Shown here: positions 1 to 64,000 of the stretch, in pieces | Numbering within the stretch: the first letter of the stretch is position 1 | How the letters are laid out: the number at the start of each line of letters is the position of its first letter | Origin: Providencia vermicola | Lineage (GTDB): Bacteria; Pseudomonadota; Gammaproteobacteria; Enterobacterales; Enterobacteriaceae | Length of the DNA: 64,000 nucleotides | Direction of reading: 5' to 3' | NCBI RefSeq assembly: GCF_010748935.1 | Contig: NZ_CP048796.1 | Location: 2,359,001 to 2,423,000, forward strand | Position numbers and translations under genes: made by a program | Notes under the pieces: model-generated | Told to the model about the DNA's origin: nothing | The model's input: only the letters and a program-made list of their open reading frames with translations | Database searches by the model: none

Positions 1-2
1 AC

Positions 3-809
3 GCACAGGAGAAAAAAGCGAAAGTCATTGTTACCGCAGGAGCAATTCAGTCTAACCATGTTCGCCAAACAGCAGCAATTGCCGCGATGTATGGATTAAG
101 ATGCATTGCCTTACTTGAAAACCCGATTCAAAGTGATGAGCATAATTTCTTGCATAACGGCAATAAGTTGCTGACTAACCTATTTGGGGCTGAATCTGTG
201 ATGTGTGAGGCATTAACAGACCCTCAAGCTCAAATGGAAGAACTCATTCAAACTCTAGCTTTAGAAGATGCTTATATCGTGCCTGTAGGCGGTTCTAATG
301 CGCTTGGTGCATTAGGTTATGTGCAATGCGCTATTGAAATCGCTCAACAGAAACCGTTGGAAATCGAATTTGAGAAAGTGATTGTCGCTTCAGGTAGTGC
401 GGGAACCCATGCTGGACTGGCTATCGGTTTACAAGAGTTATTACCTCATTCTCAGGTCATCGGCGTGACAGTGTCACGATTTAAGCAGGAGCAAGCGCCT
501 AAAGTGGAAAAAATTCAGCGTGAATTAGCTGAGTTATTTGCAATTTTAAAAGTGCCTGAAGTACAACTATGGGATGGTTTTTTTGAACCTATGTATGGTA
601 TGCCAAATCAAGCAGGACTGAATGCTATCACCCTATTAGCTCGTAGTGAGGGAATTTTATTAGATCCGGTTTATACAGGAAAAGCCATGGCAGGTTTGCT
701 CAATTATCTAGAAAATTCAGATGAAAAAACGCCCGTTCTTTTTATCCATACTGGCGGTGCTCCTGCCCTATTTGCTTACCCAGAAATCAATAAAACGATT
801 AACAATTAA
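3..809 (+). CDS. dcyD: D-cysteine desulfhydrase, 5' end outside window
   Basis: PLP enzyme that converts D-cysteine to pyruvate, sulfide and ammonia in the cytoplasm. The reading frame is open from the first complete codon at position 3, so the gene starts upstream; about 268 codons are present of roughly 330 usual. The family motif GAIQSNHVRQTAAIAA lies at the left edge, just after where the PLP lysine should be. Later PLP-phosphate loops are visible (VGGSNALGALGY; SGSAGTHAG), and the C-terminal HTGG signature (FIHTGGAPALFAY) is intact. A related ACC-deaminase-type activity cannot be excluded by eye, but the loops fit DcyD better. A hairpin terminator follows the stop. Confidence 0.9.
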   Translation, partial: AQEKKAKVIVTAGAIQSNHVRQTAAIAAMYGLRCIALLENPIQSDEHNFLHNGNKLLTNLFGAESVMCEALTDPQAQMEELIQTLALEDAYIVPVGGSNALGALGYVQCAIEIAQQKPLEIEFEKVIVASGSAGTHAGLAIGLQELLPHSQVIGVTVSRFKQEQAPKVEKIQRELAELFAILKVPEVQLWDGFFEPMYGMPNQAGLNAITLLARSEGILLDPVYTGKAMAGLLNYLENSDEKTPVLFIHTGGAPALFAYPEINKTINN

Positions 810-812
810 TGG

Positions 813-845
813 AAAAACGGTGCATTTTATAGCACCGTTTCCTCC
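813..845 (+). terminator. Hairpin terminator after dcyD
   Basis: Perfect 9-bp stem AAACGGTGC/GCACCGTTT around an 8-nt AT-rich loop, 6 nt after the dcyD stop. The stem's 3' arm ends in TTT and is followed by a pyrimidine-rich run rather than a pure T tract. Confidence 0.6.
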
Positions 846-1257
846 TATACTTTCCCCTCTGATAATCTCTGTATAATCTAGCTATATTTTAAATATGCTT
901 TATTAGCTTGATATTATATTTAAATTAAACTGACTGACCTTACCTTTAAATCAGTCATTATTATTTTTATCTCATTTTATTGTATCTGTTATTTTCGCTA
1001 ATAAATTAATAATCGGTTACTTACCAATATATAAAAATAAAAAAGTACCAATAAAATAGAATGCAACAACATTACTTCCCGCGATAAAACTTTACCCATA
1101 ATAAAACTATTAGTAAGAAATACTACAGCCCTTTAAATACACTCAAATAACGATAGTGCTGTCTCATTTTTTAGCGCTAAAAATGCGCTATATCGCTCCT
1201 CCGGTAGGCAACATATAACCAATTGTATAAACTTGATACTCCATCAAGGAGAAAATA
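846..1257. other. Intergenic region with a near-palindrome
   Basis: About 410 bp of AT-rich sequence without a convincing gene. Near its right end, 1165-1185 forms a near-perfect palindrome centred on TAGCGCTA and flanked by T and A runs. It lies about 75 bp upstream of the acetyltransferase start at 1258 and could be an operator for that gene. Nothing else stands out. Confidence 0.4.
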
Positions 1258-1695
1258 ATGAATATTCATTTACGCCCAATAACAAAAGAAAATTACGAAT
1301 CTATATCTTTACTCGATGTATTTGAAGAACAAGAAGACTTTGTTGCTTCAAATACATGGTCTTTGCTTGAGGCTGCCTATAATCCAGAGTATGTTACTAG
1401 GGCTATTTACCTCGATGATGATCCTGTTGGTTTTTTTATGTGGGTACCTGCCTCAGACACAAAAATAGCTATTTGGCGTTTTATGGTCGATCAAAAATAT
1501 CAACACAAAGGAATAGGACGCCAAGCAATGAAACTCGCCTTGGCTGAAATCAAGCGAGCCTCATCATTGCAAGAAATCGAGATTTGCTATAATCCTAAAA
1601 ATACGGTTGCCAAATCCTTTTATTCATCCTTTGGTTTTAAAGAAATAGGGTTAGATGAAGAAAGCAAAGAGATGCTTGCTATTCTTAGCATCTAG
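1258..1695 (+). CDS. GNAT acetyltransferase (polyamine-type candidate)
   Basis: A 145-residue single-domain GNAT protein that transfers acetyl from acetyl-CoA to an amine. The acetyl-CoA pyrophosphate loop is at residues 81-90 (YQHKGIGRQA), and the typical C-terminal FYSSFGF element is near residue 120. The pattern WRFMVD...YQHKGIGRQA resembles Blt/SpeG-like polyamine acetyltransferases, but the substrate is a guess. A good Shine-Dalgarno sequence (AAGGAG) precedes the ATG. A second GNAT gene follows 30 bp downstream on the same strand, so they may be co-transcribed. Confidence 0.85.
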   Translation: MNIHLRPITKENYESISLLDVFEEQEDFVASNTWSLLEAAYNPEYVTRAIYLDDDPVGFFMWVPASDTKIAIWRFMVDQKYQHKGIGRQAMKLALAEIKRASSLQEIEICYNPKNTVAKSFYSSFGFKEIGLDEESKEMLAILSI

Positions 1696-1725
1696 TATTT
1701 AATACACTAAATAATAAGATATTTT

Positions 1726-2238
1726 ATGGAAGTTATACTAAGAAAAGCCACAGAACAAGATGCCACGCTGCTCTATAATATCGGTATGGAAAGCTACCTT
1801 TACCACTTTGCTAAGCTATGGTTACATGCCGATGAATTAGCCAGTTATCTTTATCATGAATACTCTCCGCACAAAATCATTGATGATATTAACAGACCGG
1901 ATACTGATTGGTTTATTATCGAGAATACTCAACCAATAGGCATAGTAAAACTAACGTATCATGCAGCGATCACTAATGAATCCATCATAGGCACTCAGTT
2001 AAATAAACTGTATTTTTTACCTACTGCAACTGGTAAAGGAAATGGAAAAAGCATATTTAACCAAATAGAATCACTCGCTAAACAGCATGGGGACCGTCTA
2101 TTATGGTTAGATGTGCTGGCTGAAAATCATTCCGCAGTCAATTTTTATCAAGCAAACGGGATGAGTAAATTTAAAGAAACCGCATTCACTCACCACTCTC
2201 AGCAATCTATAGCATTTATCATGAGTAAAACATTATGA
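1726..2238 (+). CDS. GNAT acetyltransferase
   Basis: A 170-residue GNAT-fold protein. The acetyl-CoA loop ATGKGNGKSIF is at about residues 101-111, followed by the helix and the LWLDVLAENHSAVNFYQANG segment typical of the family's C-terminal half. The N-terminal half carries no recognisable substrate signature, so the acceptor is unknown. No strong ribosome-binding site is visible before the ATG. Its position between another GNAT gene and an NmrA-like gene, all on the plus strand with gaps under 35 bp, suggests one transcription unit. Confidence 0.85.
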   Translation: MEVILRKATEQDATLLYNIGMESYLYHFAKLWLHADELASYLYHEYSPHKIIDDINRPDTDWFIIENTQPIGIVKLTYHAAITNESIIGTQLNKLYFLPTATGKGNGKSIFNQIESLAKQHGDRLLWLDVLAENHSAVNFYQANGMSKFKETAFTHHSQQSIAFIMSKTL

Positions 2239-2256
2239 TTTTGTTGGTAATAAATA

Positions 2257-3126
2257 ATGAAAAATAGAATTCTTGTCACTGGTGCAACTGGCCAAGTTGG
2301 GCATTATTTAGTTCGTTCATTACAAGCTCAAGGGCATGAAGATGTTGTTCTCGCCGTTAGAAATCCCGCGAAACTCACTCATTCCCCCTATCCTATTGTC
2401 GAAATGGATTACGATAAGCCAAAGACCATTGAAGTGGCACTTTCTGGTGTGAATTCTGTTTTTATGATGACGGGTTATACCATTGATATGCTACAACAAA
2501 GCAAAGTCTTTGTAGATATCGCCAAAAAAAGTGGGGTTAATTATATTGTGCACCTTGGCGCTTGTGGTGATGATGAGGCACAAGTCGCCCATTGGGCTTG
2601 GCATCAATTAGTGGAACGCTATATCGAATGGTCAGGTATCCAATATACTCACTTACGCCCTGAGTCCTATATGCAGAATTTATTAGGTTACCAAGGGGAA
2701 GATAATATCAATAAAGGTGTCCTACATTCTTACTTTGGTGATGCTATATTAAGTTGGGTAGATTGTGCTGATGTAGCCGAACTTGCAGCTTATTGTTTAC
2801 TTTCCCCTGAACAGCATGCTGGGCAAGTATATCGCTTAGGTTATGAGAATAAAAATTACACACAAATTGCTGAATTATTAACAACGGAGCTAGGTATTCC
2901 TTTTCATTATCAAGCCGATGACCCAGATGAGTTTTGGCAATTTGCCCAAACCAACTCTCTCGAGCTTGCCTATATGAAAAGCATTTATGACCATTATGTT
3001 GCTTTCACATCTGGAAAATTGTCTCGCGAAGGAATGATATTTGACAATTTTCAGAAAATTACAGGGAAAGCCCCCACTACATTAAAACAATTTCTCATTA
3101 AACACCAAAACCATTTTAAACCATAA
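2257..3126 (+). CDS. NmrA-like NAD(P)-binding protein / atypical SDR reductase
   Basis: A 289-residue Rossmann-fold protein. The dinucleotide loop GATGQVG at residues 9-15 begins an atypical short-chain dehydrogenase. No Tyr-x-x-x-Lys catalytic pair is evident at the usual place, as in NmrA/HSCARG and QorB-type proteins that sense or reduce with NAD(P)H. The likely roles are quinone or nucleotide-sugar-like reduction or redox sensing; the sequence does not decide. It is 18 bp downstream of the second GNAT gene and probably ends that unit. Confidence 0.85.
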   Translation: MKNRILVTGATGQVGHYLVRSLQAQGHEDVVLAVRNPAKLTHSPYPIVEMDYDKPKTIEVALSGVNSVFMMTGYTIDMLQQSKVFVDIAKKSGVNYIVHLGACGDDEAQVAHWAWHQLVERYIEWSGIQYTHLRPESYMQNLLGYQGEDNINKGVLHSYFGDAILSWVDCADVAELAAYCLLSPEQHAGQVYRLGYENKNYTQIAELLTTELGIPFHYQADDPDEFWQFAQTNSLELAYMKSIYDHYVAFTSGKLSREGMIFDNFQKITGKAPTTLKQFLIKHQNHFKP

Positions 3127-3208
3127 CTAATTTGTTATAACAATAAAATAATTGGTGCGATTGATTTATACGTTCCTGCTGTAATATAAAAGAGCAAAGT
3201 TGTAATTT

Positions 3209-3391
3209 TTAGGCTTTGCCTTTTTTATTTTCAATCAAGAGTTCTAACATCATCAAACAGCCCCCAGCAAATATCCGCAGACCCGTTTTTTCATCTAAAC
3301 GTTCCGCTGCCTTTGCTATTGCTGATGAAAATGAAATGACACCAACAACTAAAGCCTTTATGAAACTGACAAAAGCAATAAGCTCAATCAC
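3209..3391 (-). CDS. Small putative membrane protein, uncertain
   Basis: A 60-codon frame starting with GTG, 14 nt after the yqfB stop on the same strand. It has a hydrophobic N-terminal stretch (IELIAFVSFIKALVVGVISF, likely one membrane helix) followed by a charged region ending NKKGKA. Codon choice looks genuine: purine-rich first positions and common GAA, AAA and GGT codons. No Shine-Dalgarno sequence is visible, and an overlapping plus-strand frame of the same length exists. I prefer this strand because of the hydrophobic segment and its placement behind yqfB. I recognise no family. Confidence 0.4.
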   Translation of the reverse strand: MIELIAFVSFIKALVVGVISFSSAIAKAAERLDEKTGLRIFAGGCLMMLELLIENKKGKA

Positions 3392-3405
3392 TAAGTAAAA
3401 TACAT

Positions 3406-3726
3406 TTACTGAACGAGGCGATAGTGAATAACAAACAGTGATTGCTCTGTAGGGTAAATTTCACGAATTAAGGTTTTTAAATTATCTAACGTCATTGCTT
3501 CTTGTTTCGCGTAATACGCTGAAATTTCATCATAACCAATAGGCTCAACAGAAAGAATTTCAATATCCGTATAATAAGTGCCTGTTTCGAGGGCAAATAC
3601 TTTCACTATCGTTCCAGGAATATAATTACTTTCACTTTTATCACGAATTGTGATGACTTTTTCACCAGAAACAACCAGTGGTAATAATCGCTCAAAAAAG
3701 GTTATCGTGTCAGGCGCTTTACGCAT
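3406..3726 (-). CDS. yqfB: N4-acetylcytidine amidohydrolase (ASCH domain)
   Basis: A single ASCH-domain protein of 106 residues, close to E. coli YqfB (103 residues), which hydrolyses N4-acetylcytidine to cytidine and acetate. Family landmarks are visible: the early ITFFERLLP segment, the GEKVITIRD motif containing the basic and threonine residues implicated in catalysis, and the IYPTEQSLFVIHYRL end. The frame is open 20 codons further upstream. The ATG at 3726 is chosen because AAAGGAT lies just before it and the protein then matches the family length. It is convergent with the NmrA-like gene. Confidence 0.9.
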   Translation of the reverse strand: MRKAPDTITFFERLLPLVVSGEKVITIRDKSESNYIPGTIVKVFALETGTYYTDIEILSVEPIGYDEISAYYAKQEAMTLDNLKTLIREIYPTEQSLFVIHYRLVQ

Positions 3727-3792
3727 AGCTATCCTTTGATGGAAATGGTTTAAATAAAGATTGGTGATGAAGCATTTCATCACCAAGCATAA

Positions 3793-4623
3793 TTATGATT
3801 TCAGATGACGTGCATGAAATGCGATATGCTCGCCAATAAAGCTAGCAATAAAATAGTAACTGTGGTCATAGCCTTCACGCAAATGCAAAGTAAAATCATG
3901 GCGTTTACGCTGACAAACCTCATCAAACAATTCAGGTTGTAATTGTTCTTGATAAAAAGGGTCGTCAGTTCCCACATCAACCAGCATAGGGGGAGTCGTT
4001 TGCGCCTCATTCAGGAGATTGATCGTATCATAGCGCGACCAGAGGGACTTATCCTCCCCTAAATAAGCCGCAAATGCTTTTTGTCCCCAAGGAACTTGTG
4101 ATGGTGCAACAATTGGCGCAAACGCTGACAGACTACAATAACGTTCTGAATTACGTAAGCCAATCATCAATGCGCCATGTCCCCCCATTGAATGACCGAA
4201 AATAGCGCGTTTATCATTAACGGGAAAATTGGCTTCAATAAGATTAGGTAATTCTGACACAATATAGTCATACATTTTATAATGATGATGCCATGGTTCT
4301 CTTATCGCATTTAGGTAAAAACCCGCACCTTGCCCTAAATCATAAGCTTCATCATCTGCAACCTGTTCCCCTCTAGGACTCGTATCTGGCACAATTAAAA
4401 CGACACCATGCTCAGCAGCAAATTGTTGTGCTCCCGCTTTCGTAATAAAATTTTGTTCATTACACGTTAATCCAGATAGCCAATAAATGACAGGGTACTG
4501 TTTATTTGCTGAAGTCGACGGCAGATAAACTGCAAATTTCATATCACAATTTAAGACGGTAGAGTAATGCTGATAAACATCTTGCCAGCCGCCAAAACAA
4601 GCGTGGCGTTCAATCCTTTCCAT
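3793..4623 (-). CDS. frmB: S-formylglutathione hydrolase
   Basis: Alpha/beta-hydrolase that cleaves S-formylglutathione to formate and glutathione, the last step of glutathione-dependent formaldehyde oxidation. It has 276 residues, as usual. The nucleophile elbow GHSMGG places Ser145, the acid is near Asp221 in DVGTDDPF, and His254 lies in GYDHSYYF. The ATG at 4623 is preceded by AAGGAG; an upstream in-frame start 12 codons earlier lacks one. It is the last gene of frmRAB, separated from frmA by a 9-bp-stem hairpin. Confidence 0.96.
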   Translation of the reverse strand: MERIERHACFGGWQDVYQHYSTVLNCDMKFAVYLPSTSANKQYPVIYWLSGLTCNEQNFITKAGAQQFAAEHGVVLIVPDTSPRGEQVADDEAYDLGQGAGFYLNAIREPWHHHYKMYDYIVSELPNLIEANFPVNDKRAIFGHSMGGHGALMIGLRNSERYCSLSAFAPIVAPSQVPWGQKAFAAYLGEDKSLWSRYDTINLLNEAQTTPPMLVDVGTDDPFYQEQLQPELFDEVCQRKRHDFTLHLREGYDHSYYFIASFIGEHIAFHARHLKS

Positions 4624-4650
4624 TGTGAGCTCCTTATCAATTTGAAAATA

Positions 4651-4684
4651 CAAGCCCAATAAAAACAGGTTAAAATTGGGCTTG
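4651..4684 (-). promoter_or_regulatory. Intercistronic hairpin between frmA and frmB
   Basis: Perfect 9-bp inverted repeat CAAGCCCAA/TTGGGCTTG with a 16-nt loop, starting 8 nt after the frmA stop and ending 28 nt before the frmB start. On the minus strand it is followed by TATTTTC. It could be a partial terminator or an mRNA-processing or stability element that sets the frmA:frmB ratio. Confidence 0.5.
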
Positions 4685-4691
4685 TTAACCG

Positions 4692-5813
<1,122 letters not shown>

Positions 5814-5819
5814 TTATTA

Positions 5820-6092
5820 TTAACGCAGGTATGTTCGAATGAGAGAAATCGCATCATCAACAGATTCTTTTTGGCTTTGCGTAGCCGCTGACGCTTGCAA
5901 TCCTTCTCGTAAATGACTTTCCAAAACGCCAGCCATTAGCCCATTAACTGCTCCTCTAATTGCGGCTATTTGCTGTAACACTGCACTGCATTCCACTTCA
6001 TCTTCTAAAGCGGTTTCCAATGCGAGTAGCTGTCCTTTTAATTTTCTGACTCGTGTCAAGACGGCTTTTTTCTCTTTCGGTGAATGTGGCAT
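5820..6092 (-). CDS. frmR: Formaldehyde-responsive repressor (CsoR/RcnR family)
   Basis: A 90-residue all-helical DUF156 repressor. Known FrmR proteins sense formaldehyde by cross-linking Pro2 to Cys35 of a neighbouring subunit. Here Pro2, Cys35 and His60 are all in place (MPHSP...; DEVECSAV; VLESHLRE). The pattern is therefore FrmR rather than the copper or nickel sensors CsoR or RcnR, and adjacency to frmAB agrees. A G-tract operator lies directly upstream (6110-6131). Confidence 0.96.
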   Translation of the reverse strand: MPHSPKEKKAVLTRVRKLKGQLLALETALEDEVECSAVLQQIAAIRGAVNGLMAGVLESHLREGLQASAATQSQKESVDDAISLIRTYLR

Positions 6093-6109
6093 AGTCTGTC
6101 GCTCATTAT

Positions 6110-6131
6110 ATACATAGGGGGAGTATAGTAT
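6110..6131. promoter_or_regulatory. FrmR-type operator
   Basis: Five G residues flanked by the AT-rich arms ATACATA and AGTATAGTAT, 18 bp upstream of the frmR start. This is the layout of CsoR/RcnR-family operators (a G/C tract between AT inverted repeats). It probably overlaps the frmRAB promoter. Confidence 0.65.
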
Positions 6132-6258
6132 TTTTCAGGTAATCTGTACAGGAAGGGCAAATTGATCGCGCCAAAAATGCTCTCTTAGCCCGATGAACTG
6201 TTCAGTAACACAGACTTTTTGTACACTCAATCAAAAGGGAAACAAATGAAGTAATATT

Positions 6259-7041
6259 ATGAAAAATAATGAAATATTATTCTATCAACAAGAACGTCAT
6301 TTCTGGACTGGCATATGTAAAGACACTATTGCTATTAATGATGCAACCATTGCTTATTTCTCAGAATTACCGATACCGGCCTTCAGCTTTGTTTATTTAC
6401 ATTCAGGGGCATCTGTCGCTGACTTTACGACTGCTAACAACCTATTTGTTAAACAAAAAAAGCCTTATATCCTTGTCGTACACGAAGATATTCTTCCACA
6501 CATGATGTCACTGATTGCAGAGAAACAGTATCAAAGTGATGGAGAAACCACCGCAATGGTTTTAACTCGAGCTGAGATGGTCAATCACACCGAGGAGGCA
6601 CTCCCTGAAGGGTACAAAATCGCACTCTGTAATGATCAGTTAATCGAATGGGCACAGCCGCTAATGACTGCATTTGGTACTGAAGATAGTGATGCAGATG
6701 AAGATCCTACTGTAATCAATGAATATATTCGCTATCACCAAAGAGCATTACAGCGTGATATTCAGTCTCAACACTATGTATTATTTAATGAAAACAATAC
6801 GCCAGTGAGTGCTTTAACACTCACGATAAATGGGAATATGGCACGTCTTGACGATATCGGTACGGATACTCAATATCAACGCCAAGGATTAGCGACTTTA
6901 CTCATTAAACATGCCTTAAAAACGTGTATAAGAAAAAATATTGAGTGTTGCTTTCTAGAAGCTTCTAGTGATGGGCTGTCTATTTATCAAAAATTAGGAT
7001 TTACCCCTCTTTTCCACTATTACAGCTTTATTGTTGAGTAA
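6259..7041 (+). CDS. GNAT acetyltransferase, 260-residue type (paralogue 1)
   Basis: A 260-residue protein with a C-terminal GNAT domain and an N-terminal domain of about 110 residues without recognisable motif. The acetyl-CoA loop is YQRQGLATLLI, about residues 205-215, preceded by MARLDDIGTDT and followed by CCFLEASSDGLSIYQKLGF. It is clearly homologous over its whole length to the protein at 11470-12255 (shared FW-T-IC, F-F-YL, LFV-QKK and EYIRYH elements). Two copies 5 kb apart imply an old duplication. Substrate unknown. It is divergent from frmRAB. Confidence 0.88.
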   Translation: MKNNEILFYQQERHFWTGICKDTIAINDATIAYFSELPIPAFSFVYLHSGASVADFTTANNLFVKQKKPYILVVHEDILPHMMSLIAEKQYQSDGETTAMVLTRAEMVNHTEEALPEGYKIALCNDQLIEWAQPLMTAFGTEDSDADEDPTVINEYIRYHQRALQRDIQSQHYVLFNENNTPVSALTLTINGNMARLDDIGTDTQYQRQGLATLLIKHALKTCIRKNIECCFLEASSDGLSIYQKLGFTPLFHYYSFIVE

Positions 7042-7185
7042 GATCGCTGAGTAAAATTAATTCATTAATACGGCTTATTCACTGTCGTTCTTTTCGTGAA
7101 TGTCTACGCTTTCATCCGCAAAAAGCACTGTATCTAGGAAAAAGGCGCTTATTCTTACTTGAATAAACATTAAGGTAACTTAAAA

Positions 7186-7266
7186 ATGTGTATGTCGCCC
7201 CGCATTTATCAATTAGAAGAACAACCTTTGCAGATCAGTGAATTTGAATTAAAAACAGTCAAGTAA
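7186..7266 (+). CDS. Possible 26-codon small ORF
   Basis: ATG-initiated frame reading MCMSPRIYQLEEQPLQISEF and ending LKTVK, with AAGGTAAC about 6 nt upstream as a possible ribosome-binding site. Its TAA stop overlaps the first base of a perfect 24-bp palindrome. It matches no family I recognise and could be chance. Confidence 0.25.
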   Translation: MCMSPRIYQLEEQPLQISEFELKTVK

Positions 7267-7289
7267 GCTAATTAACGCGTTAATTAGCT
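7266..7289. repeat. Perfect 24-bp palindrome
   Basis: AGCTAATTAACG followed immediately by its reverse complement, with no spacer. It directly abuts the stop of the 26-codon ORF. There is no T tract on either side, so a simple intrinsic terminator is unlikely; a protein-binding site or a cruciform-prone element is possible. The rest of 7042-7417 shows nothing else. Confidence 0.6.
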
Positions 7290-7417
7290 CACACAATAGG
7301 TTTATGGAAGGCATCAATTTTACGCCCAAACGAATATATTGAGGCTTAAATAAACGCGTAAAACTCCCTATTCATCATTAGCTATTAGCCTCCCATTATC
7401 GAAGGAGGCTAAAAATG

Positions 7418-8338
7418 CTATTTATCGATCGCGCGATACCATTTCTGAATATCGTTGACGATGACATTTGTCTGTGACTTCCCTTTATCATCAATAAAAA
7501 AGTGGTCAAGGTCTGGGTAAGTCTTGAACGATACATGATTGTTATTAACGTATCCCATCATCCTCATTACGCTATGCGGATCAACATGAGTATCGTTCAT
7601 GGTTTGTATGACTAAATGGGGCGTTTTAACTGATTGCAGTAATTTTTGATTGTTAATCATTAACATTTCACGCCACCATTTTTTTCCATGTTCACTTGGA
7701 TAATTATCTTGTTGTAATTTATTTTGTACTACATCCTTAGCAAATTGCTTAAAACCTTCAATGGCGTGTGATGATTCTTCACTAGGTACTGTTTTTTCGA
7801 TGCTATACAGCACATCATTAATAAAAAATGCGCCACCACCATTAAGTGAAATAGACGCATGAACCATGTCAGTATCAGCCACAATCAAATTTGTCACCAC
7901 AGCCCCTTCGCTTCCACCAAGTAAAACAATGTGTTGGTAACTATTTTTAAAATGCGCTAACAGTGTTAAATAGTTATCTTTACGTTCTAATGGCGAATCA
8001 TTCTCCATATAAGCAATAGGACAATCCTCCGCTGAGGCTTCTTTTCCGTCTTTGCCAACTTGACTATCTAACCCTGTTTTTTCAACCAATAAGATATCAT
8101 TATCTGGAAACGCGATAGCAAAGTTTTCTACCATATTGGTATTATTAATCACACTTCGACAATCAGAACCTTGAATTAAGACCAGCAAGTTTTCAGCGGG
8201 TTGCTCGTTTTGTTTGAGAAGATAATAGTGAATCTCTTTGCCTTGTTTATTTTGAATTTTTTGTAATTCAGGTGAACTATTAGCTTGATTCGCTATAAAA
8301 AAACTCATACTACATAAAATAACAGGGAGTATTTTCAT
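7418..8338 (-). CDS. Secreted alpha/beta-hydrolase family protein
   Basis: A 306-residue protein with a signal peptide of about 21 residues (hydrophobic ILPVILCSMSFFIA, then QANSS), so it probably acts in the periplasm. The nucleophile elbow is GGSEGA with Ser143, and a late DLDHFF motif supplies the probable histidine. An extra pair of cysteines (GSDCRS; AEDCPIA) could form a disulfide. This is a serine-hydrolase or peptidase-like fold; substrate unknown. It stands alone, transcribed away from the 700-bp gap to its right. Confidence 0.85.
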   Translation of the reverse strand: MKILPVILCSMSFFIANQANSSPELQKIQNKQGKEIHYYLLKQNEQPAENLLVLIQGSDCRSVINNTNMVENFAIAFPDNDILLVEKTGLDSQVGKDGKEASAEDCPIAYMENDSPLERKDNYLTLLAHFKNSYQHIVLLGGSEGAVVTNLIVADTDMVHASISLNGGGAFFINDVLYSIEKTVPSEESSHAIEGFKQFAKDVVQNKLQQDNYPSEHGKKWWREMLMINNQKLLQSVKTPHLVIQTMNDTHVDPHSVMRMMGYVNNNHVSFKTYPDLDHFFIDDKGKSQTNVIVNDIQKWYRAIDK

Positions 8339-9045
8339 GTCATAACCATAATAACCAATATATTATATATTCCTAACAAGTATAGACATCTAACGCTATA
8401 TAAATATACACCGAAAATGCTCTTTTATATAATATAGATATGATAGATTAAAAAGCGTTTTTCATTATGCGATTGAATCAATAGCACCGTATACATTAAT
8501 TAAGGAAAACAGATAAATACAGCAACATATACGCATTGGCATTTAATTTTGTTCACTACATTTCACCAACCACTGTGGGTTAAAAATAATATGATAATTC
8601 TATAACCCGCCATCGGTCAGTTTTCATAATATGTTGTCGCGTATTAAACCTCCACATCTCCTTTTCTAAATAGAAAAAGAAAATATGTTATAAACTATTT
8701 ATTCCCACATTATTTTTTGTACAAAAACGCATGCTGTTTTTCTACTATTGATAAATTAGCTACATCAATTTCCATAATAATTAACATTATTTATTTTCAC
8801 GCAGCAAAAGGGTAATCTGAACCTAGTACAGATAAAAATGAATAATTACCTTAATTTCACACTTTCCCCTATGATCTTGTCTCTTTAATCCTTATTATAA
8901 TCAGCGCTCACCACGAACATTCATGTTCGATGAGAACAACATCAACATTGCATGATACGGGCAAATAATTGCCTTATTTGACATGAGTAGGTTGAAATAA
9001 GCTTCATCATAAACCATTTAATAACTAAACTAAATTATTGATACA
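8339..9045. other. Long intergenic region with divergent promoters
   Basis: About 700 bp, very AT-rich, with no frame I would call a gene. It must hold the promoters of the secreted hydrolase (minus strand) and the MFS gene (plus strand). A 16-bp dyad at 8914-8929 (CGAACAT/ATGTTCG) lies about 120 bp before the MFS start and could bind a regulator. The length leaves room for a small RNA, but I see no clear promoter-terminator pair. Confidence 0.4.
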
Positions 9046-10209
9046 ATGACTTCATCTTCAGAATTATTAAACACAACACCGGCTATGCCTCCGGCAAAAA
9101 AAGAACAAATCGCCACACGAATTATTTTCTTCATTTCTGGCTTTGCAACAGCGTCATGGGCTGCAATCGTTCCTTTCGTTAAAATCAATACTGGTGCCAA
9201 TGACGCCACATTGGGTCTATTGTTATTATGTTTCGGCGTTGGGGCGTTAGTTGCTATGCCTTTAACCGGCGCGCTGGCTGCTAAATTTGGTTGTCGTAAG
9301 CTCATGGTTGCAGCGACGATCCTCTTTTGCTTCATGCTCCCTTTATTACCGGCTATTTCACAGATCAGTATTTTGATCGTCTGCCTATTTGTTTTCGGCG
9401 TCGGTATCGGACTTACTGATTGCGCAATGAATATACAGGCGGTGATCGTTGATAAAGCGTCTGAAAAGCCGATTATTTCTGGCTTTCATGGTTACTTTAG
9501 CGTTGGTGGGATCGCGGGGGCTGGAGCAATGAGTGCTATTTTATTAGTCGGCATTCCGCCAATTATCGCTGCCACGATAATTTCGCTTGTCTGTTTATTA
9601 TTACTTTCAATGAGCTTTAAAGGCTTTCTAGGTTATGCCAATGCACCGACTGGCCCGCTAATTGCGATACCTAAAGGTATCGTCTTAGTTTTTGGTATTA
9701 TCTGTTTTGCTATTTTTCTCGCGGAAGGAACCGTCTTAGATTGGAGTGCAGTCTTTTTAATTGAGCATCATGGTTTAAAAGAGTCTCTCGGGGGGCTTGG
9801 CTTTACTGCATTTGCTACCACCATGACCATTGGCCGCTTAACCGGAGATCGAATTGTTATGCGTGTCGGTTCCGCTCGCGTAGTATTTTGGGGTGCTCTT
9901 TTAGCTTGTTTTGGCTTTATTATTGCAGTGTTATCTCCATATTTATCCATTGCTATTATGGGTTATGCCTTAGTTGGTGCAGGTTGCTCTAACATTGTTC
10001 CTGTCATGTTTGCGGCAATAGGTAAACAGAATACAATGCCAGAAGCCCTCGCCGTTCCAGCCGTTTCGACGTTAGGTTACCTAGGGATTTTGGCTGGTCC
10101 TGCTGCTATCGGCTTTGTCGCATTTCAATTCACTTTAGCAACTGCACTACTGATGATTGCTTCATTATTAATCATCATTGCTATTATCTCTAAATTTATA
10201 AGGGTTTAA
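9046..10209 (+). CDS. MFS transporter (YbjJ-like)
   Basis: A 387-residue inner-membrane protein with about 12 hydrophobic helices. The first-loop pattern GALAAKFGCRK and the LTDCAMNIQAVIVDK and FHGYFSVGG segments recall E. coli YbjJ, an uncharacterised MFS carrier. The N-terminus has about 20 polar residues before helix 1, so the true start could be slightly downstream; no ribosome-binding site is evident. It is followed by a weak hairpin (10265-10292) and then an FAD oxidoreductase gene on the same strand. Substrate unknown. Confidence 0.88.
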   Translation: MTSSSELLNTTPAMPPAKKEQIATRIIFFISGFATASWAAIVPFVKINTGANDATLGLLLLCFGVGALVAMPLTGALAAKFGCRKLMVAATILFCFMLPLLPAISQISILIVCLFVFGVGIGLTDCAMNIQAVIVDKASEKPIISGFHGYFSVGGIAGAGAMSAILLVGIPPIIAATIISLVCLLLLSMSFKGFLGYANAPTGPLIAIPKGIVLVFGIICFAIFLAEGTVLDWSAVFLIEHHGLKESLGGLGFTAFATTMTIGRLTGDRIVMRVGSARVVFWGALLACFGFIIAVLSPYLSIAIMGYALVGAGCSNIVPVMFAAIGKQNTMPEALAVPAVSTLGYLGILAGPAAIGFVAFQFTLATALLMIASLLIIIAIISKFIRV

Positions 10210-10264
10210 TGCATCCCCAATATTCTTAGAGGGACATTAATGCGTTGTGCTGAGTCACACTGAT

Positions 10265-10292
10265 GCACCTTAATCATAGCATGGTAAGGTGC
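10265..10292 (+). terminator. Weak hairpin after MFS gene
   Basis: 8-bp inverted repeat GCACCTTA/TAAGGTGC with a 12-nt loop, 55 nt after the MFS stop. There is no T tract, so termination is doubtful. Confidence 0.35.
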
Positions 10293-10371
10293 AATACCAT
10301 CTGCTCAAAATAGAAACTTACTTATTGATTAATAAGATAAAACTATAAAGTTCAGGTCAAGAGGGAAACAT

Positions 10372-11466
10372 TTGAAACAAAATAATAAAATTATTATTGT
10401 AGGTGCTGGCATTGTTGGCACAACTCTAGCTTGGTATTTATCGCGTCATTTTAAGGGACAAATTACCCTGATTGATGCACATGAAGCAGCCAGTGGAGTC
10501 ACTCAACATGCATTTGCCTGGCTCAATGTCTCTTATGGTCGCCCTAATGAATATAGTGCATTCAGAAAGCAAGCGCTTGATGAATGGCGTTCGCTGGATA
10601 AATTAACGCAAGGCCAACTCGGCATTAATTGGAGCGGAGCCATTAGCTGGCAACATGATAGAGAAGCGACACAACAATTTATTGATTCACATAAAAAAAC
10701 AGGATTTAACATTACTGCCCTCAACAAGCAGCAGCTACAAGCACTGGAGCCTAATCTATTTACACTTCCTGAGCTGGCAGCTTTTTCTGTTGATGAAGGC
10801 TACGTCGACCCTGTTTATGTGACAAAAACGCTTCTTGAGCTTGCCATAAATCAAGGGGTAAACTATTTACCCAATACCGCGGTACGAACGCTGTTACAAG
10901 AAAATGATAAAATTATTGGCGTTACGACTTCAACAAGCCGTTTATATGCAGATCAGGTCATTATTACCGCAGGTCTAGGTGCTATCGAGCTATTACAACC
11001 GTTACACGTTACGCTACCTATAGCCCCTTCACCTTCAATTATTGCTCATTTTCAAGATGTTAATGCCACTCCCGCTATGCGGCATATCCTCTCGACTCCT
11101 GATATGGAAGTCCGCCCTACAACAAACGGAAATACCTTATGTGCGGAAGATTACATTGATGAGCAACCTCAGCACAGTGCGGGCAATATCGCACAAAATG
11201 CCTTATCCGTTATTCAAAATTCATTTATAGGTACAGATACATTAGTCTTACAGAAAGCGTTCGTAGGAATGCGACCTATGCCACAAGATGAATTGCCAAT
11301 TGTTGGGAAAGTTGCTGATTTTAGTGGTTTATATATTATAAGTATGCATGCTGCTATCACACTTGCACCGCTGATTTGCCATTTGGCGCAAGATGAAATA
11401 ATACATGGCATAGAAAAAACAGCACTTAGCCCTTATCGATTAACACGCTTTGCGTCAGGTAACTGA
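10372..11466 (+). CDS. FAD-dependent amino-acid/amine oxidoreductase (DAO family)
   Basis: A 364-residue flavoprotein of the D-amino-acid oxidase/glycine oxidase family. The FAD ADP-binding motif is VGAGIVGTTLAWYL from residue 10, with an Asp ending the second strand (LIDAHEAASG). The C-terminal GMRPMPQDELPIVG and LYIISMHAAITLAP segments are the usual flavin contact. It starts with TTG, preceded by AGAGGGA. Likely activity is oxidative deamination of an amino acid or secondary amine; substrate unknown. The next gene, a GNAT acetyltransferase, begins 3 nt after the stop, so the two are co-transcribed. Confidence 0.9.
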   Translation: MKQNNKIIIVGAGIVGTTLAWYLSRHFKGQITLIDAHEAASGVTQHAFAWLNVSYGRPNEYSAFRKQALDEWRSLDKLTQGQLGINWSGAISWQHDREATQQFIDSHKKTGFNITALNKQQLQALEPNLFTLPELAAFSVDEGYVDPVYVTKTLLELAINQGVNYLPNTAVRTLLQENDKIIGVTTSTSRLYADQVIITAGLGAIELLQPLHVTLPIAPSPSIIAHFQDVNATPAMRHILSTPDMEVRPTTNGNTLCAEDYIDEQPQHSAGNIAQNALSVIQNSFIGTDTLVLQKAFVGMRPMPQDELPIVGKVADFSGLYIISMHAAITLAPLICHLAQDEIIHGIEKTALSPYRLTRFASGN

Positions 11467-11469
11467 AAT

Positions 11470-12255
11470 ATGAATATTCCGCTCTATTATTTAAGGCATT
11501 ATCAGTCCATTGAAAAAACGTTTTGGACCTCGATTTGTGAGCACAGCATCCAAATTGAGCAACATACGATTTGTTACCTTACACCGCTAAATTCGCCTGT
11601 ATTTAACTTTATCTATCTTCAGCCTGAGTCATCTGTTCAAGCATTCAAACAAGCCCATCATCTGTTTGTAGCGCAAAAGAAAAACCATACGTTGGTGCTT
11701 CCTGAAGAGATGCAACAAGAAATCGTCAATGAAGCGCTGGCGTTAGGTTACAAACGTGACAGCGTCACGACGGCAATGGCATTATCCCTAGATAAACAAC
11801 TTACTGTAGAATTACCTAAAAATCAGGTGGATATTGTATTTGCCAACCATGATCTATCCTTATGGGCAAAACCTTTAGTCTCTGCTTTTTATATCTCAGA
11901 TGAGCACGATAAAGTCGTTAATGAGTATGTTCGTTATCATGAAGATGCTTTACAACAAGGTGCCCCTCAATTCCATCTTGTTCTATTGGTTGATGGTGAG
12001 CCAGCCACCTCAATGACCGTCACTATTGAAGGGGTTCTGGCTCGTTTTGATGACATCGGTACCGAACCTACCCACCAAGGGAAAGGCTATGCAACACAAT
12101 TAATTGCTTATGCACTTGCATTTTGCCGCCAACAAGGTGTCGAGCACTGTTTCCTTGATGCGTCAGAAGCAGGGTTTGATCTATACAAAAAATTCGGTTT
12201 TGAACCACTATTTCGTTATATAAACTATGTCTGGTGTAAGTCACTTATTAATTGA
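11470..12255 (+). CDS. GNAT acetyltransferase, 260-residue type (paralogue 2)
   Basis: A 261-residue full-length paralogue of the protein at 6259-7041. The acetyl-CoA loop HQGKGYATQLI is near residue 202, preceded by LARFDDIGTEP, and the end shows DASEAGFDLYKKFGFEPLF. It is tightly coupled to the FAD oxidoreductase (3-nt gap), which suggests the two enzymes act on the same amine or amino acid, or that one modifies the other's product. No such coupling exists for paralogue 1. Confidence 0.88.
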   Translation: MNIPLYYLRHYQSIEKTFWTSICEHSIQIEQHTICYLTPLNSPVFNFIYLQPESSVQAFKQAHHLFVAQKKNHTLVLPEEMQQEIVNEALALGYKRDSVTTAMALSLDKQLTVELPKNQVDIVFANHDLSLWAKPLVSAFYISDEHDKVVNEYVRYHEDALQQGAPQFHLVLLVDGEPATSMTVTIEGVLARFDDIGTEPTHQGKGYATQLIAYALAFCRQQGVEHCFLDASEAGFDLYKKFGFEPLFRYINYVWCKSLIN

Positions 12256-12582
12256 CGGTTTTTAGCGAATAGGCCACAGATTAAACAACGGGTTTTATAA
12301 TAGTACATTAACGAGTGGCCTCGCTTTATCACGCTCTAAACATTTAATATTGTATTGAAATAAGCAAGTGTAGGCAGCTATCGACAGCTGCTTATGTGTC
12401 ACTTGTCTGCTGAAATCAAATAGTAAAGCATTCTTTGTTTGATCATTTAAAATAATCAACAAGTAAAATCCACCTTTCCTTCTCCTTTATACGACCTCAG
12501 CGGGAGATAATTTATTATTTACGCTGAGTTTGTATCAGGCAATTAATCTGCATGACACATTGACGATAAGATCACTCAAGTT
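12256..12582. other. Intergenic region with two hairpins
   Basis: No gene is seen. A nested hairpin at 12365-12405 pairs CAAGTG/CACTTG outside and GCAGCT/AGCTGC inside. A second, at 12496-12528, pairs CTCAGCG/CGCTGAG 54 nt before the next start. Neither has a T tract. They could belong to the 5' leader of the downstream kinase-like gene. Confidence 0.4.
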
Positions 12583-13134
12583 ATGAAAATCAATATTATA
12601 GGCTGTAGTGGTAGTGGAAAAAGCACTCTCGGTCATACCTTATCTTCACTTTATTCCATCCCGTATATTGAACTGGATGCACTTTATTGGCAAAAAAATT
12701 GGCAGCACTCTAGTGATGAGCAATTAAAAGAAAAGTTAACTCAGGCATTCCTCGCCGCACCAAATGGTTGGGTACTTGATGGGAACTATACCCGTACACA
12801 ACCGATTAAATGGCAAGAGGTTGATCTGGTGATTTGGCTAGATTATTCATTTTCTAGAACCTTATATCAGTCAATACGCAGAGCGCTATATCGAATCATC
12901 AGCCAAAAAGAGCTGTGGCCTAATACTGGAAATAATGAAACATGGAAAAAAACTTTTTTTAGTCGTGATTCTATTCTGCTATGGGTGTTAAAAACCTATC
13001 ACAAAGGAAAAGCACCAAGAATTGCAAGTATGATAAATAAGCAATATCAACACATTCGCTTTATCCGACTAACAACACCAAAAGAGACTGCGTTTTTCTT
13101 AAAGCAAATACAAGAAGATATCAATAACCCGTGA
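12583..13134 (+). CDS. P-loop adenylate-kinase-like protein (topology-modulation family)
   Basis: A 183-residue small P-loop ATPase. Walker A is GCSGSGKST at residues 7-15. The ELDALYW and GWVLDGNYTRT segments match the FlaR/topology-modulation group, which resembles adenylate and shikimate kinases. VDLVIWLDYS supplies the strand after the lid-like region. The phosphate acceptor is unknown. The gene stands alone between two hairpin-bearing gaps and converges on ddl. Confidence 0.85.
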   Translation: MKINIIGCSGSGKSTLGHTLSSLYSIPYIELDALYWQKNWQHSSDEQLKEKLTQAFLAAPNGWVLDGNYTRTQPIKWQEVDLVIWLDYSFSRTLYQSIRRALYRIISQKELWPNTGNNETWKKTFFSRDSILLWVLKTYHKGKAPRIASMINKQYQHIRFIRLTTPKETAFFLKQIQEDINNP

Positions 13135-13174
13135 TAACACCCGACTCTTATAGGCAAATCACAATGAAAGAAAA

Positions 13175-13201
13175 TTATCACGCTAACAGCTAGCGTGATA
13201 A
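13175..13201 (-). terminator. Terminator shared by ddl and the kinase-like gene
   Basis: Perfect 11-bp stem TTATCACGCTA/TAGCGTGATAA with a 5-nt loop. On the minus strand it is followed by TTTTCTTTC, as expected for the end of ddl, which stops 62 nt away. It may also terminate the convergent plus-strand gene. Confidence 0.75.
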
Positions 13202-13263
13202 CCACATTCACTCGCTTTTATTGAATATAGGCGGTTTGGCAAACTTTCCCCCCCTTGTTACCT

Positions 13264-14367
13264 TTAATGTGTATCACACGCTGTTTTTAAAGCGACAGTT
13301 TGTTGGTATTTTTCAATCCCCAAGTCGATCAAACGACTGATCAACTCTTGGTAAGTCATCCCACCCTGTTGCCATAATTTAGGATACATACTGATATTAG
13401 TGAACCCTGGAAGGGTATTGATTTCATTAATAATGACTTGATTATCTTCGGTCAAAAACACATCAACCCGAGACATGCCACAGCAGTTCAATGCTCGATA
13501 AGCCCTTAGTGCGATTTCTCTTATTTTATCACTTACCGCTGATTCTAAGTCTGCTGGAGCCACAACAGAGGCACCATTTTCATCAATATACTTTGTATGG
13601 TAAGCATAGAAACTGTCGTGAAGAACAATTTCACCACACGGGCTGGCAACTGGCTGTTCATTACCTAAGACTGCGCACTCAATTTCACGCCCTTTTACCG
13701 CACTTTCGACCAGTACTTTTACGTCAAATAAGAATGCAAAATCTAATGCCGCATTAAATTCAGACTCATTGGTGACTTTACTGATCCCAACAGAAGAGCC
13801 TTGGTTGGCTGGCTTAATAAATAATGGCAATCCTAGCTGCTTAACGACTTCAGCATATTTTACTGTTGTGTGGTCAGATGCCATCAGTGTAATAAATGGG
13901 GCAATTTGCAAACCGGCATCACGCAATAGACGTTTCGTCACATCTTTATCCATGCAAGCTGAAGAGCCTAAAACACCCGGACCGACAAAAGGCAAGTTAG
14001 CCATGCGTAACAGCCCTTGCAAGGAGCCATCTTCACCTAAATTGCCATGAACGATAGGGAAAATAACATCTATTTGAGGAAGTGGTTGAGCATCTTCGAG
14101 TGAAATAAATTGTTGGGTTGATTTACCTGGGATAATCGCAATACTTCGCTTTGGTGTATTCAAGGCAATACGAGAAGGGTCATCACCATGAATTAAAAAA
14201 TCAGCTTCATCATATTCATGCCAATGGCCCTGTTTATTGATACCAATCAGGCACACATCATACTTATTGCGATCAAGGCCATTGATAATATTCTTCGCTG
14301 ACTGTAAGGATACTTCGTGCTCTGTTGATTTACCGCCAAAAATGACACCTACCCGTAATTTACTCAT
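13264..14367 (-). CDS. ddlA: D-alanine--D-alanine ligase
   Basis: ATP-grasp ligase that joins two D-alanines for the peptidoglycan pentapeptide. It has 367 residues, close to E. coli DdlA (364) and much longer than DdlB. Visible family elements are FGGKSTEHEVSLQSAKN near the N-terminus, the ATP-binding GSSVGISKV loop and the metal-binding INEINTLPGFT near the end. The ATG at 14367 has GGTGGAG upstream; the GTG one codon earlier is a less likely start. A TATGTGA/TCACATA inverted repeat (14432-14460) lies in its upstream region. Confidence 0.95.
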   Translation of the reverse strand: MSKLRVGVIFGGKSTEHEVSLQSAKNIINGLDRNKYDVCLIGINKQGHWHEYDEADFLIHGDDPSRIALNTPKRSIAIIPGKSTQQFISLEDAQPLPQIDVIFPIVHGNLGEDGSLQGLLRMANLPFVGPGVLGSSACMDKDVTKRLLRDAGLQIAPFITLMASDHTTVKYAEVVKQLGLPLFIKPANQGSSVGISKVTNESEFNAALDFAFLFDVKVLVESAVKGREIECAVLGNEQPVASPCGEIVLHDSFYAYHTKYIDENGASVVAPADLESAVSDKIREIALRAYRALNCCGMSRVDVFLTEDNQVIINEINTLPGFTNISMYPKLWQQGGMTYQELISRLIDLGIEKYQQTVALKTACDTH

Positions 14368-14431
14368 CACTCACTCCACCTTTATAAACCGACAAACCTA
14401 AGTCAGAAAATATAGCACGACATAAAATGGT

Positions 14432-14460
14432 TATGTGACAAAATCTTTATTTATCACATA
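14432..14460. promoter_or_regulatory. Inverted repeat upstream of ddlA
   Basis: TATGTGA and TCACATA arms separated by 15 bp, about 70 bp upstream of the ddlA start. The sequence ATTTATCACATA recurs upstream of the racemase gene at about 32.25 kb. The arms are too far apart for a single CRP site. Confidence 0.3.
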
Positions 14461-14489
14461 GGGTTGCTGAAAGAATAAACAAATCACAC

Positions 14490-15377
14490 CTAAAAAAGAG
14501 CGCTTTCTGACTGGATCCCCTTGGCACTGGCTTGTAGGTTCTCTTTTAACCATTCACTGAAGAGATATCGCGTACTGCCCATACTCGGCGCTTTAGGCGC
14601 AAGTAAATAATAAGCCGAACCATCTTCAATAAACCCTTGAGGAGCGATTAACTGCCCTGATTTGAGTTCATCTTCCACCATAAGACATGATGCTATGGCT
14701 ATACCCTGCCCTGAAGCTGCCGCCTGAATGCACAGATAAAAATGCTCATATGAAACTTGCCTATTGCTCCGCTTAACCTCTCCCATTTGTTGTTGCCATT
14801 GCTGCCAAACAGATGGCCGAGAGGCCGGATAAAGTAACGTCATATCATTTGTTTGATTTTGTAAGTCAGCGCTCTGTACTAACCCCATTCTTTCACGACA
14901 GATCTCTTCAGCGTAAATACTATCATCCCATTTAAAATCATTACGCCTCAATGCAAGGTCAACACCTGCTTTAGTAAAATCTATAGGCCCCCCCGCTGCA
15001 ATGAGATGTACCGTAATATGCGGATACGTTCGATAAAATAATGTCAATCGAGGAATAAGCCATTTCATTGCAATCGTTGGTTCACAAGAGATACTAACAA
15101 CATGGCTATCCTGCTCTTGAGCCAATTCTTGCAGTGTCGTCTCTAATTGGGCGAATATTTCGCGGGTTGTGTGAAATAACTTTTTACCTGCCGACGTTAA
15201 AAATACCGCTCGATTACGTCGTTCAAACAGCTCGATACCAATATGTTCTTCCAGCAGACGGATTTGTCGGCTAATGGCACTGTGGGTGACATGGAGTTCA
15301 TCGGCCGCTTTCACAAAGCTCCCTGTACGGGCAGCGACATCAAAAAAACGTAGTGAAGATAATGGCGGTAGTTTCAT
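14490..15377 (-). CDS. LysR-family regulator (GcvA-like)
   Basis: A 295-residue regulator with an N-terminal winged helix (residues about 5-65, containing SFVKAADELHVTHSAISRQI) and a type-2 periplasmic-binding-like effector domain. The LSSLRFFDVAARTGSF opening is typical of the GcvA/AmpR subgroup. It is divergent from a LysE-type exporter gene whose start is 166 bp away, the usual arrangement for a LysR protein controlling its neighbour; the effector may be the exported amino acid. Confidence 0.9.
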   Translation of the reverse strand: MKLPPLSSLRFFDVAARTGSFVKAADELHVTHSAISRQIRLLEEHIGIELFERRNRAVFLTSAGKKLFHTTREIFAQLETTLQELAQEQDSHVVSISCEPTIAMKWLIPRLTLFYRTYPHITVHLIAAGGPIDFTKAGVDLALRRNDFKWDDSIYAEEICRERMGLVQSADLQNQTNDMTLLYPASRPSVWQQWQQQMGEVKRSNRQVSYEHFYLCIQAAASGQGIAIASCLMVEDELKSGQLIAPQGFIEDGSAYYLLAPKAPSMGSTRYLFSEWLKENLQASAKGIQSESALF

Positions 15378-15543
15378 TTAAATTATACCGATAAATAGGT
15401 AACGAAAACTGACAGATTAGTGTCAGCATAAATCGCTTTTTAGTTAAACACAATCTATTGATAATTAAATTAATCAGTAAGTTAAATTAATCAATAAAAA
15501 GCAATTTAACGTTATTTTTTATCATCTATTTAAAGGATTTAGA

Positions 15544-16158
15544 ATGAATGAACTTCTTGCAGTAGCAACAATTACGATACTTGCGGTGATGAGCCCGGGT
15601 CCGGATTTTGCAATGGTGACCCGTAATAGTTATGTCTATGGAACAAAAATAGGCTTATTCTCTGCATTAGGTATCGCTTTTGGTGTACAAGTACATGTCT
15701 TCTACACCATTTTTGGTGTAACACTGGTTATTATGAATTCTCCCATGCTCTTTACTCTCGTGAAACTACTGGGTGTAGGGTATTTGGTTTATATTGGTTT
15801 TCAGTCGTTGACCAACAAACATCAAATAAATGTAGAAAGCACTGCTGTGATGAAGCCAACAACACTGTCCGCTTTTAGAATGGGCTTTCTCACTAATGCA
15901 TTAAACCCGAAGACCATGCTATTTGTGGTTTCTGTCTATACCCAAGTCATTCAAAGTACAAATTCATTACTGCAAAATTTTAGTTATGGTTTATTTATCT
16001 CTTTTGCCCATTGGATCTGGTTTAGTGTAATTGCTTTATTTTTCTCAACACCAACAGTGCGCAGTAAAATTTTAAATTATCAATTGGTTATGGATAAAAT
16101 CATTGGATTATTATTCATTTTTCTTGGCCTTTCTCTGCTATTTTTCAATACAAAATAA
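15544..16158 (+). CDS. LysE/RhtB-family amino-acid exporter
   Basis: A 204-residue inner-membrane protein with about six helices. The family signature is near the N-terminus (VMSPGPDFAMVTRNS), and the NALNPKTMLFVVS motif follows in the middle. It exports an amino acid or analogue; which one cannot be read. A strong AAAGGA ribosome-binding site precedes the ATG. The divergent LysR gene is the probable regulator. It converges tightly (2 bp) on the NUDIX gene. Confidence 0.92.
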   Translation: MNELLAVATITILAVMSPGPDFAMVTRNSYVYGTKIGLFSALGIAFGVQVHVFYTIFGVTLVIMNSPMLFTLVKLLGVGYLVYIGFQSLTNKHQINVESTAVMKPTTLSAFRMGFLTNALNPKTMLFVVSVYTQVIQSTNSLLQNFSYGLFISFAHWIWFSVIALFFSTPTVRSKILNYQLVMDKIIGLLFIFLGLSLLFFNTK

Positions 16159-16160
16159 TT

Positions 16161-16628
16161 TTATTTCAATAAATTAGACTCATTAACCATACTTGCCAAT
16201 TGTAGAAGATCATCGGGAATATCGAGATTGGCAAGTTCGCTAAACGGAATCCAATAAAATTCCGCATATGGCGTTTCATCTGGAGCAACGAGCTCACATA
16301 AATACACCATATCTATATGCCAATGGTCGCCATTAACTTTATCAGGAATAAACTCTTTTAAAATCGCCAAAGGCATGGGTAACGCACAAACATGTTCATT
16401 GCTTGCAACCTTCGTTGTTGTTGGATAAGCACAATCAATAACACGGCAAACTAACCCTGTTTCTTCAAGTACTTCACGTATAACCGCATCCTGTGGCTCT
16501 TCATTTTCTTCTATATGCCCCCCAGGTGGGAGCCAAATATTTAATTTACGATGTTTATGTAATAAAAACTCCCCTAAGTGATTACGTATCAATGCTGTCG
16601 CTGTGAAATGTTTGTATTCTTGAGCCAT
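16161..16628 (-). CDS. NUDIX hydrolase
   Basis: A 155-residue NUDIX-fold pyrophosphohydrolase. The Nudix box is complete: GGHIEENEEPQDAVIREVLEETG fits Gx5Ex7REUxEExGU. The upstream LHKHRKLNIWLPPGGH segment resembles MutT-type and coenzyme-type nucleotidases. The substrate may be a damaged nucleoside diphosphate derivative. It lies 8 nt downstream of a cytidine-deaminase-like gene on the same strand, suggesting an operon for nucleotide salvage or cleaning. Confidence 0.9.
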   Translation of the reverse strand: MAQEYKHFTATALIRNHLGEFLLHKHRKLNIWLPPGGHIEENEEPQDAVIREVLEETGLVCRVIDCAYPTTTKVASNEHVCALPMPLAILKEFIPDKVNGDHWHIDMVYLCELVAPDETPYAEFYWIPFSELANLDIPDDLLQLASMVNESNLLK

Positions 16629-16636
16629 ATTCGCTT

Positions 16637-17032
16637 TTATAAACCTCTATCTTGCCCAACTTTCCAATCATAAGGCATCAATTGTTCTAGCGTCACTTGT
16701 GTTTCATTATCTACGCCAATCAATGTTTGTTTATTTTTATAAGATAATTGACTAATGAGCTCCCGACACCGTCCACAAGGAGGCACTACATTGCCAGATG
16801 AATCAACTGCTACCATCGATTTGATCACAACCGACTTTCCTGCTTTCAGTAATTCCGCGACTGCACCATGTTCAGCACAAAACCCAAGTGAACAAGCAGT
16901 ATCAATACTGATACCTGTATAAATATCACCCTCTTCAGTTTCAAGTGCAGCGGCGACATAAGCACACTCAATATAGCTATTAATGATCGTTGGCTTCGCA
17001 TACTTGCGAGCTATTTCGACTAATTTTTTCAT
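16637..17032 (-). CDS. Cytidine deaminase family protein, short type
   Basis: A 131-residue zinc deaminase. The zinc and catalytic residues are visible as CAEHGA and PCGRC (the usual H/CAE and PCxxC pair, with a Cys first ligand). The short tetrameric-type length differs from E. coli Cdd (294 residues). Substrate could be cytidine or deoxycytidine; relatives of this length also include blasticidin-S deaminases, so the exact substrate is open. I prefer the ATG at 17032 (MKKLVEIARKY) over one three codons earlier. It is co-transcribed with the NUDIX gene. Confidence 0.87.
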   Translation of the reverse strand: MKKLVEIARKYAKPTIINSYIECAYVAAALETEEGDIYTGISIDTACSLGFCAEHGAVAELLKAGKSVVIKSMVAVDSSGNVVPPCGRCRELISQLSYKNKQTLIGVDNETQVTLEQLMPYDWKVGQDRGL

Positions 17033-17184
17033 ATTCAACAATCCATTTCGTCAGCAAAAAACCTTTTTATTGTATTGTATTTTTTATCCCATTTAACAAC
17101 GCAATCGTGCGCTATATTCTGTCAGCGAAAGCGAGGCTCTTACTATTTTTAAAAAAGAGATCAACGCTGAAAGAATACAGAATA

Positions 17185-17212
17185 CAAAAAAGCCGACACT
17201 AAGTCGGCTTCA
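17185..17212 (-). terminator. Terminator of the second LysE-type gene
   Basis: 8-bp stem AAGCCGAC/GTCGGCTT with a 5-nt loop. On the minus strand it is followed by TTTTTTG. It lies 20 nt past the stop of the 17230-17871 gene. Confidence 0.85.
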
Positions 17213-17229
17213 TGAATAAGTATAAGAAA

Positions 17230-17871
17230 CTAGGCTGCTAAGGCTAATTTAGCACCAAACATTAAGAATATAGCGCCAATACAGCTGTTGGATAATTTAG
17301 ATAATTTTTTGTTATGTTTAACCATATTAGTCACAGCAACAGCACCAAAAATCAGCATTGATAGATAAATCATGCTACATGTTTCAAGAATGGCGCCCAA
17401 AATAAAAAAGGGGATACCCGCATTTGGATAGGCTGGATCAATAAACTGTATAAAGAATGACACATAAAAAATAATCATTTTAGGATTAAGCAAACTCAAA
17501 AATACCGCTTTTTGATACGTTCCTTTCGTTGCTAACACCATAGCATCGACATCTGCGACAGCCTCTTTCTTATGAAAGACGCTGTAAAGTGTCTTAATTC
17601 CTAAGTAAACTAAATAAGTTGCGCCGACATATTTAATAATACTAAAAAAGATTGGTGATGTTTTAACTAACGAAGCAACGCCTAAAAAGGATAAGAAAAT
17701 CAGTATAGCGTCACCTGAGAATACACCTAAAGCGGCCTTATAACCATTTTTAACACCATATTTTGCACTGCTAGTTAACACAAATAAAGAATTAGGCCCT
17801 GGTACCAATGTAATAAAAATCACACCAATTAAATAAGTCCATAAATTCGTGATACCGAGATTTTCAAGCAT
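17230..17871 (-). CDS. LysE/RhtB-family amino-acid exporter
   Basis: A 213-residue six-helix exporter with the signature LVPGPNSLFVLTSSAKYG near residue 23 and the central SLLNPKMIIFYVSF motif. It resembles the LeuE/RhtC branch more than the exporter at 15.5 kb. Substrate not readable. It is a single gene with its own terminator, followed by the cytidine deaminase unit. No dedicated regulator is adjacent, though an AraC gene lies on the other side of the 411-bp promoter region. Confidence 0.9.
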   Translation of the reverse strand: MLENLGITNLWTYLIGVIFITLVPGPNSLFVLTSSAKYGVKNGYKAALGVFSGDAILIFLSFLGVASLVKTSPIFFSIIKYVGATYLVYLGIKTLYSVFHKKEAVADVDAMVLATKGTYQKAVFLSLLNPKMIIFYVSFFIQFIDPAYPNAGIPFFILGAILETCSMIYLSMLIFGAVAVTNMVKHNKKLSKLSNSCIGAIFLMFGAKLALAA

Positions 17872-18282
17872 AGGAAACCCGCTAACTTAATAAAAGTTAT
17901 AACAAAAATTAAACATCTCCTGTAGACAATGCCTATGATACACGGGGCTTGAAAACTATAAAAGATATCACTAATCTCAAAATAAAATACAGTCAAATAA
18001 TCCACAATTTGATTATAAATCCATAATATAATTTCAAATATCTCGCTATGGGTAGACTTATCATTCAACAAAACAACTCAAGTTAGAATCGTATTGAAAA
18101 AGGTTTATCTTTTAGTTTTTTATATCAAACTAAACTCACTAACTGAATTTATTATCTGAAATAAAGAGTAAAAGAGTGGGAGTGAAAATTATTACGATTA
18201 GCGGTATAAAGTAAGACACGTTTAAGTCAATCTCACTGTGTGCCATACCTCTATTTAAGGTGTTTTAAAAGTAGGAATTTAG
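17872..18282. other. Divergent promoter region
   Basis: About 410 bp, AT-rich, between the LysE-type gene (minus) and the AraC gene (plus). Frames here are short and lack ribosome-binding sites. No dyad strong enough to name was seen. Confidence 0.4.
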
Positions 18283-19098
18283 ATGGAAAGCGCTAATTAT
18301 TTTCATTTACAAGAGCTGGATGGGTTAGAAATGATACAGGCTCAATACCACCAGCAAAAGTTTTCTCGTCATAGCCACGAAGGTTTTTGTATTGGTGTGA
18401 TTGAAGACGGTGCTCAACAATTTTTTCGTACTGGTGAGAATCACTATGCTCCTAAAGGCGATATTATCGTCGTCAATGCTGATGAAATTCACACGGGGTC
18501 TTCCGCTGTTGAAAGTGGCTGGTCATACAAAGCGATTTACCCTACCCCAGAAATGTTTCAGCGCTTAACCTTAGATTTAAAAAATGACAACTATGGTGTG
18601 ACACCTTGGTTTCCTAATGCCGTAATTCAGGATGCAGGTTTAGCTGCCCAATTAAATTTATTATTTAACTTATTACTACAACCAGAAAACAGGTTATTCA
18701 AAGAAACCTTACTACTCTCTTCACTCAGCTGGCTTATTTTGAAATATAATAAAAACCCGTTTCGACTGAATGATATTACTCCTGCCAGACAACGTATGCA
18801 GGATATTTGCGACCTTATGATGAGTACGCCAGAACAAGCGCATTCATTAAGTGAGTTAGCAACAATTGCAGGCTTCAGCCAATGGCATTTTCTTCGACAG
18901 TTTAAATTACATACGGGAACAACACCGCATGCCTTTTTAGTACAAGCAAGATTATACAAAGCCAAAAAACTACTTGTACAAGGTGTGAAGCCAGCCGATG
19001 TTTCAAACTCTTGTGGATTTTCTGATCAAAGCCATTTTACACGACATTTTAAGCAAGCTATCGGTGTCACACCAAATCAGTACATTCGTCATCTTTAG
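18283..19098 (+). CDS. AraC-family regulator with cupin sensor domain
   Basis: A 271-residue regulator. The N-terminal cupin has the pattern FSRHSHEGFCIGVIEDG and a YAPKGDIIVVNADEIH segment. The C-terminal double helix-turn-helix spans about residues 170-271 and contains LSELATIAGFSQWHFLRQF and the family end FSDQSHFTRHFKQAIGVTPNQY. AraC proteins of this type are commonly next to azlCD, as here (azlC begins 209 bp downstream on the same strand), so it probably controls export of branched-chain or related amino acids. Confidence 0.9.
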   Translation: MESANYFHLQELDGLEMIQAQYHQQKFSRHSHEGFCIGVIEDGAQQFFRTGENHYAPKGDIIVVNADEIHTGSSAVESGWSYKAIYPTPEMFQRLTLDLKNDNYGVTPWFPNAVIQDAGLAAQLNLLFNLLLQPENRLFKETLLLSSLSWLILKYNKNPFRLNDITPARQRMQDICDLMMSTPEQAHSLSELATIAGFSQWHFLRQFKLHTGTTPHAFLVQARLYKAKKLLVQGVKPADVSNSCGFSDQSHFTRHFKQAIGVTPNQYIRHL

Positions 19099-19307
19099 CA
19101 TCATCATAGTCTTGAGCGTCGATAAGTTTGATGTTCATAGCCTAATGCTATGCTTATGTATTTAATAATGATTATGACAGCTCCACTATTCATCTTATTT
19201 CATCTAATCAGTGATAATTTGTGCTTTGTGAGAGCAATTTTATTCTATCTCGCGACTCACTACGCCAGTATCATAAAAATAACAAGTCGAAAAAAGGTAT
19301 TAAATCA

Positions 19308-20009
19308 ATGTATTCACAACAACGTAGCCACTGGCAACGTGCTTTTATCAATGGGGCAATGCATATGACCCCTCTAAATTTAGCGGTTATACCATGGGGA
19401 GTATTAGCGGGTTCAATGGCCGTTGAAGCAGGACTTTCGTTTTGGCAAAGTGTTGCTATGTCAGCGATGATCTTTGCTGGTGCAGCACAGCTTGTTACTT
19501 TAGGATTACTTAATTCAGGAGCTGGTTATCTTACGATCATTATTTCGGTCTTCTTTATTACATCACAGCATTTACTGTATGGTTTAACAATGCGGCCTCA
19601 TGTAAAAAACTTCTCAACCACGAAGCGTCTTAGTATTGGTTTTTTACTCACTGATGAGCTCTTTGCAATTAGCGCGGCTAAACGCCACCCTCTCAGTTTT
19701 TCTTATTTATTTGGTGCTGGGTTTAGTTTTTATATTGTTTGGCTTATCACCAGCCTTTTAGGCATTTTGATGGCCAACTTTATTACTGACCTTAGTCGCC
19801 TGCATTTAGACTTCTCTGTTATAGCAACCTTATTAGCGATTGTTGTTCCTTTAACGAAGAAAATAAGCACAATTTGTGGTGTTATTTTTTCATTAGTGAC
19901 CGCTGTAATACTTTCTCTTTATTCGATAAGTAGTGCTATCGTTATTGCAGGCGTTGGCGGAATGTGTGTCTCTGTTATGGTATCTCGTATGCTTAAGGAA
20001 GAAAAATGA
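19308..20009 (+). CDS. azlC: AzlC-family branched-chain amino-acid exporter, large subunit
   Basis: A 233-residue membrane protein of the AzlC/YgaZ family, the large subunit of a two-component exporter for valine, leucine or analogues. The N-terminal FINGAMHMTPLNLAVIPWG and MSAMIFAGAAQLVTLGLLNSG segments are typical. The frame is open further upstream; the ATG at 19308 gives a normal N-terminus (MYSQQRSHWQRAF) and follows AAAAAGG. Its stop overlaps the azlD start (ATGA), showing translational coupling. Confidence 0.9.
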   Translation: MYSQQRSHWQRAFINGAMHMTPLNLAVIPWGVLAGSMAVEAGLSFWQSVAMSAMIFAGAAQLVTLGLLNSGAGYLTIIISVFFITSQHLLYGLTMRPHVKNFSTTKRLSIGFLLTDELFAISAAKRHPLSFSYLFGAGFSFYIVWLITSLLGILMANFITDLSRLHLDFSVIATLLAIVVPLTKKISTICGVIFSLVTAVILSLYSISSAIVIAGVGGMCVSVMVSRMLKEEK

Positions 20010-20320
20010 TCTGGCTCTTGATTATTATACTCACCGTCATTGTATTTTCTTTACGTTACGTTTTTCTAATTCCTCAGCTGCCGATTAGACTGCCGTTGTT
20101 TATTAAACAAGCATTGAGTTATTCAGCACCTTGCTTATTAACTGCGATCTGTGCTCCCGTTATTCTTTTAGAAAACCATGAATTGCGGGGCTTTCCTGAT
20201 AATCCATATCTATGGGGGGCATTATTCTGTGTGATTGCCGCGTCATTACTCAAAAATATGCTATTAACGGTTGGATTAACCTTAGCCTTCTTCTATAGCC
20301 TTATATATTTTATTGGCTAA
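20006..20320 (+). CDS. azlD: AzlD-family branched-chain amino-acid exporter, small subunit
   Basis: A 104-residue protein with about four helices, the AzlD/YgaH partner of AzlC. The SYSAPCLLTAICAPVI segment and the LWGALFCVIAASLLKNMLLT end are typical. It overlaps azlC by 4 nt. An 11-bp-stem hairpin ends the unit. Confidence 0.9.
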   Translation: MIWLLIIILTVIVFSLRYVFLIPQLPIRLPLFIKQALSYSAPCLLTAICAPVILLENHELRGFPDNPYLWGALFCVIAASLLKNMLLTVGLTLAFFYSLIYFIG

Positions 20321-20334
20321 CATTTCATGACACG

Positions 20335-20375
20335 GGATGCGTAAACGTAGACGAAATCATTGTCTTTACGCATCC
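20335..20375 (+). terminator. Terminator of azlCD
   Basis: 11-bp inverted repeat GGATGCGTAAA/TTTACGCATCC, with further pairing possible in the loop (AGAC/GTCT), 14 nt after the azlD stop. It is followed by TCTTATTG, a weak T-rich tail. Confidence 0.65.
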
Positions 20376-20498
20376 TCTTATTGATAAAAATAGCATAACG
20401 CTCTAGTATGCCCCCCTCAAATCCACTCGGTATTTTTGAATCTCAGCACTGTTGTGGTGATTGATTTAGAAAATCAACAATGACGGAAATCAATAACC

Positions 20499-20969
20499 AT
20501 GCTTAATAATTATGTTTTACGTAGCATTCGCTACATGCTAGACCTCAGTAATAATCAAATGGTTGAAATCGTTAAATTGGCTAACTTAACGGTTAGCAAA
20601 ACAGAAATGATCCATTGGTTAAAAAAAGAGGATGATCCTGAATATGTCGAATGTAATGACAAAGCACTCGCCCATTTTCTTAATGGATTAATTTATTTTC
20701 GTCGGGGCAAAAACGAAAACTTTCCAGCGCCCAAAATAGAAACACGCCTTACCAATAATCTTATCCTAAAAAAGCTGCGTATTGCTTTTGAATTAAAAGA
20801 TACAGACATGATCGAGATCTATCAAAAAGCCGATTTTCGCGTCTCCAAACCGGAATTAAATGCGTTGTTTCGTAACCCTGACCACAAAAATTATCGTGAA
20901 TGTGGAGACCAATTATTGCGCTATTTTTTAAAGGGTTTGACCGTGAAATTACGGGGTGCTTCTGTCTAA
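20499..20969 (+). CDS. yehS: DUF1456 protein YehS
   Basis: A 156-residue protein nearly identical in plan to E. coli YehS: two DUF1456 repeats, each starting LRxIRYxL or LRIAFxL. The conserved phrases FLNGLIYFRRGK and YRECGDQLLRYFLKGL are present. Each repeat looks like a small helical, possibly DNA-binding domain. Molecular function is unknown in the family. It is a single gene convergent with the LysR gene at 21005. Confidence 0.93.
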   Translation: MLNNYVLRSIRYMLDLSNNQMVEIVKLANLTVSKTEMIHWLKKEDDPEYVECNDKALAHFLNGLIYFRRGKNENFPAPKIETRLTNNLILKKLRIAFELKDTDMIEIYQKADFRVSKPELNALFRNPDHKNYRECGDQLLRYFLKGLTVKLRGASV

Positions 20970-21004
20970 ACCAATAGGCTGTTTACGCTTTAATCTATGC
21001 AGCT

Positions 21005-21907
21005 CTACGGGGTCATAGTATCCACTGATTGCATCAAATGCTGCATAAAAGCATCAATTTTTGGTGATAACGAACGGCGGCTTGCATAAATTGCTCGTAA
21101 TTCAATTGGTGCGGGACTTTCATTAAAGTGAATGACCTCAAGCAACCCTTGCTCTATTTCAGCTTGGCACGGCGCTATCGCTAAAATGGCATAACCAATG
21201 CCTTTTAACGCAGCAGCCTTAGCTAAAATACCGCTATTAACACGATATTGACTGTTAATAGTGACTTTTTGGGTATGTTGTTGGTTATCAATAAATACCC
21301 AAGGCTGCCCTGATATCGCACTCAAACTTGAAATACAGAGCATATTTGCTAAGTCTGTTATCGCTTTCGGCCTTCCTGTGCGTTCTATAAGATGAGGAGC
21401 AGCAACAACAACACTTTGCCACCTTTTAATGACTCGTGAGTGATAACTACTATTTTTCAATTCCCCACGATGAAAAGTGAATAACAAATCAATACCGTCA
21501 TCAATCACATCTAAAGGCATTAATTGAGTATCACAATGGATGGTTAATTGAGGGTGTCGCAACGCAAATTCAGCGATGATTTCTGCTAATAATAGGCTTC
21601 CTGCCTCACTAGGAATAGTCAACCGAAGAGTTCCTGTTAGAGTCTCACGATGACTGATTTCACTCAATACATCATCCAATTCCGCATACAGATTTTGGCT
21701 ATGTTTTAAGAGAATCTCACCTTGTTCTGTTAACCGCATACGTCGTGTTGTTCTTTCAATTAATCGGCAATTAAGCTGCGCTTCTAATTGTTTGATGCAA
21801 CGACTGACATTGGAGGTTGGCATAGCTAATTGCTGCCCTGCTCGCGCAAAGCTGCCTTGTGAAGCCACAGAAATAAATACTTTTAGTAAATTTAAGTCGA
21901 CTGACAT
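21005..21907 (-). CDS. LysR-family regulator
   Basis: A 300-residue LysR regulator. The N-terminal winged helix includes SFARAGQQLAMPTSNVSRCIKQLE, and the RTTRRMRLTEQG motif marks the CrgA/AaeR-like subgroup. The effector domain starts near residue 90. It is not divergent from an obvious target: yehS is convergent, and yedJ lies upstream on the same strand, 46 bp away. Target unknown. Confidence 0.9.
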   Translation of the reverse strand: MSVDLNLLKVFISVASQGSFARAGQQLAMPTSNVSRCIKQLEAQLNCRLIERTTRRMRLTEQGEILLKHSQNLYAELDDVLSEISHRETLTGTLRLTIPSEAGSLLLAEIIAEFALRHPQLTIHCDTQLMPLDVIDDGIDLLFTFHRGELKNSSYHSRVIKRWQSVVVAAPHLIERTGRPKAITDLANMLCISSLSAISGQPWVFIDNQQHTQKVTINSQYRVNSGILAKAAALKGIGYAILAIAPCQAEIEQGLLEVIHFNESPAPIELRAIYASRRSLSPKIDAFMQHLMQSVDTMTP

Positions 21908-21953
21908 TTAACGCCTATTACCGTTCTTTATCATATTTAACGAAGAGCAGATG

Positions 21954-22655
21954 TTAATTAACATCCAATGAAAACCGCGCAATAATATCATCGTCAAATT
22001 GAGCGATATTCCCGCTTAACTCTGCACTTAATTTCGCCATAAATTGAACTAAATAGTTCGCATTCTGTGTTGCCAGTAATTTACCCACTGGCGTTTGCAT
22101 CGTTTCTGGGAGTTTTAATAACTTTGCTTGGAAATGATCTAATGCCCAACGACTATCATCCAATGCTCTATTTTGGGCAAAAGGATCATCCCCATCAAAT
22201 AATGTGCGATTAAGCTGACCACTAACGGCAAATACTCTTGCTAAACCAATGGCCCCAAGCGCTTCTAGCCGATCGGCATCCTGCACTATTTTTGCTTCTA
22301 GTGATATCGGTTCAACATTGGCACTAAAACTATGGGCAATAATACAGTGAGCAATAGCGTCATGATAGTGCTTAGGTAAACTCGGAAAATGTGTTGTTAA
22401 AATACGAAGAGTTTCCGTTGCACTCAAAGATGATGCTTGGCTTCTTTGTGGATGATCTTTTGGCAAAGTCACAACATCATGGAAATAGCAAGCAACCAAC
22501 ACGACCAAAGGGTTAACTTGCTCTGACGCTCCCATCAATGTTTGTGCTGTACGCCAAACTCGCCTGAGATGGAAAATATCATGAGCATTATCATGGTTAA
22601 CCCAATTCTTTAATAAGTAATTATCAAACTCACTCGCCCAGTGATCAATATCCAC
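21954..22655 (-). CDS. yedJ: HD-domain phosphohydrolase YedJ
   Basis: A 233-residue HD-superfamily protein matching E. coli YedJ along its length. The metal ligands are visible: His in HDIFHLRRVW, the HD pair in CYFHDVVTLPK and the Asp in KIVQDADRLEALG. The DDPFAQNRALDD and KLLKLPETMQT phrases are also conserved. It is presumed to hydrolyse a phosphate ester or nucleotide; substrate not established. The start is GTG with GGGGGAT just upstream. Confidence 0.93.
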   Translation of the reverse strand: MDIDHWASEFDNYLLKNWVNHDNAHDIFHLRRVWRTAQTLMGASEQVNPLVVLVACYFHDVVTLPKDHPQRSQASSLSATETLRILTTHFPSLPKHYHDAIAHCIIAHSFSANVEPISLEAKIVQDADRLEALGAIGLARVFAVSGQLNRTLFDGDDPFAQNRALDDSRWALDHFQAKLLKLPETMQTPVGKLLATQNANYLVQFMAKLSAELSGNIAQFDDDIIARFSLDVN

Positions 22656-22774
22656 AGTATCCCCCGCTGTCTGCTGGTATCGATGGATATCACTATATCA
22701 CGCAAGTATCGATTTTATCTTTCCTTTTACTTCTATCCACAAAACACACTGGCAATTTAGTCAAATTCATCACA

Positions 22775-23734
22775 TTAACAATAACCAATAGCCATAATTT
22801 TTTGATAACGTTCCGCTAATAAAGTTTCCATGTCCAGTTTATTTAGTATTGCAAGGTCAGTCAGGAGTTGTTGTTTTAAATTTTCCCCTGCCTGTGCATA
22901 ATCGCGATGCGCGCCACCAAGTGGCTCAGCAATAATAGCGTCAATAATATTAAGCTCTTTCAGTCGTTTCGCTGTCATACCCATGATTTCAGCCGCAACT
23001 TGTGCTTTTTGTGCATCTTTCCAAAGAATCGATGCACAGCCTTCTGGTGAGATGGCTGCATAAGTGCTGTATTCCAACATATTAATCCGATCACCGACAC
23101 CAATAGCTAATGCACCACCAGAACAACCTTCTCCAGTGACCACACAAATAATGGGGGTTTTTAAATGCGACATTTCTTGGATATTTCTCGCTATCGCCTC
23201 CGCTTGCCCCCGCTCTTCAGCACCAATTCCTGGATAAGCTCCCGCTGAATCAATGAATATCACAACCGGCAGATGAAAACGCTCTGCCATTTTCATTAAG
23301 CGCAATGCCTTACGATACCCTTCAGGTGAAGGCATACCAAAATTTCTCATCACTTTTTCTTTCGTGGTACGCCCTTTTTGTTGGCCAATAACCATAACAG
23401 GCTGACCTTCAAGACGCGCTAAACCACCAACAAGCGCCTTATCATCTGCAAAAGCTCTATCTCCAGCTAACTCTTTAAACTCAGTAAAAATAAGCGAGAT
23501 ATAGTCAAGGGTATAAGGCCTCATGGGATGCCTAGCTACTTGCACAATTTCCCAAGCACCTAGCTGCGAAAAGATTTTTTTCGTTAACGTAAGACATTTT
23601 TTCTCAAGTAATTTAATCTCTTCATCAAAATTAATATCAGACTGTTGGCTATTATTTTTAAAAGCCACTAAAGCGTCGATTTTTTCATTAAGTTCGACAA
23701 TTGGTTTTTCAAATGCGAGAAAGTGAGCAGACAT
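22775..23734 (-). CDS. Second acetyl-CoA carboxylase carboxyltransferase alpha subunit (AccA paralogue)
   Basis: A 319-residue protein, exactly AccA length, covering the N-terminal helical region and the crotonase-fold carboxyltransferase domain. AccA with AccD moves the carboxyl from biotin to acetyl-CoA. Most landmarks are conserved ([35 protein letters not shown]), but the loop usually IDTPGAYPG reads IDSAGAYPG, and GEGGSGG reads GEGCSGG. Housekeeping accA lies beside dnaE in enterobacteria; here the neighbours are a MerR gene and amn, so this is probably an extra copy. The ATG at 23734 follows AAAGGG. No accD or accBC copy is nearby. Confidence 0.85.
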
Positions 23735-23804
23735 ATGACCCTTTAAATCAATACAGTGATGATCCAAGTGTAGTTAAGATCTAAAGGGCTTTCTATGCAT
23801 GATA

Positions 23805-23841
23805 ATGGGATAGATTGTTATCAAAAATGGGATAATCCCAT
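23805..23841 (-). promoter_or_regulatory. Candidate MerR operator/promoter before the accA paralogue
   Basis: Palindrome ATGGGAT-A-ATCCCAT at 23827-23841, plus a further ATGGGAT half at 23805-23811. They lie between the MerR gene and accA paralogue, about 70-105 bp upstream of the latter's start. A TTGATA element lies between them on the minus strand as a possible -35. Confidence 0.45.
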
Positions 23842-23863
23842 CTAACAGTCAATAAAATATGAC

Positions 23864-24280
23864 CTATTTATTGAGTTTTCTATTCGTTCGTAAACCTATC
23901 GACATAATTTTTTGAAATTTAGAGCATTCAAGATGGTTTTCTTCAGGGCACTGCGCGATATGCAATATGCCATTCTTCAAAACAGTCAGGTCTTCAATCA
24001 TTTTTTGAATTTCCTCTGCTTTGGCTATTAAATGGCTGCGATCAATACTTGGACCCGTTTTTTGGTTCAACATAGCCCCTATCTCATCGAGCGAAAATTT
24101 AGCCTCACGCCCCAAAGAAATCAGTGATAAGCGAGTCATGACCTCTTTAGCATGATAAACTCGTTTTAAGCCTTTACGACCAATCGGAGTAATCAACCCT
24201 CTTTCTTCATAATAACGCAGCGTTGATGGCGGTATGCCTGATAACTCACTGACTTTAGAAATATCTAGTTCATCAACCAT
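23864..24280 (-). CDS. MerR-family regulator
   Basis: A 138-residue MerR protein. The N-terminal winged helix has the signature SKVSELSGIPPSTLRYYEERGLI, then a linking coiled-coil region, and a C-terminal stretch with two cysteines nine residues apart (CPEENHLECSKF). These could bind a metal or sense a thiol-reactive compound. An in-frame GTG eight codons upstream (24304) is an alternative start. The accA paralogue follows on the same strand after 129 bp, with a dyad in between, so it is the probable target. Confidence 0.88.
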   Translation of the reverse strand: MVDELDISKVSELSGIPPSTLRYYEERGLITPIGRKGLKRVYHAKEVMTRLSLISLGREAKFSLDEIGAMLNQKTGPSIDRSHLIAKAEEIQKMIEDLTVLKNGILHIAQCPEENHLECSKFQKIMSIGLRTNRKLNK

Positions 24281-24338
24281 ATCGTTAATAACTCGCTTAA
24301 TCACATCTCAACATGACTTAATGACTCGCGATTAGACC

Positions 24339-25829
24339 CTATCTAAAAGGAGGCTCATCAAATGTTCTTAACTTTCTTGAATGTAACTTATCACCTTCTT
24401 GTCTCAACAAGTCAATGGCTCGAATTCCTATCTGTAAATGTTCCGAGATAGCCCCCTCATAAAAACTATTGGCTTGTCCCGGTAACTTTATTTCGCCGTG
24501 TAATGGTTTATCTGAAACACACAACAATGTGCCATATGGCACCCTAAAACGATAACCTTGCGCAGCAATTGTTGCGCTTTCCATATCTACGGCAACCGCA
24601 CGACTTAAGCTAAAACGTCGAGCTGTCGCAAAAAAACGCAATTCCCAGTTACGATCATCGGTTGTGACAACCGTTCCTGTCCGCAAGCGTTGTTTAACTA
24701 ATTCGCCCGGCATATTGCTAACTTGTTTCGTTGCATCGTACAGCGCTCTTTGTACCTCAGCGATACTTGGAATGGGAATATCCGGTGGCAATACATCATC
24801 TAGAATATGATCATCACGCAAATAGGCATGCGCTAATACATAATCACCGATTTTTTGGCTTTCACGTAGCCCGCCACAATGGCCTATCATTAACCATGCA
24901 TGAGGCCGTAATACCGCTAAATGGTCACAAATATTTTTAGCATTTGATGGCCCAACACCAATATTGACTAGCGTAATTCCTACACCATCTTTTGCTATCA
25001 AATGATATGCAGGCATTTGGAATTTCTTCCAAGTAAGGTCAGATGTTGCTGTTTGTGGATCGGCATTTTCTGCCGTTAAATAGTGATGACCAACACAGGA
25101 TAATGCGCTATAACGGCTATTAGGATCCCGTACTTGTTCGCAAGCCCAACTGACAAACTCATCAACATAGCGATTATAGTTGGTAAATAAGATATAGGGC
25201 TGGACATGTTCCGGTGGAGTGCCTGTGTAATGTTTAAGTCTCGCTAGCGAAAAATCCACACGTAATGCATCGAAGTGTGAAAGCGGCATTTCATCCGTCG
25301 CTTGAACCAAACCATCTGTTATATCATCACTGATATCGGCCAGATCTGTAATAGGGAAATGAGTGGCAAGGCTACTACTCATACTTCTATCTAGCACTAA
25401 ATCTGAACCATCGATAACAAATGGGTATGGCACTTCTGTTTGTGATGGGCGAACAGAAAAAGTGACATCATAATCCTGCTGTAAAATACCCAACTGCTCA
25501 GTTAAATACTGGCGAAATAAATCAGGTTGCGTAATCGTGATGCTATACTGCCCTGGTTTGACAAAACGTGCATATGCTCTCGTTTTTTCGCAGTGGTCGA
25601 CTTGTCCTCGCCATTCTACACACAACTCTGGATACGCGAATAACCCTTTTTTTCGAGCCTCTGCACTAGGCAACTGCCCGCTATTAATGTAGGCCGCAAT
25701 CGAATTTCTTAAGGAATCAATGGCGTTGGTATATAGCAATGAAAGCTTATCTAATACCTCATCAATAGACAAATTTTCATATTTTTGGCATTTTTCTAAA
25801 GACACGCATAACCCCTTATCGGATAACAT
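24339..25829 (-). CDS. amn: AMP nucleosidase
   Basis: Cytoplasmic enzyme that splits AMP to adenine and ribose 5-phosphate, regulating the adenylate pool. It has 496 residues, slightly longer than E. coli Amn (484) through extra N-terminal residues. The N-terminal Amn-specific domain (about residues 1-180) is followed by a nucleoside-phosphorylase-like domain with GVGPSNAKNICDHL, MIGHCGGLR and the AVDMESATIAAQGYRF nucleoside-binding motif. It stands upstream of the MerR gene on the same strand with a 35-58-bp gap, so read-through is possible. Confidence 0.96.
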   Translation of the reverse strand: MLSDKGLCVSLEKCQKYENLSIDEVLDKLSLLYTNAIDSLRNSIAAYINSGQLPSAEARKKGLFAYPELCVEWRGQVDHCEKTRAYARFVKPGQYSITITQPDLFRQYLTEQLGILQQDYDVTFSVRPSQTEVPYPFVIDGSDLVLDRSMSSSLATHFPITDLADISDDITDGLVQATDEMPLSHFDALRVDFSLARLKHYTGTPPEHVQPYILFTNYNRYVDEFVSWACEQVRDPNSRYSALSCVGHHYLTAENADPQTATSDLTWKKFQMPAYHLIAKDGVGITLVNIGVGPSNAKNICDHLAVLRPHAWLMIGHCGGLRESQKIGDYVLAHAYLRDDHILDDVLPPDIPIPSIAEVQRALYDATKQVSNMPGELVKQRLRTGTVVTTDDRNWELRFFATARRFSLSRAVAVDMESATIAAQGYRFRVPYGTLLCVSDKPLHGEIKLPGQANSFYEGAISEHLQIGIRAIDLLRQEGDKLHSRKLRTFDEPPFR

Positions 25830-26117
25830 TGTTTCTCTGTTACGCAGTGTATGTCTTTAGCATTTATCAAACAAGCCTCTCTACTTATAATCTACAGATG
25901 AACATTCTCTTTTACGAGACGAATATATATTCGCGGTTTATTGTCTGAAAATAAGCCACTTGCAGGCTTGCTTATGTTAAATTCCACTGCTTGGTTTTTA
26001 TCTGACAACACTCTTCCAGTCTACATTTCAACCATTATTTCCAGTAATAATCCGATATATAAATAAAGTACTCATCATAATGAATACTTTATTTAAGCCG
26101 GAAATAATAAAAACGAG
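25830..26117. other. Intergenic region with AEC terminator
   Basis: Holds the amn promoter region (minus strand) and the terminator described at 26061-26094. No gene seen. Confidence 0.4.
26061..26094 (-). terminator. Hairpin terminator of the AEC carrier gene
   Basis: Perfect 10-bp AT-rich stem AAATAAAGTA/TACTTTATTT, extended by a second short pairing (TCAT/ATGA) in the loop, 24 nt past the AEC stop. The minus-strand tail is T- and A-rich. Confidence 0.55.
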
Positions 26118-27026
26118 TTAATGTATTATCTGAGTAAGCACTAAAGGTAATGTGATTACCGCAATTACCGTCTGTAATGTGATAATTCCAGCCATAAGCT
26201 GACTATCACCATTTAATTGACGCGTTAAAATATATGCGGTAGGTGCCGTAGGTATCGCAAAGAAAATGACAAATAGCACCGTTTCAAACTCAGGTAATGA
26301 AAAGAGTTTCGCAGTGAAAACAGCTAAAACAGGCATAGCTAACAAACGTAACAACGTTGAGGTCATTAAAGGTTTAAATTCTTTTCTCAGTGTTGATGTT
26401 TGCAATGCAGCTCCAATACAAATTAGCCCCAATGGTAAGCTTGCCGCTGCAAGTAATTTTAATAATTGGTCTGACCCAAAAGGCAACCCGATTGGCGATA
26501 GATTCAGTAAAATACCAATCAAACACGATAAGATCAGTGGGTTTTTAATAATAGGTAAAAACAGTTGCTTAAAAGAGACTTTTGAACCCGATGTTAATGC
26601 TAATACAGCAATAACATTACAACTTGGCACTAATATAGCCATAATAACGGCAGCAATGGCGATCCCATCAGTTCCAAATAAATCAGCAATAATAGCAAGG
26701 CCTAAATAGGTATTAAACCGAGTGATACCTTGAATATGCGCACCAAATCGAGGTATTGACATGTTAAAAATGAATTTAAAAATTAAAACTAATACACTGC
26801 TTATTGCTAGAACAAAAAATATTGCTCCTGCTAGATATGGTAATTTAGGGCTATCAAGCGGTGCACTACCTAAACTATTAATCAGCAAAGCTGGAAACAA
26901 AATAAAATAATTCAATTTTTCAGCGCTGGGCCAAAAGTCCGTTGATATCATTGACGAACGACGCAGCACGAACCCCATTGCTATCAATGCAAACAGCGGC
27001 CATAAAACTAATAATACTTGTTCCAT
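26118..27026 (-). CDS. AEC-family (auxin efflux carrier-like) transporter
   Basis: A 302-residue inner-membrane protein with about ten helices, in two repeats typical of AEC/BASS-fold carriers. The N-terminal LWPLFALIAMGFVLRRS and the C-terminal AIPTAPTAYILTRQL motif are characteristic. Bacterial members carry malate, malonate or other small acids; the substrate here is unknown. The malonate carriers of this family are a faint link to the accA paralogue 2.4 kb away, but the genes are not adjacent. Single gene with its own terminator. Confidence 0.9.
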   Translation of the reverse strand: MEQVLLVLWPLFALIAMGFVLRRSSMISTDFWPSAEKLNYFILFPALLINSLGSAPLDSPKLPYLAGAIFFVLAISSVLVLIFKFIFNMSIPRFGAHIQGITRFNTYLGLAIIADLFGTDGIAIAAVIMAILVPSCNVIAVLALTSGSKVSFKQLFLPIIKNPLILSCLIGILLNLSPIGLPFGSDQLLKLLAAASLPLGLICIGAALQTSTLRKEFKPLMTSTLLRLLAMPVLAVFTAKLFSLPEFETVLFVIFFAIPTAPTAYILTRQLNGDSQLMAGIITLQTVIAVITLPLVLTQIIH

Positions 27027-27342
27027 ATTTTTATACTTTACTGTCGTTAATAACTGTTAACCAATAAGAAGCAACACTGTATCGTTAACAAAATGTGACA
27101 GTTAGGTAAAAGTGGCGCTATTTTCTTATTGATATACTGTCATTGAAGATATTTATGAAAAGTGTATGACACCTCACATTTTTGTTTTTATACAGCAGAA
27201 GACAAGCATAGTTTTTACACTGCTCTATCTGATCATGGCATGGCAAATTACTGTACTCCCCTATAAATACAGCGATTTCCGATAGTATTTTAGTTTGTTC
27301 ATCGATACTCTCAATAATAACGTATTATTAGAATAATTTATT
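27027..27342. other. Divergent promoter region
   Basis: About 315 bp between the AEC carrier (minus) and NADAR gene (plus). AT-rich; no gene or strong repeat seen. Confidence 0.35.
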
Positions 27343-27888
27343 ATGAACATTGAAACTCTTCGTAAACAATATCGAGCAGGTAAAAAATTTAAATATCTCT
27401 TTTTTTGGGGACATCAATCAAAGTCAACTCTCATTACTAAAAGTTGTTTCAGCCAATGGTATCCAGCTGCTTTTACAGTAGAAGGACATCGTTTTGCAAG
27501 TGCCGAACATTTTATGATGGCAGAAAAAGCAAAGCTGTTTAACGATCATGAAACACGAGAGAAAATTATTCATGCCCCTAACCCTGGTGCAGCAAAAGCA
27601 TTTGGCCGCGAAGTTCGAGGATTTAACCAAGAGATTTGGGATGCCCACAGGTTTAATATTGTCATTGCAGCCAATTTAGCCAAATTTTCACAAAATGAAG
27701 CCTTACAACAGTTTTTATTAAATACCAATGAGCGAGTCTTAGTAGAAGCAAGTCCAGTCGATAAGATATGGGGAATAGGTCTCGCTGAAGATCATGAAAA
27801 TATCGATAATCCACTTACGTGGAAAGGGCTAAATCTATTAGGTTTTGCTCTCATGGAAGTCAGGAATCAATTAATCTCACTTAAATAA
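27343..27888 (+). CDS. ybiA: NADAR-family N-glycosidase (YbiA-like)
   Basis: A 181-residue NADAR-domain protein resembling E. coli YbiA (160 residues), which hydrolyses the N-glycosidic bond of early riboflavin-pathway intermediates and affects swarming. Conserved elements seen: CFSQWYPAAFTVEG, FASAEHFMMAEKAKLF, GREVRGF and IWGIGLAEDHENIDNPLTWKG. The N-terminal 20 residues extend beyond the E. coli length. Single gene. Related NADAR proteins also reverse ADP-ribosylation, so the physiological substrate is not certain. Confidence 0.9.
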   Translation: MNIETLRKQYRAGKKFKYLFFWGHQSKSTLITKSCFSQWYPAAFTVEGHRFASAEHFMMAEKAKLFNDHETREKIIHAPNPGAAKAFGREVRGFNQEIWDAHRFNIVIAANLAKFSQNEALQQFLLNTNERVLVEASPVDKIWGIGLAEDHENIDNPLTWKGLNLLGFALMEVRNQLISLK

Positions 27889-27994
27889 GCTGTTGAATAG
27901 CTATTTTCTTCATCATATTGGCCCTTAATACAATAAGGGCATAAGAAATGTCTTTTAACTTTGCCTGAAATGACCGAAAAGGTGTGAATGGTAA

Positions 27995-28030
27995 AATAAC
28001 CCCCGCCACTTGCAAAAATGGTGGGGGTAA
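27995..28030 (-). terminator. Hairpin terminator of the GNAT gene at 28.1 kb
   Basis: GC-rich stem ACCCCCGCCA/TGGTGGGGGT (one G-T pair) around CTTGCAAAAA. On the minus strand it is followed by TTATTTTACC. It lies about 75 nt beyond the GNAT stop. Confidence 0.55.
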
Positions 28031-28105
28031 GAAACGACCTGAATCGTTTACGGAATAGAATAGAACGTTTTTATTAAGTCATTCAATGAATGAGTGATTA
28101 CGATA

Positions 28106-28564
28106 TTACAATGGCATTCTATACTCAATAACCCCAGGTTTTTCAGCTACCCAATCATATAAACGTTGGCCTCGTAAATTCGTTTCTTGCGTATGCCAAT
28201 ATAAACGGCCACAAGCCTGCTTTTGAGCTTGTTCGTGAACAAATTCAATGAGATGTTTGCCAACCTGACGGCCCCTTACCTCCGGTGAAACAAATAAATC
28301 TTCTAAATAACAAAAATGATTTTCCGCCCACGTAGAACGATGATAAAGGTAATTAACAAAACCTACGACTTTGTCATTTTCAAGTGCTACAGCACAATAC
28401 ATCGGTTCATTTTCATCAAAAAAACGCGCCCATGTTTTTAGGGTCACTTCTTCACTTAAATCTACGTTGTAAAATTCTTGATATTGCAACCAATACACTA
28501 ACCATTGTGAATAATGATCAGGTAAAACGAACTTAACAGTAATAGGTAACGCATTGTTATTCAT
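28106..28564 (-). CDS. GNAT acetyltransferase
   Basis: A 152-residue GNAT protein. The acetyl-CoA loop is VRGRQVGKHLIEF, preceded by YLEDLFVSPE, and the C-terminal ETNLRGQRLYDWV segment completes the fold. It resembles the aminoglycoside/diamine-like branch typified by the protein at 43.3 kb (shared LEDL-VSP-RG-G-GK pattern). The ATG at 28564 follows AAAGGAT. Divergent from a MocR regulator 104 bp away, which may control it. Acceptor unknown. Confidence 0.87.
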   Translation of the reverse strand: MNNNALPITVKFVLPDHYSQWLVYWLQYQEFYNVDLSEEVTLKTWARFFDENEPMYCAVALENDKVVGFVNYLYHRSTWAENHFCYLEDLFVSPEVRGRQVGKHLIEFVHEQAQKQACGRLYWHTQETNLRGQRLYDWVAEKPGVIEYRMPL

Positions 28565-28667
28565 AATGTATCCTTTATAACTCAATAGATAAACAATGGC
28601 GCTATGTTACCTATCAATCTGGTACTAAATAAGATACACTTTTGATATTTATTTAGGATCCACTTTG

Positions 28668-30155
28668 ATGAGGCGTAAACCACAAGCTCACTTTCCTCAC
28701 CTGCTTTTGCAATCTGGTGGCATCAAAGAAAGTGTTTACCATACGATTAGAAATGCCATTTTAGATGGTAGGCTCAGCGCGGGTATCAAATTACCTTCAA
28801 GCCGTGCTTTCGCGGAAATGATGTCTATTTCTCGCAACTCAGTCATTGCCGGCTATGAACGCTTAATAGACGAAGGCTATCTCATCACCAAAGCAGGATC
28901 AGGCACCTATGTCGCCACCACCCTACCTGATGAGTTAGTTAAGTTAACCTCTAAAACCAATTACCTTAACCACCCTCTATATTCTGCCCCTAATCTCAAC
29001 CCAATGATCAGTCATTTAACGACATTGTGGAAAAATTCTCGGCCTAATACAAATCAACGACAAATGTTTAATATTGGTATTGGCTGCGTTGATCAGTTTC
29101 CCCATGATTTATGGGGCAGATTACTCGGAAGAGTTTGGCGGAAGTCAAAACAAGACATTCCCTATTACAACCACCCTGACGGCTATCCACCACTCAAAAA
29201 AATATTAGTCGATTATGTACACTCAACCCGAGGGGTTAACTGCCGAGCAGAACAAATTATTATTGTAAATGGTACCCAACAAGCAATTAACCTTACTGCG
29301 AATGTTTTACTACACAAAGGGAACTCAGTCTGGTTAGATGACCCTGGATATGATAGTGCACGAGCTATTTTAACTGCTTCAGGTGCGCATATATCACCCG
29401 TTCATTCAGATGATGAAGGCATGGATATTGAATTTGCCATGCAACATTACCCCAATGCTAACCTGATATACACTGCGCCATCCCATCAGTTCCCATTAGG
29501 TACAACGCTCAGCCTAGCGAGGCGTCTCGCGTTATTAGAGTGGGCTCAAAAGAATAATGCTTGGATCTTTGAAGATGACTACAATAGCGAATTTCGTTAT
29601 TTATCCAAGCCGATTCAAGCACTACAAGGCCTAGATACCTACCAACGAGTTATTTATGCCGGCACCTTTTCCAAAATGATGTATCCCGGTTTTCGCTTAG
29701 GTTTTCTAATTGTACCAGAAGTTCTGATAGAACCTTTTACCATGATGAAGTATTACAGTGATAGCCATTCTGGTTATCTGGAACAAGCGGCTTTAGCACA
29801 ATTTATTCAAGAAGGTCACTATGCTCGTCACGTGCGAAAAATTCGCAAAATATGTTATTCACGTCAAAACGCATTAATCGATGCTATTAATACCTACTTG
29901 CCTAATATATTTGAAGTACAGCGAACTGATTCAGGTATCCATGCCGTATGTTGGCTAAAAGCGGGGATCAATTTGCAACTTATCTTATCTGCCTGTTATC
30001 AATTAGGGTTTGGGGTTCAACCGTTATCTCGTTATTGTATTAAAAGCCGACATAATAACGGGATTTTATTTGGTTATGCCGCTCACACTGAAACCGATAT
30101 TACCAATAATATCATCGAATTAAGTAATGCCTTACGGCGACTAAATGTCATTTAA
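28668..30155 (+). CDS. MocR-type regulator (GntR winged helix + aminotransferase fold)
   Basis: A 495-residue MocR/PdxR-type protein. The N-terminal GntR-type winged helix (about residues 15-80) includes ILDGRLSAGIKLPSSRAFAEMMSISRNSVIAGYERL. A fold-type-I aminotransferase-like domain follows from about residue 115. The PLP lysine is expected in AGTFSKMMYPGFRLG, and the DDYNSEFRY motif supplies the pyridine-binding Asp. It binds PLP as an effector or cofactor rather than acting as a free enzyme. ATG at 28668 is preferred over the TTG one codon earlier. The divergent GNAT gene is the likely target. Confidence 0.92.
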   Translation: MRRKPQAHFPHLLLQSGGIKESVYHTIRNAILDGRLSAGIKLPSSRAFAEMMSISRNSVIAGYERLIDEGYLITKAGSGTYVATTLPDELVKLTSKTNYLNHPLYSAPNLNPMISHLTTLWKNSRPNTNQRQMFNIGIGCVDQFPHDLWGRLLGRVWRKSKQDIPYYNHPDGYPPLKKILVDYVHSTRGVNCRAEQIIIVNGTQQAINLTANVLLHKGNSVWLDDPGYDSARAILTASGAHISPVHSDDEGMDIEFAMQHYPNANLIYTAPSHQFPLGTTLSLARRLALLEWAQKNNAWIFEDDYNSEFRYLSKPIQALQGLDTYQRVIYAGTFSKMMYPGFRLGFLIVPEVLIEPFTMMKYYSDSHSGYLEQAALAQFIQEGHYARHVRKIRKICYSRQNALIDAINTYLPNIFEVQRTDSGIHAVCWLKAGINLQLILSACYQLGFGVQPLSRYCIKSRHNNGILFGYAAHTETDITNNIIELSNALRRLNVI

Positions 30156-30280
30156 TCAACAAACTCTCAACGTAAGTAAAATTTAGGGTTCAAATCATAA
30201 TTTTAAGACAAGCTTTGATTTCCACCTTAAACATTAAACACTATCATGCAATCAATTAAACAAAATGTTGAGGTATCGAA

Positions 30281-30862
30281 ATGACGAATAACAATCCTCC
30301 CAAAGACCTTGAAGTTGGTGATATTGTTTTTACAAGTATTGGTACTACTTTATTTCGCCAAATTGCCTCCGCCTCTCAGTGTTGGAGTAATCATGTCGGT
30401 TTAATTATTGGTCATAATGGACAGGATTATTTAGTTGCAGAGAGTCGAGTACCTTTATCAACCGTCACGACTTTGACTCGCTTTATTCAGCGTTCCGCAG
30501 AAAAAAGGTATGGAATACGCCGGCTAACTAGCCACCTTACTGACGTACAAAAAGCGGCTTTAGTCGCCGAAGTCCCATCAAGGCTCAATAAATTTTATCA
30601 TACCGGCTTTGACTACTATTCTTCTCGCCAATTTTGTTCAAAATTCGTATTTGATATATACCAATCTGCCCTTTCTATCAAAGTAGGTGAAATTCAAACC
30701 TTTAAAGATCTATTAGCTAAAAACCCAAATGCCAAACTGAATTTTTGGAAGTTATGGTTTATCGGTGATATACCATGGGAACGAGCAACCGTAACGCCAG
30801 CAAGTTTATGGTCACATCCGCAATTAGAGCTTATTTATCGTAGTCACACCGATATCCATTAA
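30281..30862 (+). CDS. yebB: Permuted papain-like (NlpC/P60-superfamily) protein YebB
   Basis: A 193-residue protein matching E. coli YebB along its length. It belongs to the circularly permuted NlpC/P60 group, with the histidine first ([12 protein letters not shown]) and the nucleophile cysteine later ([12 protein letters not shown]). The phrases [30 protein letters not shown] and [11 protein letters not shown] are conserved. There is no signal peptide. Likely a cysteine hydrolase acting on an amide or acyl bond; substrate not known. GAGGT precedes the ATG. Confidence 0.92.
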
Positions 30863-30874
30863 TTTGATAAATAA

Positions 30875-30900
30875 GAAAAAGCAGCCAAAATTGGCTGCCC
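30875..30900 (-). terminator. Terminator between yebB and the racemase gene
   Basis: 7-bp stem GCAGCCA/TGGCTGC with a 4-nt loop. On the minus strand it is followed by TTTTTCTT, serving the racemase gene, which stops 11 nt away. It can also stop yebB transcription. Confidence 0.8.
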
Positions 30901-30908
30901 TTTGGCTA

Positions 30909-32132
30909 TCAATCAACTAATATACGTTGATTCGTAGCCCCCCACAGGATTGACATTTCAGTAAATAATGCACCACTGATATCTTCAATTTGTTCTGCTG
31001 TGACTTCAGCATTGCCCTGTTTGCCAAAAAAGACGACTTCATTGCCTGGTTTAACTTGCTTTAAATCAGTTACATCAACCATTACTGTATTCATTGATGT
31101 CTTGCCTAAGACAGGTACACGCTGACCACCGATCAAAGCATAACCTGCATTACTAAACACTCGACGATAACCATCTGCATAACCAACCGGTATGTTCGCT
31201 AATACAGAATCACGTTTTAGCGTATGAGTGCGGTCATAACCCACGGTATTCCCTTTAGGATAATGATTTACAGAAGCAATATTTGACTTAAACGTCATCA
31301 CTCTCTTGTATTCGTCAGTAGCAATAGTGTCACCATAAAAAATACCACCTACACGCACCATATCTAGCCATGATTCAGGTACTGTAATGGTTGCAAATGT
31401 ATTCGCAACGTGCAGTGTTACATCTTTACGATCTAATCCTGTCATCTCCAATACCTTCTGAGATTGCTGATTAAAACGCGCTAAATCTTTTTTAATTTGC
31501 AGAGCATCTTCTTCTGGATAATGTGACATGATCCCAACAATTTTTAATTGAGGTAGTTGAGAAATCAGTTTTGCTTCATTTAATCCAGCCGCATTAGCCA
31601 CTTCCAGACCATTACGCGACATTCCACCCGAATTTAGTGCTAAATGAATACGTACTGTCTTTCCTTGTTTTTGAGCAATCGCATTAAGACGTTGGGCCAT
31701 ATCAAGGTTACCAATTAACTCTTCAACATCATATTGCGTTGCTTGCTGCATCTCTTGTTCAGTGGCATTACGTACTCGCATTAATCGACCTTTAAAGCCG
31801 AGATCTCTGACCATTTTTAATTCTTGGTTATTTGTTACACCAATGCACTGAATATTATTTTCGATCATAATAGGTGTAACTAAAGAGAGATCGTGCCCAT
31901 AGGCATCCCCTTTCAGGACCGCACATAACGAAGACTTATCGCCAAGCAAATTTTGTACTTTTTTGATATTAAACTCTAATGCACTACGTGATATTTCTAT
32001 CCATGCATTATTCACTGCGATTGGCTGTACCTGCGCACTTTCTGATGCAACAGCTTTCATGTTAGCTGGCTGCTGACAACCCGCAACGACAAGTAGAGGT
32101 AATAACGCAAGATACCGAAGCTTGAAAGACAT
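30909..32132 (-). CDS. bsr: Broad-specificity amino-acid racemase, lipoprotein form
   Basis: Fold-type-III PLP racemase of the Bsr/alanine racemase group. Bsr enzymes make several D-amino acids in the periplasm, used for cell-wall remodelling and signalling. The 407-residue protein starts with a lipoprotein signal peptide ([13 protein letters not shown], lipobox VAGC). The PLP lysine lies in [12 protein letters not shown], and the catalytic tyrosine region is VGGIFYGDT. The [10 protein letters not shown] and TVGYDRT phrases fit Vibrio BsrV rather than cytoplasmic Alr. The ATG at 32132 follows AAGGG; an upstream in-frame start would spoil the signal peptide. Confidence 0.93.
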
Positions 32133-32199
32133 CAAATTTACCCTTAAGAAAGATTTCAATAACTCTTGAATCATTTGCATGATTAATCAAGACGATAAC

Positions 32200-32252
32200 A
32201 TGTGATAACTATTTGTTTGGTTAAATAATAATTAATACATTATTTATCACAT
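32200..32252. promoter_or_regulatory. Inverted repeat upstream of the racemase gene
   Basis: ATGTGATAA and TTATCACAT arms 35 bp apart, starting 68 bp upstream of the racemase ATG. A similar element is upstream of ddlA (14432-14460). No known regulator assigned. The surrounding 32181-32369 shows no gene. Confidence 0.3.
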
Positions 32253-32369
32253 AAAACATATATATAGAGGTTATTACTATTCGTGACAAATCTTTCTTAG
32301 CGACTCAGAGGATTTACAGTAAATTGGAAGGGAATCAGTCCATGAACTGCATAAATTTGCAATAATTCA

Positions 32370-32410
32370 GCATAAAAAAAGGCACTCGCCCCCGAGTGCC
32401 TTTGGGTACA
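32370..32410 (-). repeat. Copy 1 of a 41-bp direct repeat (ahpF-type terminator)
   Basis: Identical over 41 bp to 35495-35535. On the minus strand it is a strong terminator: stem GGCACTCG/CGAGTGCC then TTTTTTT. It lies 159 nt past the methyltransferase stop and, with copy 2, brackets the restriction-modification region. Confidence 0.9.
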
Positions 32411-32424
32411 GATACTATTCGCGA

Positions 32425-32532
32425 TTATTTGTTAGACATACACCACATACCACCATAACTGATGGGGATCATTCCGCAAGGCTCGGGCAGTCTTGGTGAT
32501 GTTGAAAAGGCCGCAATGGTATTCTGCTTCAT
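32425..32532 (-). CDS. Possible 35-codon small ORF
   Basis: ATG frame starting MKQNTIAAFSTSPRLPEPCG and ending MSNK, between the methyltransferase gene and repeat copy 1. GGTAA lies about 9 nt upstream, a poor ribosome-binding site. No family recognised; may be a remnant of the insertion. Confidence 0.2.
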   Translation of the reverse strand: MKQNTIAAFSTSPRLPEPCGMIPISYGGMWCMSNK

Positions 32533-32568
32533 GAGTTATTACCGCTGATGGAAAGCATGAAGTCAGTT

Positions 32569-33492
32569 TTACATTTTCATCGCTTTTCGCATTTCTTTAG
32601 CTATAGCTTCAATAACTGGGACACAGACACTATTACCAAATTGTTTGTACGCTTGTGCATTAGAAACCGGTATCTCATAGGTATCTGGATATCCCTGCAA
32701 TCTAGCCGCCTCTCTTGGGGTAATTTTGCGAGGATTCTTCCCCTTTTGCTCTATTAATATTTCACTTCCATCTTTATAGTAACGAGCAGAAATTGTATTT
32801 GTATAAGGTGATTCTTCATTAAAAAGACCATAACCAAAGCCTTTACCATTCAATTTATTCTGAATTTTGCGGCGTTGATGACCTTCCCATAACTTATCTG
32901 AAATTGTATATAAATCATCAACATTAGGTTCTAGTATCGAGCCAACTTTTGTTTCTATTCCAATTGGTTCAGGAAATTTAAATTCAACACTCTGATCTAA
33001 AAAACCAACGATAAAAATACGCTCTCTATTTTGAGGAATACCGAAATCTCGGGCTTTAAGAATATCGTGATAAACAACATAACCAGCATCTTTAAGATGG
33101 TCTAATATAACTTGAAGTGTTCTACCTTTATCATGACCACGAAGCTGCTTAACATTTTCAAGTAAAAATGCTTTTGGTTTTCTTTTCAGAAGGATACGCT
33201 CGATATCAAAAAAAAGTGTCCCCCTAGTATCTGAAAATCCTTTCTTCAATCCTGCTTGTGAAAAAGGCTGGCATGGGAATCCTGCGAGTAAAATATCATG
33301 CTCCGGTACATCGAGTTCTGAAATTTCAGTTATATCGCCATGAATATTGTCATCGCCAAAATTAGCTTTATACGTCTGAATAGCAAACTTATCTATTTCA
33401 GAGGTAAAAACACAGTTTACACCACCAAATGCTTGGTCAAATCCTAAACGAATTCCACCTATACCGGCAAAAAGATCAATGACCTTTATCAT
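32569..33492 (-). CDS. C5-cytosine DNA methyltransferase
   Basis: A 307-residue Dcm/HhaI-type methyltransferase that protects the DNA sites cut by the adjacent nuclease. Motif I is DLFAGIGG, motif IV is GFPCQPFSQAG with catalytic Cys74, motif VI is FLLENVKQLRG, motif VIII-like QNRERIFIVGF is present, and motif X is QFGNSVCVPV. The region between VIII and IX is short, so the target-recognition part is small. It begins 7 nt after the nuclease stop. Recognition sequence is not readable; an EcoRII/SsoII-like target (CCNGG or CCWGG) is a reasonable first guess from its partner. Confidence 0.95.
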   Translation of the reverse strand: MIKVIDLFAGIGGIRLGFDQAFGGVNCVFTSEIDKFAIQTYKANFGDDNIHGDITEISELDVPEHDILLAGFPCQPFSQAGLKKGFSDTRGTLFFDIERILLKRKPKAFLLENVKQLRGHDKGRTLQVILDHLKDAGYVVYHDILKARDFGIPQNRERIFIVGFLDQSVEFKFPEPIGIETKVGSILEPNVDDLYTISDKLWEGHQRRKIQNKLNGKGFGYGLFNEESPYTNTISARYYKDGSEILIEQKGKNPRKITPREAARLQGYPDTYEIPVSNAQAYKQFGNSVCVPVIEAIAKEMRKAMKM

Positions 33493-33499
33493 AATGCTA

Positions 33500-34390
33500 C
33501 TAATTCCAAAATTTTAACGTTGCTGGTAACTCATCTAAAAAGTACGTCTCAAAATCAATAATACTTCTTTTGTTTTTCATTGTATCAGAATTCTTGATGT
33601 CATTCCTGACAACCAACACTATGTTATGACGAGCCATTTGCTCTGCTTTTGATGCTGAAATATTGTCATCAACAGTAAGCAAATGAATATTAGGAAGATT
33701 AGATCTTGCCACTTCTTCCACAACTTCTTGCCAACGTTCTCTTAATGTTGTTTTCATTGTTCCAACAATTGTCTTATCTCTACGTTGATTAAAAGCACTT
33801 ATACCCGGTAGAATAGAGTCGACCACTTTACCTAGCCCTAATTCAGTGAAAGCTTTTTTACCTATTGATGCTTGTGATTCAAAAGGATAACCATAGTATT
33901 CATATAGGAAATAAATTATCCCTTCAAATGTTTTCCCTGCGCGAGACCTTCTTGATTGAGTATTACTCAAGCAAAGTTGATAATTATAAGGGCTGATATA
34001 TCCTGAATAATTACCAAACAATTCTGTGATTGTATGTGTTAATGATTCTAGATCGGTGAAATCAGGTAATGATAATTGAGCACACAACTCTTCTAATTTT
34101 GCTTTTGGTGCGGCAAATTTTTCACCTATTTCTTTCAAAATTACCGCATTAAAAGCGGACTCTTCTTTTAAGAACTCGTCATAAGCTAATTCACGCAGTT
34201 GAATAATAGCTTGAGTAACTTGCTTTTGTTTCAATAGGCCTGTAATTAAATCATGGTTAGTTTCTGTTGCTTTTTGCGCTGCAACTTTAGGAGGAGAAAT
34301 CAATTTTCCTCTGGTTGTCTTGATAAAACCAGCAAATCTTTTTTCTTCTATTTCTGATAGTTTTATTAAATTCTGAATACTATTGTCCAT
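33500..34390 (-). CDS. Type II restriction endonuclease, EcoRII-C fold
   Basis: A 296-residue nuclease. The C-terminal half has the EcoRII-C/PspGI/SsoII pattern: QSRRSRAGKTFEGI (residues about 146-158), then Asp191 in VVDSILPG and Lys213 in MKTTLRERWQEV, a PD-(D/E)xK-type site. The N-terminal 130 residues are helical and lack recognisable motifs. The order nuclease-then-methyltransferase on one strand, 7 nt apart, is less usual than the reverse, and no C-protein gene is seen. This raises the question of how the host is protected on entry. The AT-rich upstream region contains an imperfect dyad (34563-34596). Confidence 0.85.
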   Translation of the reverse strand: MDNSIQNLIKLSEIEEKRFAGFIKTTRGKLISPPKVAAQKATETNHDLITGLLKQKQVTQAIIQLRELAYDEFLKEESAFNAVILKEIGEKFAAPKAKLEELCAQLSLPDFTDLESLTHTITELFGNYSGYISPYNYQLCLSNTQSRRSRAGKTFEGIIYFLYEYYGYPFESQASIGKKAFTELGLGKVVDSILPGISAFNQRRDKTIVGTMKTTLRERWQEVVEEVARSNLPNIHLLTVDDNISASKAEQMARHNIVLVVRNDIKNSDTMKNKRSIIDFETYFLDELPATLKFWN

Positions 34391-34934
34391 TAAAACATGC
34401 CTTTAAACATAACATTAGTGTAAGGTCATACATATTAGCCCATATTTACCTTTATAGAAAATTCAGTTTCGCATACATTCCCTTTGGAAACCGGTTATAA
34501 AGCAAGGGTTAAAAACTATATCTTACAAAACAATGAGTTGCACTTTAAGTTTGTAATCTCTTAAACGGTTACACATTAACGCAAAGTAACCCGTTTGTAA
34601 CCTTTTACCATTCCTATCTTTCTGTTTTTTATCAAAAACATACAAGACTATTTTAATTTTTAACCATTATAACCACTTTCCAAATACCTCCCACGAATAC
34701 TCCATTTATATAAAAGACACTCAATAATGCCTGTTTTTTGTTCTAAATTTTATATCTATATTCTTATTATTAACGCTATTTTCCCAAAATCATTCTTGTT
34801 GCTAGTAGGCGGAAAATACAATCATCCTGATGAGGTATACAGAGGTATGCGATTTGGGCGGTGTAAGAGACCCCTGAGACATGAATATGAAAGAGGAAAA
34901 AGAAAAATTGCACATTGGCGACCTATGGAAAAAA
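34391..34934. other. AT-rich region upstream of the restriction genes
   Basis: No convincing gene. An imperfect inverted repeat AAACGGTTAC/GTAACCCGTTT lies at 34563-34596, about 170 bp upstream of the nuclease start, with a further AACCGGTT palindrome near 34489-34496. These are candidate control sites for the restriction genes. A 73-codon plus-strand frame at 34727-34948 has no ribosome-binding site and is probably chance. Confidence 0.4.
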
Positions 34935-35290
34935 TTAACAGAAACTAACTCTCGCTGTTTTCCAGTCCCAACATCTAAGCACATCAGACTTCGTTAAAGT
35001 ACTCCTTACCACAAGCATACTATTAAACTGGCTGTTCACCATACTTCGCACCGTCTTAACGCTTATAAACTTACGCATGCACGCCGCTTTCAATAAATTC
35101 TTAAATTGGTATTTAATAGTATCGATTGGCTGTACTCGCAGGTCACCGGTTCAATATGGTTAAAATTCACCGCATAAACGCCCTTTTCACTACTGTGATT
35201 CACACCAAAGATCTCATTATCATATAAATAATCAAACAGTTTCCAAAACTCTATCACTTCCGGTTGGCCAAGTTGAATCGGTCTAAGCAT
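34935..35290 (-). pseudogene. Frameshifted small gene inside the R-M region
   Basis: The minus-strand frame from 35290 reads MLRPIQLGQPEVIEFWKLFD and continues to NTNLRIY, then stops at 35090. Shifting frame at about 35100 gives an open continuation, KNLLKAACMRKFISVKTVRS and on to SDVLRCWDWK, stopping at 34935. Both halves look coding (helix-rich, ordinary codons), so this appears to be one protein of about 118 residues broken by a single-base change. I do not recognise the family with certainty; it reads like a short accessory protein of integrated elements. Its decay suggests the cassette is an old insertion. Confidence 0.5.
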
Positions 35291-35494
35291 ATTGTTTGTG
35301 CCATCTCAATAATAAAATCATGCTTTGGTGAATATAAACTGTTTTACCAACAAGAACTAACAACAACTGCGCTTATACTCTCATTGGATGAATTTCTCCG
35401 CTGTAAGTACCACCAAATCAGCGTTTAGATCGTCCATAAGTTGTCCACACTTGAACACTTTTCGGCAGTATTGAAACCTTTATATGCAAATTAC

Positions 35495-35535
35495 GCATAA
35501 AAAAAGGCACTCGCCCCCGAGTGCCTTTGGGTACA
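35495..35535 (-). terminator. ahpF terminator; copy 2 of the 41-bp direct repeat
   Basis: Stem GGCACTCG/CGAGTGCC with a short G-rich loop, then TTTTTTT on the minus strand, 20 nt past the ahpF stop. Identical over 41 bp to 32370-32410. Confidence 0.9.
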
Positions 35536-35555
35536 ACCTACTGAATTGGTATGAT

Positions 35556-37136
35556 TTACACCTCTTCAGCGGTTCTGGTACTTGTGCGGATGAGGTAATC
35601 AAAGGCGCTAAGTGCGGCTTTCGCTCCCTCACCGGCTGAAATAATAATCTGCTTGTATGGCACAGTTGTACAGTCACCTGCTGCAAAAATACCTTTAATA
35701 TTGGTTTCGCCACGCGCATTCACTTCAATTTCACCCATGCGGTTGCGTGCAACGGTATCCCCTAACCAATTGGTATTGGGTAATAAACCAATTTGAACAA
35801 ATGCACCTGCAACTTCTAATAAATGAACGCTATCATTCGTCCGATCTTTATACTCAAGACCTGTCATTTTACTACCATCACCCTTAACTTCTAATGTCTG
35901 GGCATTAAGGATAATATCGACATTTTTCAGGCTGCGTACTTTATCTTGTAATACTGAGTCTGCTTTCAGTTCAGGCGCAAATTCTAATACGGTCACATGT
36001 TCAACAAGACCGGCCAAATCAATAGCTGCTTCTATACCTGAGTTACCACCACCAATCACAGCAACACGTTTGCCTTTAAATAGTGGGCCATCGCAATGTG
36101 GGCAGAAAGTCACGCCTTTCGTGCGATATTCTTGTTCACCCGGTACCCCCATATTGCGCCAGCGAGCGCCTGTCGCAATAATGATGCTGCGTGACTTCAT
36201 CACGCCACCCGATGCTGTTTCAATTTGGTGTAAGCCACCTTCTTCCGCTGCTGGAATTAATTTGGTCACAGACTGACCATCAATAACATCGACACTATAG
36301 TCATCAACGTGGTTTTTCAGTGCTCCCGCGAATATCGCACCTTCTGTTTTAATCACAGAAATATAGTTTTCGATATCAACCGTATCCATCACTTGACCAC
36401 CGAAGCGCTCACCGATCACACCAGTGCGAATACCTTTACGTGCGGTATAAATCGCAGCCGATGCACCAGCAGGACCACTACCAATAACCAATACATCAAA
36501 TGGTTCGCGCTCAGTTAATGCTTTAGCTGCACGTGCATCTGCATTACTGTCAACTTTATTCACTATCTCACTTAATGTCATACGGCCTTGACCAAATTCT
36601 TTCCCATTCAGGAAAACAGCCGGCACGCCCATCACATTGCGTTGTTCTATTTCATTTTGGAACAAAGCACCGTCAATGGCGGTATGAGTGACATTTGGGT
36701 TCAAAACTGCCATCAAGTTCAACGCTTGCACAACATCTGGGCAATTATGGCAAGATAATGAGTAATACGTCTCAAAGTGGAATTCCCCTTCAAGGGCTTT
36801 CACTTGATCTAATAATTCCTGTGCTTCTTTAGACGGGTGACCGCCAATTTGTAATAACGCAAGCACTAATGATGTAAATTCATGGCCCAATGGTGAACCA
36901 GCAAAACGCAACCCACTATCGACCCCTGGATTCGTAATTAAAAATGAGGGTATTCTTTGGCTAGCATCTTGGGTTTCACGAACAGTGATTTTGTCAGAAA
37001 GTGCAGCAATTTGATGTAACAGCTCTTTTATTTCGTTTGATTTATTGCCGCTATCTAAATTTGCAACTAACTCAACAGGTTTGGTTAATCTTTCTAAATA
37101 AGCCTTCAATTGCGCTTGCATATTGTTATCGAGCAT
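35556..37136 (-). CDS. ahpF: Alkyl hydroperoxide reductase subunit F
   Basis: Flavoprotein disulfide reductase that passes electrons from NADH to AhpC. It has 526 residues. The N-terminal tandem thioredoxin-like domain has its CxxC at Cys129/Cys132 (CHNC). The FAD motif [17 protein letters not shown], the active-site pair CPHC, and the NAD motif [10 protein letters not shown] follow in order. The ATG at 37136 ([14 protein letters not shown]) matches E. coli and follows AAGGGGAT. It lies 79 bp downstream of ahpC, the standard order, and is probably OxyR-controlled. Confidence 0.97.
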
Positions 37137-37215
37137 ATGATCCCCTTGGTCATAAAATCGGGTGCATAGCACCCGATAACATCAGTCTATTTTTGCTTTC
37201 GAGATAAAATTCGAA

Positions 37216-37779
37216 TTAGATTTTACCAACTAGGTCTAAAGATGGAGACAGCGTTGCTTCACCTTCTTTCCATTTTGCAGGACATACTTCACCTGGGTGG
37301 CTTGCAACATACTGTGCTGCTTTAACTTTACGTAGCAAGTCAGACGCGTCACGACCAATACCTTCAGCTGTGATTTCGATAGCTTGAATGATACCTTGTG
37401 GGTCAACAACGAATGTACCACGGTCAGCTAGGCCTTCTGCTTCACGCATATTTTCAAAATTGCGAGTCAGCGCACCTGTTGGGTCACCAATCATGGTGTA
37501 TTTAATTTTACGAATAGTATCTGAACTTTCGTGCCATGCTTTGTGAGTAAAATGGGTGTCTGTTGAAACAGAATAGATTTCAACGCCCATTTTTTGGAAC
37601 TCTTCATAATGGTCAGCAATATCACCAAGCTCAGTTGGGCAAACGAAAGTAAAGTCAGCTGGATAGAAGAAGAAAACACTCCATTTTCCTGCTACGTCTT
37701 TTTCAGTGACTTCAATGAATTTACCGTCTTTAAATGCTTGGTTTTTAAATGGTTTGATTTGAGTATTAATTAAAGACAT
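37216..37779 (-). CDS. ahpC: Alkyl hydroperoxide reductase subunit C (peroxiredoxin)
   Basis: A typical 2-Cys peroxiredoxin that reduces hydrogen peroxide and organic hydroperoxides. It has 187 residues. The peroxidatic cysteine is Cys47 in FTFVCPTE, and the resolving cysteine lies in GEVCPAKW near residue 166. An AGGAG ribosome-binding site precedes the ATG. The promoter must lie in the 180 bp to the right; OxyR control is expected from the family but I could not mark a reliable site. Confidence 0.98.
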
Positions 37780-37906
37780 TTTCTATTCTCCTGTTTGGTT
37801 GCTTATTAAGTTACTGGTTTTCAGACTTTTTTTCCAATCAGTTAATACTATCGATTTGATAGGCAACACCTAATGATGGAATTAATATTAATAGATAATA
37901 CATTAC

Positions 37907-37940
37907 AACGCTTACTAAACAATTCAGCAAGCGTTTTTTG
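37907..37940. terminator. Hairpin between yhhJ and ahpC
   Basis: 7-bp stem AACGCTT/AAGCGTT with a 15-nt loop, 28 nt past the yhhJ stop. The T run (six T) is on the plus-strand side, opposite to yhhJ transcription, so its efficiency for yhhJ is uncertain. Confidence 0.4.
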
Positions 37941-37962
37941 ACAGTGTTGTAACAATAAAGCA

Positions 37963-39090
37963 CTATGCCATCGTTGCTATCGTTTTACGAAAACGCAACA
38001 AGGCAAATGAAAAGAAGACAATACCTATAATTAACAACACGATAAACTGTGGCCACACAATCTGGAATCCTGCTCCACGATATAAAATCGCCTGGGCAAG
38101 GCTGACAAAGTGAGTTGTTGGCATTGTTAACATAATGTCTTGAACTAGCTGAGGCATACTTTCACGAGCCGTCATTCCTCCGGAAAGCATATTTAATGGT
38201 AATAACACAAGGATCATTAATAACCCGAATTGAGGCATAGAACGTGCTAACGTTCCCATAAAAATACCGATTGATGTAGTCGCGAACAAACTAAGCGCCA
38301 CACCGCCCATAAATAGCAAAATAGAGCCTTCTATCGGAACTTGTAATAATGTTTTCACCACCAGCAATAATGAAACACCAGAAGCGACAAGTACCACTAG
38401 CCCCATCGACCAAATTTTAGACAGCATAATTTCAAACGGTGTTAATGGCATAACCATTAAATGTTCAACGGTTCCATGCTCTCTCTCGCGAATTAAAGCC
38501 GCGCCAGTAAGGACAATCGATAACATGGTGATGTTATTGATAATTGCCATTACTGAACCAAACCACGATTGAGTTAAGTTAGGGTTAAAACGCATACGAA
38601 CTTCCAGATCAACCGGTAAGCTGGCATTACTACGATATTTAGCTAAGAATTCATTCACTTCACCTAATGTGATGTTTTGAATATAACTATTTCCCAAAAA
38701 TGCTTGGCTCATACGCGTTGCATCGATATTAACTTGAATCTCCGGATGACGACCTGCGAGTACATCTCTTTGAAAATTTGGAGGAATATCTAAAGCAAAG
38801 GTATAGGTTCCTCTATCAAGCAGGCCATCAATCTGTTCCGGTGTTACATCCGCTGGAGGGTTAAAATAAGGTGCATAAAAACTATTGATAATACGATTTG
38901 ATAATTGTGATTTATCCTGATCAGCAATCGCTATCGGTGCATTATGCAATGACCCTGGTGTTACTGTTGCAGATGAGTAAATCGACACCGTAAAAGCAAA
39001 GACAATCAATGCTAACATCGCTTTATCTCGCCCTAAACTGCGAAGTTCTTTGACTCCCAAATGAAATATATTTAGTAACTTACGCATCAT
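37963..39090 (-). CDS. yhhJ: ABC-2 type permease YhhJ
   Basis: A 375-residue inner-membrane permease of the ABC-2 family, matching E. coli YhhJ. One helix near the N-terminus (ALIVFAFTVSIYSSATV) is followed by a periplasmic domain of about 140 residues and five or six C-terminal helices. The IREREHGTVEHLMVMPLTPFEI motif is characteristic. It is the last gene of yhiI-rbbA-yhhJ, 3 bp downstream of rbbA. Probably exports a hydrophobic or toxic compound with RbbA and YhiI. Confidence 0.93.
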   Translation of the reverse strand: MMRKLLNIFHLGVKELRSLGRDKAMLALIVFAFTVSIYSSATVTPGSLHNAPIAIADQDKSQLSNRIINSFYAPYFNPPADVTPEQIDGLLDRGTYTFALDIPPNFQRDVLAGRHPEIQVNIDATRMSQAFLGNSYIQNITLGEVNEFLAKYRSNASLPVDLEVRMRFNPNLTQSWFGSVMAIINNITMLSIVLTGAALIREREHGTVEHLMVMPLTPFEIMLSKIWSMGLVVLVASGVSLLLVVKTLLQVPIEGSILLFMGGVALSLFATTSIGIFMGTLARSMPQFGLLMILVLLPLNMLSGGMTARESMPQLVQDIMLTMPTTHFVSLAQAILYRGAGFQIVWPQFIVLLIIGIVFFSFALLRFRKTIATMA

Positions 39091-39093
39091 TGG

Positions 39094-41850
39094 TTAGGAC
39101 TCCTGTTTTTTCAGGAAAATAACACTGAGGCCGATCACTATTGGAATAGTGATCAATAAAGGAATAAATGAAGCCTGTAAGTCAAACAAGTTCAGTCCTT
39201 TCGAGAAAGTCCCTCGTGTTATTGTCAAAAAATGAGATGTTGGATACACCATACCTACCCAGCGTCCAATACCTTCAAGCGATGATACAGGATCAATCAT
39301 GCCTGAAAATTGTGTTGCGGGAATGAGCGTAATAATGGCAGTACCAAAGATAGCGGCAATTTGGCTCTTCATAAAACAGGAGATCAGCAACCCCATACCC
39401 GTTGCAATTGTTATATAAAGAAAAGCAGCCAGCGTTAAAGTGAGAAAACTGCCTTTAAAACTCACCCCAAAAACAAATACGCTCAATGCACATAACATCA
39501 GAAAGTTAAACATCCCCAATAAAATATAAGGGAGCTGTTTACCCAATAAAAATTCCAATTTGGTGATCGGGGTGACATAAAGATTAATCATCGACCCCAA
39601 TTCTTTCTCACGTACGACACTCAACGCACTGAGCATAGCTGGGATCATCATCAGCAATAATGGAATCACTGCTGGGACAATCGCAGGTAAGCTTTTAACA
39701 TCAGGGTTATAGCGATAACGGGTTTGAATATCGATAACTGGCATACCGACTACCCCAGCAGGTTGTTTGGCCGCCATCGTACTTAACCACGCTAAATGCA
39801 TCGCCTGTACATACCCACGAACAGTCTCAGCACGGTTAGGCATAGCACCATCAACCCATACACCGATTTTCACTGAGTGCCCTTTTGCGATATCTCGTGC
39901 AAAATTGGGAGGAATTTCAATAGCCACAGAGACTTTGCCGCTACGTAACGCGGTTTCCAATTCATCGTAATCTTGAAGTGGAGGCTGTTCGATAAAGTAA
40001 CGTGAGCCCGCAAGATTTAGCGTATAGCCTTGGCTTAACCCTGTTTGGTCACGGTCGAGTACTGAGAAACGTAAATTTTCCACGTCCATACTGATCCCAT
40101 ACCCCATAATAAACATCAGGATCACCGTACCAAGTAACGCCAGTGTCGAACGAACAGGGTCGCGTCTTAATTCCATGCCTTCGCGAATACTATAGCTAAA
40201 CAATCGACGCAAACTAAAACGGCTTTTCAGTGCTTCATCAGCCTGTTTTTTAAGCTCAGGGTCAACATGAAATTCGGGTGCAGTATCCTTAGTTGCCCCC
40301 GCTTCCCCTACAGCATCTTGCAAGTAAGCAATAAAAGTTTCTTCCAGTGTTGTTAATTGACGTTTTTTAATAAGGTTAGCAGGCGTATCACAATCCAGAA
40401 CTTTCCCTGCATGCATTAATGAAATACGGTCACAACGCTCCGCTTCATTCATAAAGTGAGTAGAAATAAAAATAGTGACACCGTCACGTCTAGACAGATC
40501 AACCATTAAATTCCAGAACATATCTCGAGCGACAGGGTCAACACCAGACGTCGGTTCATCAAGTATCAGCATTTCTGGACGATGAATAACAGCAACAGCG
40601 AGTGATAATCGCTGGCGAATACCCAGCGGTAAATCATCAGGCATTGTGTCTCGCACTTCATCTAAATCAAATCGCTGACACATTTCATCAATACGTTGCT
40701 GAATTTGCTCATCGGGAATATGGAATAATTTAGCGTGCAATACTAAGTTTTGTTCAACACTTAGTTCACTATAGAGAGAGAAAGCCTGTGACATATAGCC
40801 AACACGTTTACGTGTTTCAATGTCTTTCGGGTCAATCTCTTGCCCAAATAGCCACGCTTGCCCTTCACTTGCTTGTAGTAAGCCAGTCAACATTTTCATC
40901 GTCGTTGACTTACCACAACCGTTTGATCCTAAAAAGCCAAATATCTCACCTTTAGGGATTTTAAAATTAACGTGGTCCACCGCAACAAATTGCCCAAAAC
41001 GCATCGTTAAGTCTTGTGCTTCGATTGCGATGACATCGTCATCAGAGGTGTCACGAGGCGGAATCACAACCTTTTTATGGCCTTGACGCTTCTCTTCTGG
41101 CAATAACGCAATGAATGCAGCCTCAAGGTCATCGCATTGAGTTTGTGATTTCAGCTCAGTCGCGTGTCCTGTCGCCATGACTTTCCCATCATCCATTGCA
41201 ACAAGCCAATCAAAACGCTCAGCTTCTTCCATATACGCTGTCGCGACTAACACACTCATATTCGTTTGTCGTTCACGAATACGTTCAATGAGATCCCAAA
41301 ATTGCGCACGCGATAATGGGTCAACGCCAGTTGTCGGCTCATCAAGGATCAGTAAATCGGGGTCATGAATTAATGCACAGCACAACCCTAACTTTTGTTT
41401 CATACCACCTGACAGTTTCCCTGCCGGTCGATCTTTAAAAGGAGCTAGCCCAGTACTTTCTAGTAGGTCATTAATACGGTATTGTCGCTCTTCTTTTGAT
41501 TGACCAAATAGACGACCAAAAAAATCGACGTTTTCATAAACCGACAGAGTATGGTACAAGTTTTTCCCCAAACCTTGTGGCATATAAGCAATTTTGGGGC
41601 ACACTTCTCGGCGATGCTCTTTGTCCGCCATGTCACCACCAAGTACCATCACTTTGCCTTGTTGGATCTCTCTTGCCCCAGCAATTAATGAAATTAAACT
41701 TGATTTTCCAACCCCATCAGGACCAATTAACCCAACCATTTTTCTAGCAGGAATTGATAAGGTAATGTCATCCAATGCACAATTATCACCGTAATGCTGG
41801 CTGACATGGCTTAAATCTACTATCACATCATCCATCAAATTATGGGTCAT
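39094..41850 (-). CDS. rbbA: RbbA: double ABC ATPase fused to ABC-2 permease
   Basis: A 918-residue fusion: two ABC ATPase domains, then an ABC-2 permease domain. Walker A motifs are GPDGVGKSS (near residue 43) and GSNGCGKST (near residue 310). Signature motifs are [11 protein letters not shown] and the degenerate [11 protein letters not shown], with Walker [13 protein letters not shown] and [13 protein letters not shown]. coli RbbA (911 residues) was described as ribosome-bound ATPase, but its domain plan and operon fit a drug-type exporter. It overlaps yhiI by 4 nt (ATGA), so the two are translationally coupled. Confidence 0.95.
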
Positions 41851-42917
41851 TGTGGTAATCTCACCTCTAGGTCAGTTGGCCATTGTGCATCCGCATCTAA
41901 ACGTACATAAGCTTTACCAGGTAAGCCTGTTTTGACATATTCGAGATGTTTTTCCAGTAATTCTGGAGAAATTCGCGCACGAACACGGAACATTAATTTC
42001 AAACGTTCATTCTGTGTTTCAACGGTTTTTGGTGTGAATTGCGCGACACTTGCAACAAAAGTTGCTTTCGCGGGAATAACAATATTGGGAGCCGCGTCTA
42101 ATACAATATGAACATCACTACCTAATGCAACTTTTCCGGCATCTTCAGTCGGTAAGAAGAAGGTCATATAGACATCACTGAGGTCAACCATATTCAATAC
42201 TCTACCACCAGCCCCTAATACTTCTCCCGGCTCAGCTACGCGATATTGAATACGTCCATTTCGTGGTGCTTTAAGTACACTATCATCTAAGTCAGCAATA
42301 ATACGTCTTTCCGTTGCTGTCGCTGCATCAACACGCGTTTTAGCCTGTACAACACCCGCTTTTGCTGAATCAATAGCGGCTATTGAGGCGGCAACTTGTG
42401 CTTTAGCGGCTTGTAGTGCTGCTCTTGCCCCCTGAACCTGAGCGGTATCATCATCCACTTGTTGCTGAGAAACGGCTTTCGTTTTTACTAATGCACGAGA
42501 GCGATTAAGCCGTTTTTGGGCCGCATCAAGTTCTGCTTCTCGTTGACGAACAACAGCCTGCGCGGCTAATTTTTCACTTTCCCTCTGAACTAAGCCCGAC
42601 TCAGCAGTTGATACATTACTAATTGCTTGGCGCAATTGCGCTTGCACTTCATGAAGCTGCTCTTGTAGCGCCCGAGTATCCATTTTGGCAAGAACTTGGC
42701 CTTCCTTGACAAAATCCCCTTCTCTCACAGTAATAGAATCTATACGCCCAGCCGTTTTCGTCGCGATATCAATTTCTGTTGCTTCAATACGACCGTTACT
42801 TTCCGCGAATCCAGCAGGTAGATTATTCGAATTCACGCTCCAATAATAAAAACCACCGGCAGCAATAATTAAAATAATAACAACATAAAATATGATCTTT
42901 TGTTTATTTATTTTCAT
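41847..42917 (-). CDS. yhiI: HlyD-family membrane fusion protein YhiI
   Basis: A 356-residue periplasmic adaptor anchored by one N-terminal helix ([19 protein letters not shown]). The lipoyl half-motifs flank a long coiled-coil hairpin (about residues 85-215, rich in Ala/Gln/Glu), and a beta-barrel domain ends the protein. It connects the RbbA/YhhJ permease to an outer-membrane channel, presumably TolC. A strong AAGGGATGG ribosome-binding site precedes the ATG. First gene of the operon. Confidence 0.94.
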
Positions 42918-43232
42918 ACCATCCCTTCTTTTTTCTTTATGTGAAAGAAAATAGCTAATTTAAATTTCAGTATTACCCATGTTGTCTAATCACAGCAAAA
43001 AATAGTAAAACCAAGAAAATAAAAATGTTGATGGCTATTTTTATTTTAACATATTGACGCAACACTCCTTTTTGGACTTACTTATTTGTACATTCGCTAT
43101 CCCTTTAATTTAATTCTATTTTATCCTTATTCGCCTTAAGTAAAATAGCACATATATCACAAAATACCATATTCAAAAATTAAAAAGACTTTCTTGGCAC
43201 TTATTGCTTAAAATTTATTTAGCAACAAAAAA
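42918..43232. other. Promoter region of yhiI-rbbA-yhhJ
   Basis: About 315 bp of AT-rich sequence upstream of yhiI. No gene, repeat or adjacent regulator seen. Confidence 0.35.
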
Positions 43233-43264
43233 ACAATGCTAACAATAAATCTTGCTAGCATTGT
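43233..43264 (-). terminator. Terminator of the GNAT gene at 43.3 kb
   Basis: 9-bp stem ACAATGCTA/TAGCATTGT, 28 nt past the stop, followed on the minus strand by TTTTTT (43227-43232). Confidence 0.8.
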
Positions 43265-43292
43265 TTTGTTATAAAATTAACTTTTGATGTAA

Positions 43293-43769
43293 TTAATTTA
43301 TAAATTTAGCAATCGCTTTTTCATCCAGTCGATAGCGTACCCATTCATCTTGTGGTTCCGCTCCAATACTTTTATAAAAATCAATTGCAGGTTGATTCCA
43401 ATCTAAAACACTCCATTCTAAACGCTGGCATTTTCTTTCACTGGCAATCATTGCGATATGTTTTAATAATTTTTTACCTGCACCTGCCCCGCGATAATCC
43501 GGAGAGACATATAAATCTTCTAAGTAGATACCATTATTCCCTAACCAAGTCGAATAACTGGAAAAAAAGACCGCATAACCCGCTGGTTTACCATCTACAT
43601 AGCAAATTAAAGCCTCTGTATTTGAATTTTCACCAAATAATGAGTTTTCTATATCGGTAACTGAGGCTTTAACTTCATGACGTGCTTTTTCATATTCTGC
43701 TAGTTCGATGATCATTTCCAAAATCAAATTAGCATCTTTCATTGTGGCTGGTTTTATTTCTACATTCAT
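43293..43769 (-). CDS. GNAT acetyltransferase (SAT1/diamine-like)
   Basis: A 158-residue GNAT protein. The acetyl-CoA loop is YRGAGAGKKLLKHIA, preceded by IYLEDLYVSPD, and the WSVLDWNQPAIDFYKSIGA segment is typical of the group containing eukaryotic spermidine/spermine acetyltransferase and its bacterial relatives. Substrate is therefore perhaps a polyamine or thialysine, not proven. The ATG at 43769 gives a standard N-terminus (MNVEIKPATMKDANLIL); the frame is open 21 codons further but without a family match. Divergent from the ABC-F leader. Confidence 0.88.
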   Translation of the reverse strand: MNVEIKPATMKDANLILEMIIELAEYEKARHEVKASVTDIENSLFGENSNTEALICYVDGKPAGYAVFFSSYSTWLGNNGIYLEDLYVSPDYRGAGAGKKLLKHIAMIASERKCQRLEWSVLDWNQPAIDFYKSIGAEPQDEWVRYRLDEKAIAKFIN

Positions 43770-43977
43770 TTTGGTGTTTCCTATATGTTTACGCTTTGAT
43801 TTTACTCTAAAATTATTACTCACCACAGCCACTAACAGTTTTATTCATGACACTTTTAATGCCATTAGAATCATTTATAACAATACCTAAACATAATGCA
43901 TCATTGTGATTGATTGATAATGGCTAGGCTTGTTATGATGACGACATTGTTCAACACTAGAAAAAAGGAGGCTTATT

Positions 43978-44061
43978 ATGACGTTGTGTGATCTTATTGA
44001 TTATTCACACTTCTTTGGTAATCGCCAAAGCTCAGGCTTTCACAGTGAAATACTGCGATAA
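43978..44061 (+). CDS. 27-codon leader peptide of the ABC-F gene
   Basis: A short frame reading MTLCDLIDYSHFFGNRQSSG and ending FHSEILR. It has the best ribosome-binding site in the neighbourhood (AAAAAAGGAGG, 7 nt before the ATG). Its codons overlap two stem structures: CTTTGG/CCAAAG at 44013-44030 and the first arm of GCTCAGGC/GCCTGAGC at 44030-44073. The main ABC-F start lies 100 nt further on with a poor ribosome-binding site. This is the arrangement of translation-sensing leaders for ribosome-protection genes. No matching known leader peptide comes to mind. Confidence 0.6.
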   Translation: MTLCDLIDYSHFFGNRQSSGFHSEILR

Positions 44062-44157
44062 CCCTGCCTGAGCGAAGCTCCCAAAAGATATCTTCCTCAG
44101 CTTACTGGGTTGTCGTCCTGACTATACCCTGGCATTGCTATGCCTAAAATTTGAGTA
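44013..44157 (+). promoter_or_regulatory. Structured leader / candidate attenuator of the ABC-F gene
   Basis: Several pairings that cannot all form together: CTTTGG/CCAAAG (44013-44030), GCTCAGGC/GCCTGAGC (44030-44037 with 44066-44073), GAGC/GCTC (44070-44080) and a late hairpin GGCAT/ATGCC directly before the ABC-F start region. Ribosome position on the leader ORF would choose among them. No U-run terminator is seen, so control is probably of translation or by Rho. Confidence 0.5.
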
Positions 44158-44161
44158 AGCT

Positions 44162-45907
44162 ATGAGCACATTATTATCTGTAAAATCATTAAACTATGAT
44201 ACTTCTACAACCTCTTTATTGAGTGACATTACCTTTACGCTACAACGCGGCGATCGCATTGGTCTTATTGGCCATAACGGCAGTGGCAAAAGTACATTAT
44301 TGAAGCTTTTGACCGGCCAGTTATCGCCTAACAGTGGCAGCATTACTTATGCTAATCAGTGTATTACCGCTTATATTGAACAGCATCTGCCTGAAGAAGT
44401 CGCACAATTGTGTTTAATCGATACAATCATGCAGCAACTCCCAGTTGCAGAGCGCCTATCCGAACGTTGGCGAGCAGAAGTTTTGCTGGCTGATTTAGGA
44501 TTCACTGAGATGCAATGGACACAAAAAGCCAATCAAATTAGTGGCGGGCAGCATACTCGATTACTGTTAGGTAGAGCATTAATTCAGCAACCGGATCTCA
44601 TGCTGTTGGATGAGCCAAGTAACCACCTTGATCTCCCCACACTGATTTGGTTAGGTAACTTTTTGCAACAGTGGAAAGGTAGCTTTGTTTTAGTTTCTCA
44701 CGACCAAGATCTACTTGATAAAGTGACTAACTGCACATGGATATTGCGAGATAAAACGTTACATTTCTTCCGGCTTCCATGCTCATCTGCACGCCAGGCA
44801 CTGAATCAAAAAGACCTTGCTGATGAAAAACGTCACCAAGCAGAACAAAAAGAGATCGAACGCATTGCAGTGAGTGCCAAGCGTTTGGCTATATGGGGTC
44901 AAGTTTATGATAACGAAGACCTTTCTCGTAAAGCAAAGCAGATGGAAAAACATATTGATAGGCTTAAAGACGCCCAAACCGAGCTAACTGACGGCTATCA
45001 ATGGACATTGGCGCTAAATGGTAAATCAATCCCTGCGGATAGAGTGCTGGAATTAGATCATGCCAACATTAAGACTCCTGATGAGAAGTTGCTTTTCACT
45101 ACAGGTTTTCATCAGGTCAAGAGTGGTGATCGTATTGCCATTATTGGTGCGAATGGTTGCGGTAAATCCACTTTATTACGTTTATTATGGCAACGTTTTA
45201 AAGCGGATGAGCGATACAGTGACCAATTAACGTTTCATCCATCTATCAATGCAGGTTATTACGACCAACAGCTTGAGCAACTCAATGATAATGACAGTTT
45301 ATCTGATGCCTTACGACCTTTTGCTAGCTTAGTTGATGAACAACGCAAAATGGCATTAATTGGTGCAGGTTTTCCTTATACGCGCCATCAACAAAAAGTA
45401 GCCACACTGAGTGGGGGTGAACGAGCACGGTTGCTATTTATTGGCTTGAGTTTGGCTCAATATGAGCTGGTGATGCTAGATGAACCCACGAACCACCTTG
45501 ATCTTGAAGGTAAGGAAGCACTGAGTGAGCAAATTGCACAATTTGCAGGCGCATTGCTCGTGGTTAGCCATGATAAATGGTTAATTGAAACAAGCTGCCA
45601 GCGTTTTTGGTATATCAATAATCATCGATTAGAAGAGTATCTTGACGTCGAGGAGGTTTACCAACAAATCGAACAACAATCACATTTGCAACATAACGAC
45701 ACGATGAACCAAAGAGCTGTTTCACCCGCGATAAATGAGACAGTCTCCCAATCTACCGCTTATGAAGATGAATTGTTGGAAAAGTTACTGTTACTTGAGG
45801 AAAAGCTGCAAGCTGACAAACAACGTAAGTTGGCCCATCAAAAGCCACAGCTCCAGCAACAATGGATGGATGAAATAGAAAAAATACAGGCACGACTCAA
45901 CTTGTAA
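44162..45907 (+). CDS. ABC-F family ATPase (ribosome-associated)
   Basis: A 581-residue soluble protein with two ABC domains and no membrane segments. Walker A: GHNGSGKST and GANGCGKST. Signatures: ISGGQHTRLLLGRAL and LSGGERARLLF. Walker B: LMLLDEPSNHLDL and VMLDEPTNHLDL. The two domains are joined by a charged helical linker (about residues 215-280), the part that enters the ribosomal exit site in ABC-F proteins, and a coiled-coil tail follows residue 510. It is not one of the four E. coli ABC-Fs as far as I can tell. A stalled-ribosome or antibiotic-protection role is inferred, supported by its leader. Confidence 0.9.
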   Translation: MSTLLSVKSLNYDTSTTSLLSDITFTLQRGDRIGLIGHNGSGKSTLLKLLTGQLSPNSGSITYANQCITAYIEQHLPEEVAQLCLIDTIMQQLPVAERLSERWRAEVLLADLGFTEMQWTQKANQISGGQHTRLLLGRALIQQPDLMLLDEPSNHLDLPTLIWLGNFLQQWKGSFVLVSHDQDLLDKVTNCTWILRDKTLHFFRLPCSSARQALNQKDLADEKRHQAEQKEIERIAVSAKRLAIWGQVYDNEDLSRKAKQMEKHIDRLKDAQTELTDGYQWTLALNGKSIPADRVLELDHANIKTPDEKLLFTTGFHQVKSGDRIAIIGANGCGKSTLLRLLWQRFKADERYSDQLTFHPSINAGYYDQQLEQLNDNDSLSDALRPFASLVDEQRKMALIGAGFPYTRHQQKVATLSGGERARLLFIGLSLAQYELVMLDEPTNHLDLEGKEALSEQIAQFAGALLVVSHDKWLIETSCQRFWYINNHRLEEYLDVEEVYQQIEQQSHLQHNDTMNQRAVSPAINETVSQSTAYEDELLEKLLLLEEKLQADKQRKLAHQKPQLQQQWMDEIEKIQARLNL

Positions 45908-45912
45908 TTAAA

Positions 45913-45943
45913 AATCCCCCAATAACGGGTTTATTGGGGGATT
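45913..45943 (+). terminator. Terminator of the ABC-F gene
   Basis: Perfect 13-bp stem AATCCCCCAATAA/TTATTGGGGGATT with a 5-nt loop, 5 nt after the stop. A second hairpin, TACCTTA/TAAGGTA (45978-45996), follows and has a T-rich tail. Confidence 0.75.
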
Positions 45944-46124
45944 GAGAATACGAGGGAAACATCCCCTTATCACCGAATACCTTATAGTTTAAGGTAGGCT
46001 GTTTTTTATTTTCATGGCCTTTTCTGTTTAAAAATAGGCGACATAACGCTGATTGCCGTCATTAAACGCAAAAAGTTATGCCATGAACAATAAATTGCTA
46101 AACTCCCCCTACCTAACTATTTTC

Positions 46125-46322
46125 TTATTTGGTACGTTGACGTTTAGCTCGTTTAAAATAGGATGTCGGCACTTTTGGGCACACAACCTCTTTAAATTTT
46201 TTATCTTGTACAACTTCCGTTTTTACCTCAGCGCCTTCGACACTTTCGCTCGATGGTGTCTTTACATTATCTTTCATATATGAAGACTCTTTTGCTTGAA
46301 TAATATTATTCGTTTTAGCCAT
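46125..46322 (-). CDS. Small basic-tailed protein coupled to the PadR gene
   Basis: A 65-residue hydrophilic protein with no signal peptide or membrane helix. The middle is acidic, and the end is strongly basic (TSYFKRAKRQRTK) after a KEVVCPKVP segment with one cysteine. The ATG at 46322 overlaps the PadR stop (ATGGCTAA), with AGAGGA 8 nt upstream, so translation is coupled. An ATG two codons earlier is possible but too close to the ribosome-binding site. No family recognised; it may modify or partner the repressor, or respond to the same signal. Confidence 0.6.
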   Translation of the reverse strand: MAKTNNIIQAKESSYMKDNVKTPSSESVEGAEVKTEVVQDKKFKEVVCPKVPTSYFKRAKRQRTK

Positions 46323-46866
46323 GTTCATTTTCCTCTGTTGTCAATACTGAGTTCACTTGCTCAATACGTTCAACAGCACTATTAATAATTTCAACAACAC
46401 GAGTTGATTGTTCTTTAGTCAACTCCTGCAAAACAATTTTATGTCGCAACAATGATTTAAATTTATCTACAGCGAGCTCAATTTCTTTGGCAAATTGATT
46501 GCCCGCTTTAAGCTCTTGCGCATAATTCAATTTCAGCTTTACTTCAGCTAAAATTTCGGTTTTCAGTAACAAGAAACATTTGCCTTCCGGTGTCAGTGAA
46601 TAGCACTTCCGCCCTTTGCCCTGTTCTTTTTGTGCTGTGATAAACCCTAGCTCTTCCAATAACGTCAGTGTTGGATATATAACACCTGGACTAGGGCAAT
46701 AAAACCCTGCGGTTTCATTTCCTATTTTCTTAATCAGCTCATAACCATAATTTGCCCCGTCAGCCAATAAATGGAGAATATAAATACGTAGCTGCTTTGG
46801 GTTAAACATACGGCTTAAACTTTTGCCATCACAAGCACACGACTCTGATTGCTGTTCACTGTTCAT
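46315..46866 (-). CDS. PadR-family repressor (YqjI-like)
   Basis: A 183-residue PadR regulator. The winged-helix domain runs from LRIYILHLLADGANYGYELIKKI to YSLTPEGKCFLL; a C-terminal dimerisation helix bundle follows. The N-terminal extension carries a Cys-x-Cys (SESCACDGKS), recalling the metal-binding N-terminus of E. coli YqjI, a nickel- and iron-linked repressor. Inverted repeats just upstream (46902-46954) look like its own operator, and a Fur-like box adjoins. Metal-responsive autoregulation is therefore likely, with metal unknown. Confidence 0.87.
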   Translation of the reverse strand: MNSEQQSESCACDGKSLSRMFNPKQLRIYILHLLADGANYGYELIKKIGNETAGFYCPSPGVIYPTLTLLEELGFITAQKEQGKGRKCYSLTPEGKCFLLLKTEILAEVKLKLNYAQELKAGNQFAKEIELAVDKFKSLLRHKIVLQELTKEQSTRVVEIINSAVERIEQVNSVLTTEENEHG

Positions 46867-46901
46867 TCATATTCTCAGAGAGACTCTCTAAATTAAAAAC
46901 C

Positions 46902-46954
46902 GATATATCTAATATCATAGTGTATTTTTCAAAGATTTCCAGTTTAGATATATC
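46902..46954. promoter_or_regulatory. Inverted repeat, candidate PadR operator
   Basis: GATATATCTAA and TTAGATATATC, perfect 11-bp arms separated by 31 bp, starting 36 bp upstream of the PadR gene start. Placement in the divergent promoter region and symmetry fit a repressor bound as two dimers. Confidence 0.6.
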
Positions 46955-46972
46955 TGTTTTTTTGCATAAAAT

Positions 46973-46991
46973 GCTAATGATAACCATTCCT
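46973..46991. promoter_or_regulatory. Fur-box-like sequence
   Basis: GCTAATGATAACCATTCCT shares 13 or 14 of 19 positions with the Fur consensus by eye. It lies between the candidate PadR operator and the 26-codon plus-strand ORF, which begins 33 bp later. Confidence 0.5.
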
Positions 46992-47023
46992 ATTTTGAAT
47001 GATCGAAAAAGAGGGATTAATAA

Positions 47024-47104
47024 ATGAATTTCTTGTTGATGCCTCAGTGGCGCTATTTTGAAAGGTTATATTCGTCACTCAGTGATAGGCGGGTTGACGT
47101 ATGA
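47024..47104 (+). CDS. Possible iron-regulated 26-residue small protein
   Basis: ATG frame reading MNFLLMPQWRYFERLYSSLS and ending DRRVDV. AAGAGGGAT precedes it by about 6 nt, a good ribosome-binding site. Upstream are the Fur-like box and PadR-type repeats; 3 nt after the stop a strong terminator begins. The whole plus-strand unit is about 150 bp, so it is either a tiny protein gene or a small RNA. No similarity recognised. Confidence 0.4.
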   Translation: MNFLLMPQWRYFERLYSSLSDRRVDV

Positions 47105-47106
47105 AG

Positions 47107-47147
47107 CAAAGCCAATCACGAATAACTTGATTGGCTTTGTTTGTTTT
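47107..47147 (+). terminator. Strong terminator after the 26-codon ORF
   Basis: Perfect 12-bp stem CAAAGCCAATCA/TGATTGGCTTTG with a 9-nt loop, then TTTGTTTT on the plus strand. The tyrP gene converges on it, but the minus-strand side has no T tract, so the hairpin is built for plus-strand transcription. Confidence 0.8.
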
Positions 47148-47161
47148 AATGAAAATCGAAG

Positions 47162-48348
47162 TTAGCCCACATTTGGAATGATGTTAAATGCAATAGCGAA
47201 TTGAACACCTATGACGACAATTCCACACAAGAAGACAATCACTAATGCTAATGCTCCACCTGTAACTTGATATTTGCGCTCATTTCTTAATCTTGATTTA
47301 AATGCTAAGGCACTTGGTAGTAACAAGGCTAGGATGGATAAAGCAATTGCCGCAAAGCCTAATGCCATAATAAACCCTTTTGGATAAAAGAGTGCAAAGA
47401 CTAAAGGAGGCAAGAAAGTTAATAGCCCAGTTTGAATACGGCCCGACATATTATCTTGGCGTTTAAATAAATCGGCTAAGAAATCAAACAAGCCTAATGC
47501 AACACCGAGGAACGAAGTCGCAAGCGCTAGACTCATAAACATCTGAGCAATAAATTCTGTTCTCGCTGACATCACAACATTACGGATCGCATCTAATAGG
47601 CCATTTAGTCCTGAATTTTCTGCAAGTATTCCGACAAACGTCGTTGTGCTAATACTACCCAGAGTGGCAATTTGCCATAAAATATAGGCAATCAATGGGA
47701 TGGCGCTACCGATAATAAAAATTATCCGAAGCTTTTTCACATCCCCACCCATGTATTTCACAATACTAGGTACACTGCCATGAAAGCCAAATGAAGTAAA
47801 AAATACAGGAATTGCAGAGAGAATTAATACTTGCTCTGTGGGTGCCGACAATAAGTTTTGCTGTTCAACATGCGGCAACATCAATGCGAGTATAATGACT
47901 AAAAAGACAATTTTAGCAGCAAACAAAATGCGGTTAATAAAATCAACAGAGGATGTACCAAAACACACTACACCTCCACCGATGATGGTAAAAATCACAA
48001 TTCCCATCCAGTCTGCCATTTCAATGGATAAACTGCTTTTTAAGTTCGATGTGATGATTTCCCCTGCTCCACTCACATAGGCAGCTGTCAGCGCATACAT
48101 GAGGAACATCATACTAAAGCCGGTAATAAACTTACCACCAGAACCTAAATAGCGTTGAGCTACGGAGCCTATACCTGTTTCCGACGACTCATGCTGATAT
48201 ACTTCAACTAACAATAACGCGGTGTAGCACATTAATGCCCAAAGAGCGAATAACATCACTAAGCTTACCATTGAGCCGTTGCCAGCATACCAGCACCAAT
48301 CGTAGTACCTGCAACAATAAAAACACTACCAAGTGTGCGATTTTTCAT
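47162..48348 (-). pseudogene. tyrP: Tyrosine permease TyrP, frameshifted near the N-terminus
   Basis: HAAAP-family tyrosine/proton symporter. The ATG at 48348 begins [20 protein letters not shown], identical in style to E. coli TyrP, but after GMLA the frame reads TAQW and stops at 48265. The rest of TyrP is open from ATG 48271 ([20 protein letters not shown]) to 47162 and looks intact (369 codons). Compared with E. coli, ten codons (MPLAAAGVGF region) are replaced by 5 nt, implying a deletion of about 25 bp within helix 1. The remnant could restart at 48271 but would lack helix 1 with its substrate-binding GAGMLA turn. Confidence 0.85.
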
Positions 48349-48370
48349 ATTGAGATCCTAGCTAAGAGTT

Positions 48371-50311
48371 TTATAGAGCTATTTTTTGTTTTGAATGTGT
48401 GAGTTTATTTTCTTCATCTATAAGCTGCTGTAACTTACCCTCAAAGATATTTCTTAGTTCTTCCCAAAAGGCAGTAAAATGCTGCTTGTCACGTAGGCAA
48501 TGGGTCATAATCGCAGCTCTTAGTACATATAATGATTGCGTTTTATCCCATTCTTGGTCACTGAACCCCATTTCACGGCAAAAGTTTCGGGGATTATTAC
48601 CATATTCTTCTGAAGTTAAAGATGTTGAGGAAGTTAAAAAGTTATTGGTATAAGAGCGACCCGCCGCATAAGAACATAACTCATATAACCGTTTATTGAG
48701 CTGATTTTGCCTTTCTAACGAGCTATTCCCAACTTCCTTAAACATAAAATTAACCATATGAAAATCAGGCGATGGCATAGCGACGATCTGAAATTCCCTA
48801 TCTTCTATTTTGAATACGTCACAATGATTCATACTCTCAATCATCCAATTCGCCGTTGTTAGCCCCGCGGCGATGACCTTTCCGTAACCGAGAATATTGA
48901 GTGGTACTAAACGATGTGCAGCCCAAACCGCGGCTGCTGTTGCCCCCGCTTTTGAACCTTCCATAATTGAAGAGCCTAATAACACATTTTGTTGTTTGTC
49001 TGCTTTACGTCCTTTTTCAGCGACCTCTTCAAAAACATAGGCGGCATGGTAAGAAATAAGGTCAACAATACGTTTATCTTTCATGCAGATAGCACCTGCT
49101 GCATAAGGGATAAACCCGACCTTATGGGGATCAACAGTAATAGAGTCGGCTTCTTGTAGTGCTTTGAAACTTTGATAGACATCTGGCTTAGGCCAAATGA
49201 CATCTGAAGGAAAAATACCTTCGCTGTGATAGCGTTTAATCAGTGTGTCATATTCAATAAATTGATTATTTTCATCACGGAACATCGCGCATGCATATCC
49301 TGCATAAGCGGCATCAATATGGATATAAAACGAAACACCAAATCGAGCTTCACACTCACGACGTAACTCAATGAGTTCAGCGACATTATCGATAGCGCCG
49401 GTTTCAGTCGTTCCGACAACGGCAACAATCGCTAAAATAGGTTCGCCTCGCTCTATCAATGAAAACACTATCTGCCTCATCTGGTCGGTATCTGTGCGAT
49501 AACTTCCATCCACAGGCAATTGCACAATATTTTGTTGCCCTAATCCTAAAATATCCATCGCTTTAAGCCATGAATAATGTTTAGATTGTGGTACTAATAA
49601 CTTACCGAGTCTGCCTTGTTCTACGCCTTCACCACGGCACGTCATTTCCCTGACGTCTTCGAATAAACCACGTTTTTTTAATTCATCAATTAGGTCTAAA
49701 ACAGCTGAAGTCTGCATATTTAATAACGCTTTCTCAGAGCTATCTTTAAGCAGCTGTTTGGCTTGAGGGTGCTTAGCTATTGCTAACGGTAACGTTTTAA
49801 TATTTCTCGCTACCCATAAACCTTCATAGTTAGCGACAGTACCGCCAGAGGTAATATGCCCCCATGCACGATTAGGGTCATAACCGAACATTGCACACAG
49901 ATCTGCCCCAGCTTCTAGCTCTAGCACGGTTGTGGTCGGCGACGACTCTTGTGCGCAGTTATTTGGGTTATACATCATCGCCATGACATACGCGAGATTA
50001 GAGATCATCAGCGTATCCGCATTCATATGGCCAAGATAACGAGGAGAAAACCAAGGAATTGATGTTGTTTTTAATTTAGAAGAGAGTTGATTTAAAATCC
50101 CTTCAGTCCGATATAGCGTATCTCTATATTCTGGTGCATATCGTTCGACGGTTGTGACATATTCAGGGTCTTCGGGATGGTATCCTGAGCGCCAGTGCAT
50201 GTGTTCTGTTACTGCATATTCCATCATTTCTCTGAAAAAGACCGCGTTTTCAGATTTAGGCCCAAGAAATAAAGCATCCACATTCATTTTTGAGTTATTA
50301 AAATTTGTCAT
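48371..50311 (-). CDS. tyrDC: Tyrosine decarboxylase
   Basis: PLP-dependent group II decarboxylase that converts tyrosine to tyramine (and, in relatives, phenylalanine to phenylethylamine). It has 646 residues, close to enterococcal TyrDC (about 620), and is much longer than plant or animal aromatic decarboxylases. The PLP lysine is Lys397 in SITVDPHKVGF, with IHIDAAYAGYA supplying the aspartate and HITSGGTVAN the phosphate region. ATG at 50311 has AAAGGTG upstream; the GTG two codons earlier is too close. tyrP follows after 22 nt. The pair normally gives tyrosine uptake and decarboxylation, with acid resistance and host-active tyramine. Confidence 0.94.
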   Translation of the reverse strand: MTNFNNSKMNVDALFLGPKSENAVFFREMMEYAVTEHMHWRSGYHPEDPEYVTTVERYAPEYRDTLYRTEGILNQLSSKLKTTSIPWFSPRYLGHMNADTLMISNLAYVMAMMYNPNNCAQESSPTTTVLELEAGADLCAMFGYDPNRAWGHITSGGTVANYEGLWVARNIKTLPLAIAKHPQAKQLLKDSSEKALLNMQTSAVLDLIDELKKRGLFEDVREMTCRGEGVEQGRLGKLLVPQSKHYSWLKAMDILGLGQQNIVQLPVDGSYRTDTDQMRQIVFSLIERGEPILAIVAVVGTTETGAIDNVAELIELRRECEARFGVSFYIHIDAAYAGYACAMFRDENNQFIEYDTLIKRYHSEGIFPSDVIWPKPDVYQSFKALQEADSITVDPHKVGFIPYAAGAICMKDKRIVDLISYHAAYVFEEVAEKGRKADKQQNVLLGSSIMEGSKAGATAAAVWAAHRLVPLNILGYGKVIAAGLTTANWMIESMNHCDVFKIEDREFQIVAMPSPDFHMVNFMFKEVGNSSLERQNQLNKRLYELCSYAAGRSYTNNFLTSSTSLTSEEYGNNPRNFCREMGFSDQEWDKTQSLYVLRAAIMTHCLRDKQHFTAFWEELRNIFEGKLQQLIDEENKLTHSKQKIAL

Positions 50312-50660
50312 TATCACTACACCTTTAAATCATGCCCTCATTGAGAAGCATATTTAATTTAGGTAACTACTATCATTGGAAAGTGATATAACGGAATGCA
50401 TGTCTCATGAAGACAACAATGTATTAATGACTTTGTTATCTTCATTATCATTTAGGAATTTTATTTGATAGACAAACCGTTAATGTGCCAACTTAGGTAT
50501 AGATATAATCGATAATTATTAAAATATTAACAAACTCGTCTTTATTTCAATCGGATTTGTGCGCGGGAACAAAATTTCGAAATTTTATCAGCTGTAAAGA
50601 GATATTTACGCTAAAACAGCTTGAAAATGTAAAATATTTGTTATAGACGAGGTCTAATGA
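50312..50660. promoter_or_regulatory. tyrDC upstream region with 16-bp palindrome
   Basis: No gene. AAAATTTCGAAATTTT at 50571-50586 is a perfect 16-bp palindrome 260 bp upstream of tyrDC and a candidate operator. The remainder is AT-rich. Confidence 0.4.
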
Positions 50661-50693
50661 CAAGTCATGAGAAAGGCATAATCTCATGACTTG
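50661..50693 (-). terminator. Hairpin after the quinone oxidoreductase gene
   Basis: Perfect 12-bp stem CAAGTCATGAGA/TCTCATGACTTG with a 9-nt loop, 22 nt past the stop at 50715. The minus-strand tail (TCATTAGACC) is not T-rich. Confidence 0.55.
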
Positions 50694-50714
50694 AATATGT
50701 CACAATAAATATAA

Positions 50715-51725
50715 CTACTTATTAATTAAAACTATTTTACCATAGAGATCACCAGACTCCATATAGCGATGAGCATCCGCCACGTGGTCTAACGAATACA
50801 CTTTGTTAATAAAAGGTTTTAATTCACCTTTTTGCAACATCCCCCATACCTGCTGCTTTAAGTCAGTCGCTATGCTGATTTTTTCAGCGATTGTACGTGA
50901 GCGCATTGTCGAGCCAGTATGAATTAAACGTTTAACCATTAAAGGCATTAAATTAAGGTTTTTTGGGTTACCTTGCATCATGCCAATTTGTATAATGCGC
51001 CCGAATTTTGCGGCAACTTGATAATTTTTGCTGACATAGTCGCCACCAACTATATCAACGACCATATCAACCCCGCGAAGATTTGTATAATCAAGTGTTT
51101 GTTGTACAAAATCATCGTGTCGATAATTCACCACGCAATCGGCACCTAATCCTTTAGCAACCTCCACCTTTTCAGATGAACCTACGGTTGTAATGACCGT
51201 TGCGCCAAAAGCTTTTGCTAACATGATTGCGACGGAGCCAATTCCAGATGTTCCACCATGAATTAACACGGTTTCATCTTTCTTCAATTGACCGATTTGA
51301 AAAACATTAGCCCAAACAGTAAAAAAGTTTTCAGGGATAGCCGCCCCTTCAATAAAGGATAAGTTTCCTAGCGGCAATGCAATATCTTTATGAACCAAAC
51401 AATACTCTGCGTAGCCGCCACCCGCGACTAGCGCGCAAATATTGTCACCCACCTGCCATTGTTCAACATTATTTGCTTTTGCAACAATCGTTCCGGCTAT
51501 TTCAAGCCCCAAAATAGGGGATGCATCTGGCGGTGGAGGATAAGATCCCATACGTTGAAATATATCAGGCCGGTTAACTCCCGCCGCCTCAACCTTAACC
51601 AACAAATAGTCTTCAGATAAGGTTGGCAGCGGTTGGTCAATAAGCTGCAATTTTTCTGCGCCGCCATGTTCTGTAATATTTATCACTTTCATGGAAGTGG
51701 GAATATTTAATGGGCTATTTGCCAT
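50715..51725 (-). CDS. NAD(P)H quinone oxidoreductase (zeta-crystallin/PIG3 type)
   Basis: A 336-residue zinc-free medium-chain dehydrogenase. The opening VKVEAAGVNRPDIFQRMGSYPPPP and the coenzyme loop HGGTSGIGSVAIMLAKAFGA are typical of the PIG3/TED2 quinone oxidoreductase group. No zinc ligands are present. It reduces quinones or enones with NADPH. A good AGGAG ribosome-binding site precedes the ATG. Single gene between tyrDC and fnr. Confidence 0.92.
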   Translation of the reverse strand: MANSPLNIPTSMKVINITEHGGAEKLQLIDQPLPTLSEDYLLVKVEAAGVNRPDIFQRMGSYPPPPDASPILGLEIAGTIVAKANNVEQWQVGDNICALVAGGGYAEYCLVHKDIALPLGNLSFIEGAAIPENFFTVWANVFQIGQLKKDETVLIHGGTSGIGSVAIMLAKAFGATVITTVGSSEKVEVAKGLGADCVVNYRHDDFVQQTLDYTNLRGVDMVVDIVGGDYVSKNYQVAAKFGRIIQIGMMQGNPKNLNLMPLMVKRLIHTGSTMRSRTIAEKISIATDLKQQVWGMLQKGELKPFINKVYSLDHVADAHRYMESGDLYGKIVLINK

Positions 51726-52024
51726 CTACAGCTCCTATGATATTTCAATGTTAAAACCGAATATTGCACTCTTGTTTAAATATTATAAATAATGTTAATT
51801 TTTAAAAGTCCCTAAATATAACTTTTAAATAGATATTAAATAGATAACCTATTTTATCTATAAAAAATATTTCACTTCATTTTTATTTAAGTTAAATAAA
51901 TGATTTCATCACGTTATTGCTATTTATGCAAACCTAGCTGAACACCTTGTTTTTGTAAGAGTTTCTATTTACGATGACTCTGTTTTATATTTCTACTTAC
52001 CAGTCGCGTTATCTTATGTTAAAA
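51726..52024. other. Divergent promoter region upstream of fnr
   Basis: About 300 bp of very AT-rich sequence between the quinone oxidoreductase gene and the fnr control site. No gene seen. Confidence 0.35.
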
Positions 52025-52038
52025 TTGACTCATATCAA
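52025..52038. promoter_or_regulatory. FNR box upstream of fnr
   Basis: TTGACTCATATCAA differs from the TTGATnnnnATCAA consensus at one position. It lies 28 bp before the fnr ATG, the right place for autorepression, which is known for E. coli fnr. Confidence 0.75.
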
Positions 52039-52066
52039 TAATTTTAACTTGTATTGAGCATTTAAT

Positions 52067-52825
52067 ATGATCCCAGAAAAAAGAGTTGTTCGTCGCATCC
52101 AGTCTGGTGGTTGTGCTATTCATTGTCAGGATTGCAGTATTAGCCAACTGTGCATTCCCTTCACGCTGAATGAACATGAACTGGATCAACTTGATAATAT
52201 CATTGAACGTAAAAAACCAATTCAAAAAGGCCAAGCACTTTTTAAAGCAGGTGATGAGTTACGTTCTTTATATGCTATTCGCTCAGGCACAATCAAAAGC
52301 TATACCATCACTGAAGAAGGTGATGAGCAAATTACCGGTTTCCATCTTGCCGGTGACCTTGTAGGTTTTGATGCTATCATTCATACACAGCACCCAAGTT
52401 TTGCACAAGCACTTGAAACATCAATGGTTTGTGAAATTCCGTTTGAAACACTTGATGACCTGTCAGGTAAAATGCCAAACCTGCGTCAACAAATCATGCG
52501 TTTAATGAGTGGAGAAATAAAAGGTGATCAGGAAATGATCCTTTTATTATCTAAGAAAAATGCAGAAGAGCGTTTAGCTGCATTTATTCTTAACTTATCG
52601 CATCGCTTTGCAGAGCGCGGTTTTTCACCTAGAGAATTCCGCCTCACAATGACACGCGGTGATATTGGTAACTATTTAGGCCTTACCGTCGAGACCATTA
52701 GCCGACTTTTAGGACGTTTCCAAAAAAGCGGTATGTTAAGTGTTAAAGGTAAATATATTACTATCGAAGATATGGAAAAACTGACTGATATAGCTGGTAA
52801 AATTTCCACTGTCTCCTGCTCATAA
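52067..52825 (+). CDS. fnr: Anaerobic regulator FNR
   Basis: Oxygen-sensing CRP-family regulator. With oxygen absent, a [4Fe-4S] cluster makes it dimerise and switch genes to anaerobic growth. The 252-residue protein has the cluster cysteines at 20, 23 and 29 ([11 protein letters not shown]), plus the extra Cys16, and the fourth ligand in SMVCEIPFE near residue 122. The C-terminal helix-turn-helix reads [19 protein letters not shown]. An FNR box precedes the start, so it probably represses itself. uspE follows as in E. coli. Confidence 0.98.
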
Positions 52826-52832
52826 TCCTAGC

Positions 52833-52860
52833 TGGGTCACAATATCTATTTTGTGACCCA
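52833..52860 (+). terminator. Hairpin after fnr
   Basis: 10-bp stem TGGGTCACAA/TTGTGACCCA with a loop of about 8 nt, 7 nt after the fnr stop. No T tract directly after it. Confidence 0.5.
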
Positions 52861-52953
52861 CCATGATTATTTTTCATCAAATCTTGCCTATTTCTCCTCA
52901 ATACCTTAGTTTATCTTTAGTAAGGAATGTCCAGCCGTTATGAGGATTTTAAT

Positions 52954-53898
52954 ATGGCAAACTATAGAAATCTCCTAGTTGCAATTGACCCAAATCAGGA
53001 TGATCAACCAGCATTACGACGTGCTGTCTACATAGTGCAACGTAATGGTGGACGGATTAAAGCATTCTTACCTATCTATGATCTTTCCTATGATATGACT
53101 ACCTTGTTATCACCTGAAGAACGTGATGCGATGCGTAAAGGAGTCATCAATCAAAAAGCGGCTTGGATTAAACAGCAAGCCCATTTTTATCTCGAAGCGG
53201 GCATTGAGATAGAAATTAAAGTTATTTGGCATAACAAGCCTTACGAAGCAATTATTCAGGAAGTGATCAGCGGTGAACATGACCTGTTGCTAAAAATGGC
53301 TCACCAGACAGATAATTTTGAATCGATAATTTTTACCCCGCTCGATTGGCATTTATTAAGAAAATGCCCTTCCCCTGTTTGGATGGTCAAGGATAAAGTT
53401 TGGCCTGATCATGGCTCTGTTGTGGTTGCCGTCAATTTATCGAATGAAGAATCTTATCATGATGACCTTAATATCAAGCTTGTCGAGAAAACCAAAGATT
53501 TAGCCGCCCGTATTGTGAAAGAGCAGGAAATTCACCTAGTGAGTGCCTATCCTATCGCCCCCATGAATATTGCAATAGAGTTACCCGACTTTGACCCTAG
53601 CCTTTATAACAATGCATTGCGTGGACAGCACCTCATCGCAATGAAAGAGCTACGTCAAAAATTCGCGATTGATGAAAAATATACTCATGTTCGTGAGGGG
53701 TTACCTGAAAAAATTATTCCTGAGATATGTGAAGAATTACATGCTGGCGTCGTCGTTCTTGGAATATTAGGCAGAACAGGAATTTCCGCGGCTTTTCTTG
53801 GCAATACAGCGGAACATGTGATTGATAAGTTAAAATGCGATTTATTAGCCATTAAACCCGATGGCTTTGTTTGCCCAATCACCGTTGATGACGATTAA
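52954..53898 (+). CDS. uspE: Universal stress protein UspE
   Basis: A 314-residue tandem universal-stress protein (two Usp domains, about residues 1-150 and 155-305), like E. coli UspE (316 residues). Conserved phrases: [20 protein letters not shown] at the start, and [20 protein letters not shown] in domain 2, which carries the Usp nucleotide-loop pattern. The ATG at 52954 follows GAGGA; nine further upstream codons are open but have no family match. Adjacent to fnr as in E. coli; UspE there affects motility and stress survival. Confidence 0.95.
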
Positions 53899-53932
53899 TT
53901 CAATAACTTGTTTTGTGTTTTTTAGTGAATAT

Positions 53933-53962
53933 AAAAAGCTCTGTCATATGACAGAGCTTTTT
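53933..53962. terminator. Bidirectional terminator between uspE and pntB
   Basis: Perfect 30-nt palindrome with A5 and T5 ends: AAAAAGCTCTGTCA then TA then TGACAGAGCTTTTT. It serves the convergent uspE (34 nt before it) and pntB (12 nt after it). Confidence 0.9.
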
Positions 53963-53973
53963 GTTTTTATAGA

Positions 53974-55365
53974 TTATAGTGCTTTTAAAATAGCATCAAC
54001 GCTGGCTTTTGCATCACCGAATAGCATTTGTGTATTGTCTTTGAAGAATAATGGGTTTTGCACACCGGCATAACCTGTATTCATCGAACGTTTAAAAACA
54101 ATCACATTATTTGCCTTCCAAACTTCCAATACAGGCATACCTGCGATTGGACTATTTGGATCCTCTTGTGCTGCTGGGTTTACCGTATCATTAGCGCCAA
54201 TAACCAATACAGTATCGGTATCAGAGAAATCATCATTGATTTCATCCATTTCCAACACGATATCATAAGGAACTTTAGCTTCAGCTAATAGAACGTTCAT
54301 ATGGCCCGGTAAGCGTCCAGCCACGGGGTGAATCCCAAAGCGTACATTAATACCACGCTCACGTAACTTAGCAGTAATATCGTGAACGGGATATTGTGCT
54401 TGAGCCACCGCTAAGCCATAGCCTGGGGTGATAATGACTGAGGTAGAATTCTTCAGTAACTCAGCCACTTCTTCCGCGGTTGTTTCACGGTATTCTCCCA
54501 TTTCCTCTTCACTACCCGTTGAAGAGCCATCTGTGCCAAAGCCGCCGGCTATCACGCTAAAGAAAGAACGGTTCATTGCTTTACACATAATATAAGACAG
54601 AATTGCCCCTGATGAACCAACTAAAGCACCCGTCACAATCAGCAAGTCATTGCTTAGCATAAATCCAGCCGCTGCCGCTGCCCAACCTGAATAAGAGTTC
54701 AACATTGAGACAACCACCGGCATATCAGCGCCACCAATGGAAGCGACTAAATGCCAACCAAATGCTAATGCAATGACAGTCATAATTAGCATGGTAAATA
54801 CTTGCAGGCCAACACTGCTTGTCTTAACAAAGATCACTAACAAAATAAATGAAACAACAAGAGCTGCTAAGTTCAATTTATGGCGATTTGGCAACATCAT
54901 TGGTTTTGATGAGATCTTACCTGAAAGCTTACCATACGCGACGATGGAACCTGTGAATGTCACTGCACCGATAAAAATACCCAGGAAAACTTCTGTCAAA
55001 TGAATGTTTTCCATAACGGCATCCATATGACCTTCGCTCGCAATGAAACTATTGAAACCAACTAACACCGCCGCTAAGCCCACAAAACTATGCAAGATAG
55101 CCACTAGCTCTGGCATTTCAGTCATTTCAACTTTTTTGGCTAAGCGGATGCCAATTACAGCACCGATCACCATTGCAACAATCATCCAACCGATATTGGC
55201 GCTATCTGGACCCAAAATGGTGGCAAGTAACGCGATTGCCATACCCGCAATACCATAGGTATTACCACGCTGAGAACTTTCATGCCGCGATAAACCCGCA
55301 AGGCTAAATATAAATAGGATAGCAGCAACAATGTAAGCCGCTGTCACAATTCCACTTGACAACAT
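53974..55365 (-). CDS. pntB: NAD(P) transhydrogenase subunit beta
   Basis: Inner-membrane beta subunit of proton-translocating transhydrogenase, which uses the proton gradient to make NADPH from NADH. It has 463 residues (E. coli 462). About nine N-terminal helices (residues 1-260) are followed by the NADP-binding domain with [16 protein letters not shown] and [20 protein letters not shown]. It begins 10 bp after pntA on the same strand. Confidence 0.98.
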
Positions 55366-55375
55366 AAGTTACCCC

Positions 55376-57292
<1,917 letters not shown>

Positions 57293-58243
57293 ATGAAGCT
57301 GAAAACTACGGCCATCGCAGCCGCGGTGTTATCATTAACTAGTATTACTGCTACACAGGCAGCTGTTGAGCTGACGCCTAAACAGGCTGAAGAGTTAAAA
57401 CCTTATGAGCGCATAACAGTGACTGGGCGCTTTAATGCTATTTATGAAGCATCCGATGCCGTCTCACGTAGGGCTGATAAATTAGGCGCTTATGCTTTTT
57501 ATATCCAAAGCCTTGATGATGTGGGTGATAGCGGTAATATGCGCGTTGTCGCAGACCTTTACCAAAAAGATGCCAAAGCAGTAGAAGAAAGTAAACGTCG
57601 TGTATTTGGTGGCATTGAAGAAATGTCTAAAACCGATGCTGCACAGTATGAGCCATTTGATGCCGTTACCGTCAGTGGTTTTTACCCTTCTCAACCTGAC
57701 CTTTATGAAGCGATTGCTAAAAAAGCGTCAGAAAAAGGTGCCGCTTCGTTCTACGTAGTACGTAATATCGCCGTTAACGATGGTGGCAATACGCTCGCTA
57801 CTGCTTATATTTACAAAAAAGATGCGCCTAAACGTCAAGTTCAACTGGAAGAAGCCGTTGTACCTGCGGACTCAGAAGCGGGTAAAGCTCTTTTAGCTGA
57901 AGGTGGAGAAGCGGCTAAAAAAGTACGCATTCCAGGCGTGGCTTCTTCAGAGGAGCCTACCGTAGCTGTAGGTCGATTCTTTGAAACGTCAAGCAGTGCA
58001 CCAGGTAAAACAAGCGTTACATTACCTAGTGGTTACGTTATTGAAGAAGTTAACAAGGTTGCCGCTGCACAAATGGTGCCTTTTGATTCGATCACTTTCT
58101 CTGGCTATTACACCAACACACCAGAGGTTCGTTATCAAATAGCAAAACGTGCTGAAGCCAAAGGCGCAAAATACTTCCATATCACTCGTGAATGGCAGTC
58201 GAATGGCGGTAGCGTAACAATCAGTGCTGACCTATTTAAATAA
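57293..58243 (+). CDS. ydgH: Periplasmic DUF1471 protein YdgH
   Basis: A 316-residue exported protein with a clear signal peptide (KLKTTAIAAAVLSLTS, cleavage after TQA-A). Three DUF1471/YhcN domains follow, each with an early ERITVTG, DAVTVSG or DSITFSG strand and an A-x-K-G-A-x-x-(F/Y) helix end (residues about 45-100, 120-185, 255-315). Matches E. coli YdgH in plan and position beside pntAB. Family members are induced by envelope stress; exact function not known. GGAAGGA supports the ATG at 57293. Confidence 0.95.
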   Translation: MKLKTTAIAAAVLSLTSITATQAAVELTPKQAEELKPYERITVTGRFNAIYEASDAVSRRADKLGAYAFYIQSLDDVGDSGNMRVVADLYQKDAKAVEESKRRVFGGIEEMSKTDAAQYEPFDAVTVSGFYPSQPDLYEAIAKKASEKGAASFYVVRNIAVNDGGNTLATAYIYKKDAPKRQVQLEEAVVPADSEAGKALLAEGGEAAKKVRIPGVASSEEPTVAVGRFFETSSSAPGKTSVTLPSGYVIEEVNKVAAAQMVPFDSITFSGYYTNTPEVRYQIAKRAEAKGAKYFHITREWQSNGGSVTISADLFK

Positions 58244-58268
58244 TTAACTAAGTTAAATTAGTTAACCG

Positions 58269-58299
58269 AAAGCCAGCTTTAGTTAAGCTGGCTTTTTTT
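58269..58299 (+). terminator. Terminator of ydgH
   Basis: 11-bp stem AAAGCCAGCTT/AAGCTGGCTTT with a 5-nt loop, then seven T, 26 nt after the stop. Confidence 0.92.
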
Positions 58300-58524
58300 A
58301 TTTGAACCAGCCCATTTTCTGTTATGGCATCATTGAATAAAAATCTTACAAATCTGCATAGTTTTCCATTGCATAACAATCATTTCATTCGTAGAATCCC
58401 CCTCACTTTATCAAAGTAACAGATAAACAATCTGCAATTTAAAATTATGCCAGCTTAAATGAATATGCAAATTGTAGATTTAACGTTATTTTAACTTTTG
58501 ATTGTAGAATAACTAGGACATACA

Positions 58525-59913
58525 TTGAAACATACACTCAGTCTTACTGCACTCACTGCCTTGGTGCTCAGCTCAATGGTGGGTGCTGGTGTCTTTAGCC
58601 TTCCTCAAAATATGGCTGAAGTTGCTAGCCCGTTAGCCCTGATCATTGGATGGTCTATCACGGGCATTGGTATTTTATTTTTAGCGTTCTCATTGCTACT
58701 ACTTTCTCGTATACGCCCTGATTTGGATGGTGGTATTTTTACCTATGCAAAAGAGGGATTCGGTGAGCTGATTGGTTTTTGTTCTGCATGGGGATATTGG
58801 CTTTGTGCTGTTGTTGCTAACGTATCCTACTTAGTTATTGTTTTTGCCGCTATTAGCTTTTTTACCGACACTCCTGATAACATCATTTTCGGTGATGGTA
58901 ATACTTGGCAAGCCTTAATTGGAGAATCTATCCTACTATGGGTGGTTCACTACTTAGTATTGCGTGGAGTGCAAACAGCAGCGGGTATCAATAAACTTGC
59001 TACGATGGCTAAACTTATCCCATTGGGGCTATTTATTATTTTAGCCTTTATCGCATTTAAACTTGATATTTTTGATGCTGACTTTACGGGTATTTCGCTT
59101 GAATTACCTGTTTGGCAACAAGTTAAAGATACTATGCTCATCACATTATGGGTCTTTATTGGTATCGAAGGAGCTGTCGTCGTTTCTGCTCGCGCTAAAA
59201 ATCGTCGCGATGTTGGTTTAGCAACCGTGTTTGCAGTTAGTTCCGCACTTATCATCTACATATTGGTTACCCTGCTCTCACTGGGCATTATGCCTAGAGC
59301 TGAGCTAGCCGAAATCAAAAACCCGTCCATGGCCAGTTTAATGGTGAGTTTAATCGGTTCGAGTGGTGAAATTATTATTGCTGCGGGGCTAATTATTTCT
59401 GTTTGTGGAGCATATCTCAGTTGGACAATTATGGCCGCCGAAGTCCCTTATATTGCGGCACAGTACCAATCGTTTCCAAAAATATTTAATAAGCTTAATA
59501 AGAATGATGCCCCTTCTTCTTCTTTGTGGCTAACGAATGGTGCTGTACAACTCTCATTGATACTCATTTGGCTAAGTGGTAGCAATTACAATACATTATT
59601 GACGATTGCTTCTGAGATGATCCTAGTTCCTTATTTTTTAGTGGGGGCTTTTTTAATAAAAGTCGCGATACAACGCCATAGCAAAGCCCTATTAATGGTT
59701 GGATTTATTGCCAGTGTTTACGGTCTTTGGTTATTGTATGCATCGGGCCTTATCAACCTTATGTTATCGGTTGTGTTATATGCTCCAGGTATATTTGTTT
59801 TTTGGTATGCTCGAGCACAACAATCAAAACAAGCCCCACTGAATAAGATCGAAAAACTCCTTGCCCTCGCCATCGTTGCAGCTGCGATTCCAGCAACGTA
59901 TTACCTATTCTAG
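58525..59913 (+). CDS. arcD: Arginine/ornithine antiporter ArcD (YdgI)
   Basis: A 462-residue APC-superfamily antiporter with 12 or 13 helices, like E. coli YdgI/ArcD, which exchanges arginine for ornithine or agmatine-type amines. The helix-1 signature SSMVGAGVFSLPQNM is present, as is the FIGIEGAVVVSARAKNRRDVG motif. It starts with TTG, with TAGGA 7 nt upstream; an ATG at residue 19 would remove most of helix 1. Position after ydgH matches E. coli. No arginine deiminase genes are in the window. Confidence 0.92.
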   Translation: MKHTLSLTALTALVLSSMVGAGVFSLPQNMAEVASPLALIIGWSITGIGILFLAFSLLLLSRIRPDLDGGIFTYAKEGFGELIGFCSAWGYWLCAVVANVSYLVIVFAAISFFTDTPDNIIFGDGNTWQALIGESILLWVVHYLVLRGVQTAAGINKLATMAKLIPLGLFIILAFIAFKLDIFDADFTGISLELPVWQQVKDTMLITLWVFIGIEGAVVVSARAKNRRDVGLATVFAVSSALIIYILVTLLSLGIMPRAELAEIKNPSMASLMVSLIGSSGEIIIAAGLIISVCGAYLSWTIMAAEVPYIAAQYQSFPKIFNKLNKNDAPSSSLWLTNGAVQLSLILIWLSGSNYNTLLTIASEMILVPYFLVGAFLIKVAIQRHSKALLMVGFIASVYGLWLLYASGLINLMLSVVLYAPGIFVFWYARAQQSKQAPLNKIEKLLALAIVAAAIPATYYLF

Positions 59914-60414
59914 CGCTGTTTATCAATCACTACATTGGATGTGTAATTGACGCCAATGTAGTGGCATTTGCTATTGTCTTACGGGTTAACTTCTCGTTCT
60001 TATCAACATCTCACCCCTCAACGCCTTAATTTTTGATCAAACACCTTTAGACTATTTTATGAAACGGTTGTACATGCACTGTTGTCGCATTAGGTCAGTA
60101 TTTTTCACACAGTATGTTGTAACTAAATCAATTTAAAAGATAACCAAGTTATTATTGATATACATAACATTCATACCCTTTTGTTGATTGCCATAAGCTA
60201 AACACTAGTAGATAAAACTACTAACTACGTTAGTTATATATTTTGATAGCAAAAAATAGCTGTTAAAAACCTCAAAACAGATAAAAAAATCCCATATTCG
60301 GCATCTATAAAATTACCTCTTTTTCACAAAAAAAATCTATTTATTATATTCCGCTCAATCACAGCGGTTAATATTGACAAAAGTTAAATAACACATCATT
60401 CACAAGGTTATATA
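59914..60414. other. Upstream region of the fimbrial operon
   Basis: About 500 bp, increasingly AT-rich to the right, typical of a fimbrial promoter subject to H-NS. I looked for long inverted repeats that would mark an invertible promoter and found only a short TAACTA/TAGTTA dyad near 60222-60236. No recombinase gene is present. Confidence 0.4.
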
Positions 60415-60942
60415 ATGAATAGCATCTTAAAATTTCTATTAATTATTTTATTTTTTAATCATTCAATTTCTTTTTCAGCTGATGGTGAAATCAAGTTTAT
60501 TGGCAGCATAATACCCACAGCTTGTTCAGTTGATACTAATTCTATTAATAAAGTCGTGAATATGGGGAAAATCTCAGTTGCTTCCTTTAATCATAAAAAT
60601 AGTGTTGCAGCAGCAACACCATTTAGAATAACACTGTCTAACTGCCCTACTGATTATAAAAAGATTCAATTTAAATTTGATGGGAAAAGTGATAACGCGA
60701 ATCCAACCTTATTAGGGTTATCACCAAACACCACATCAACACCCGCCACCGGTATCGCAATAGCACTTTATGAAGAGAGTAGCGTTCGTCGTATACCATT
60801 AAATGGCGGCAGCCAATTTAAAGAAGTGACATCGAGTAAGACTGTTGAAATGAATTTTGTTGCAAAATATATTGCCACGAGTGAACAAGTTACTCCTGGT
60901 TCAGCCGATGCACTCGCGCATTTTAGTATTATCTATCAATAG
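60415..60942 (+). CDS. Fimbrial major subunit (type 1 pilin family)
   Basis: A 175-residue secreted pilin. The signal peptide is SILKFLLIILFFNHSISFSA. The mature part has the early pilin cysteine (IIPTACSVDT), its partner in TLSNCPTDY, the alternating donor-strand at the N-terminus (GEIKFIGSI) and a penultimate aromatic (SIIYQ). First gene of a chaperone-usher operon; codon use is AT-rich like the next two genes. Confidence 0.9.
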   Translation: MNSILKFLLIILFFNHSISFSADGEIKFIGSIIPTACSVDTNSINKVVNMGKISVASFNHKNSVAAATPFRITLSNCPTDYKKIQFKFDGKSDNANPTLLGLSPNTTSTPATGIAIALYEESSVRRIPLNGGSQFKEVTSSKTVEMNFVAKYIATSEQVTPGSADALAHFSIIYQ

Positions 60943-60987
60943 ACAGAGGACAAGGGAGAGGCGGAATTTCCTCTCTCCCTAACTATT

Positions 60988-61659
60988 ATGAAAAAAATAG
61001 TTCTATTATTATTGTTATTATCCTTTCATGCTTATGCAGGTGTCATTATTAATGGTACTCGTTTTATATATAAAGAAAACGAGAGAGAGTTATCTTTATC
61101 TATGGAAAATCCTGAAGAGAAAACAACTTATTTGATTCAATCATGGATTGAAAAAGAGAGTCAACGTTCTAATGACTTTATTATCACACCACCTTTATTT
61201 AAGCTTAAGCCATTATCTTTAAATAAACTAAGGATTATTAACGTTAAGCCATCAAACCATGAAGATAGAGAAACTCTATATTGGCTCCATATTAAATCTC
61301 TTCCCGCCCTACATGAAAATAGGGAAAATACTTTACAAATCATTGTTAAATCAAGTTTTAAACTGTTTTATCGACCGGAATCATTAACAGAAAACTCAGA
61401 AGCTGCATTTAAAAAAATAAACTTTCACTACCAAAATCAGCGCCTCATAGCGAAAAACCCTACAGGCTATTATATTACACTTCGAGAACTACGCTTGAAT
61501 GATACGGAGATCCCTGAACCTGGAATGATAGCTCCTTTTAGTCAACTTTCTTGGAAAGTTCCATCATCGAAAACCAATACCGTATTTTGGAGTGCATTGA
61601 ATGACTATGGTGGAAAAACACAATTAACTTCACAAGTGCTATCTATCAATGATGAATAA
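60988..61659 (+). CDS. Periplasmic fimbrial chaperone (PapD family)
   Basis: A 223-residue two-domain immunoglobulin-like chaperone with a signal peptide (KKIVLLLLLLSFHAYA). The G1-strand region reads NTLQIIVKSSFKLFYRPESL, and the subunit-anchoring Arg and Lys (GTRFIYKENERELS; SSFKLFYRP) are in place. It donates a strand to pilin subunits in the periplasm and delivers them to the usher. Its stop overlaps the usher start by 8 nt. Confidence 0.92.
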   Translation: MKKIVLLLLLLSFHAYAGVIINGTRFIYKENERELSLSMENPEEKTTYLIQSWIEKESQRSNDFIITPPLFKLKPLSLNKLRIINVKPSNHEDRETLYWLHIKSLPALHENRENTLQIIVKSSFKLFYRPESLTENSEAAFKKINFHYQNQRLIAKNPTGYYITLRELRLNDTEIPEPGMIAPFSQLSWKVPSSKTNTVFWSALNDYGGKTQLTSQVLSINDE

Positions 61660-64000
61660 AAATAAAAATTTACTGGTTATTTTCATGTTGTTTTCATCTT
61701 ATTCTCACTCCGATAGTTTCAATTTAGATGCACTTGATAATTATCATAACATTCACGACATTGAAAATATCATACTAAACTTAGATCATCAGCCAGCTGG
61801 CATATATTCGGTTGACCTGATTGTCAATAATGTAAGGTTATTGACATCTAACATTGCCTTTAAATATATTGAAGACCAATTAACGCCCATATTCAATAAG
61901 GAACAGTTAATAAAAATTGGGTTAAACAAGAAAACATTAAATCAAATGGAATTTAATGATAATGGCGAGCTAACCGATAAACTCTCTAAGATCATAATCG
62001 GTTACTCTTATTATTTTGATTTCAACCACTTGACACTAGAATTGAATATTCCAAAACATTTTCTAGACAAAGATGAAAAGGAATTGAACTCACAAGATTC
62101 ATGGAGTGATGGGATAACCTCCGCCTTTATCGATTATCACTTATTAGGAAGCCATAACTCAAGCAAATACATTGAAGATAATTTCAACTTGTCACTTATG
62201 AATGGTTTTAATTATTTAGGGTGGCGACTAAGAAACCACTTTAATTATTCCTCACCACAAAGAGAATGGGAATATTATAATACAACATTATCTTACCCGA
62301 TTAGAAATTTAAAAAGTCAATTAACACTTGGTGAATATTACCTAACTTCTTCATTTTTTATCCCCTTTTCATTCAAAGGATTTTCTCTCTCAAATGATGA
62401 GTTAATGTATCCTGACTATGATGCTTATTACTCTCCGGTTTTGCAGGGGATTAACCATAGCCCTGCTCAAGTGACCGTAAAACAAAATAATATCATTATT
62501 TTTAATGATTATTTACCTGCGGGGCCCTTTATGCTAAATAAACTCAAGCCACTTAGCCCTAAAGGCATTTTAGATGTGATTATTACTGAAAGTAATGGAA
62601 CTATTCGGCAATATCAGTACCCGTTTTCCTCATCACTCGTCATGATTAAGCAAGGTCAGTTTCGGTATGCGATAAATAGTGGTTCAGTGAGCCATCAACA
62701 CTCCACTTCATCACCTTATTTTCTCCATGGAGAAATGAAATATGGCCTTAATAATCATATTACTGTCTATGGCGGTTCTATTTTTTCACAACCGTTTAAA
62801 TCTTTTCTACTCGGAAGTTCTTTTTCTATTGGTCGTTTCGGTAATATTAATATCAATTGGACACAAAACCAGAGTGTAAATAATAGTTCAAATAATTATC
62901 AGCTAGAATATACCAAATTAATATCCTCTACAGGAACTAACATTACACTCGGTATTCATTGGATAAATAATCCTAAGTTACGTCTAATGACAGATATATT
63001 TGAAAAAGAAACCGCCACCACGCCTTCCCATCCTCAACAAGGATTAAAAATACATTTATCTCAAAGCTTAGGTTTTTTGGGGAATTTATTATTATCGGCA
63101 TCACAACAGCGAGTTATGCAAAATAATACCCAACAGTGGAGCTATAACATCAACTATTCTGGGAATTTAAACGAGTATCATTTTAATCTGAATTGCCAGT
63201 CGAATTACTTCATGACTGAACATAAACCAGAGTATGTATTTTCTGCATCAATGATTATTCCGATCAATGCTTGGTTGCCAAATACATATTTTAGTTATCA
63301 GGCACAACATTCACCAAACAACTATCAGAATCGACAAGCCACACTCACAGGCGCTATTCTTAATGATGATTTGATCTCCTATACACTTCAACATAACCAA
63401 TTTACTGAACGATGCTGTTCATCTTCGGGAAATCAATCAGAAACTCGCTTTTACACTCAATATCATCATAATAAGTTTTTTTTAAATGCTGGGTACGGCT
63501 ACAAACAAGATCATCAATTCCATTATGGTCTTCGTAGTTCAATTGTGGCTCATCCTTACGGTGTCACTTTCACACCGAGTCGTGGTGAAACCGCTGCTTT
63601 ACTTATCGTGCCTGACACTAAAGATGTTCGTTTAGATACGCATCTCAATGTACGCACCGATAGCAAAGGACATGCGATTATCAATCAACTACAACCTTAT
63701 CGACGTAATCACTTCGTCATTGATACCCTTACTTTGCCTTTAGATGCGGAAATTGAAACCAATTTTCAATCCACCTTACCCACTAAAGGTGCTTTGGTCG
63801 CCGTACACTTTCCTGTCAAACGTGGTAAACGCGTATTTTTTACTATTCAATTGGATGATGAAAAATTAGCGCCATTTGGTGCTATCGCGAGCCTAGTCAC
63901 CAAAGTCGGCGATAGCAGCCACAATGACGTTAATGTAGGTATTATCAATGATGTGGGGCAAGTATATTTAAGTGGATTAGAAACAAGAGGCACAATTAAA
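61652..64000 (+). CDS. Fimbrial outer-membrane usher, 3' end outside window
   Basis: 783 codons, open to the right edge. Signal peptide NKNKNLLVIFMLFSSYSHS, then the N-terminal chaperone-binding domain (FNLDALDNYH; GIYSVDLIVNN). The beta-barrel begins near residue 135 and contains the GEYYLTSSFFIPFSFKGFSL and PDYDAYYSPVLQGI segments, with a plug domain after GPFMLNKLKPL. The C-terminal domain is visible up to GQVYLSGLETRG. About 30-60 residues are missing. ATG at 61652 overlaps the chaperone stop, so translation is coupled. Confidence 0.93.
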   Translation, partial: MNKNKNLLVIFMLFSSYSHSDSFNLDALDNYHNIHDIENIILNLDHQPAGIYSVDLIVNNVRLLTSNIAFKYIEDQLTPIFNKEQLIKIGLNKKTLNQMEFNDNGELTDKLSKIIIGYSYYFDFNHLTLELNIPKHFLDKDEKELNSQDSWSDGITSAFIDYHLLGSHNSSKYIEDNFNLSLMNGFNYLGWRLRNHFNYSSPQREWEYYNTTLSYPIRNLKSQLTLGEYYLTSSFFIPFSFKGFSLSNDELMYPDYDAYYSPVLQGINHSPAQVTVKQNNIIIFNDYLPAGPFMLNKLKPLSPKGILDVIITESNGTIRQYQYPFSSSLVMIKQGQFRYAINSGSVSHQHSTSSPYFLHGEMKYGLNNHITVYGGSIFSQPFKSFLLGSSFSIGRFGNININWTQNQSVNNSSNNYQLEYTKLISSTGTNITLGIHWINNPKLRLMTDIFEKETATTPSHPQQGLKIHLSQSLGFLGNLLLSASQQRVMQNNTQQWSYNINYSGNLNEYHFNLNCQSNYFMTEHKPEYVFSASMIIPINAWLPNTYFSYQAQHSPNNYQNRQATLTGAILNDDLISYTLQHNQFTERCCSSSGNQSETRFYTQYHHNKFFLNAGYGYKQDHQFHYGLRSSIVAHPYGVTFTPSRGETAALLIVPDTKDVRLDTHLNVRTDSKGHAIINQLQPYRRNHFVIDTLTLPLDAEIETNFQSTLPTKGALVAVHFPVKRGKRVFFTIQLDDEKLAPFGAIASLVTKVGDSSHNDVNVGIINDVGQVYLSGLETRGTIK

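Follow-up and report, generated by a model that had tools for sequence, protein, structure and literature searches.

A type II restriction-modification pair beside ahpF in Providencia vermicola very probably lies in the remnant of a P2-like prophage

Introduction

P2-like phages carry a cos-proximal defence hotspot between gpA and gpQ, as described by Rousset et al. 2022 (PMC9122126). The hotspot, as presented there, is a slot with variable cargo, much of it for defence, that separates the replication gene from the portal gene, and the restriction-modification (R-M) pair considered here occupies such a slot both in a prophage of Providencia sp. UBA10704 (genome G018) and in the P. vermicola DNA under study. 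However, the Providencia-type phages have a Toprim primase (phrog_1139) and integrate at ahpF, and the P. vermicola copy is a deletion remnant in which the cargo alone is intact. A second point of comparison is bacteriophage P2 itself. The integrase of the Providencia prophages is 56.8% identical to P2 Int over 99% of the length, but here the attachment site is the 3′ end of ahpF together with its terminator, and the phage seems to carry the end of its target gene. Among the literature matches listed, none concerned ahpF as an integration site, which is not proof of absence. Finally, the restriction endonuclease (R) resembles the R.Ecl18kI/EcoRII-C family (PDB 2fqz, 2gb7, 3hqg, 3bm3, 1na6), in residues 134–290 only.

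The window is the whole 64,000-nucleotide stretch of P. vermicola DNA that was analysed. The original prediction for this window described a 3.1-kb R-M cassette between two copies of the ahpF terminator. We compared the locus in 24 genomes of the genus, including its own, and conclude that the interval is almost certainly a decayed P2-like (Peduoviridae-type) prophage with R-M cargo that entered at the ahpF end.

Results

The interval between the two terminators

Positions 32370–32410 and 35495–35535 are identical over 41 bp, as originally predicted, and 96% identical when extended to 47 bp. The terminator core (30 nt, at most 3 mismatches) has two matches in the 4.43-Mb genome, both of them the copies in the window; a dispersed repeat family, which the original prediction had named as a finding that would speak against insertion, is therefore rejected. 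The two copies have folding energies of −19.3 and −19.7 kcal/mol (z about −3), and in a simple scan of the minus strand from 32100 to 35700 they are the sole terminator-like sites. Over both strands of this region, 4 terminator-like sites were observed for 2.2 expected, and a promoter scan gave 10 promoter-like sites for 12.8 expected.

Table 1. Features of the ahpF–bsr interval in the window
Feature	Positions	Strand	Basis
ahpF, host gene; its 3′ end is the attachment target	35556..37172	-	ORF; orthologue in 24/24 same-genus genomes, own included
Proximal attachment region: equivalent of last ahpF codons, stop, spacer and terminator (contains the proximal 41-bp repeat and the hairpin, 35503–35528)	35495..35620	-	-92 boundary in relatives
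Phage left end, non-coding, between att and int 3′ end	35386..35494	.	88.0–92.6% identity, 6/6 int-bearing prophages
Deletion junction 1: left end joined to C-terminal part of primase	35362..35386	.	G018 and G012 alignments on each side
Decayed primase C-terminus, frameshifted	34898..35361	-	80.0–82.8% nt to 6/6 prophages
Post-primase intergenic stretch of prophage	34489..34736	.	82.9% nt to G018
Type II restriction endonuclease (R), EcoRII-C/Ecl18kI-like, 296 aa, frame intact	33500..34390	-	Pfam PF09019, E 4.5e-17
C5-cytosine DNA methyltransferase (M), 307 aa, frame intact	32569..33492	-	Pfam PF00145, E 2.8e-109
Phage portal gene fragment (P2 gpQ equivalent), residues ~268–320	32420..32568	+	83.2–88.6% nt, 6/6 prophages
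Deletion junction 2	32410–32420		Alignments
Distal attachment copy, trimmed to 41 bp	32370..32410	-	Terminator ~165 bp past MTase stop codon
bsr (name from the original prediction), host gene beyond distal copy	30909..32180	-	ORF

Between the repeats the order is phage left end, frameshifted primase C-terminus, R, M, portal fragment and trimmed distal repeat (Table 1), and alignments to six prophages of the genus cover 35481–32420 (prophage database with cargo; gaps of up to 20 nt bridged). By tblastn, the decayed primase matches primase residues 778–884 in two pieces at 65–69% aa identity, and the 150-bp portal fragment matches, also in two pieces, at 80–85%; positions 34489–34701 of the post-primase stretch are 77.3–84.5% identical in nucleotides to the six prophages. 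No long ORF other than R and M is intact. The predicted nuclease and methyltransferase genes are thereby corroborated by their Pfam matches, and the decayed gene of the original prediction can now be named as the C-terminus of a phage primase. The predicted absence of an integrase also held: no relative of the prophage integrase was found in the interval, in searches with E up to 1e-60 and up to 1e-8. In the alignments to G018 and G012, int, a regulator and the N-terminal part of the primase are missing at junction 1, and we conclude that the integrase was lost by deletion.

P2-like prophages at the end of ahpF

In six of the 24 genomes (G018, G007, G023, G003, G012 and G009), a P2-like prophage of 33.7–38.7 kb lies at the end of ahpF. 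Its P2-type integrase gene sits next to the ahpF terminator, which recurs at the far end of the prophage. We call these prophages int-bearing, meaning that int, primase, portal and terminase genes lie between two att copies; the term does not imply phage activity, and the primase of G009 is matched in two pieces. The G018 prophage has PHROGs matches to integrase, regulators, primase, portal, terminase, capsid, scaffold, baseplate, sheath and tail, ten of its virion or late proteins being matched. It carries the same R-M pair as the window between its primase and portal genes, with 96.6% (R) and 97.7% (M) amino acid identity. In the other prophages this slot holds an Eco47II-type R-M system (G012) or other cargo.

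The aligned repeat of the six prophages measures 126–198 nt and takes in the final 18 codons of ahpF with the stop codon and the terminator. Its boundary lies at −92 from the hairpin in 7 of the 9 two-copy genomes compared (the six and G015; G006, a tenth with two copies, was left out). In the window, only 41 bp of the proximal region 35495..35620 are still repeated. The repeat in the window is a trimmed prophage attachment repeat; judged from these sequences, the real repeat would have measured at least 126 nt and included the ahpF 3′ end, the 41 bp being what deletion left of the distal copy.

Phage-like DNA was detected at the ahpF site in 15 of the 24 genomes, namely the six int-bearing ones and 9 others, with a prophage database that included cargo, such that in G021 phage genes are not told from shared cargo. 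Decay has reached different stages: G010 has a truncated P2-type integrase at the site, and in G009 the int-bearing prophage adjoins an older remnant, which does not share junction 1 with the window on direct comparison. Seven genomes (G001, G020, G017, G016, G008, G014 and G022) have one terminator and no phage-like DNA in the region compared, which for genomes lacking an int-bearing prophage was about 6–14 kb downstream of ahpF. In G001, the bsr orthologue adjoins ahpF without an insert, the two matches being 457 bp apart with a single terminator. Such an empty site in related strains was the proposed check of the original prediction. The proposed refuting case, two terminators without these R-M genes, also occurs, in 8 genomes. 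Seven of them back the attachment reading, since the copies bracket prophages in G007, G023, G003, G012 and G009 and stretches of phage-like DNA in G015 and G006. G002 does not: its double repeat surrounds an insert of 3.2 kb that carries other cargo but no phage-like DNA, and the ahpF repeat can thus bracket something other than phage DNA.

The R-M pair

The R and M genes of the window are adjacent and intact, the hallmark of type II R-M systems. R matches R.Ecl18kI over 157 residues (E 9.4e-31), including the motif KTTLRERWQEV; its residues 134–290 align to the family and the first 133 have no match in the same search. Residues D191, K213 and E226 align with Ecl18kI 160, 182 and 195, and R217-E218-R219 with 186–188; we take these to be catalytic and CCGG-contacting residues, respectively, a literature search on the roles of the Ecl18kI residues having turned up nothing relevant.

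Relative to G018, dN/dS of R and M is about 0.04 and 92 of the 110 differences fall at third codon positions. Synonymous divergence by three methods is 0.23–0.34 for R and 0.22–0.25 for M.

In the genus, R was found in 2 of the 24 genomes, its own included. The pair is adjacent in all seven loci of R relatives examined; in L036 the contig end truncates R, and in L035 R is split in two. Six of these loci, all outside the genus (8–17 kb each), gave no match near R to P2-type int, primase, portal or terminase, and the pair is therefore not phage-bound everywhere. R had no tblastn match (E up to 1e-5) among 50,697 phage records, and its phage link therefore comes from G018 and three IMG/VR contigs. 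R then M stand directly ahead of the portal gene in two of these contigs, whose portal genes are those of other P2-like phages; both genes are full length in L082, and truncated and run together in L084. In the third (L083), R lies outside the slot among tail genes and is not beside M. The interval had no megablast match among plasmids, and a plasmid origin was rejected.

Discussion

Origin and decay of the interval

We propose that a temperate phage with a P2-type tyrosine integrase would have recombined its attP with the same sequence on the chromosome. Because attP would have carried its own copy of the ahpF end (the final 18 codons, stop codon and terminator), ahpF would have been left whole and the segment duplicated at both prophage ends. 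The phage, of about 36 kb, would have brought the type II R-M pair in the accessory slot between primase and portal. One later deletion would have taken out int and, with it, the greater part of the primase gene, and a second would have run from the interior of the portal gene into the distal repeat, cutting it to 41 bp. The prophage can no longer excise or form particles by its own genes, while R and M have persisted under purifying selection. In the window we find direct att repeats (41 bp) and the order replication gene, accessory genes, portal, and neither an integrase next to att nor a virion gene set. We speak of a remnant and not of a prophage because only a 150-bp portal fragment of the virion set remains.

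Several observations weigh against this reading. The distal copy of the window lacks the ahpF 3′ end that is present in the seven distal copies of the −92 type, so that trimming must be assumed. R outside the slot in L083, the six R relatives from outside the genus and the double repeat of G002 were weighed on the same side. By segment, the remnant is 77.3–92.6% identical to the six prophages, which among themselves show medians of 89.5–97.9% and a minimum of 82.9%; its phage was therefore related to theirs, not the same.

The R-M genes are 94.1% identical to those of G018 and the flanks 76.1–85.5%, hence a separate exchange of R-M among phages is possible. This difference, and the G009 prophage that stands beside an older remnant at one site, would also fit a later arrival of the R-M pair, in an already decayed prophage, through recombination with a second P2-like phage that lay at the same site and carried R-M. 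We consider this unlikely: the order is collinear with G018, and dS of both genes is similar in size to the flank divergence, as expected under common descent with selection on the proteins.

The original prediction placed the insertion at the ahpF end and allowed an att-like reaction, and the prophage-free sites of relatives support it there; what entered was, in our reading, a prophage of about 36 kb and not a 3.1-kb cassette. Its other suggestion, a small R-M cassette that entered without a phage, with homologous recombination of the terminator hairpins as both its route of entry and the source of the duplicated terminator, would suit an exact repeat limited to the terminator segment, an interval without an integrase and the non-phage cargo of G002. 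It is rejected for the window as highly improbable, since R-M sits among phage fragments in prophage order, with the primase C-terminus and the post-primase stretch on one side and the portal fragment on the other, and the phage left end adjoins the proximal copy. Equally improbable is a remnant of a P4-like satellite or other integrative element: according to PMC9122126, P4 satellites also bear R-M in a cos-proximal hotspot and are without capsid and tail genes, whereas the window has a piece of the portal gene, a virion gene, and its int-bearing relatives have virion genes, so the lack of own capsid and tail genes that marks a P4-like satellite is not found.

Retention of the R-M pair

Most likely the pair was kept because it defends the host, and the addiction that comes with R-M pairs may have contributed. 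Type II R-M pairs show addiction behaviour. Post-segregational killing, in which cells losing M would be cut by leftover R and the R-M end would be hard to delete, is compatible with the prophage origin and bears only on retention. R and M being the only long intact ORFs between the repeats, both under purifying selection, would agree with it; however, plain selection for defence gives the same pattern, and we regard killing as a possible but rather doubtful cause.

Possible rewriting of the ahpF end

Repeated lysogeny may also affect ahpF, an oxidative-stress gene, itself: across species, it would rewrite the 3′ end and terminator of the gene and leave cargo behind. We put this forward as a tentative proposal with nearly even odds. 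Nine of 23 genomes (G019, in which no anchor was found, was left out of the segment comparisons) share an identical 42-nt segment that reaches from the last codons to the hairpin, although the ahpF bodies of these nine are only 79.9–97.6% identical (median 84.9%). Phage-like DNA occurs at the site in eight of them but not in G001. A control favours rewriting. A second version of the segment, shared by 6 genomes that all lack phage-like DNA, joins close relatives only, at 88.8–97.5%, and of the 164 pairs with ahpF bodies 80–87% identical, 28 have the same segment, the median segment identity being 78.6%.

If this is true, ahpF would be a one-way gate, where phages enter, mobility is lost and defence genes become insulated between two ahpF terminators. 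The locus offers a worked example of how the defence cargo of a temperate phage may become a chromosomal R-M system: a single site within one genus shows int-bearing relatives, sites free of prophage and decay at several stages. A terminator repeat can mark a decayed prophage even where no integrase is left, and it may serve as a cue to further remnants.

P2-like prophages at the ahpF terminator

The ahpF gene was present in all 24 Providencia genomes compared (G000-G023, the window's own being G000), and the terminator core in 22 of them; G006 carries a version one base shorter and G019 a diverged hairpin. Nine genomes hold the core in two copies, which lie 33.7-38.7 kb apart in G018 (the MAG Providencia sp. 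UBA10704), G007, G023, G003, G012 and G009, 5.8 kb in G015 (one mismatch), 3.2 kb in G002 and 3.1 kb in G000, and the two shorter copies of G006 are 2.66 kb apart. In the first six, a tyrosine integrase gene (91-100% identity to that of G018) adjoins the ahpF terminator and is followed by primase, portal and terminase genes; in G010, the integrase gene at ahpF is truncated. PHROGs matches in the G018 prophage comprise integrase, regulators, primase, portal, large and small terminase, scaffold, capsid, baseplate, sheath and tail. Of the named matches to the integrase in the phage collection, the P2 enzyme ranks first (56.8%), and the primase has 21 related records, each below 60%, Peduoviridae phage Smp131 among them. 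In G009 (L037, L038 and L072; C3:1178738-1220970), the P2-like prophage, whose primase matched in two pieces, stands in tandem with a second remnant, and the compared stretch yielded no bsr.

A blastn comparison of the other 18 genomes with these six prophages revealed phage-like DNA at ahpF in nine (G000, G015, G021, G013, G010, G011, G004, G006 and G005), making 15 of 24 in all. None was found in the compared stretch of G002, G001, G019, G020, G017, G016, G008, G014 and G022. Seven of these have a single terminator copy and G019 has none by the core pattern; the match distance is 457 bp from ahpF to bsr in G001, with its one terminator, and 96 and 202 bp from ahpF to the next host gene in G020 and G016, respectively. 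In G002, two copies surround GmrSD- and HEPN-type genes, in a 3.2-kb insert (L056:2230-5460) between two ahpF-end repeats (110/116 positions identical) that has no DNA matches to the P2-like prophages. Among the literature matches listed, no description of ahpF as an attachment site was found.

The window holds a mosaic remnant

The 41-bp copies in the window are identical, both fold well and score as intrinsic terminators, and a 30-nt core finds exactly these two matches in the 4.43-Mb genome with up to three mismatches allowed, which bears out the original observation of a repeated terminator. Lying ∼165 bp past the methyltransferase stop on the same strand, the distal copy can presumably end the restriction-modification (R-M) transcript. 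Alignments to the six prophages cover 35481 to 32420 when their cargo is kept in the comparison and gaps of at most 20 nt are bridged; the pieces are collinear with G018 (Table). Junctions 1 and 2 account for the missing integrase and for a repeat as short as 41 bp. The att-like insertion first proposed was right; the entering unit was a P2-like phage rather than the cassette itself. The process is an ordinary one of which this is an unusually clear case.

Table. Features of the ahpF-bsr interval, listed from ahpF outward; identities are to G018
Feature	Position	Strand	Remarks
ahpF	35556-37172	minus	host gene
AhpF C-terminus	35556-35575	minus	RTAEEV, slightly longer; ORFs of five relatives end RTAE (four) or RTAA (one)
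ahpF end and phage left end	35386-35700		85.5%
ahpF-to-hairpin segment (equivalent)	35529-35568		compared with ahpF ends of L037-L060
Proximal terminator copy	35495-35535	minus	41 bp
Junction 1	about 35362-35386		left end joined to primase
Primase C-terminus	34898-35347		76.1%; two pieces in protein-level match
Post-primase stretch	34489-34736		82.9%
R-M	32568-34474		94.1%
R, EcoRII-C-type endonuclease	33500-34390	minus	intact frame; between the copies
M, C5-cytosine methyltransferase	32569-33492	minus	intact frame; between the copies
Portal fragment	32420-32568		82.7%; distal copy next
Junction 2	32410-32420		portal gene joined to att copy
Distal terminator copy	32370-32410	minus	41 bp
bsr	30909-32180	minus	host gene

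The R-M genes and the cargo slot

The Ecl18kI match to R spans residues 134-290 (E 9.4e-31), and those to EcoRII and PspGI are weaker. By position count on the alignment, the Ecl18kI residues that we take to be catalytic or to contact CCGG are all retained, so a recognition site with CCGG or CC-N-GG at its core would be expected. Between the window and G018, dN and dS (NG86) are 0.014 and 0.34 for R and 0.010 and 0.24 for M (dS by two other methods, 0.23-0.31 and 0.22-0.25), with 50/62 and 42/48 differences at third positions. Selection on both proteins has been purifying, some of it perhaps exerted while the genes were in phages.

Only 2 of the 24 genomes carry R. Relatives occur at seven loci in the GTDB genome collection, M adjoining R in every one, and in three IMG/VR contigs, with zero matches in 50,697 phage records. 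In contig L082, R and M are flanked by a 688-aa ORF and the portal gene. P2-like contig L084 has them in the same place (6886-7886), both truncated and fused, apparently through a single internal deletion. In P2-like contig L083, the R relative (10001-10891) lies among tail genes, and a 57% methyltransferase relative adjoins the portal gene ∼9 kb away.

The primase-portal slot varies in content among the prophages: R-M and a 623-aa protein without Pfam match in G018; a DUF2971 protein and others in G007, with a similar protein, judged by eye, in G023; an Eco47II-type R-M, TIR and KAP-NTPase proteins in G012; and, in the second remnant of G009, which includes a portal gene, a different C5-methyltransferase with two transposase genes, IS110-type and rve-type. 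The slot occupies the same place as the P2 hotspot that Rousset et al. (2022, PMC9122126) describe between gpA and gpQ. Near its distal end (L062:5601-7829), the G018 prophage carries more cargo, an AriA-like (E 8.1e-24) and AriB-like (E 8.6e-11) pair resembling the PARIS genes.

Possible exchange of the ahpF gene end

Both ends were aligned in the nine two-copy genomes, the window's included. The repeat starts 92 nt ahead of the hairpin in seven (the six integrase-bearing genomes and G015), at -82 in G002 and at -7 in the window, and its aligned length is 126-198 nt in the six integrase-bearing prophages. Position -92 falls inside ahpF, so that by sequence count the repeat comprises 18 codons, the stop, a spacer, the hairpin and the T tract. 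In all seven, the bases before the distal copy are TTTAGAAC, absent on the ahpF side. Because the repeat reaches into ahpF and these common bases precede distal copies only, the phage seems to bring the gene end with it and to re-create that end on entry. The spacer type of G009 at the ahpF side differs from its distal one, consistent with crossing over before the stop codon.

The 42-nt segment from the last ahpF codons to the hairpin is identical in nine genomes (G007, G023, G012, G009, G015, G001, G011, G004 and G006), whose ahpF bodies share 79.9-97.6% identity (median 84.9%); it has one difference in G010 and G005 and larger ones in the other 12 of 23 compared. An identical segment in nine genomes, one without phage-like DNA, is a possible footprint of past lysogeny. 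For the 164 pairs with ahpF bodies at 80-87%, the segment is identical in 28 and its median identity is 78.6%. The sole other shared version belongs to six genomes without phage-like DNA, with ahpF bodies at 88.8-97.5%, as plain descent would give. Chromosomal recombination within the nine-genome group, or shared constraint, may also account for the sharing. Replacement of the gene end by incoming phages would explain how widely the segment is shared, including in G001, which is now without phage-like DNA.
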